Shown here piece after piece: positions 1-26,896 of a stretch of 26,896 bases of DNA. Origin of the DNA: a virus; the IMG/VR virus record IMGVR_UViG_3300031885_000092, positions 1 through 26,896 of that record. One strand, given 5' to 3'. The notes under the pieces were generated by a model. It saw only the letters and a list, made by a program, of their open reading frames with translations, ran no database searches and was not told the DNA's origin. Numbering within the stretch: the stretch's first letter is position 1; every line of letters starts with the position of its first letter. Position numbers and translations under genes: made by a program.

Positions 1-25
1 ACTCTCTGTTTTGAATGAATTGGAT

Positions 26-54
26 ATTGTATCATAACACATTGATTATGTCAA
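26..54 (-). promoter_or_regulatory. sigma-70-like early promoter reading out of the left end
   Basis: On the minus strand TTGACA (54-49) is followed after exactly 17 nt by TACAAT (31-26), one base from the consensus -10. It lies just downstream of an intrinsic terminator, so it probably starts a new transcription unit for the gene beyond the left edge. Confidence 0.75.
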
Positions 55-60
55 ATTTTA

Positions 61-91
61 GGCACAAAAAAGCCACTATGTGGTAGTGGCT
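61..91 (-). terminator. intrinsic terminator
   Basis: Minus-strand stem AGCCACTA / TAGTGGCT (8 bp, 91-84 and 78-71) with a 5-nt loop is followed directly by a run of T. It sits after the small ORF at 118-321 and closes the regA/speD-side transcription unit before the promoter at 26-54. Confidence 0.85.
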
Positions 92-117
92 GAGTTCTGA
101 ACACCCGTTGTGTTGTT

Positions 118-321
118 TTATTCTTGTGGTGGATGTAACTGAGGCATTGCTTGTTGTTGTAAAGAATCAATGATTCCACGACTCATTTTGTGTGGGATTT
201 CATCGAGTGCTGCTAGAATGATATTTGCTTGTGATAGTTTTAGCACGAATGTTAATTCTACGTCTGGCTGTGCTTCTGCAACTACCGCTTCTTCTGGTGC
301 ATCGTATACTACTTTTTCCAT
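118..321 (-). CDS. small conserved phage protein of unknown function
   Basis: 67 aa. The N-terminal third is acidic and Ala/Val-rich. The C-terminal part, beginning KLSQANIILAALDEIP and ending with a Gln/Pro-rich tail, resembles small T4-like phage proteins whose function is unknown to me. The ATG at 321 is preceded by AGGA about 7 nt upstream, which supports this start. It is the last gene before the terminator at 61-91. I see no catalytic motif, signal peptide or membrane segment. Coding status rests on the good ribosome binding site, gene-like spacing and position in the operon; function is not assigned. Confidence 0.65.
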   Translation of the reverse strand: MEKVVYDAPEEAVVAEAQPDVELTFVLKLSQANIILAALDEIPHKMSRGIIDSLQQQAMPQLHPPQE

Positions 322-385
322 TTTAGATTCCTATATTAATGTTAAAGTTGTGTTCCATTTCATTTGTATATATGTGCTTTATACC

Positions 386-742
386 TCATGCCTGTCGTTC
401 AAAATACTGGTGTTTAACGCTTTCTGGTTGAAAGTAGTCATTAATTGCTTTGATTACGATCTCCTTATCATACCATTTGCAGCTAAACACGTCTAGATAC
501 ATATCGCCCGATGAATCAACAAAGTGACCAGCGATATTAGATGTTTCTATTAATTGTAGTACGGAGTATCCTGCTATATTATCACCAGTACCAAAGTGCA
601 CCACTTGTGGTTCACCGTATGCTGTCATGTCTATACGTTCTACTAAATCCTTTGTGAATTTGCTGAGGTATTCAGCGTCTGTGATCTTCTCGCGATCACA
701 ACCTTTCACATCTAACATCAAGTGGTATCCCCAATAACTCAT
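386..742 (-). CDS. speD: SpeD-like (S-adenosylmethionine decarboxylase family) protein
   Basis: 118 aa from the ATG at 742, chosen because AGGGGAAG lies about 7 nt upstream and the late promoter at 795-802 would start RNA close to the alternative ATG at 787. The sequence matches small SpeD-like proteins of T4-like marine phages: GYHLMLDVKGCD near the N-terminus, YGEPQVVHF at 42-50, IETSN at 65-69 and LDVFSCK at 83-89. Family members are pyruvoyl enzymes that self-cleave at a Ser in a Glu-Ser-His motif and use a downstream Cys (here probably C88) in polyamine synthesis. Here the Glu-Ser-His equivalent reads Glu-Thr-Ser-Asn, so the processing site and substrate are uncertain. Some SpeD homologues are thought to decarboxylate arginine or ornithine instead. 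Family assignment is fairly firm; activity is inferred. Confidence 0.78.
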   Translation of the reverse strand: MSYWGYHLMLDVKGCDREKITDAEYLSKFTKDLVERIDMTAYGEPQVVHFGTGDNIAGYSVLQLIETSNIAGHFVDSSGDMYLDVFSCKWYDKEIVIKAINDYFQPESVKHQYFERQA

Positions 743-794
743 ATCTTTACTTCCCCTATTAAGAAAAACTGACACATTGCCAGGCATGTAAGTG

Positions 795-802
795 TATTTA
801 TA
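795..802 (-). promoter_or_regulatory. T4-type late promoter for the speD-like gene
   Basis: Exact TATAAATA on the minus strand, about 50 nt upstream of the chosen speD start (742). This is the -10 element recognised by gp55-RNA polymerase in T4-like phages. Confidence 0.7.
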
Positions 803-807
803 ATGTA

Positions 808-1236
808 TTAAATATCTTCATGGGTTTTAGCACGGGTACCTATAGAATACTTAGGAACTAGTTCCCATTCATCCTTTTCTTTGTGCTTAATTATCTTAAT
901 TTGTGATATGTGTATTGGTGGTGGGTCTAATGTATCATCTGGATGTGATAGTGTCAATAATCCCCAGTCACTTAATAATATAGCAATAGCATTCCTACGA
1001 GACAAATCATTTTCAGATATGTCTGTAGGTTTACCATCTAACTTAAACAGCTCCTTAAAGTGTATTATGGAGTATCGTCCTTGTTTGTGTAGTATGTGAC
1101 AAGATTGATACAAAATTTTATCTAATCTAGACGCAAATCCTATCCTAGTCAGTGACTCTCTTATCTTTAGAAAATCATCACTTTCTTTAAGTAGCACTTC
1201 AATACCACACCCCAAAAATATATCTGTTGGCTCCAT
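808..1236 (-). CDS. regA: RegA translational repressor of early mRNAs
   Basis: 142 aa. RegA binds the start region of early phage mRNAs and blocks ribosome loading. The sequence follows T4 RegA closely: DDFLKIRESLTRIG near residues 20-33, DKILYQSCHILHKQGRYSI near 39-57 then HFKELFKLDG, RRNAIAILLSDWGL, and a C-terminal EWELVPKYSIGT. The chosen ATG has AAGGA about 6 nt upstream and adds roughly ten residues before the usual T4 N-terminus. It lies downstream of gp62 as in T4 relatives. Unusually, an exact late promoter (1273-1280) lies just upstream, so regA could also be transcribed late. Confidence 0.95.
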   Translation of the reverse strand: MEPTDIFLGCGIEVLLKESDDFLKIRESLTRIGFASRLDKILYQSCHILHKQGRYSIIHFKELFKLDGKPTDISENDLSRRNAIAILLSDWGLLTLSHPDDTLDPPPIHISQIKIIKHKEKDEWELVPKYSIGTRAKTHEDI

Positions 1237-1272
1237 ACACGTTCCTTTTCCATGAATTATAAATTATATAGC

Positions 1273-1280
1273 TATTTATA
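1273..1280 (-). promoter_or_regulatory. T4-type late promoter upstream of regA
   Basis: Exact TATAAATA on the minus strand overlapping the end of gene 62, 37 nt before the regA start codon. Confidence 0.65.
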
Positions 1281-1668
1281 ATTCATTGGAACTACCACCC
1301 TCCGAAGTTTTGAATCTTATGGTTTCTAGATCATCTTCGGTCAATATCAACAATGCCTGTTTAGCTTTATTGGTTGAGTACCCGAAATACTTCTTAACAC
1401 ACACCAAATCATTTATCGGCGCGTTCTTCTGCCAAGGTTGAAACTTACGTTTTAGTGGTCTGACTGTGTTTAATAGGTATTGGTACTGCATATCTTTATC
1501 TGTGCTATGATGCTTGTTGATCTCATTAGCGTATAATATACAATCCATATGGTAACTTAATGCACGATTTACTATGAATGGTATATATTCTTCACGATCA
1601 ATTGCATCATTAATAACACATGTCTTTGATACTAATATTGAGTGTACAATATCCTTGAACAAGTCCAT
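1276..1668 (-). CDS. 62: clamp loader small subunit gp62
   Basis: 130 aa, the short form of gp62 typical of marine T4-like phages (T4 gp62 is 187 aa). With gp44 it forms the ATPase that opens and loads the gp45 sliding clamp. MDLFKDIVHSIL opens the protein, YIPFIVNRALSYHMD is the recognisable central segment, and PLKRKFQPWQK follows. The start codon overlaps the gene 44 stop by one base (TAATG), the usual arrangement for coupled translation that keeps the two subunits in ratio. No ATPase motifs are expected or seen. Confidence 0.9.
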   Translation of the reverse strand: MDLFKDIVHSILVSKTCVINDAIDREEYIPFIVNRALSYHMDCILYANEINKHHSTDKDMQYQYLLNTVRPLKRKFQPWQKNAPINDLVCVKKYFGYSTNKAKQALLILTEDDLETIRFKTSEGGSSNEL

Positions 1669-2594
1669 TAATTAAACTCACAATCTATCATTATTTCAGT
1701 CAAACATGCTGTAATATTAATCTCCAGATCATTAACGAATGCTGACTGATATTGATATCTAGCTAGTATAAGAACTAGTTGTGGTACAGAAGATGGTGTT
1801 AACACATTATATAAGTTATCATACAAAGATCTGAATATCAGTGCAGCCTCATCTGTGTTTTGTGTAACCCATTTCCTACACGAACCAAAATCTTTACCCT
1901 TTAGTGCTACAATCAACTCATTGATCTGTAGTTCAGCAATATTAGCTAATATACCAGCATCTATACTACCAGAAGCGGCGTATCGTTGTAGTTCATTCAA
2001 TATTCTGCGGTTATCTGGAAAGTGTTTGTGTATTACCGCAGCCACAACTTCTTTGTTATAATGGATACCTTCACATGTAAGTATATACACAACACGTTTG
2101 AAGAATTGTGCTGCCATCTTTGCTTTGTTACTAAGTTTGAAATCAATAACAGCACATCTGGAATGGATAGGTTCTATGATACGGTTCTTGTAATTACAAG
2201 TAAATATAAACGAACAGTTCGAAGAGAACTCTTCAATTGCGCCACGAAGTGCTGGTTGTGTTGAGTTAGCGTTTAGATAATCAGCTTCATCAATAATAAT
2301 GACTTTTCTGCCACCCATTAGTGACACAGATGACGCATAGTTTTTAATCTTTGTACGGAATGTATCGATACCAGATTCATCTGACCCGTTGATCACAATG
2401 TAATCACACCCTACTTCTTCACATAATGCCTTGGCTATTGTAGTCTTACCAACACCGGCAGTACCAGATAATAACAGATTTGGTATCTGTTTGTTGTTCA
2501 CGTATTCCTGAAATGTTGCCTTTATATCATCAGGAAGAACACACTCATCAACAGTCTTTGGACGATACTTTTCACACCAGAGTATTTCATTCAT
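1668..2594 (-). CDS. 44: clamp loader large subunit gp44 (AAA+ ATPase)
   Basis: 308 aa. gp44 is the ATP-hydrolysing subunit of the clamp loader. The start at ATG 2594 (MNEILWCEKYRP) fits the T4 N-terminus and has GGA about 7 nt upstream; a TTG ten codons earlier is less likely. Walker A is GTAGVGKTT (about residues 44-52), Walker B is VIIIDEAD, the sensor 1 region is FIFTCN, and SRC near the arginine-finger region is present (HSRCAVIDF). The C-terminal collar domain ends in the acidic DCEFN. Gene order 45, dsbA-like, 44, 62, regA matches T4 relatives. Confidence 0.96.
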   Translation of the reverse strand: MNEILWCEKYRPKTVDECVLPDDIKATFQEYVNNKQIPNLLLSGTAGVGKTTIAKALCEEVGCDYIVINGSDESGIDTFRTKIKNYASSVSLMGGRKVIIIDEADYLNANSTQPALRGAIEEFSSNCSFIFTCNYKNRIIEPIHSRCAVIDFKLSNKAKMAAQFFKRVVYILTCEGIHYNKEVVAAVIHKHFPDNRRILNELQRYAASGSIDAGILANIAELQINELIVALKGKDFGSCRKWVTQNTDEAALIFRSLYDNLYNVLTPSSVPQLVLILARYQYQSAFVNDLEINITACLTEIMIDCEFN

Positions 2595-2614
2595 ATTGGT
2601 TCCATAATATATTG

Positions 2615-2640
2615 AACCCACCAAGGTTAGTCAGTGGGTT
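2615..2640 (-). other. stem-loop between the dsbA-like gene and gene 44
   Basis: AACCCAC (2615-2621) pairs with GTGGGTT (2634-2640) around a 12-nt loop. On the minus strand no T-run follows, so it is probably not a terminator. It could shape the leader of gene 44 mRNA. Confidence 0.35.
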
Positions 2641-2651
2641 TTGATAGGGGT

Positions 2652-2927
2652 TTAGATCATATTGGTGATACCTTCGAATAACGATTCGAATTCACCTTGT
2701 TCAGCCACTTCTTCTTGGAATGATTGTTTGTACTGAACCTTTGCCAGTTTACGAAGAATCTTCTTTGGGATTTTCAATGTATCAAATGTAGCATCAAGGA
2801 TGTCCTTCATTGCTAGTCTTTGTGCTTCTTGTCGTTCCATAACAACGATCATTTCATCAATTGCACCTTTTAGTGCTTGAAGTTCTTCATCGTTGAATGT
2901 ACCAAATAATGTGTTAATATGTGCCAT
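2652..2927 (-). CDS. DsbA-like small DNA-binding protein (probable)
   Basis: 91 aa, starting at ATG 2927 (MAHINTLFG) with AAAGG about 8 nt upstream; longer upstream starts would run back into gp45. It is highly charged and predicted mostly helical. Its C-terminal half (MKDILDATFDTLKIPKKI through KVQYKQSFQEEVAEQGE) lines up well by eye with the C-terminal half of T4 DsbA, the small dsDNA-binding protein linked to late transcription. In T4 the position next to gene 45 is held by rpbA, but this sequence does not look like RpbA. The assignment is by eye and moderate. Confidence 0.6.
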   Translation of the reverse strand: MAHINTLFGTFNDEELQALKGAIDEMIVVMERQEAQRLAMKDILDATFDTLKIPKKILRKLAKVQYKQSFQEEVAEQGEFESLFEGITNMI

Positions 2928-2929
2928 AA

Positions 2930-3598
2930 TTATACCTTTGATTCCTTTGATTCGAATGCAATCCAATACTGAACTTCTTCAGTTGTATTTTTGAAGTGAC
3001 CAATACCTTTGAATGAAATATTAACATCATATGATCCTGGAATCATTTTGATGTTCTCTACCTTGAATACTACTGTATATGAATCACCACTAGCTTCACC
3101 AACCTGAATGAAGTTTGTATGTGCTGAATCATTGTTAGCATCAAATGTAATGATCTCAATTTTCTCACCATCAGATTTGATACCAATATGTGGTGATGAT
3201 AATACAGAACACGTCTTCATTATCCAATCATAATCGGCGGCTGTCAATGTGAATGAACAATCAACAGACGGTAATACGATTTCCTTTTCAGGTGGTAATA
3301 AGATCATTTCTGGTTCAGTAACTCGGTATTTGATCTTTGATCTACCAGAATTAAAGATAACATTGATACCATCAAATTCTAGTTCAACGGTCTCTTTGAA
3401 TAAAGAATACACAGACAAGAATTGTGTTAGATCATATACACAGAAGTCTGTTGGGAATTCATCAGCTAGTACAGCATTAGCTAATACAGATTTGCCTGAT
3501 GAGATTGTTGCTAATTTACTACCAGCTTTGAACTGGATTCCTTTGTTGATGGTGCTAAAGTTCTTTAGTATTGCTAATGTTTGATTCGATAATTTCAT
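2930..3598 (-). CDS. 45: sliding clamp gp45
   Basis: 222 aa, the size of T4 gp45 (228 aa). The trimeric clamp encircles DNA, holds the DNA polymerase, and in T4 activates late transcription with gp33 and gp55. The start MKLSNQTLAILKNF at ATG 3598 matches the T4 start and has GGAG 7 nt upstream, so the in-frame upstream extension is not used. Other matching segments are ATINKGIQFK-type wording (STINKGIQFKAGS), VYDLTQFLSVYSL, and KVENIKMIPGSYDVN near the C-terminus. It has its own sigma-70-like promoter (3624-3651), so early expression is likely. Confidence 0.95.
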   Translation of the reverse strand: MKLSNQTLAILKNFSTINKGIQFKAGSKLATISSGKSVLANAVLADEFPTDFCVYDLTQFLSVYSLFKETVELEFDGINVIFNSGRSKIKYRVTEPEMILLPPEKEIVLPSVDCSFTLTAADYDWIMKTCSVLSSPHIGIKSDGEKIEIITFDANNDSAHTNFIQVGEASGDSYTVVFKVENIKMIPGSYDVNISFKGIGHFKNTTEEVQYWIAFESKESKV

Positions 3599-3623
3599 GT
3601 GTAACTCCATAATGTAAAAATAT

Positions 3624-3651
3624 ATTGTATCACGTATTTCTATTCTGTCAA
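3624..3651 (-). promoter_or_regulatory. sigma-70-like promoter for gene 45
   Basis: Minus-strand TTGACA (3651-3646), 16-nt spacer, TACAAT (3629-3624), ending 26 nt upstream of the gp45 ATG and overlapping the 3' end of the preceding gene. A good host-polymerase promoter, fitting early clamp expression. Confidence 0.75.
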
Positions 3652-4011
3652 CAAATCTTTCTCTAATAAGAACATTAAATTGCAAATAGCGTGTGCTAGA
3701 TGGTTCTTAGATGTTTCTTCATCGAATCTTTCTCCACTTTTCCAATCCCACAAGTGTCTCATTGCGGCATCAAAATATCTACGTTTACCATCGGGGACGT
3801 GTTTCCAGTTATCCCTATCATATTTCTGGGCACCAATAGTTAGAATCTCAACTACAGCTTTGAACCCAATTGGTGGTACTAAACCATATTCCAATTTGTT
3901 TTGGTCGAACTTTCTACCATTTTCCGAACTATTACATTGTATAATGTGATCTACAGTTGGATCACCAGTAAAATCGAAACCAGTACCGGCGCCTTGACCA
4001 TTACCTGCCAT
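3640..4011 (-). CDS. DUF5664-type dATP/dGTP pyrophosphohydrolase-like protein
   Basis: 123 aa from ATG 4011, which has GGAG about 9 nt upstream inside the end of the preceding gene; a TTG at 4029 is less likely. After a Gly-rich N-terminus come DQNKLEYGLVPP, EILTIGAQKYDRDNW, RYFDAAMRHLWDWKSGE and KNHLAHAICNLMFLLE. These are the conserved blocks of the DUF5664 family, annotated as an all-alpha dATP/dGTP diphosphohydrolase-type (MazG-like) domain. A role in adjusting nucleotide pools is inferred from the family and from replication neighbours. Family assignment is good; substrate is not established. Confidence 0.75.
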   Translation of the reverse strand: MAGNGQGAGTGFDFTGDPTVDHIIQCNSSENGRKFDQNKLEYGLVPPIGFKAVVEILTIGAQKYDRDNWKHVPDGKRRYFDAAMRHLWDWKSGERFDEETSKNHLAHAICNLMFLLEKDLLTE

Positions 4012-4012
4012 A

Positions 4013-4810
4013 TTATAATTCTCCAACAAAGTTCGCTACTGCTGGCATATCACCTTTGAAATGATATGTACCGATATGGCTAGTACGCATCCAAGGACAT
4101 AACCAAATTTCACCACCAGCTTTTCTCCAGTATTGACAGAACATATAATCTTCCGATAAATATCTTTCTGATTCTGGATCAATCACAGTGTCGAAATAAG
4201 CATGGATATATCGTGTCCCATCAAAATTAGCTTGACCAACATGATCTGGTTTGTATTTGTATTCAGGATATGCCGCTTCCCATTTAGGAAATACTTCACG
4301 TTTGATCAACATAAATCCAGTACCAATCTCTAATACTTCTAATGGTTCGGTGACATTGAATTGTGCAGTCCCTTTTACTGGATTGAACACATAATCACCA
4401 ACAACATTTTCTAGTTGACCAGCATCAATATCAGGATTCTTTGTTAGCGCAGTCTTAACAGATTTCCATTTGATAGCTTTCTTTGGGTATGGTGCACCAA
4501 TCACATCTTTATCAAGGGCCAATAATGTAATAACATCTTTAGGATCGAAGTGGATATCAGCGTCCAAGAACAATAGATGAGTACAATCTGATCTGTGTAT
4601 AAACTCATCGACCAGATAGTTTCTAGCGCGAGTGATTAATGATTCGTTGAATAGGAATGAAAATTTAATTTCTATACCATATTGTGAGCACAAACCTTGT
4701 AAATCTAAACAGGACTTCATGTATAGACCGTGATTAAGTCCTCCGTACATTGGTGTGCAGACGAATAACGATTTCTTTTGTAGTTCTTCTTTACTAATTG
4801 ATATTTCCAT
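4013..4810 (-). CDS. GT-A-fold glycosyltransferase-like protein
   Basis: 265 aa. ATG 4810 has AAGGA a few nt upstream and overlaps the end of the HNH gene by 17 nt. LFVCTPMYGGLNHGLYMKS near the N-terminus, RARNYLVDEF, and above all THLLFLDADIHFDP (a DxD-type nucleotide-sugar/metal motif) indicate a family-2/GT-A glycosyltransferase. Further segments GAPYPKKAIKW and GTGFMLIKREVF are common in phage members of this group. The target (DNA base, host surface polysaccharide or virion) cannot be told. It sits among replication genes rather than structural ones, which leaves DNA or nucleotide modification open. Confidence 0.75.
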   Translation of the reverse strand: MEISISKEELQKKSLFVCTPMYGGLNHGLYMKSCLDLQGLCSQYGIEIKFSFLFNESLITRARNYLVDEFIHRSDCTHLLFLDADIHFDPKDVITLLALDKDVIGAPYPKKAIKWKSVKTALTKNPDIDAGQLENVVGDYVFNPVKGTAQFNVTEPLEVLEIGTGFMLIKREVFPKWEAAYPEYKYKPDHVGQANFDGTRYIHAYFDTVIDPESERYLSEDYMFCQYWRKAGGEIWLCPWMRTSHIGTYHFKGDMPAVANFVGEL

Positions 4811-5258
4811 TTTTCTTCCTTTTTATATTGTTTTCGATTAGTTTCTTTCTGCGATGTTCTGCTTCTATTGGATGAGTTTCCCACCAGTCTTTACCAGATT
4901 CACTTTGTTTCTTCTTCGTTTCTTCTGTATATACCATACCTTTTGTTGGGCTGACTCTTCCTCGAAGAGCTTTACTTATTTTATCCCTAACCTCTGGTCT
5001 TTTTGATGGATTTTTGTCACCAGCAAATTCCCCAGATCTAGTTTTATTGGATTCTATTATTGTCAGTCTAATAATATCTTCTTTACCAATTCTACCAGAC
5101 AACCCTTTCCACGCAACAAGATCTTGCCATCTCCCAAATTCATCATATAATTTTTTGTGTGCCTCAGCATGTTCTTCTACCGTTAGGTGTACAATATTTG
5201 ATGAGTCGTCAGACCAGCCCATGTGTTTTGGTATTATGTGATGTTTATGTCTTAACAT
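4794..5258 (-). CDS. free-standing HNH homing endonuclease with NUMOD3-like repeats
   Basis: 154 aa. KHHIIPKHMGW, SSNIVHLTVEEHAEAHK form the HNH signature (His-His, Asn, His) in residues 5-36. The C-terminal half carries NUMOD3-like segments (GDKNPSKRPEVRDKISKAL, KGMVYTEETKKKQSESGK) that bind DNA in phage endonucleases. It sits between the deformylase-like gene and the glycosyltransferase, interrupting what would otherwise be a tight operon. A perfect consensus promoter (5272-5300) ends only about 14 nt before its ATG, so its own mRNA would be nearly leaderless and I see no good ribosome binding site; the promoter may mainly serve the genes downstream. Confidence 0.88.
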   Translation of the reverse strand: MLRHKHHIIPKHMGWSDDSSNIVHLTVEEHAEAHKKLYDEFGRWQDLVAWKGLSGRIGKEDIIRLTIIESNKTRSGEFAGDKNPSKRPEVRDKISKALRGRVSPTKGMVYTEETKKKQSESGKDWWETHPIEAEHRRKKLIENNIKRKKNGNIN

Positions 5259-5271
5259 TTATTAAGTTATA

Positions 5272-5300
5272 ATTATACATGATCCTATAAGGTCTGTCAA
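5272..5300 (-). promoter_or_regulatory. perfect consensus sigma-70 promoter
   Basis: Minus-strand TTGACA (5300-5295), exactly 17 nt, TATAAT (5277-5272). It lies in the 43-nt gap before the HNH gene and could drive the HNH, glycosyltransferase and DUF5664 genes. Confidence 0.85.
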
Positions 5301-5301
5301 G

Positions 5302-5865
5302 TTACAGTTTGATCCCACAACGTTTCATAACTTTTCTTTGTTTCTTCATTGCCATTTCTAGTGCTAATGGTTTGGCTAGTGTGTAGAATGCTATCCCATC
5401 CAGATTATTCACCTGTTGTTGGACAATTCTGGCAGATAATCCACCAAAGAAACTCTGGTGTTTCTCGCCATTAAAGTCTTGATACTCTACTTCTACTGAT
5501 ATAGGTCTCTTCAGTTTCAGCTCTAGGAACGGTACTGTTAGTGAATTCTCCGGTAGTTTTATAGTAGTTTCTGACACAGTTACAATCTTAGGATTGAAGA
5601 ATGCGACATATTCATCATCGACCCCCATCACGAATACTCTATGAGGGTATCCGCATTGGGGGCCTGATAGTGATAACCCATTATGTGCTTTACATGTCTC
5701 TACCAATGTTGATGCAAATTCATTAGCATATTTACCAATCATCCCGAAATCAAATTCTGGTGTTTGTTCAACATGACCTCCATAACGTAAACTAAACGTT
5801 TGTGGTTTTGGTTGTGCTATAGGTTTTGACTGCTCTTCTGTATTGAACGTTATTACATCACTCAT
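5302..5865 (-). CDS. peptide deformylase homologue lacking the active-site residues
   Basis: 187 aa; ATG 5865 has AGGAG 6-7 nt upstream. The fold-defining layout of peptide deformylase is present: NGLSLSGPQCG (62-72) for motif 1 with Gln70 kept, PENSLTVP (105-112) at motif 2 and IVQQQVNNLDG (147-157) at motif 3. Active enzymes read EGCLS and QHExDHL there, supplying one Cys and two His metal ligands and the catalytic Glu. Here these positions are Ser108, Gln150, Asn154 and Gln151, so the protein should not bind the metal or deformylate peptides. An extra 30 residues precede the domain. It lies directly after gene 46. A pseudoenzyme with a binding or regulatory role is inferred. Confidence 0.75.
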   Translation of the reverse strand: MSDVITFNTEEQSKPIAQPKPQTFSLRYGGHVEQTPEFDFGMIGKYANEFASTLVETCKAHNGLSLSGPQCGYPHRVFVMGVDDEYVAFFNPKIVTVSETTIKLPENSLTVPFLELKLKRPISVEVEYQDFNGEKHQSFFGGLSARIVQQQVNNLDGIAFYTLAKPLALEMAMKKQRKVMKRCGIKL

Positions 5866-5874
5866 AATATACTC

Positions 5875-7845
5875 CTATAGTTTAGCGATTCGTGAGAAAT
5901 TCCCACTCTTTTCAAATTTTATTACTGACCTAAATCGATCAAATAAATGATCGCCGCGATGACTAATCACGAATAAGTTTGTGTCGTCATCAAATTCTTC
6001 GAATATTTTAAATAGATTATCTATAGATGCATCATCCATAGAAGAGTCTAGTATCTCATCCATTATCAATATGTTTGTATTGGTTGAGTTCTTCATCTTA
6101 GCAACTTGTCGCCATGTTAGCAATAAGCTTAGGTCTATCTTAGTTTTCTCACCTTCAGAGAAGTTAGTATACTTGAAATCGTCTCTATGTCTAGATTTAA
6201 TAGTCTCATCAAAGTTTTCGTCTATATTGAAGTTGACGAAGAAATCCATTGCAGATAGGTACTTGTTGATTAGCTTGTTCATTACTGGTAGATATTGCTT
6301 TACTATTCTAGTTTTGATGCCGGTATCTTTTAGTAGATTAGATGCATATTCATAGTATTGCTTTTCATTAGAGAGTCTTTCTTGTTCAGCCATGATTGTT
6401 TGTAGGTGCTCTACCATTGCAATAAGCGCACCATTATCGTTTTCAATCGTATCTTTACGCACTGATAGCAAGTCTATCTCTCTGTTTATCTTAGAGATGT
6501 ACTGATTCATTGCTGATATCGTTGAGTTGTTGCCAACTATCTCGTTGTTATGCTGTGTTATCTGTTTATTAATTCCTTGTATCTCAGTTAGTCTGGTGTT
6601 CAATCGTTTTATTTCGGTAGATATCTCATCAACACCTTTGTTTATTTGGTCTCGTTTAGTTGTCTTTTCTGCAACTTGAGCAGTTTTAAATCCAACATCT
6701 AGTACTTGTCTGCATGTTGGACAGTCATCATTCTGGTGATAAAACGCGATATCTTTGTTTATAGAGCTAATGCTATACGCTAATTTAGCCTCCATTTGAA
6801 TCATCTTCCTAGACTTTGTTTCTACAGAAAGTTTATCATCTATTTTTTTCTGTAGAGATTCTATATGTTTTTGTATTAATACACCATCAGCAAGTAGACG
6901 TTCATTCTGTAATTGAGAAGTTTCAATTTCTCCCAGCTTTCTAGCAACTTCTTCATCATTATGCTTTTTATGTTCATCTATATTCTTCTTCTGTAGTTTT
7001 ATCTTTTCTGCGGTAATATTCAATTCATACTTGTTGTTGGATGAATCGTCTTTAATAGTAGACAGCTTTTCCTTGACCAGAGAATTCATTGACGAGAATA
7101 TCTGAATGTCCAACAAATCTTCAATGATAGCTCGTCTATCACCCGCAGAAAGTTGCATGAATGGGACGAACGACGCAGAACCTAGTATAACCACTTGTGT
7201 GAATGATTTGAAGTTCAGTTTCAGAATAACTTTCTCAAGGTAGTCCTGATAATCCTTAGCCTTGGCATCTTGATTTATCAATACGCTACCACAATATATT
7301 TCGAATACATTAGGTTTTATTCCACGTATTACCTTATATTCTTTAGTTCCTATGGTGAATTCTACCTCAACCACACCATCAGATGTATTGATACTGTTTA
7401 GTAGATTCCCCTTATTGATCTTTCGGAATGGTTTACCGAACAACACAAAACACAACGCATCAAGCATGGTCGAGTTATGTGACAAAATATCGCCGGTATA
7501 AAATCTGTGGTGTTTTGAGTCTATAGACAAATCATACATATTTGAAGTTGTCCCCAATTCAACTACGGAAATTACTAGTTCGGATCCAATCTTTGTTAAT
7601 ATCTTAGTTATATTTGGTATACAATCTTTAACATACATTTCATTATATTGATCATCAAAAATTATATGGGTGTCTGCACACTTCAACATAAGCCCAGACT
7701 CTGTTGTTATTTCCCACTCTACATATTCTATGGTTTGGTGTATGTGAGTAATAGGTTTCCATCCAGTGTCAGTTTCGATGCTCCAATCAGATACACCAAA
7801 ACTATTGGTAAATTTATGATGTGTTATGTCAGATAATTGGTTCAT
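5875..7845 (-). CDS. 46: C-terminal half of split-intein gp46: IntC plus Rad50-like ATPase
   Basis: 656 aa. Residues 1-124 are the C-terminal part of a split intein; Ser125 starts the C-extein, which continues Walker A as STMLDALCFVLFGKP. The rest is gp46, the SMC/Rad50-type ATPase that works with gp47 nuclease in recombination and DNA end processing: long coiled coils (about 265-370 and 385-500), a zinc hook CPTC (375-378), signature FSEGEKTKIDLSLLL (562-576), Walker B ILIMDEILD (592-600) and switch His in ISHRGDH. Joined to the upstream half it gives a 572-aa gp46, close to T4 (560 aa). The ATG overlaps the end of the endonuclease gene by 17 nt; GGAG lies about 10 nt upstream. Confidence 0.93.
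   Translation of the reverse strand: MNQLSDITHHKFTNSFGVSDWSIETDTGWKPITHIHQTIEYVEWEITTESGLMLKCADTHIIFDDQYNEMYVKDCIPNITKILTKIGSELVISVVELGTTSNMYDLSIDSKHHRFYTGDILSHNSTMLDALCFVLFGKPFRKINKGNLLNSINTSDGVVEVEFTIGTKEYKVIRGIKPNVFEIYCGSVLINQDAKAKDYQDYLEKVILKLNFKSFTQVVILGSASFVPFMQLSAGDRRAIIEDLLDIQIFSSMNSLVKEKLSTIKDDSSNNKYELNITAEKIKLQKKNIDEHKKHNDEEVARKLGEIETSQLQNERLLADGVLIQKHIESLQKKIDDKLSVETKSRKMIQMEAKLAYSISSINKDIAFYHQNDDCPTCRQVLDVGFKTAQVAEKTTKRDQINKGVDEISTEIKRLNTRLTEIQGINKQITQHNNEIVGNNSTISAMNQYISKINREIDLLSVRKDTIENDNGALIAMVEHLQTIMAEQERLSNEKQYYEYASNLLKDTGIKTRIVKQYLPVMNKLINKYLSAMDFFVNFNIDENFDETIKSRHRDDFKYTNFSEGEKTKIDLSLLLTWRQVAKMKNSTNTNILIMDEILDSSMDDASIDNLFKIFEEFDDDTNLFVISHRGDHLFDRFRSVIKFEKSGNFSRIAKL
7474..7845 (-). 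other. IntC of the gp46 split intein (124 aa)
   Basis: Block B-like WEITTESGLMLKCADTHIIF (residues 44-63; His60 is the block B His) and blocks F/G ending YDLSIDSKHHRFYTGDILSHN. The final His-Asn is followed by Ser+1. Because block B is in the C-terminal piece, the split lies between blocks A and B, the atypical position. Confidence 0.9.
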
Positions 7846-8881
7846 TTATAAAGCACTCCGTCCATCCTTCAAATTTCTCTTTTGGTGTGTATTTGTCGCC
7901 TATATTATTTTTAATAATATCTTGCTCCATTAAAAAACATTTATGTATAGTATCATAGACCGTATTAATAATATCATAACTGTATCCGCCTATTACATGT
8001 CCTCGGCATCTCTTTCTTATAGTTTTAGTGGTTATACCTATCTTATAGAATACTTCGTCATCGTTATATACCTTAAGTAAATAAAGGATACCTGGAATAT
8101 TTAATTCTTCGTCCCATAGTGTTCTATAGTTAACCGTAGGAGCCTTTCTCCTGCATATATCTTCCTTTTCATCGTCAGATTTTGCATTTAATGTGGTTTG
8201 CCAGCTATCTTGTCTGGCATCCCACAATTCTTGTCCCTTCACTGTGCCATATTTATCTATACAGATACCCAAAGAAAATGTATTTTGTGCGTCAGACACC
8301 ATACTGATTGATTCTTCTTTGGTAAAGCCTCTTAATATATAATATTCTTTACATCTTCTAGAGCTTGCTTTATGCATTTCAATGTCTCTATCTGCCGCCG
8401 CTTTATTACCGCTAATGTTATTACTGTGTTTTTTTGTCGCCGCCAATTCTATAGACTCTTGTTCGGAGTATCCTCGTTCCATCCAATATTCCTTTCGTAT
8501 AGGTCTTTGTGTGTTTCTTTTATAATCCGCTTCGGGTTCTGTATATAAAGCTCCAGTTAAAGGATTTATTTTACATATCCAAAACTCGATCGAAAATGGT
8601 GATGGTGTTTTTTTTATTGGAAAATTAGCTTTTGATTTGTATTTAGCTTCACTATCGCTCCATCCACGACATTGCCAGTAACCAATGGTGTGCGCTCCCT
8701 GTTCGAGAAATACATATTCTGAACATATCAATTGTTTAGATTTAACCACATTATTAGATGTTTCTGGATGATCTAATAGAAATTGATTTAGTTCCTTTCT
8801 AAAATCAGGATGAAGGTTTTTTATTTTGTCGTCTAAGCACTCGTTAATCTTTTCCTGTATTGTTCTGTTTCTCTTGTTCAT
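7829..8881 (-). CDS. GIY-YIG-type homing endonuclease between the gp46 intein halves
   Basis: 350 aa. The C-terminal domain (about 263-345) reads GILYLLKVYNDDEVFYKIGI with Arg residues following, a Glu at 319 and a final KFEGWTECF, as in the GIY-YIG/T5orf172-like nuclease group. The N-terminal two thirds carries three related segments of the form Y-W/Y-x-x-R-G-(W/Y/F)-(S/T)-x-x-E near residues 68, 132 and 180, probably DNA-binding repeats. The ATG at 8881 overlaps the end of the IntN frame by 38 nt and has AGGA about 7 nt upstream; a late promoter lies at 8945-8952. It presumably promotes spread of the split intein into intein-free gene 46; that is inferred from position. Confidence 0.85.
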   Translation of the reverse strand: MNKRNRTIQEKINECLDDKIKNLHPDFRKELNQFLLDHPETSNNVVKSKQLICSEYVFLEQGAHTIGYWQCRGWSDSEAKYKSKANFPIKKTPSPFSIEFWICKINPLTGALYTEPEADYKRNTQRPIRKEYWMERGYSEQESIELAATKKHSNNISGNKAAADRDIEMHKASSRRCKEYYILRGFTKEESISMVSDAQNTFSLGICIDKYGTVKGQELWDARQDSWQTTLNAKSDDEKEDICRRKAPTVNYRTLWDEELNIPGILYLLKVYNDDEVFYKIGITTKTIRKRCRGHVIGGYSYDIINTVYDTIHKCFLMEQDIIKNNIGDKYTPKEKFEGWTECFINEPII

Positions 8882-9080
8882 AAAATTTTCCTATAGTGGT
8901 TTCTATTATTTCACCAGTCATATTATTCTGTATCTTTATAGGAGTATTTATACAAACACATTTGCCAGCACCATTAGATCCAATTATCAGTGTGCTCTTG
9001 GACGAGTTCAGTTTTATTTCGGTAAACACATTACCAGTACTTAATATGTTTTTGTATCTCAACAATTTAAAAATTATCAT
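8844..9080 (-). CDS. 46: N-terminal half of split-intein gp46
   Basis: 78 aa. Residues 1-40 are the gp46 N-terminus ending in the first seven residues of Walker A (GSNGAGK); Cys41 begins the intein. The intein fragment of 38 aa (CVCINTPIKIQ then EIIETTIGKFYEQ) contains only block A. Protein splicing in trans with the product of 5875-7845 is needed to make a whole P-loop, so active gp46 depends on splicing. The ATG overlaps the gp47 stop (ATGA), as expected for the 47-46 pair. Confidence 0.9.
   Translation of the reverse strand: MIIFKLLRYKNILSTGNVFTEIKLNSSKSTLIIGSNGAGKCVCINTPIKIQNNMTGEIIETTIGKFYEQEKQNNTGKD
8847..8960 (-). other. IntN of the gp46 split intein (38 aa)
   Basis: Starts with Cys (codon 8960-8958) immediately after the Walker A Lys. 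Block A only; no block B Thr-x-x-His. Length is near that of atypically split IntN fragments (25-40 aa) rather than the usual about 100 aa. Confidence 0.88.
8945..8952 (-). promoter_or_regulatory. T4-type late promoter inside the gp46 IntN
   Basis: Exact TATAAATA on the minus strand within the codons for Cys-Ile-Asn-Thr of IntN. RNA starting here would lack the IntN start but carry the endonuclease gene (ATG at 8881, about 57 nt later) and the gp46 C-half. Confidence 0.55.
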
Positions 9081-10138
9081 ACACGTTCACTATTCAATGC
9101 TTCAACATATATTTCATGTAGGATACCTTTCAACCTAGAGTTGTCTATATTATCCTCCTGCACAGAATCAACGAACTTGTTCAGTATGGCTAATGTGTCT
9201 TCTGATTGGGTAATTATATCATCACTACCGTTCTCGGTCAAGTCAATTACATCCTCGATGATAGTAACATCAGTGGGATTGACACTATACAAATGTTCCA
9301 TGAATTTGTCGAATCGGTATGGATCATTCTTGTTCAACACAATCACCTTAACATATCTATCAGTGACATACGAGTAATCTACTTGTTCGGAATTCTGAAC
9401 AGAGTCATCATATACCACCTTAAAGAACATATCATTAGGGTTTGGTATGAATTCTAGTTCAAAATTCTGAACATCATACAAGTGGAACCCACGAACATCC
9501 TCGTGATCTGACCACGTTAATTGGTATGGATTGCCGAGGTAGTAGATACTATCAGCACTAGATCTGTGATGATAATGGCCCGAAAACGTGTTCATGAATT
9601 TTCTGAACATGGTTCTGTCTAGTCCATCATGTGCAGCCATTCCTTTGTACATAGAGAAACCTGCTATCTCAAAGTGCCCCATACAGATCAGTGCTTTAGT
9701 GTCGGTAATCTCATCCAAACAATCCTGGTAATTATCTGCACATATCCAAGGGATCATACAGATGGGTTGTCCATCAACAACAATGGTCTGTGGTGAGTCT
9801 ATCACATTCACATTTGGATATTCATTCAATAGCAGGTCAACCGAATTGGTGTTGTTACTATTCTTATGGAAACAATCGTGATTACCTGCCAGCATGTGTA
9901 CTTTAATGTTCAATGATTGTAGCTTATCAAAGAACATTTCCTTGGTTCTCTTTAGAGTTAAGAAGTTTACATACTTGCGTCTATCGAAAGTATCACCAAG
10001 TATTAGTAATGTGTCTATCTTATTAGCTAATAGTGTTGGAAAGAACGTATTATCATAGAATTTCTCATAGAAATCTAGAAAGGTGATGCTATCATTTCTA
10101 CTACCAAAATGTTGATCAGTTATAATTGCTACTCTCAT
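9077..10138 (-). CDS. 47: gp47 recombination nuclease (Mre11-like)
   Basis: 353 aa, close to T4 gp47 (339 aa). With gp46 it resects DNA ends and supports recombination-dependent replication. Calcineurin-type phosphoesterase motifs occur in order: ITDQHFG (D-x-H, residues 7-12), LLILGDTFDRR (G-D-x-x-D-R), LAGNHDCF (G-N-H-D), GHFE, and GHYHHR (G-H-x-H). All metal ligands appear intact. AGGAGGT lies 3 nt before the ATG, one of the strongest ribosome binding sites in the window. It overlaps the gp46 N-half by four bases. Confidence 0.95.
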   Translation of the reverse strand: MRVAIITDQHFGSRNDSITFLDFYEKFYDNTFFPTLLANKIDTLLILGDTFDRRKYVNFLTLKRTKEMFFDKLQSLNIKVHMLAGNHDCFHKNSNNTNSVDLLLNEYPNVNVIDSPQTIVVDGQPICMIPWICADNYQDCLDEITDTKALICMGHFEIAGFSMYKGMAAHDGLDRTMFRKFMNTFSGHYHHRSSADSIYYLGNPYQLTWSDHEDVRGFHLYDVQNFELEFIPNPNDMFFKVVYDDSVQNSEQVDYSYVTDRYVKVIVLNKNDPYRFDKFMEHLYSVNPTDVTIIEDVIDLTENGSDDIITQSEDTLAILNKFVDSVQEDNIDNSRLKGILHEIYVEALNSERV

Positions 10139-10146
10139 AACACCTC

Positions 10147-10686
10147 CTATGGCATAAATTGTTCCAAACCTTTTTGTTTTACCACGACAACCTTTCTCGC
10201 TGCCATTATGACCTCGAAGGTCTCTATGAACGCAGATAGATTATCATATATCTCAAATTGTACACCAGTATCACCAAATTCCATTAGGTCGTATTCATCG
10301 GAGATGCCAAACTGTGATGCCGATTTACACTTAATATATTGGTGCTTCTTCTCTTTGTGTATTCGCCTAAGAAACGCATAGTATATGATTTGTGTGAAAT
10401 ACGCAAACGGATTCTGTGTTTTTTGTGGGTTAAAGTTTCTATAATACATCAAGCAGTTTTCTATACCATCGCTGATCATTTCATCCCTATAGGTATAGTT
10501 CATGAAATTTGGCTTGTGTGATAGTCCCTCTGCAATCTTCATGAAGCATTCAGCAATGTAAATAGGAATTTTTGGCTGTATACTATCACATGACGTAGCA
10601 TGATCACACGCAGTAGAGTGTTTCGCTAACGCATCTAAAAAGTCAGCATTATTTACATAATTTTTCTTTGGTTTCTTGACTTTCAT
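10147..10686 (-). CDS. 55: late-transcription sigma factor gp55
   Basis: 179 aa (T4 185 aa). gp55 directs host RNA polymerase to TATAAATA late promoters and is activated through gp45 and gp33. KKNYVNNADFLDAL opens as in T4; IAEGLSHKPNFMNYTYRDEM, SDGIENCLMYYRNF and NPFAYFTQIIYYAFLRRI match the sigma region 2 core, the last part contacting the -10 element. GGGAG precedes the ATG. The exact TATAAATA motifs found upstream of several late genes in this window are its expected targets. Confidence 0.95.
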   Translation of the reverse strand: MKVKKPKKNYVNNADFLDALAKHSTACDHATSCDSIQPKIPIYIAECFMKIAEGLSHKPNFMNYTYRDEMISDGIENCLMYYRNFNPQKTQNPFAYFTQIIYYAFLRRIHKEKKHQYIKCKSASQFGISDEYDLMEFGDTGVQFEIYDNLSAFIETFEVIMAARKVVVVKQKGLEQFMP

Positions 10687-10702
10687 ATAGCTCCCTATGA
10701 CA

Positions 10703-11023
10703 TTAATGTAATTTAGTGTTCTTTTCTATTATGTCATCAACACTATCAAGTTCATTGTCTTCAGCAATAACTTTATTATAGAATGCTATCAGCTCCTCTG
10801 TTGGGTCGAAAACACACAATATATCCTTAGCATCCATTATGGTTTCATTGGTCTGTATTAGTTCAATGGGGGACCAATGTCTAATAATAAGGTTTGATTC
10901 TTCTCCCTCATAGTCCATAAAAACAGTCATTGGGTTTTTTAAAAAACAAGTATTGCCGATATTGAGATATTCACATACAATATCCATACCACAGGTTAAT
11001 CTTAACAGCTTAATCTCATCCAT
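10703..11023 (-). CDS. Sm-like conserved T4-like phage protein, function unknown
   Basis: 106 aa from ATG 11023, which overlaps the uvsW stop (TGATG); a GTG one codon earlier is possible. The N-terminal IKLLRLTCGMDIVCEYL, then FLKNPMTVFM, is the short beta-rich LSm-like pattern found in small proteins encoded near uvsW and 55 in marine T4-like phages. The C-terminal half has PTEELIAFYNKVIAEDNE. I do not know its function. An RNA-related role would be only a guess from the fold. Confidence 0.7.
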   Translation of the reverse strand: MDEIKLLRLTCGMDIVCEYLNIGNTCFLKNPMTVFMDYEGEESNLIIRHWSPIELIQTNETIMDAKDILCVFDPTEELIAFYNKVIAEDNELDSVDDIIEKNTKLH

Positions 11024-12528
11024 CACTTGAGTCCTATTTTGTATAATTTAAATTTGAATTTTTCTTCTGTATAGATTTTTGTGCGTTCCACAAAGTGTTT
11101 TAGTGTGAAATTTACGTGCTTTTTATGTCTGATGTCATCCGCTATGTCATATAGTGTTGCCATTTCTTTCCCGTCTGATTGACGTAATCCTCGCCCAATA
11201 CTCTGTAGGTTCCTTACTCTACTTTTGCTGGGTGATGCAAAAATTATATTATGTAGATTTCTAATAGAAACTCCTGTAGAATAAACCCCAAACGATGCTA
11301 CAATGATAGCATTAGATTCGGACTCTACTATTTTTCGTATAGATTCTCTATCATCCGTTGATGTTCCGCCATGAACAAAGAACACTTTTCTATCACCTAT
11401 TTGCTTCGAGTTCTTGATAAGATTATACAGTATTTTGCCGTGTTTGTCTACCAGCTGAAACAGTACTAGAGTGTTACTTTTCATACTAACAGCAAGATTT
11501 TTTATGAATTTATTACGTAAATCATTTAGGATAAGGTACTCGATTTCTTCCTGATACGTACAGGACTTTAGCAAGTCACAAGCTTCATCTGGATGCTTGA
11601 GTACCAAACACTTAATGTTGAGATCAGCTATTTGTTTCTTGTCAATTAGCTCCTTTGTTGTGATAACTTTCTTAACCGTACCGAACAATCCTTCGATGAC
11701 GAGTTTATGGGTTTTCATGCCGGATAATGTACCTGTCAACCCTATTCGGTATTTTGTGTTTGATAGTTTTTCCATAATGTCTCGTATGGAATTTGCTTGT
11801 GCTAGATGCACTTCATCGCACATAACATAGTCGAATTGGTCGAAATATGATTTATCCTGCTTGTACACAGATTGCCATGTTGAGATTATTAGCTTTTTGT
11901 CTGATTGTTTGTGCTGACCTTGGTGAACTTTATGCACATTACTTTCCACGTCAAATCCGTTACCGCTGGAGTAATCTTCGAAATCAGAAAACAATTGCGA
12001 CACAAGGTTTACCGTTGGTACTATGATGAGTCCTTTTAGATCCTGATAATCCAGCAGTTGGCGAAACAACAGGTATATTATTAGACTCTTACCACTGCTT
12101 GTCGGTGATAATAGCAATGCCCGTTTTTTCTGCATTGAGTGTATAAAAGCTACCGCCTGATGTTCATTGACAGTTATTGGTTTTCCGTGGGCACATAGCT
12201 TCAAATCAGCAAAGAATTCTGTCGCTAATTTGTTTGAAAATGAGTCTTCCATGTCAGCGTTGGTGTCGTCATATTCATATGTGTATTCGTGTGATTGACA
12301 GAACTCCTCCACGTATGGTATAAGACCAAAATACAACAATCTAGTTTGTGTGTTCAATAGACGAATCTTACCATCGAATATCTTATTGCGATATGATGGC
12401 ATGTATTGATACCCAGGAACCATGAACGTGAGTGTGTCACCAAGTTCTTGTGCGATTGCTCGTTCACAAATTACCTTGGCATACACCTCGTTGTACTTAG
12501 AAATTATGATGTCTGGTTTAGTTTCCAC
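11023..12528 (-). CDS. uvsW: UvsW DNA/RNA helicase
   Basis: 501 aa (T4 503 aa). UvsW is a superfamily-2 helicase that unwinds origin R-loops and branched recombination intermediates, switching replication from origin-primed to recombination-primed. Motif I is SPTSSGKS, motif Ia IIVPTVNLV, motif II DEVH, motif III GLTGTL, and motif VI QSIGRGLRQ; the N-terminal region matches the T4 DNA-binding domain. The start is GTG at 12528, overlapping uvsY by 11 nt with GGGAG upstream. Confidence 0.95.
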   Translation of the reverse strand: METKPDIIISKYNEVYAKVICERAIAQELGDTLTFMVPGYQYMPSYRNKIFDGKIRLLNTQTRLLYFGLIPYVEEFCQSHEYTYEYDDTNADMEDSFSNKLATEFFADLKLCAHGKPITVNEHQAVAFIHSMQKKRALLLSPTSSGKSLIIYLLFRQLLDYQDLKGLIIVPTVNLVSQLFSDFEDYSSGNGFDVESNVHKVHQGQHKQSDKKLIISTWQSVYKQDKSYFDQFDYVMCDEVHLAQANSIRDIMEKLSNTKYRIGLTGTLSGMKTHKLVIEGLFGTVKKVITTKELIDKKQIADLNIKCLVLKHPDEACDLLKSCTYQEEIEYLILNDLRNKFIKNLAVSMKSNTLVLFQLVDKHGKILYNLIKNSKQIGDRKVFFVHGGTSTDDRESIRKIVESESNAIIVASFGVYSTGVSIRNLHNIIFASPSKSRVRNLQSIGRGLRQSDGKEMATLYDIADDIRHKKHVNFTLKHFVERTKIYTEEKFKFKLYKIGLK

Positions 12529-12955
12529 TTTTGAATTTCTCCCAGTCTATAAATGATCTCAACTCCCAATTGCGGTTCTTTACTTCACCCAAAATGGATT
12601 CTAATGCATAGATACACTCGTCATGAAACATTTTTCGTTCTAACAATTTTATTAGGTTTTTATCGGCATCTAGATAACCACTTAATTCGGATTTTATCAC
12701 TTTTAGTGGTGACGGGTCCCAGCCATGTATTGCTAAATCATCTTCGGATAGCTTTCCCAAGTGCCACAACCCCCTAACACTTTTCATTTGTACATAGTCA
12801 AATTGTGCTTTCTTTGATGCAAGCTTGTGCTTAACTAATATTGACAGGTATTTGTTGTGTAGTTTTGGTATATTGATTAGTTCGTTGCCAGGCTGAGTTA
12901 TATCCATTTCAGCGTCAACAGCCCATAATTGTAGGATTTCATCTAGTTTTTTCAT
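12518..12955 (-). CDS. uvsY: UvsY recombination mediator
   Basis: 145 aa (T4 137 aa). UvsY loads UvsX recombinase onto gp32-covered single-stranded DNA. The conserved pattern is seen: a Leu-rich N-terminus (KKLDEILQLWAVDAEMDI), a basic middle (VKHKLASKKAQFDYVQMK), and the C-terminal ADKNLIKLLERKM followed by ALESILGEVKNRNWELRSF. The order uvsY-uvsW is as in T4. Upstream lies the repeat-rich noncoding region 12956-13199. Confidence 0.9.
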   Translation of the reverse strand: MKKLDEILQLWAVDAEMDITQPGNELINIPKLHNKYLSILVKHKLASKKAQFDYVQMKSVRGLWHLGKLSEDDLAIHGWDPSPLKVIKSELSGYLDADKNLIKLLERKMFHDECIYALESILGEVKNRNWELRSFIDWEKFKSGN

Positions 12956-12992
12956 TATATATGCCTATTTTCAATTGGAAATTACAAAATAC

Positions 12993-13021
12993 TTGACAGG
13001 AATCAGAACTCTTGTTATAAT
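12993..13021 (+). promoter_or_regulatory. perfect consensus sigma-70 promoter on the plus strand
   Basis: TTGACA (12993-12998), exactly 17 nt, TATAAT (13016-13021). It points away from uvsY, against all genes of the window, into the repeat array. No plus-strand gene follows. Confidence 0.8.
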
Positions 13022-13030
13022 GCTCTACCA

Positions 13031-13078
13031 CTAGAACAAGTGCTAGAACAGCTTCTAATACAGCTGCTAATGAATCAG
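13031..13078 (+). repeat. four tandem 12-bp repeats
   Basis: Consecutive 12-mers CTAGAACAAGTG, CTAGAACAGCTT, CTAATACAGCTG and CTAATGAATCAG; rough consensus CTARWACAGCTG. They begin just after the plus-strand -10 element. Confidence 0.8.
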
Positions 13079-13113
13079 CACACCAAGAGCGAAGCGATTG
13101 GGGCGAAGCCTGA

Positions 13114-13169
13114 TTAGCACATGTGTTAATACAGTATTAGCACGGTGTTAACACAGTGTTAGTGAGTTG
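13114..13169 (+). repeat. five tandem 11-12 bp repeats
   Basis: TTAGCACATGTG, TTAATACAGTA, TTAGCACGGTG, TTAACACAGTG, TTAGTGAGTTG; consensus TTARCACRGTG. Neighbouring units also form short palindromes (for example TTAACACAGTGTTAG). Related in pattern to the first block (YTA-ACA-G-TG), separated from it by a hairpin segment. Confidence 0.8.
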
Positions 13170-13196
13170 CTTCGCAACGGGACTTCGTCCATGTGC

Positions 13197-13204
13197 TATT
13201 TATA
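13197..13204 (-). promoter_or_regulatory. T4-type late promoter reading toward uvsY
   Basis: Exact TATAAATA on the minus strand at the stop codon of the tube-fold gene, about 240 nt upstream of uvsY; its RNA would be antisense to the plus-strand candidate RNA. Confidence 0.5.
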
Positions 13205-13730
13205 AGGTGTTAATACTAAAGCTTTGGTACTTGAATGACACCTCTGCGGTAATGGTGTCGTCTGCCGATAATTCAGTGTCTAGTGAAATACTGGATAATG
13301 ACACCGGAAATGCATTGGTGAAAGTTATTATTGCTACTGGATTATTCAAAGCACTTAACACGGTAATAGCCAAGTCAGAATAGTTAGAAAGGTTATTGCT
13401 AACATTATTCTTCAATGCGTTTGTGTTAGCTATTCTATCGGCTGTGCTAACTGGTGATGCCATTGCAAGGAACCAATTATATAGCTGACTCCATGACTGT
13501 AATTGTTCATCCACCAGAAACTTTATATCTAGTGAGTCATATGATAACTTATTACCCATGATAGGAATATCCACCATTGGAGTATTATATGTCGGTTGGC
13601 TCAATGATATGCCAGGAATATTAACTGATTGACAGAAATACTGTGTTGCTGGTATCTTGTCAATTGATAGAATGTACTTGGTGGGTTGTAATAAGTTTGT
13701 GTTGCTGGGTGATCTATCTAGTGCTGACAT
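13200..13730 (-). CDS. virion protein of the tail-tube/tail-completion type
   Basis: 176 aa with GAGGAT ahead of the ATG and a late promoter 22 nt upstream. Segments YFCQSVNIPGISLS, NKLSYDSLDIKFLVDEQL and LYNWFLAMASP form the pattern of gp19-fold (tail tube-like) phage proteins; the protein is about the size of gp19 here (181 aa) but clearly distinct. In marine T4-like phages the slot after gene 23 often holds gene 3 (tail completion/sheath stabiliser; T4 gp3 is 176 aa), so gp3 is a reasonable candidate. A second tube-fold protein such as a tube-baseplate adaptor is the alternative. Confidence 0.6.
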   Translation of the reverse strand: MSALDRSPSNTNLLQPTKYILSIDKIPATQYFCQSVNIPGISLSQPTYNTPMVDIPIMGNKLSYDSLDIKFLVDEQLQSWSQLYNWFLAMASPVSTADRIANTNALKNNVSNNLSNYSDLAITVLSALNNPVAIITFTNAFPVSLSSISLDTELSADDTITAEVSFKYQSFSINTL

Positions 13731-13751
13731 GATAATCCTCGTGTGTTGTCA

Positions 13752-13759
13752 CTTATTTA
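13752..13759 (-). promoter_or_regulatory. T4-type late promoter for the tube-fold gene
   Basis: Exact TATAAATA on the minus strand, 22 nt before the ATG at 13730 and just past the gp23 terminator. Confidence 0.75.
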
Positions 13760-13763
13760 TACA

Positions 13764-13788
13764 CATAAAAATGGGTGCCGAAGCACCC
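13764..13788 (-). terminator. intrinsic terminator after gene 23
   Basis: Minus-strand ATGGGTGC-TTCG-GCACCCAT (8-bp stem, TTCG tetraloop, 13788-13769) followed by TTTTATG. It closes the capsid transcription unit. Confidence 0.9.
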
Positions 13789-13826
13789 ATCAATACTAAT
13801 ATAAGTTATTGTTTTTAAACAATTTC

Positions 13827-15152
13827 TTACATTAAATTTTTCACACCGAAGATGCGGTAGTAAACGTTACTACGAGCAGCTAATTGACCATTGCCTTGAG
13901 TTAAACCTTGAGCAAATGGGTTAGCAACCATACCGTAACGAGTTTTAAAACCGATTTTAGGTTGGAAAGTATATTGGTCAACTGCACGAACCATTTGTAA
14001 AGGCACGTATGGGCAGTAGAAAATACCAGCATCATAAGGTGAAGTACCTTTATAACCGATAGTTACCAATTCTTGGTTAGAAGTATAACCACCAAAATAA
14101 GGATCGATATAAACTTTGATACGACCGTGTAACATACCAGCAAAAGTATTACCAGTATCATCAACTTGTAAATCTGATTGTAAAGCAGGAGTATAAGATA
14201 ATACACCAGCCATAGCCATTGCAGAAGCAACGTCAGAAGAAACGATCATAACGTTACCTTTTCCTCTACGAGTTTGTTTCGCAATTACGTTAGCGTCACG
14301 TTCGATTTGGAAAATAAGACCTTTGAAACGTTCAACTGACCAACGGCCATTAGAATCTGTATCTAAGTCAAAATAACCAGCAGTAGTAGTACCGTATTGA
14401 GCACCAGCTACAGCAGTTGTGTAGATAGTACGAATTACTTCACGGTTGATTTCAGCAAGGATTTCAGTAGAAAGAATGTTAGACAATTCAGTCTCAGCAT
14501 CCAAACCATGAATAGCTTTCAAATCTTGAGCTAATTCTAAAGAGTATTCAGCTTTCAATGCACGAGATTGTGCAGTAACAGTTACTTTCTCAATAGAGAA
14601 CGCCATTTGGTGGAATGAACCATCAGTAACGCCTAATTGTTCAGCAGTTGCAGTTGGCATAGCAATACCAGTAGTAGTTGCACCACTAGTAACGTTAGAG
14701 AATAAATTGTTAACGTCAGTTGCGCCAGTACCTTGGAAACCGTATGGGTTAGAAGCAGAAGAAGTACCAGAGAAATCAGTATTTGCTTCGTTGAAGAATG
14801 CTTCTGAGTTAGTATTTGCTTGAGCGTCATAACGTGCTCTCATTGCAAATATTAAACCAGTAGGACCGGTCATTGGTTGAACACCAGCAACGTCATATGC
14901 GATTAAGTTAGGAAGTGCTCTACGAACCAATGAAATCAATACTGGATCAAAGTTAGAAACACCACCAGCAACGTTAGTTGGACCAGTTTCAGTAGTTTCG
15001 TTTAATGCTTGGCGATCTTGTGCCATTGCTTGGTGTTGGTTTTCCAATACTAAAGCAGTAACAGCTCTTTTGTAAGGATCTTTAATTGCTTCTAATTCTG
15101 GATGTTCCAGAACTGGTTGCCATTTCTTTTGTAATTCTTCTGTTAAGTACAT
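13827..15152 (-). CDS. 23: major capsid protein precursor gp23
   Basis: 441 aa. It forms the hexamers of the head shell. Matching segments are the N-terminal YLTEELQKKWQPVLEHPEL, LVRRALPNLIAYDVAGVQPM, GPTGLIFAMRARY, VTAQSRALKAEYSLELAQDL and a C-terminal FKTRYGMVANPFAQ. gp23 is matured by the gp21 protease; QALNE (48-52) fits the L-x-E cleavage preference, so cut after Glu52 is a candidate, giving about 389 aa. The codon choice is noticeably more uniform (GCA, GTA, GAA rich) than in neighbours, as expected for a very highly expressed gene. It is followed by a strong terminator. Confidence 0.97.
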   Translation of the reverse strand: MYLTEELQKKWQPVLEHPELEAIKDPYKRAVTALVLENQHQAMAQDRQALNETTETGPTNVAGGVSNFDPVLISLVRRALPNLIAYDVAGVQPMTGPTGLIFAMRARYDAQANTNSEAFFNEANTDFSGTSSASNPYGFQGTGATDVNNLFSNVTSGATTTGIAMPTATAEQLGVTDGSFHQMAFSIEKVTVTAQSRALKAEYSLELAQDLKAIHGLDAETELSNILSTEILAEINREVIRTIYTTAVAGAQYGTTTAGYFDLDTDSNGRWSVERFKGLIFQIERDANVIAKQTRRGKGNVMIVSSDVASAMAMAGVLSYTPALQSDLQVDDTGNTFAGMLHGRIKVYIDPYFGGYTSNQELVTIGYKGTSPYDAGIFYCPYVPLQMVRAVDQYTFQPKIGFKTRYGMVANPFAQGLTQGNGQLAARSNVYYRIFGVKNLM

Positions 15153-15164
15153 TTAATTTTCCTT

Positions 15165-16298
15165 TTAGATTTTAAGACTTTGTGAAATAGATTTTGCGTA
15201 TTGTTCCATCATTGGATCATTAGATTTTAAAGTTTTAGTTTCTTCTACTAAAATAACTTCGTCATCCAATCCATAGTTATCTCCAGAATAGATAGCTGAA
15301 GTGAAATAAGATTCTTTCAGTGTTTCTATTTTAGAGGCAAACTCGTCATCAGAATTAAATTCAACACCTTCTGCAAGTGCTTTCATCTTTTCGACTTGTG
15401 TTTGTGATAAACCATCACACGCTGTGTGGATAGCTTCTTGCTTTAATTGCTCATTCAACTCTTTCTTGAGTTCGATGCCTTTCATGATTTGCTCATTCAA
15501 TGATCCTTCAAGTTCTTCAACTTTCAAAGATAATTCTTCAACAATATCAACTTTATCAGCAGGGATATCAATATAGTGTTCAACAAATAAATTCTTAAGA
15601 CCAGCAATAAAATCTTCAGTGATTTCTGATTTCAAACCTTTCTCGATAGCAATTTCGTTTTCAGTCATCCATTCTTCTACCATATAGTTCAAGTAGTCGT
15701 CAATTTTAGTGGCTAATTCTTCTTTAATGCTTTCCATTGCTACTTGCATTTCTTCTAGCAATTCGTTTTCAACTTGTTCTACGATGTAATCAACACGAGC
15801 AGAAACAGCTGCTTCAAAAATTAGTGTAGCTTTAGCTTGGAATTCTTCAGAAAGATTTTCACCTTCCATAAGGGCAGCAACGTCATCAGCAACATCAAAT
15901 TCTTCGCCGTAAGACGCGAATGTAGCACCTGGGTTCTTAGCAAGTTTTTGAGCTGCTAATGCACCAGCTTTACGATCACGAATAGATGCATAATCTGTAC
16001 CAGCTGCTTGAACAACAGTTTGAGCTACTTCACTCGCTGGTTGTCCTTTCAATTTTAACATAGGTGCAGACCCAACTGGTGGTGTTGCTCCTGGTGGCTT
16101 GGCTGTTGGTGTTCCCTTTAAATAATCAGGAAGACTTGAATCAGTTTCTGTGGGTGCCCGTCCAATATCACCAGCTTCTTTGTTGCCGTATGCGACATCA
16201 CCTGATAATTTCTTTGTTTTATCTTGACCACGTTGGTTTCCTGACACATTTGACATCAGGATATCTTGAGCGGCTTCCGATAGATTGAATTTTGACAT
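15165..16298 (-). CDS. 22: prohead core scaffold gp22
   Basis: 377 aa (T4 269 aa). gp22 fills the prohead core and is degraded by gp21 before DNA packaging. The protein is strongly acidic and mostly helical with coiled-coil segments (about 160-310: VEQVENELLEEMQVAMESIK, KVDIVEELSLKVEELEGSL). The N-terminal 130 residues are Gly/Pro/Ala-rich and longer than in T4. L-x-E/I-x-E sites abound (LMEGE, LSEEF, LLEEM), suiting gp21 digestion. AAGGAG precedes the ATG and a late promoter is 30 nt upstream. Position before gene 23 supports the call. Confidence 0.9.
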   Translation of the reverse strand: MSKFNLSEAAQDILMSNVSGNQRGQDKTKKLSGDVAYGNKEAGDIGRAPTETDSSLPDYLKGTPTAKPPGATPPVGSAPMLKLKGQPASEVAQTVVQAAGTDYASIRDRKAGALAAQKLAKNPGATFASYGEEFDVADDVAALMEGENLSEEFQAKATLIFEAAVSARVDYIVEQVENELLEEMQVAMESIKEELATKIDDYLNYMVEEWMTENEIAIEKGLKSEITEDFIAGLKNLFVEHYIDIPADKVDIVEELSLKVEELEGSLNEQIMKGIELKKELNEQLKQEAIHTACDGLSQTQVEKMKALAEGVEFNSDDEFASKIETLKESYFTSAIYSGDNYGLDDEVILVEETKTLKSNDPMMEQYAKSISQSLKI

Positions 16299-16327
16299 TT
16301 TTTTTAATCTCCTTGATTTGTATATAT

Positions 16328-16335
16328 TATTTATA
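16328..16335 (-). promoter_or_regulatory. T4-type late promoter for genes 22 and 23
   Basis: Exact TATAAATA on the minus strand, 30 nt upstream of the gp22 ATG. Confidence 0.8.
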
Positions 16336-16357
16336 AGTTAAAGATTTTATAGAATTG

Positions 16358-16504
16358 TTATGTCTTTTTTTGACCAAATTTGGAAAAACAATCTATGGTT
16401 TTTTGTATGGAATTTTCATTCAATATTCTATTTAGTGAACCCATTCCTATATTAAAAATGACACAAATTTCTTTTTTTGTTTTATTTTCTTTTACCAATT
16501 CCAT
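16358..16504 (-). CDS. 48-aa helix-turn-helix ORF overlapping the end of gene 21
   Basis: Begins at ATG 16504 within the last codons of gene 21, in a different frame, and ends at TAA 16358. The segment KKEICVIFNIGMGSLNRIL (10-28) has the shape of a helix-turn-helix of the kind found at the ends of phage homing endonucleases. The ribosome binding site is weak. It may be the leftover tail of an endonuclease gene once inserted between 21 and 22, or a tiny DNA-binding protein. The bases would be unexplained noncoding sequence otherwise. Confidence 0.4.
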   Translation of the reverse strand: MELVKENKTKKEICVIFNIGMGSLNRILNENSIQKTIDCFSKFGQKKT

Positions 16505-17144
16505 TAATATAATTCTCAAAAATTTTAATTGCTACATCCTCTATCTGTTTATTAGAAAATTTTCTAAGATTAGTATAAAGTTTTTCTACATCTTCTTCTA
16601 TCCAAGTACCTTTTGATTGGTCATACCAAAATTCCTTGCCTTCCATTATTCCTTGTACAAATGCACCAGGAGCAGAAGGATCAGCTACAATATCTGCCGC
16701 TGTAGCAAGATAAAAATCTGATTGTACAACATTAACACCGTTAACATTCTTTAGAGACCCCATGCCTCGTGACGATACTCCTAATTGAGCACCACCTTCG
16801 ATAAGATTCCTTGCGATATTACCCATAGGTGTATCCAGTATCTTAGCCTTACCGATCCATTGATTACCTTCTTCACGAAGTCCTACAATTAAATGCGACA
16901 CACGATCTAGATTAATGCTTGGTGTATCTGGATGTCCTAACTCACCAAAAGCACGTTTCTTATCTATATATGCTTCTGTATAACGAGCAACTTCTTTACT
17001 CATTGTATGTTGTTCATACAAACGACCATTACGGTTCTTTACACCAGCAACTAGGAATGGTCCTTCAATGAATAGAGACTTTTTACCATCAACGTCTTCT
17101 GTTAGATAGTTTACTGTTTCGTTTATTTCTTTTATAAGCTTCAT
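16482..17144 (-). CDS. 21: prohead core protease gp21
   Basis: 220 aa (T4 212 aa). A serine protease of the herpes-assemblin fold that matures the prohead proteins. VKNRNGRLY, FGELGHPDTPSINLDRVSH with the catalytic His in ELGHP, and LGVSSRGMGSL with the catalytic Ser in GVSSRG are in order, followed by TAADIVADPSAPGAFV. AAGGAA precedes the ATG. Its preferred cut site (L/I-x-E followed by a small residue) appears in gp23 and in two small proteins encoded just upstream. Confidence 0.95.
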   Translation of the reverse strand: MKLIKEINETVNYLTEDVDGKKSLFIEGPFLVAGVKNRNGRLYEQHTMSKEVARYTEAYIDKKRAFGELGHPDTPSINLDRVSHLIVGLREEGNQWIGKAKILDTPMGNIARNLIEGGAQLGVSSRGMGSLKNVNGVNVVQSDFYLATAADIVADPSAPGAFVQGIMEGKEFWYDQSKGTWIEEDVEKLYTNLRKFSNKQIEDVAIKIFENYINGIGKRK

Positions 17145-17153
17145 GCCATTTCC

Positions 17154-17681
17154 TTATGGTAGTAATGCGTATTCGCCATAATTGAATGCCGCAGGATCTT
17201 CAATTTGACCACGAGAATAATCAGCATTATCTTTTCTTAATGATATGATGATGTCGTATGTTGTATTTGCTGTAGGTACACCTAAAGACTTAACACCAAT
17301 ATCACCTTTACATCCAGCTTGGCCTTTAGCGTTATTAGATATTGTTGCCCAATTACCTTCGCCATTATATGAACCTGTACCAAATGTTGATATGTTCAAT
17401 ATTGTGTTTGAACTTTCTGTAGAAGACCAATACAATTCAACAGCCGCACTAGCATTATACCAAACTCTATCTACAGACAAACCATAGTATGCATTAGCAC
17501 CAGTGTTTGCTACAGAGGATAATAAATTTGCTTTGGAAGAATCTAATGCAAAACTTAGTGTGTTTGCTTGTATTCTAGTGTTGTTTGATTCTATTGTACT
17601 ACCATCAAACAAGCCAGTAAGTTTAATTATGGTGTGTGTATTAGTATCTGTTAATACTTGATATGTATATTTGTTTGCCAT
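17154..17681 (-). CDS. putative virion structural protein
   Basis: 175 aa with AGGA before the ATG. It is rich in Asn, Thr, Ser and Gly with alternating hydrophobic residues, typical of a beta-rich particle protein: KYTYQVLTDTNTHTIIKLTG near the start, VDRVWYNASAAVELYWSS in the middle and TYDIIISLRKDN near the end. Proteins of this appearance lie between genes 20 and 21 in many marine T4-like phages, annotated as structural or hypothetical. I cannot assign a specific role. No signal peptide or enzyme motif is seen. Confidence 0.7.
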   Translation of the reverse strand: MANKYTYQVLTDTNTHTIIKLTGLFDGSTIESNNTRIQANTLSFALDSSKANLLSSVANTGANAYYGLSVDRVWYNASAAVELYWSSTESSNTILNISTFGTGSYNGEGNWATISNNAKGQAGCKGDIGVKSLGVPTANTTYDIIISLRKDNADYSRGQIEDPAAFNYGEYALLP

Positions 17682-17692
17682 TTTCTATCCTA

Positions 17693-17995
17693 TTATTCGT
17701 CTATATCCAGAGACTCTTCAACAGGTCCCTTCGACCATTGAGAACTTGTATAAGGTACTGTTACGTATTGTTTAATCTTATCAGCGAAATATAGAGCAAC
17801 TCTTTGGTTATTAGGAAACTGTCTAATAGACTTGCGTTTCATAACAATGATCGCTGGTGGATCCATAGAATCGTTCTTAGCAGCTTCACATATATCAGGT
17901 TTCACTATCTTAGGTTTCTTCTTTGGCACTTCAGACAAATTACTGAAATGCGCCCCTATTTCATCTAACTGGTTAAATTCCTTAAATGATTTCAT
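17693..17995 (-). CDS. small head-region protein with a capsid-targeting-like N-terminus
   Basis: 100 aa from ATG 17995, chosen because MKSFKEFNQLDE then aligns with the start of the next gene upstream (MISFKEFSQLDE) and with the capsid-targeting peptide of T4 internal proteins (MKTYQEFIAEA). QLDE fits a gp21 cut site (L-x-E), though Ile follows rather than Ala. The body is basic in the middle (KKKPKIVKP, VMKRKSIRQFP) and ends acidic. The start overlaps the preceding gene by 14 nt. Packaging in the head and cleavage by gp21 are inferred. A prohead core protein in the gp68 position is an alternative. Confidence 0.65.
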   Translation of the reverse strand: MKSFKEFNQLDEIGAHFSNLSEVPKKKPKIVKPDICEAAKNDSMDPPAIIVMKRKSIRQFPNNQRVALYFADKIKQYVTVPYTSSQWSKGPVEESLDIDE

Positions 17996-18392
17996 TTCTT
18001 CTTCGAGTACCAAGATGGTTGTTTTTCTGGTCTACTGGTCTATATACTCGACCAGAACCTCTACAGTTTTCACAAGACGAACCACTACCGCGTCCCTCTC
18101 CAGTACCATCACTCGCACTACAATCTACCTTACCCTCATCAGATTCGCTCAATCCAACTTCAAATTTGGCATTCTGCACAGCATCAGCCTTTGTGTCGTG
18201 GTATGATATTGATTTATCACCTACATGTTTACCATCTTTATAATGGTGTACTTGGTATTCGTTATATTCTTTACTATGGCGAACTACCGCAGTATGTCCA
18301 TTATCACCATTGAATGATGCAATTTTACGAGTTCCTGTAATAGAACTAGCTTTTGCTTCATCTAATTGCGAAAACTCTTTGAAAGATATCAT
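17982..18392 (-). CDS. internal head protein candidate with capsid-targeting-like N-terminus and Cys motif
   Basis: 136 aa; ATG overlaps the gene 67 stop (ATGA). MISFKEFSQLDE followed by Ala matches the T4 capsid-targeting peptide and gp21 site (L-D-E then A). Residues about 20-90 form a compact domain (KIASFNGDNGHTAVVRHSK, YNEYQVHHYKDGKHVGD, DTKADAVQNAKFEVG) resembling small uncharacterised phage domains. The C-terminus has CENCRGSGRVYRP, one half of a DnaJ-like Cys-x-x-Cys-x-Gly-x-Gly zinc motif, with an earlier lone Cys. Inference: packaged with DNA and possibly injected. Confidence 0.65.
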   Translation of the reverse strand: MISFKEFSQLDEAKASSITGTRKIASFNGDNGHTAVVRHSKEYNEYQVHHYKDGKHVGDKSISYHDTKADAVQNAKFEVGLSESDEGKVDCSASDGTGEGRGSGSSCENCRGSGRVYRPVDQKNNHLGTRRRNEII

Positions 18393-18577
18393 GATGCGAA
18401 TTCTTCAGCACCCACTTCATCATCAACAGATTCTTCTTGCTTGCCCATGTAACCAGAAGCAATTTCTTGCTTTTTAGATTCTATGTGAGCAGCAACTTTA
18501 TCATGTATAGCACTGTATAATTCTTTTCTAAAATCTGTACCATTATCTTGGTATGCGTAATCGATTAAATTTTTCAT
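18389..18577 (-). CDS. 67: prohead core protein gp67-like
   Basis: 62 aa. The helical FRKELYSAIHDKVAAHIESK then KQEIASGYMG followed by an acidic tail (EESVDDEVGAEEF) mirrors the layout of T4 gp67, a small core protein (helix then long acidic tail), though the acidic tail here is much shorter. GGAG lies 7 nt before the ATG and a late promoter 21 nt upstream. It sits between 20 and 21, the gene 67 slot in T4 relatives. Confidence 0.75.
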   Translation of the reverse strand: MKNLIDYAYQDNGTDFRKELYSAIHDKVAAHIESKKQEIASGYMGKQEESVDDEVGAEEFAS

Positions 18578-18781
18578 TTATTTCTCCGTTATTAATCTAT
18601 TTATAAACTTGTTGAATACAGCTTCCAACCCATATTTCATACGCGCATTTCTAAATGCTACACAATTACTATTTTGTTTCTTATGATTTTTGCATCTCTT
18701 TTCATAATCACATGTTTGTCCTATATAGCACTTTCCGGATGGGCTAGTGTGTTTATAAATCAGGTATGTTTTCCCGATCAT
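18578..18781 (-). pseudogene. truncated GIY-YIG homing endonuclease fragment
   Basis: 67 aa. It begins normally with TYLIYKHTSPSGKCYIGQT, then CDYEKRCKNHKK and FRNARMKYGLEAVF, the first half of a GIY-YIG nuclease domain. The sequence then stops: the catalytic Glu region and all DNA-binding parts are absent. The last codons (KFINRL) encode the TATAAATA late promoter of gene 67 and the final GGAGAAATAA is its ribosome binding site, so a deletion appears to have joined the fragment to the gene 67 leader. The ATG overlaps the gp20 stop (ATGA). Not expected to cut DNA. Confidence 0.8.
18598..18605 (-). promoter_or_regulatory. T4-type late promoter for gene 67
   Basis: Exact TATAAATA on the minus strand, 21 nt before the gene 67 ATG, inside the GIY-YIG fragment. 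Confidence 0.75.
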
Positions 18782-20403
18782 AATATGCGCTTTATAGTGT
18801 CAAACGTACTATATTCTTCTTGTTGCTGCGATTCAATTGGTGGATCTAATTGATTCATCATTTGCTGCTGTGTAACCGCATTAGACACCTCAACAGGAAC
18901 ATCAAATCCTTCTTTCTTCTCGGATTCTATTTCTGCTTTCATATCCTCTATCTGAATATCTGTAAGTCTAAGAACCTTTCTGAGTATCCAAGATTTAGAA
19001 TAGTATGTTCCAGTATAAGGATCAACTTGACTCAATAACGCCAATCTTTCTTTCATCAATTCAGCATCTTTCATTTCAGCAAAGTTATTATCTCTGATGA
19101 AATCGTAGTATATATGTTCTTTAAAGTCTTCCCACTCTTCGGCTGTGCATATGCCTTTCAACACACACTGTGCACGTAAAGCTTGGTTAAACATGTCAGA
19201 GAATTTGTTTCTAAGTCTATCAATAAACTTAGCGAATTTCAGCTCATCTCTTGTTACTTCTGATACACGACCCAGTGCAAAACCTTGGTTTGGTTCTAAA
19301 CGTGAAACAGGAACACTTAATGCTTTGTATAGTTTTCTCTCGAAGTATTTAACATCTTCAAGTTCACCCAAGTTTTGTCCACCTGGTAGTGTAGTAATCT
19401 CGGTACCTTTACCACCTTCTCTACGTGGTAACCAGAAATCTTCCATCATTGACATGAATTTACGATCATCTCGTACTTCACCTGTCGCGGCATCATACAC
19501 AAGTTTATTCTTGTACTTTGCCATAATGTCACGTAGGTACTGTTCAGCTTTTAGCTTAGGTAGATTACCCACATCGATATAGAAAATTCTACGTTCTGGT
19601 GCTCTAGAAATACGATAGATTACCGTAGCATCTTCGATCATTCTCAATTGGTTTAGAGGTTTAATTGCTTTGTGTAGATACGACAACACAACTGAACGTC
19701 TAGAATCCATTAGTCCAGATACAACTGAAATAATAGAATCTGTTGTAATTCTAACACCGGCAGGACCGAAATTAGATGAACCGCCACCAGCAACTTTATC
19801 ATTGAATATGTAATACTCATTGATAACATTCATTACATCAACGCCAGTACGATCATCCTTCTTCTTTTTAATTTCTCGTACTTTCCTTAGCTTTCTTGGA
19901 TCGATATAACGTAATGCTTTAATACCTTCTGTTGGATTTTCTTTGTCTATGATAATGTGATAGTACATTTTCCCATCAACATAGTATCTACGAAAGATAT
20001 CCTGTGCCATATTCTTGTAGTTCAGTAGTTTTAATACTGTAGCAAATTCTTCCCGAATTGCTTTCTTAATCTTATCTGGCTGTTTTAAATCGTCCAGTAC
20101 GATATCTGTAATTCTTCCATCGTCATCTATACTAATTGCTTCATTGACGATATCATCTAGTGCTGATTCAATTTCAGGTTGCATAGCCATTTCACGATAA
20201 CGAGAAATAAGCTCTACCTCATTTTTGGCAGTACCATCCATATCAACATACACACCCATGTGTGCGTTTGATGTGATCGTAATGGCCCCATCTTCATTGG
20301 TTGGCGGACTAAAGCTTGGTTGTGCCTTTTGGTCTTCCTCATGCTTTTCACGAGAAAACGTGAACCCAAATAAACTAAATTTTGTCGCACCTTGTGTTGA
20401 CAT
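18778..20403 (-). CDS. 20: portal vertex protein gp20
   Basis: 541 aa (T4 524 aa). The dodecameric portal is the DNA entry point and the site of terminase docking. Conserved blocks include LISRYREMAMQPEIESALDD, RRYYVDGKMYYHIIID, LRYIDPRKLRKVREIKK, YLHKAIKPLNQLRMIEDA, VIYRISRAPERRIFYIDVG, FWLPRREGGKGTEITTLPGG and VSRLEPNQGFALGR. All match the standard gp20 order. The ATG overlaps the stop of the GIY-YIG gene (TAATG). Confidence 0.97.
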   Translation of the reverse strand: MSTQGATKFSLFGFTFSREKHEEDQKAQPSFSPPTNEDGAITITSNAHMGVYVDMDGTAKNEVELISRYREMAMQPEIESALDDIVNEAISIDDDGRITDIVLDDLKQPDKIKKAIREEFATVLKLLNYKNMAQDIFRRYYVDGKMYYHIIIDKENPTEGIKALRYIDPRKLRKVREIKKKKDDRTGVDVMNVINEYYIFNDKVAGGGSSNFGPAGVRITTDSIISVVSGLMDSRRSVVLSYLHKAIKPLNQLRMIEDATVIYRISRAPERRIFYIDVGNLPKLKAEQYLRDIMAKYKNKLVYDAATGEVRDDRKFMSMMEDFWLPRREGGKGTEITTLPGGQNLGELEDVKYFERKLYKALSVPVSRLEPNQGFALGRVSEVTRDELKFAKFIDRLRNKFSDMFNQALRAQCVLKGICTAEEWEDFKEHIYYDFIRDNNFAEMKDAELMKERLALLSQVDPYTGTYYSKSWILRKVLRLTDIQIEDMKAEIESEKKEGFDVPVEVSNAVTQQQMMNQLDPPIESQQQEEYSTFDTIKRIL

Positions 20404-21020
20404 TATATATTTCCTTTCATTTTACAGTTGTCGAAATGCCATCTTTTAGCATTGCCTCTATTGGTACTAATGTTACAGTGTGGACATTCTATTAATATCT
20501 TCGCAGCATCACTTATATTTAGTAATGTTTTTTCTGTGTGATAATCTGTAATGCCATTGTTCCAAGAAGATGTTCCCTTTCTGTTTTTCCCCATCAATAT
20601 CTTTGATTCGTCAGAATGTGTTTTTCCAAGATTTTTACCCATAGAAGATGCTCTTATCTTTTCTATACTTTCTCTAGTGTGGGTCGGATAATAACCAAAT
20701 GTACCCTCTCCACCCAACGTCATATTATATCCATTAGAATTTTTGGACTTGATATATGAATTGTTCTCAACAATAAAGTAATTTTCCATTATATTTTTAC
20801 AATAGTTTAGTTCTAGTGATTGATATAAAATAGACCAATAAAAGCTGCTCCACCCATACTTTCTTATAGACCTATGAAAATATGTTTTATATCCTGGTTG
20901 ACCAACACAATTGGCTTCTATCTTATGCCTACCTTTTCTTTTTTCATAATCCTTAGCAAAACCAATATAGCATTTACCAGTGATTTTGTTTGTTGCTTTG
21001 TATATAGTATATATAATCAT
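20403..21020 (-). CDS. GIY-YIG homing endonuclease (Seg-like)
   Basis: 205 aa. YTIYKATNKITGKCYIGFA with following KDYEKRKGRHK is the GIY-YIG catalytic start; RKYGWSSFYWSIL and the Glu of NIMENYFI complete the nuclease domain by about residue 85. NUMOD3-like repeats (TRESIEKIRASSMGKNLG, HSDESKILMGKNRKG) and a C-terminal zinc-like CPHCNISTNRGNAKRWHFDN then C give DNA binding. GGAG precedes the ATG by about 8 nt. It sits between 19 and 20 immediately after a strong terminator, without a recognisable promoter of its own. Confidence 0.92.
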   Translation of the reverse strand: MIIYTIYKATNKITGKCYIGFAKDYEKRKGRHKIEANCVGQPGYKTYFHRSIRKYGWSSFYWSILYQSLELNYCKNIMENYFIVENNSYIKSKNSNGYNMTLGGEGTFGYYPTHTRESIEKIRASSMGKNLGKTHSDESKILMGKNRKGTSSWNNGITDYHTEKTLLNISDAAKILIECPHCNISTNRGNAKRWHFDNCKMKGNI

Positions 21021-21044
21021 GCTGTATCTCCTATAAGATATAGA

Positions 21045-21074
21045 GTTAGTGGATGCTGATACATCTCGACTAAC
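21045..21074 (-). other. stem-loop between the gp19 terminator and the GIY-YIG gene
   Basis: GTTAGT pairs with ACTAAC, and inner GATG with CATC, around a 6-nt loop with a small internal bulge. It lies in the leader of the endonuclease-portal transcript; no T-run follows on the minus strand. Confidence 0.4.
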
Positions 21075-21080
21075 ACTTTC

Positions 21081-21111
21081 AATAAAAAGGAGAGGACCGA
21101 AGTCCTCTCCT
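21081..21111 (-). terminator. strong intrinsic terminator after gene 19
   Basis: Minus-strand AGGAGAGGAC-TTCG-GTCCTCTCCT, a perfect 10-bp stem with a TTCG tetraloop, followed by TTTTATT. It begins 8 nt after the gene 19 stop. Confidence 0.95.
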
Positions 21112-21118
21112 ATGATGT

Positions 21119-21664
21119 TTATGATGTAGTATTTGATTCCCAGTATTGGTACGCAAACTGCACCGAATACTCTTCTATCTTGTCATTATCACCCCAATCT
21201 AGATCGATTGGTGCAATATCAACTGGGAACATACCAACAAAGTTATATGTCTTCAATATATCACCTTGTTTGCCATACTGAGTGACTAGTGCATCAACAG
21301 TATATGCGGAAGCACTGCTACTACCACCAGCAGCTCGAACGTTACTTACGTGAGTATTGATACCATTAGACCAAGCTTCCAAAGCATCTCTTATGGTAAA
21401 ATCTTCATCGTTTACGATTTGTAGCGACCAGTCAGCGAATGTTCTATTACCGGCAAACTTCATTTCACGACCAAAATAATACATTGGTATAGATCCGATT
21501 GATGATCCTGGTAATTGCGAACCTTTCGCCATGAATGTAGTTTTTTGTCCAGCAACGGAACCATTAGTAACAAAGCTAGGAAATGTTAGTGTTACCGAAA
21601 ATAGATTGGGACGAGCACCGTCACCAATCAGATTCGAGCGAAATTCATTTACATTAAACGTCAT
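21119..21664 (-). CDS. 19: tail tube protein gp19
   Basis: 181 aa (T4 163 aa). It polymerises into the inner tail tube. RPNLFSVTLTFPSFV, MAKGSQLPGSSIGSIPMYYF, GREMKFAGNRTFADWSLQI and the C-terminal DLDWGDNDKIEEYSVQFAY then QYWE are the typical gp19 blocks. AAGGAG precedes the ATG. It is co-transcribed with the sheath gene and ends at a strong terminator. Confidence 0.96.
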   Translation of the reverse strand: MTFNVNEFRSNLIGDGARPNLFSVTLTFPSFVTNGSVAGQKTTFMAKGSQLPGSSIGSIPMYYFGREMKFAGNRTFADWSLQIVNDEDFTIRDALEAWSNGINTHVSNVRAAGGSSSASAYTVDALVTQYGKQGDILKTYNFVGMFPVDIAPIDLDWGDNDKIEEYSVQFAYQYWESNTTS

Positions 21665-21676
21665 TTTTATTTCTCC

Positions 21677-23425
21677 TTATGATACTGAACCGACAACTTC
21701 AGAGAAATTGACCGCTGTTCCAACCGCTATAAAGTTCAACTTAATTTGGTTAATAGATCGAGCTGGTTTAATGTATATATCACCAACAAATTGATTATTG
21801 TCTATAACATAACCGGTATTATTTGTAGTATCACAAACAACTTTGAAGTCTGTAATACCGCGTCTACCCTGAACATCTCTTAAGAAAGGTGCTACTAAAG
21901 AAATGAACTGTGCACGAGTAAAGGCGTCATTGAATTCAAACAATGAGTATTTAGCTGCTAATGCGATAGCTTTCTCTAATACGATGAACAAACGTCTGAC
22001 ATTAATTTTATCAAATGCTGATGGTTTAGCTTGAAGAGTTTTGTCGCCATATAAAATAATACCATTACCTGGGAATGACACGACTGGATTCACACCTTGT
22101 GGGTATAAAATGTCACGATTCATTTGATTAGGGTTCCATGCTAACTTAACAGCATTCTTGATATTGCCGCGATTATAACCAGCTGGTGACCACCAAGGAT
22201 CTCTAATAGCATCTGTGAAAGCACATAAACCAGCAATATCACCGTTTAATGGGATCCAGCGATACACATTGTTGTACTTGTCGTACATGTATTTCCAACC
22301 AGAATCCACAACAACGTATGAAGATGATCGTTGTAAACCAGTTCCATTGTCGTTTAACCACGACAGGATATTAGTAGCTTCAAAACCGTGTTGATTAACA
22401 ACTGCAGAGATTGGTGGTGAGAAGAATGCTACTGCATCACCAGAACGACCAGTAACACTTCCAGCAGGAGTTACGATGTTATCAGTAATATGCTGCAATA
22501 CAGTAACATCAGCATTACCCGTGATTACTAATGAGATGTCGATTAGATCTTTATTTTCGAACAAATCATATGCATTTATTAGATCGCCATCAGAAACAGC
22601 GGCATCAGTACCACCGGCAAGTTGGATTTTTACATGACCACTTGTTGAAGATATTCTAGCAAAAGTTGTATTTGCTGCCACAGAACCCCATGTTGCTACT
22701 GTGTTTGCATAATCAACTGAGTCTATTGCATAAATGTATTGTGATTGTGATTCTAGTACATTTCTATAATATGTAGAAACTCCGTTACCATCTATAGCAT
22801 CCGATGATTTAGATACGTAAGGATATGCTTCTAATAATGCACCTTTAGTGCCAGTGATAAGACCAAGAGTATCTGTTACGATAATATGTATTTCGTCATT
22901 ATGACCGCCAACATTAGTAACGTATGAAGATGTTGTTGTTGGTCCACTGAAATTACCAGCAAATTCCCAAGCTTTGAATAGAGTAGTATTAGCAGAATCC
23001 CAAACATCAATAGAGATAGAATTGCCCAATGCTCCAGCATAACGTGCAGCGAATGCGCCTAATGAGTTTGTAGCACCACCATGAAAATATTCATAGTCGT
23101 ATATTGATTTGTTTGCTATTTGTACATTTTGTGATGATGTGTTAGCATCAGCATTTAAACTATTAGCACTTAAAGCTCTAACAACTCTTAAGTCATTACC
23201 ATAAGCTAGAAAGCTAGATGCGGTCATGAATGAAATTGCTGTGTTATTGTTAGGTGCGCCAAATGTTACTGATAATTGGTTTTCATCAGATACTGGTATT
23301 GCTTGTAACGCTGGTCCCCAAACAAAATTTCCGGCGAATACGCCAGTAGATGAAGACACCGCAGGTACGACTGTTGTTAAGTCATACTCCGCTACACTTA
23401 CACCTGGAGATAACTGAATTGCCAT
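21677..23425 (-). CDS. 18: contractile tail sheath protein gp18
   Basis: 582 aa (T4 659 aa). It forms the contractile sheath around the tube. MAIQLSPGVSVAEYDLTT and GVFAGNFVWGPAL at the start and the C-terminal sheath core (VVDSGWKYMYDKYNNVYRW, NGDIAGLCAFTDAIRDPWW, VVSFPGNGIILYGDKTL, NVRRLFIVLEKAIALAAKY, RRGITDFKVVCDTTNN) are diagnostic. The outer domains are shorter than in T4. AGGGG precedes the ATG and a late promoter lies about 53 nt upstream. Confidence 0.97.
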   Translation of the reverse strand: MAIQLSPGVSVAEYDLTTVVPAVSSSTGVFAGNFVWGPALQAIPVSDENQLSVTFGAPNNNTAISFMTASSFLAYGNDLRVVRALSANSLNADANTSSQNVQIANKSIYDYEYFHGGATNSLGAFAARYAGALGNSISIDVWDSANTTLFKAWEFAGNFSGPTTTSSYVTNVGGHNDEIHIIVTDTLGLITGTKGALLEAYPYVSKSSDAIDGNGVSTYYRNVLESQSQYIYAIDSVDYANTVATWGSVAANTTFARISSTSGHVKIQLAGGTDAAVSDGDLINAYDLFENKDLIDISLVITGNADVTVLQHITDNIVTPAGSVTGRSGDAVAFFSPPISAVVNQHGFEATNILSWLNDNGTGLQRSSSYVVVDSGWKYMYDKYNNVYRWIPLNGDIAGLCAFTDAIRDPWWSPAGYNRGNIKNAVKLAWNPNQMNRDILYPQGVNPVVSFPGNGIILYGDKTLQAKPSAFDKINVRRLFIVLEKAIALAAKYSLFEFNDAFTRAQFISLVAPFLRDVQGRRGITDFKVVCDTTNNTGYVIDNNQFVGDIYIKPARSINQIKLNFIAVGTAVNFSEVVGSVS

Positions 23426-23477
23426 TTTTTTCCCCTTAATTAAAATTACTATATTGATACATGGAATGTCATAATCT

Positions 23478-23485
23478 TATTTATA
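23478..23485 (-). promoter_or_regulatory. T4-type late promoter for genes 18 and 19
   Basis: Exact TATAAATA on the minus strand, about 53 nt before the gp18 ATG, in the gap after gene 17. Confidence 0.8.
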
Positions 23486-23509
23486 TAAAACTTGATCTAT
23501 AAGTACCAA

Positions 23510-24982
23510 TCAATTTCTCATCAACTCACGAAAAAATCCAGCATATACTTCACCACTATCAGCTTTCTCCCATACATCACCATCTATCACATCAAACTCA
23601 TTAGCGAATCCGTCTTCAATGATAGGTGCAGGGAGGGATTCATCATCAACTTGGTTCATGCTTTCAAGCTGAATCTGTTTCCTTATATCATGTGCAACAA
23701 TATCACGAAAATATTTCTGAGTAGTAACCCATGCAAATATCACAAGGGTCATCGCTAAGTCATCATGTGCATCAGATTCTGCGGCAAATGAAGTTTTATT
23801 AGCTACAAACGTGGTTAATTCAGAAACAGTTTCGAAGTCACATACTTCTAGTTTATTACCTTCTATTAGAGTTTTAAGATTAGAACAGCCAATCCTCTTG
23901 ACAGCGGGAGACATTTTAAGTCCCATCTGTACTCCTCTACCGAATCCACCACATAATTGCTGTGGTTTCTTATTACCGGTCATTATCTTGAATAGATTTT
24001 CGTACTCTAAATCTTGGTGAATAATGTCAGCAACTTGTGGATTATTATTTATCTCTACCAATATATAGGCATCATTATACAAACGTGCAGCATTATAAAT
24101 TATGGTTGGAAATAGTATTGGTGATATATTTGCATTGCAGTACGTTGCTACTTGCTTATACGGTGTTGATGATATATCAAATACAGAAAACGATGATGCA
24201 TCCATGTTCCTGCCCTCCGACACGTCTACAGAGATACAATACAGGTGGTCCTTTATATCATTATCATCGCCCTTTATTGGATACTCATAAATCTTTGTAC
24301 CGTCATGCTGTGTAATTGGGTCTGAAAATGTCAGTTGCTGTAGCTTTGTGCCAGAAATAAGGGTATTGGTACTACCAAGGAATGTCGTATTAAATTCTTG
24401 CTCGAAGTTATGGTCGCCGATATTCTTTCTGGTTTCCTCTTCCCACGCATCATCTCTTCCAGGAACTTGCGACCAGTGAACTTCGTATGGTGTGTAACTG
24501 TTCCGTTTATTTATCGCATCTGTCCAGATTTTATAGAACAGATTCATGCCATTTGGTGTTGATACTATTATTATCTTGGTCTTGGTACCCGCAGTAATAA
24601 CCGGGTAAACTGATTGCATAAACTCGTTAGCAATACTAGATGGTACGAATGCGAACTCATCAAGAAACACACAATTTTTTATAAGCGTTTGATTTGCAAA
24701 GAAATTATTTGTGGTCTCTACGTTAACTACGTCATATACATATATTTTTTTGTCTGATTTGGTTTTGTAAATAACCTCTTTTGTACATGTTGGTGAATAT
24801 ACTATATCACCAACATGTATTTCTGATGATGCTGTCCACTCACCGTTGCATAGTATTTTGTGGTCTTCCGTTACAGTTAGATAAGAACCATCATCAAAAA
24901 ACAAATCGATTATTTTATTGGACTCCGATCTTGCTATGAAATCAAAGTTTCTATATACGTTACCCTCCGAAAGAACCCTCAC
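23510..24982 (-). CDS. 17: C-terminal half of split-intein large terminase gp17: IntC plus Walker B and nuclease
   Basis: 490 aa. Residues 1-103 are an IntC; Cys104 starts the C-extein at Walker B (VFLDEFAFV). The ATPase coupling motif VSTPNG follows, then the packaging nuclease with acidic sites in ISVDVSEGRNMD, LVEINNN and AHDDLAMTL. Joined to the upstream 169 residues it gives a 556-aa terminase (T4 610 aa). The start is a GTG overlapping the upstream stop (GTGA), with AGGGG about 6 nt before it; alternatively it may be reached by -1 frameshifting. gp17 with gp16 packages DNA into the prohead through gp20. Confidence 0.92.
   Translation of the reverse strand: MRVLSEGNVYRNFDFIARSESNKIIDLFFDDGSYLTVTEDHKILCNGEWTASSEIHVGDIVYSPTCTKEVIYKTKSDKKIYVYDVVNVETTNNFFANQTLIKNCVFLDEFAFVPSSIANEFMQSVYPVITAGTKTKIIIVSTPNGMNLFYKIWTDAINKRNSYTPYEVHWSQVPGRDDAWEEETRKNIGDHNFEQEFNTTFLGSTNTLISGTKLQQLTFSDPITQHDGTKIYEYPIKGDDNDIKDHLYCISVDVSEGRNMDASSFSVFDISSTPYKQVATYCNANISPILFPTIIYNAARLYNDAYILVEINNNPQVADIIHQDLEYENLFKIMTGNKKPQQLCGGFGRGVQMGLKMSPAVKRIGCSNLKTLIEGNKLEVCDFETVSELTTFVANKTSFAAESDAHDDLAMTLVIFAWVTTQKYFRDIVAHDIRKQIQLESMNQVDDESLPAPIIEDGFANEFDVIDGDVWEKADSGEVYAGFFRELMRN
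24674..24982 (-). other. IntC of the gp17 split intein (103 aa)
   Basis: VRVLSEGNVYRNFDF at the start, block B LTVTEDHKIL with Thr38-x-x-His41, then GEWTASSEIHVGDIVYS, and blocks F/G as YVYDVVNVETTNNFFANQ ending Lys-Asn before Cys+1. The usual penultimate His is Lys. Size and layout resemble the 104-aa IntC of the AceL-TerL intein. Confidence 0.9.
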
Positions 24983-26445
24983 CTCTTTCCCCTACCAATA
25001 AGAAACCCCTCCGACTGACAATTTTCAGGAAAACATTTTATTTCAGTTGTGTTTGGATTGTGATACCATTTATTACCTTTTATAGATTTACCGGCAGAGC
25101 TATTGCCGAACACTTCATTATCTTTTAACTCATAATCTACAGGAACTCTAATTAATTCATTGCTCTTAGTATTAGTAACATATCTTTGTCCCTTGCCCAA
25201 CCATTCAGTACCCTTTTCAGATATAGTTTGGTGTTTGGCTATAGATTGGTTTCTCTTGGTAACATCGGTACGTTTCATTCCGGTATGTTTTTCTGCGGTC
25301 TTTCTAATCTTTTCTGGATTTTTATTTATTTTATCCATGTGTTCACTAGATTTTTTGGTCCCTGCTAGACTGTCACTTACTCTCTTATTTCTACCAGAAA
25401 TTTCCCAATGATTTTTGATTTCTTCCTTATTTTCTGTCCAATATTTAATCATCTTTTGTGAATTTCTTTCACGTTCTTCCGGTGAAATTTCTCGTTCCTT
25501 TTGTGCTTGTGAATATAACAATCTAAGATTTGAATACTCTTTTGATGACATCTTGATACCTTTTCTGGCATTAGACATCATATAAAGTGCATACACCATC
25601 TTGGCTTTATATTTACCTTGATATATTCTAATCAATAACTTATGACATATGAAGTGTTCTTTAAGTGTCAAATACACCATATTACCATGCGTATTATCTC
25701 CGGATATGGGTTTTGGTATTATGTGGTGATATTCATATGTTAACAACGGATCACACTTCCTGAGTTTGGCACAATCTATTATATCGAAATACCACTTTTT
25801 ATATTTGTTATTAATCATATCACTATCAGATTCAATATTACTGATGTTCTCCTGATTGTTATACATAGACTCAATGGTATTCTCGTGTTTGTTATCATGA
25901 TCATCTATATATTGTACCACAGATTCTCCAGAAACACAATTGTATGAACCAGAACGTGCTGCTGAAGATGATGTCGATGACGCAACTATCTTAGAACCAT
26001 TTTCCAATTCAATGAAACTTTTATTCCATGTAATAATGCCTTGTTGTAACCACAACGGGAGGTTTTCATATGCTAGTTGTAGTCGCGCTAGAATATCTCT
26101 AGCGGTTTGTCCTTTATTTGCTAGTATCGCAACCGAATATGAGTCCTGGAACAACACACACCACAAGAGATATGCGACAGATACTGTCGTTTTGCCCTGT
26201 TGTCTTCCTATTTTAGAAATTATAAATCTATTGTCATGAAAAGTTTTTATCATGTCTTTCTGGAACGGGTACATGTCAAATGGCACTAGCCCATGATCTA
26301 GGGTGATGATTTTCATGTATTGCGAGAAGTACACTGGATCCTTAGAGCACCGAACATATTCTTCGACTTGTTCCTGTGTATAATCTACCGATACACCGAC
26401 TTTTTTAAGATTCCCATTATCACGATATGCTGTAGAAACTGCCAT
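24979..26445 (-). CDS. 17: N-terminal half of gp17 fused to IntN and an HNH endonuclease
   Basis: 488 aa. Residues 1-169 are the terminase N-extein with Walker A GRQQGKTT (80-87) and SSTSSSAARSGSYN at the junction. Cys170 begins IntN (CVSGESVVQY). The frame continues without a stop into an HNH endonuclease: LTYEYHHIIPKPISGDN then MVYLTLKEHFICHK (about 236-269), basic NUMOD-like repeats (GTKKSSEHMDKINKN, EKHTGMKRTDVTKRN) and a C-terminal KWYHNPNTTEIKCFP-type tail. Splicing would release HNH attached to IntN. The ORF ends at TGA 24981-24979. It overlaps gp16 by one base. The terminase and HNH identities are firm; whether the fusion is cleaved further is unknown. Confidence 0.92.
   Translation of the reverse strand: MAVSTAYRDNGNLKKVGVSVDYTQEQVEEYVRCSKDPVYFSQYMKIITLDHGLVPFDMYPFQKDMIKTFHDNRFIISKIGRQQGKTTVSVAYLLWCVLFQDSYSVAILANKGQTARDILARLQLAYENLPLWLQQGIITWNKSFIELENGSKIVASSTSSSAARSGSYNCVSGESVVQYIDDHDNKHENTIESMYNNQENISNIESDSDMINNKYKKWYFDIIDCAKLRKCDPLLTYEYHHIIPKPISGDNTHGNMVYLTLKEHFICHKLLIRIYQGKYKAKMVYALYMMSNARKGIKMSSKEYSNLRLLYSQAQKEREISPEERERNSQKMIKYWTENKEEIKNHWEISGRNKRVSDSLAGTKKSSEHMDKINKNPEKIRKTAEKHTGMKRTDVTKRNQSIAKHQTISEKGTEWLGKGQRYVTNTKSNELIRVPVDYELKDNEVFGNSSAGKSIKGNKWYHNPNTTEIKCFPENCQSEGFLIGRGKR
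24985..24991 (-). other. candidate -1 ribosomal frameshift site
   Basis: Minus-strand G GGA AAG in the frame of the upstream ORF (codons AGG GGA AAG AGG TGA) is a canonical X-XXY-YYZ heptamer, the same heptamer used in the lambda tail G/GT frameshift. A -1 slip here would continue as Lys-Glu-Val-Arg-Val-Leu into the IntC frame without a stop. Confidence 0.45.
25846..25938 (-). other. IntN of the gp17 split intein (about 31 aa)
   Basis: Starts with Cys170 (codon 25938-25936) after Asn169. Only block A is present; the right edge with the HNH domain is approximate (near residue 200). Fits atypical IntN length. Confidence 0.85.
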
Positions 26446-26846
26446 TATACACCCTTCAATAATTTAGATAATTCAGATGTACTGCCAACGAATATTGCTT
26501 TGTCTATCTTAGTATTAGATTCTTTCTTATTATCCATATCACGCATTTGTTTCTGCATGGCAATAAGTTCTTTGTTTGCTTCGACTACGTTCTTCAATAG
26601 AGTACCAAACACCTCAAATGCTCGTGGTTGCTCGGATTCTTTAGCAATTCGTAGTATATCATCCATAGCATCTTTGCCTTGGTCGATAACATCCTGGAGA
26701 TTGTCTCGTGATTGTTGATACGCATCAGCGAGATCTTGTTCTAGATTTAGGTTGTTTGGTTGATCTCGTATAATCACAGGTTTTTCTGTGGTAATACTAG
26801 GTGTAACATCAAAAATCTTTGACATTGAATCATCAAATTTAGTCAT
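26445..26846 (-). CDS. 16: small terminase subunit gp16
   Basis: 133 aa (T4 164 aa). It recognises DNA for packaging and regulates gp17. LEQDLADAYQQSRDNLQDVI, GKDAMDDILRIAKESEQPRA and FEVFGTLLKNVVEANKELI form the central coiled-coil oligomerisation region of gp16. The C-terminal tail ends with TSELSKLLKG. The ATG has only a weak ribosome binding site (AAAGAA) in the visible 50 nt upstream. It overlaps gene 17 by one base (TAATG). Confidence 0.9.
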   Translation of the reverse strand: MTKFDDSMSKIFDVTPSITTEKPVIIRDQPNNLNLEQDLADAYQQSRDNLQDVIDQGKDAMDDILRIAKESEQPRAFEVFGTLLKNVVEANKELIAMQKQMRDMDNKKESNTKIDKAIFVGSTSELSKLLKGV

Positions 26847-26896
26847 AATTAGTTATATTCTTTTATTGTTGTATTTGCAGTCCAATTGGAATTCAC

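What the first reader, a model, noticed from the sequence alone, without database searches (positions are those of the whole stretch)
24674..25938. Large terminase gene broken by an atypically split intein whose N-piece is fused to an HNH endonuclease
Seen: gp17 stops at SGSYN, Cys170 opens a block A-only IntN of about 30 aa, and the same frame runs into a complete HNH endonuclease. The next ORF starts with a 103-aa IntC carrying block B, F and G before Cys+1 at Walker B. Known: the AceL-TerL intein has the same host gene and a 25/104 split. Inference: here the endonuclease occupies the split point in frame, giving a possible intermediate between a continuous intein with an endonuclease at the A/B junction and a true fractured gene. 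Splicing would leave the endonuclease on IntN.
Basis: partly seen in the sequence, partly recalled or inferred. Interest (0 to 1): 0.9.

Follow-up and report, generated by a model that had tools for sequence, protein, structure and literature searches.

The report
Split intein with endonuclease on N-half
A phage DNA-packaging motor gene is cut into two genes by a self-splicing protein element, and the element's first half is made as one chain with the DNA-cutting enzyme that spreads it; relatives show this is a recurring, mobile design that published split-gene descriptions, as far as I could read them, do not include.

Summary
In a T4-like phage contig (an entire 26,896-bp IMG/VR record), TerL is split at Walker B. 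ORF1 encodes TerL-N, a roughly 30-aa IntN and, in the same frame, an HNH homing endonuclease. ORF2 starts on a GTGA overlap and encodes a 103-aa IntC, then Cys+1 and TerL-C. Close intein-free relatives encode a continuous 556-aa TerL, the length expected after splicing. IntC is modelled as a HINT fold nearest the solved CatC intein.
It is not a broken gene. Window and L001 share the element at 94-95% DNA identity inside terminases only 75-85% identical, and HNH dN/dS is 0.19, so it moved as one unit.
Relatives change the interpretation. The site is not the AceL/GOS-TerL site. In-frame IntN-endonuclease fusions recur here, with HNH (6 loci) or GIY-YIG (11). A related clade (25-26 loci) has a continuous intein frame with the HNH hidden in the +1 frame: 0 stops against about 15 expected. 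On the HNH tree the hidden-frame type is one derived clade with the fused type outside it, so "intermediate" is not supported. Most likely mechanism: translational coupling, trans-splicing, release of IntN-HNH. Splicing and cleavage untested. New variant of a known kind.

The parts
25939..26445 (-). TerL (gp17) N-extein, residues 1-169, ending ..ARSGSYN
   Evidence: phrog_5989, phrog_2 terminase large subunit; 93.5% identical to intein-free L005
25831..25938 (-). IntN, Cys170 onward; block A CVSGESVVQYI..; core about 28-30 aa (to ..ESMYNN), then a short linker
   Evidence: aligns with block A of the other site-b inteins; 91.7% identical in L001
24982..25830 (-). HNH homing endonuclease in frame with IntN (283 aa; HNH motif HHIIP..N..HFICH, then a KINKNPEKIRKTAEKHTGMKR block and a C-terminal YHNP tail)
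   Evidence: phrog_655 E 5.6e-31; alignments; dN/dS 0.19 against L001
24979..24982 (-). GTGA overlap: TGA stop of ORF1 and GTG start of ORF2; AGGGGA Shine-Dalgarno-like stretch just upstream (24988-24993)
   Evidence: Sequence; overlap conserved in L001 and L002, ATGA or TAATG in several other fused loci
24985..24991 (-). Heptamer G GGA AAG in phase for -1 frameshifting, one codon upstream of the TGA (rival reading)
   Evidence: Sequence: GGGAAAA in L001, absent in L002 and L233
24674..24982 (-). IntC, 103 aa, with block B TEDH, block F VYD, block G ..LIKN
23510..24673 (-). TerL C-extein, from Cys+1 VFLDEF (Walker B) to the end, 387 aa
   Evidence: Pfam Terminase_6N/6C; 95.6% identical to L005

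Best explanation
This is a mobile, atypically split class-1 intein at the Walker B site of TerL whose homing endonuclease is translated as a C-terminal extension of IntN. Ribosomes make TerL-N-IntN-HNH, stop at TGA, and restart on the overlapping GTG to make IntC-TerL-C (inferred from the overlap). The two intein parts (about 30 + 103 aa) assemble into a HINT fold; Cys1 and Cys+1 drive trans-splicing (inferred). That yields a 556-aa TerL and releases IntN-HNH as a roughly 319-aa by-product, which can cut intein-less terL alleles and copy the whole element into them (inferred). Shown here: the anatomy, conservation, purifying selection, the intein-free allele, and horizontal transfer of the whole unit.
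For: Anatomy. Same unit in L001, shortened form in L002/L003. Intein-free terminases: all but a handful of the first 158 loci, with L005 giving a 556-aa continuous ORF. Intein 94.2-95.4% DNA identical to L001 (dS 0.12-0.25), against TerL-N 84.6% (dS 1.1) and TerL-C 75.4% (dS saturated); HNH dN/dS 0.19, IntC 0.07. IntC fold, solved relatives, and a full HINT fold in the model of a continuous homologue with its spacer disordered. Recurrent class: 6 IntN-HNH and 11 IntN-GIY-YIG in-frame fusions at this site. Start-stop overlaps or close restarts in nearly all of them. No Rfam intron.
Against: No splicing or cleavage was tested. The penultimate His of block G is Lys. The HNH could also start at an internal ATG (the Met of SDMINN), so release by splicing need not be its only source. 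dN/dS rests on one pair of sequences. The element is known only from metagenomes: no IntC match in 50,697 phage records.
Confidence: 0.85

Rival explanations
1. A -1 programmed frameshift at G GGA AAG, just before the TGA, joins ORF1 to ORF2. The element would then be a continuous, cis-splicing intein with an in-frame HNH, made in limited amounts.
For: The heptamer lies in the only four-codon stretch where the shift can work (TAG in the ORF2 frame just upstream, TGA in ORF1 just downstream); L001 has GGGAAAA. From my own knowledge, the same heptamer is used by phage lambda G-GT.
Against: Absent in L002 and L233. In L248, L250, L164 and L251 both parts are in the same frame with a stop between them, where no frameshift helps. 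ORF2 has its own start codon with a Shine-Dalgarno-like stretch, of which the heptamer may simply be part.
Confidence: 0.07
2. A continuous intein broken by a recent frameshift, or a sequencing or assembly error; a decaying pseudo-intein.
For: Two ORFs in different frames with a tiny overlap is what a frameshift would also give.
Against: Same frames in L001 and in L002/L003 from other metagenomes; purifying selection; recent transfer as a unit; a recurrent class with another nuclease family; 41 stops in the IntC frame across the HNH (36.5 expected), so that frame has not recently been open.
Confidence: 0.03
3. The in-frame fusion is a transitional state: a continuous intein with an overlapping +1-frame HNH (as in L007) was converted by one indel at the IntN/HNH junction.
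For: The HNH-to-IntC frame relation is the same (+1) in both types, and a Met at the HNH start is retained in the window; only one label change is needed on the IntC tree.
Against: No relic of the open frame in the window; on the HNH tree rooted with free-standing HNHs the overlapping type is one clade (98/97) and the fused types lie outside it. Long branches make the root uncertain.
Confidence: 0.15
4. The interruption is RNA-level (a group I or II intron) or an ordinary terminase domain.
For: Phage terL genes can carry introns with nearby endonuclease genes (ICP1, PMC10448857).
Against: No Rfam match; IntC is a HINT domain; intein-free homologues run straight through the site.
Confidence: 0.01

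Closest known systems
AceL-TerL / GOS-TerL and their consensus Cat (PDB 6dsl), as described in PMC11766414
   Same: Host gene TerL; atypical split with a short IntN (25-37 aa) and long IntC (104-115 aa); CatC is the nearest solved IntC
   Different: Different insertion site (CEFLGS site against CVFLDEF at Walker B); L166 at the Cat-type site scores 72.9 bits against CatC, the window 25.4; the window has the HNH in frame on IntN
Fractured genes with split inteins (Dassa 2009, not readable here; AceL NrdHF described in PMC7891396)
   Same: Host gene split in two, each part with half an intein, endonuclease coding region between them
   Different: In the fractured genes as described in the papers I could read, the endonuclease is an intervening gene of its own; here it is a C-terminal part of the IntN precursor. 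The gp46 intein in this same window has the classical form.
ShiLan hidden out-of-frame HNH insertion (PMC11855218)
   Same: Relatives L007, L163, L165 and others keep a host frame open through an HNH gene in another frame
   Different: ShiLan has no splicing domain; in these relatives a full HINT intein surrounds the overlapping HNH. The window itself does not have the overlapping form.
T4 Mob-type HNH homing endonucleases (MobE and relatives; phrog_655)
   Same: HNH domain related (about 30% identity in isolate phages)
   Different: Mob genes are free-standing; here the enzyme is fused to IntN

Membership tests
Class-1 split intein | Cys1 and block A; block B TxxH; block F; terminal Asn and Cys+1 | tested here: met
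   C170; T38/H41, V82-Y83-D84, N103|C104. Penultimate His is Lys.
Class-1 split intein | HINT fold | tested here: met
   Window IntC model pLDDT 92.5, top hits solved inteins
Class-1 split intein | Intein-free homologue continuous at the same residue | tested here: met
   L004, L005, L006 and most other loci
Class-1 split intein | Trans-splicing activity | not testable with these tools
   Needs co-expression
AceL/GOS-TerL (Cat) inteins | Same insertion site in TerL | tested here: not met
   C+1 is CVFLDEF (Walker B), not CEFLGS; the CatC chain carries CE at +1/+2
AceL/GOS-TerL (Cat) inteins | Atypical split, short IntN and long IntC | tested here: met
   About 30 / 103 aa
Fractured gene | Two gene parts bearing IntN and IntC with an endonuclease coding region between | tested here: met
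Fractured gene | Endonuclease is a separate intervening ORF | tested here: not met
   HNH is in the same ORF as IntN
Continuous intein with in-frame endonuclease domain | IntN, endonuclease and IntC in one ORF | tested here: not met
   IntC is in the -1 frame behind a stop
HNH homing endonuclease | HNH catalytic motif | tested here: met
   phrog_655 hit; H, N and H positions invariant among relatives
HNH homing endonuclease | Cuts the intein-less allele | not testable with these tools
   Only the footprint of transfer was seen

The most novel reading that the evidence does not exclude
TerL inteins of these phages form a family that keeps endonuclease and splicing frames apart in two ways: (1) trans-splicing inteins with an HNH or GIY-YIG nuclease on IntN, where splicing itself frees the nuclease; (2) continuous inteins whose disordered spacer is the out-of-frame reading of an overlapping HNH gene. 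I know of no earlier description of either.
Probability: 0.6. Interest if true: 0.85.

Novelty: new variant of a known kind. Interest (0 to 1): 0.75.

Why it matters
It adds a third way for an intein to carry its homing enzyme: neither an in-frame domain of a continuous intein nor a separate gene inside a fractured gene. Fused, overlapping, separate and deleted forms at one site make the question of how inteins become split testable by comparison. Short-IntN split inteins are also protein-ligation tools; here are about 17 natural candidates that evidently tolerate a large domain on the IntN C-terminus.

Tried and rejected
A regular-expression scan for contiguous TerL junctions returned nothing because the pattern was wrong; replaced by tblastn gap measurement. 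One alignment call failed on a wrong frame. Rooting the IntC tree with the intein sites a and c failed, the outgroup not being one side of a branch. The idea that the window derives from an overlapping +1-frame ancestor was tested by counting stops in the freed frame and by the HNH tree, and was not supported. -1 frameshifting was considered and disfavoured. Rfam gave nothing above threshold. Dassa 2009, Thiel 2014 and Burton 2020 are not in the paper library, so statements about them rest on citing papers or on my own knowledge. One literature search was malformed.

Full report
What is there. The window is a complete IMG/VR record of 26,896 bp from an uncultured T4-like phage (portal, major head, tail and terminase genes). 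On the minus strand the large terminase is in two ORFs. ORF1 (26445..24979) is TerL residues 1-169, then an intein N-piece starting at C170, then an HNH homing endonuclease in the same frame (phrog_655, E 5.6e-31). ORF2 (24982..23510) starts with GTG overlapping the stop of ORF1 (GTGA) and encodes a 103-aa IntC, then C104 VFLDEF and the rest of TerL.

It is an intein, at a defined site. Close intein-free relatives (L004, L005; 93.5% and 95.6% identical over the two terminase parts) run straight through the site as SGSYN-CVFLDEF, and L005 encodes exactly 556 aa, the predicted spliced length. The IntC profile matches solved inteins, best the engineered TerL consensus CatC (6dsl, E 1.6e-17). The AlphaFold2 model of the window IntC has mean pLDDT 92.5 and its top structural match is again 6dsl. 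Conserved positions (TxxH, VYD, Asn|Cys+1) are present; the penultimate His is Lys. Rfam finds no intron.

It is under selection and mobile as a unit. Against L001, DNA identity is 95.4% (IntN), 94.3% (HNH) and 94.2% (IntC), with dS 0.12-0.25, but only 84.6% for the adjoining TerL-N (dS 1.1) and 75.4% for TerL-C (dS saturated). HNH dN/dS is 0.19 and IntC 0.07. So IntN, HNH and IntC spread together between diverged terminases, and the HNH has been under purifying selection. L002 and L003 carry the same intein with an in-frame internal deletion in the HNH, yet keep the GTGA overlap.

It belongs to a class. From 299 loci, a profile-based census of this Walker B site (labels, near-identical IntC removed) gave 56 elements: 25 continuous inteins with an overlapping +1-frame HNH, 11 IntN-GIY-YIG in-frame fusions, 6 IntN-HNH in-frame fusions (window, L001, L002, L233, L248, L250), 6 continuous inteins without endonuclease, 5 other split forms, 2 with a separate GIY-YIG gene, and L253, a continuous intein with a truncated in-frame GIY-YIG. 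The GIY-YIG assignment is backed by TIGR01453 for L164 and L222 (below that model's curated cut-off). Fused HNH and fused GIY-YIG types share the KINxNPEKIRKTAEKHxGMKRS block, so catalytic heads appear to have been exchanged on a shared tail, probably DNA-binding (inference). No continuous intein with an intact in-frame endonuclease was seen at this site in these loci.

The overlapping type is real coding. In 26 loci the intein frame has no stop codon across the HNH, where synonymous shuffling of HNH codons predicts about 15 each; none of 2,000 shuffles per locus reached zero, while the third frame has as many stops as expected. Some of the 26 are close relatives. Between pairs, the HNH reading is better conserved than the spacer reading (e.g. 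82% against 60%). AlphaFold2 on the L007 continuous intein gives a HINT domain from residues 1-31 and 257-369 at high confidence, with the spacer disordered. L221 has the overlapping form at the Walker A site and a fused GIY-YIG at Walker B in one gene.

Direction. In the window the IntC frame across the HNH has 41 stops (36.5 expected), so there is no trace of overlapping coding. On a tree of HNH domains rooted with free-standing ones, the overlapping type is one clade (98/97) and the fused types lie outside it. This argues against the window being derived from the overlapping type and against its being a transitional step, but long branches leave the root uncertain. Rooting the IntC tree failed.

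Mechanism. Best supported: translational coupling at GTGA with a Shine-Dalgarno-like AGGGGA just upstream, then trans-splicing and release of IntN-HNH. Start-stop overlap or a close restart is seen in nearly all fused loci, in differing frame relations, which restart explains and frameshifting does not. A -1 frameshift at G GGA AAG remains a low-probability rival for the window itself. None of these steps was tested experimentally.

Known and new. Known: atypically split TerL inteins (AceL, GOS; PMC11766414), fractured genes with an intervening endonuclease gene (AceL NrdHF with a GIY-YIG gene, PMC7891396), and a hidden HNH without splicing domain (PMC11855218). AceL/GOS-type inteins sit at another TerL site. 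New, as far as the readable literature shows: the endonuclease as a C-terminal part of the IntN precursor, recurrent with two nuclease families, and, in relatives, inteins with an overlapping out-of-frame HNH. Searches for such descriptions found none, but the original fractured-gene paper could not be read. The IntC has no match in 50,697 phage records.

Noticed in passing
window 5875-9080 (-): gp46 (SbcC-like) is also split by an intein at Walker A, in the classical fractured form: IntN ORF 9080..8844, separate T5orf172-type endonuclease ORF 8881..7829, IntC ORF 7845..5875. The two gp46 parts match phrog_77 up to 333 and from 334; its IntC groups with TerL Walker A inteins.
   Followed up: partly
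L002:1613-4630 and L003: TerL in three polypeptides: a split intein at Walker A without endonuclease, and the Walker B intein with a shortened HNH.
   Followed up: partly
L212:1-3412; L220:2035-5792: TerL occupied at three intein sites (Walker A, Walker B, CEFLGS); in L212, with its relative L220 as guide, TerL appears to be made as four polypeptides.
   Followed up: partly
L221:1764-4646: One terminase gene with an overlapping +1-frame HNH at the Walker A intein (0 stops, 15.1 expected) and an in-frame GIY-YIG fusion at Walker B.
   Followed up: yes
window 24784-24819: Strong hairpin inside the IntC coding region (13-bp stem, -18.8 kcal/mol, z -5.6); largely kept in L001, reduced in L002. No explanation.
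   Followed up: partly
window 4794-5258, 18578-18781, 20403-21020 (-): Further homing-endonuclease-like ORFs between structural and other genes: one NUMOD3 ORF and two GIY-YIG.
   Followed up: no
L253:796-2361: Continuous intein holding a truncated in-frame GIY-YIG domain, probably a fused split form restored to one ORF by deletion.
   Followed up: partly
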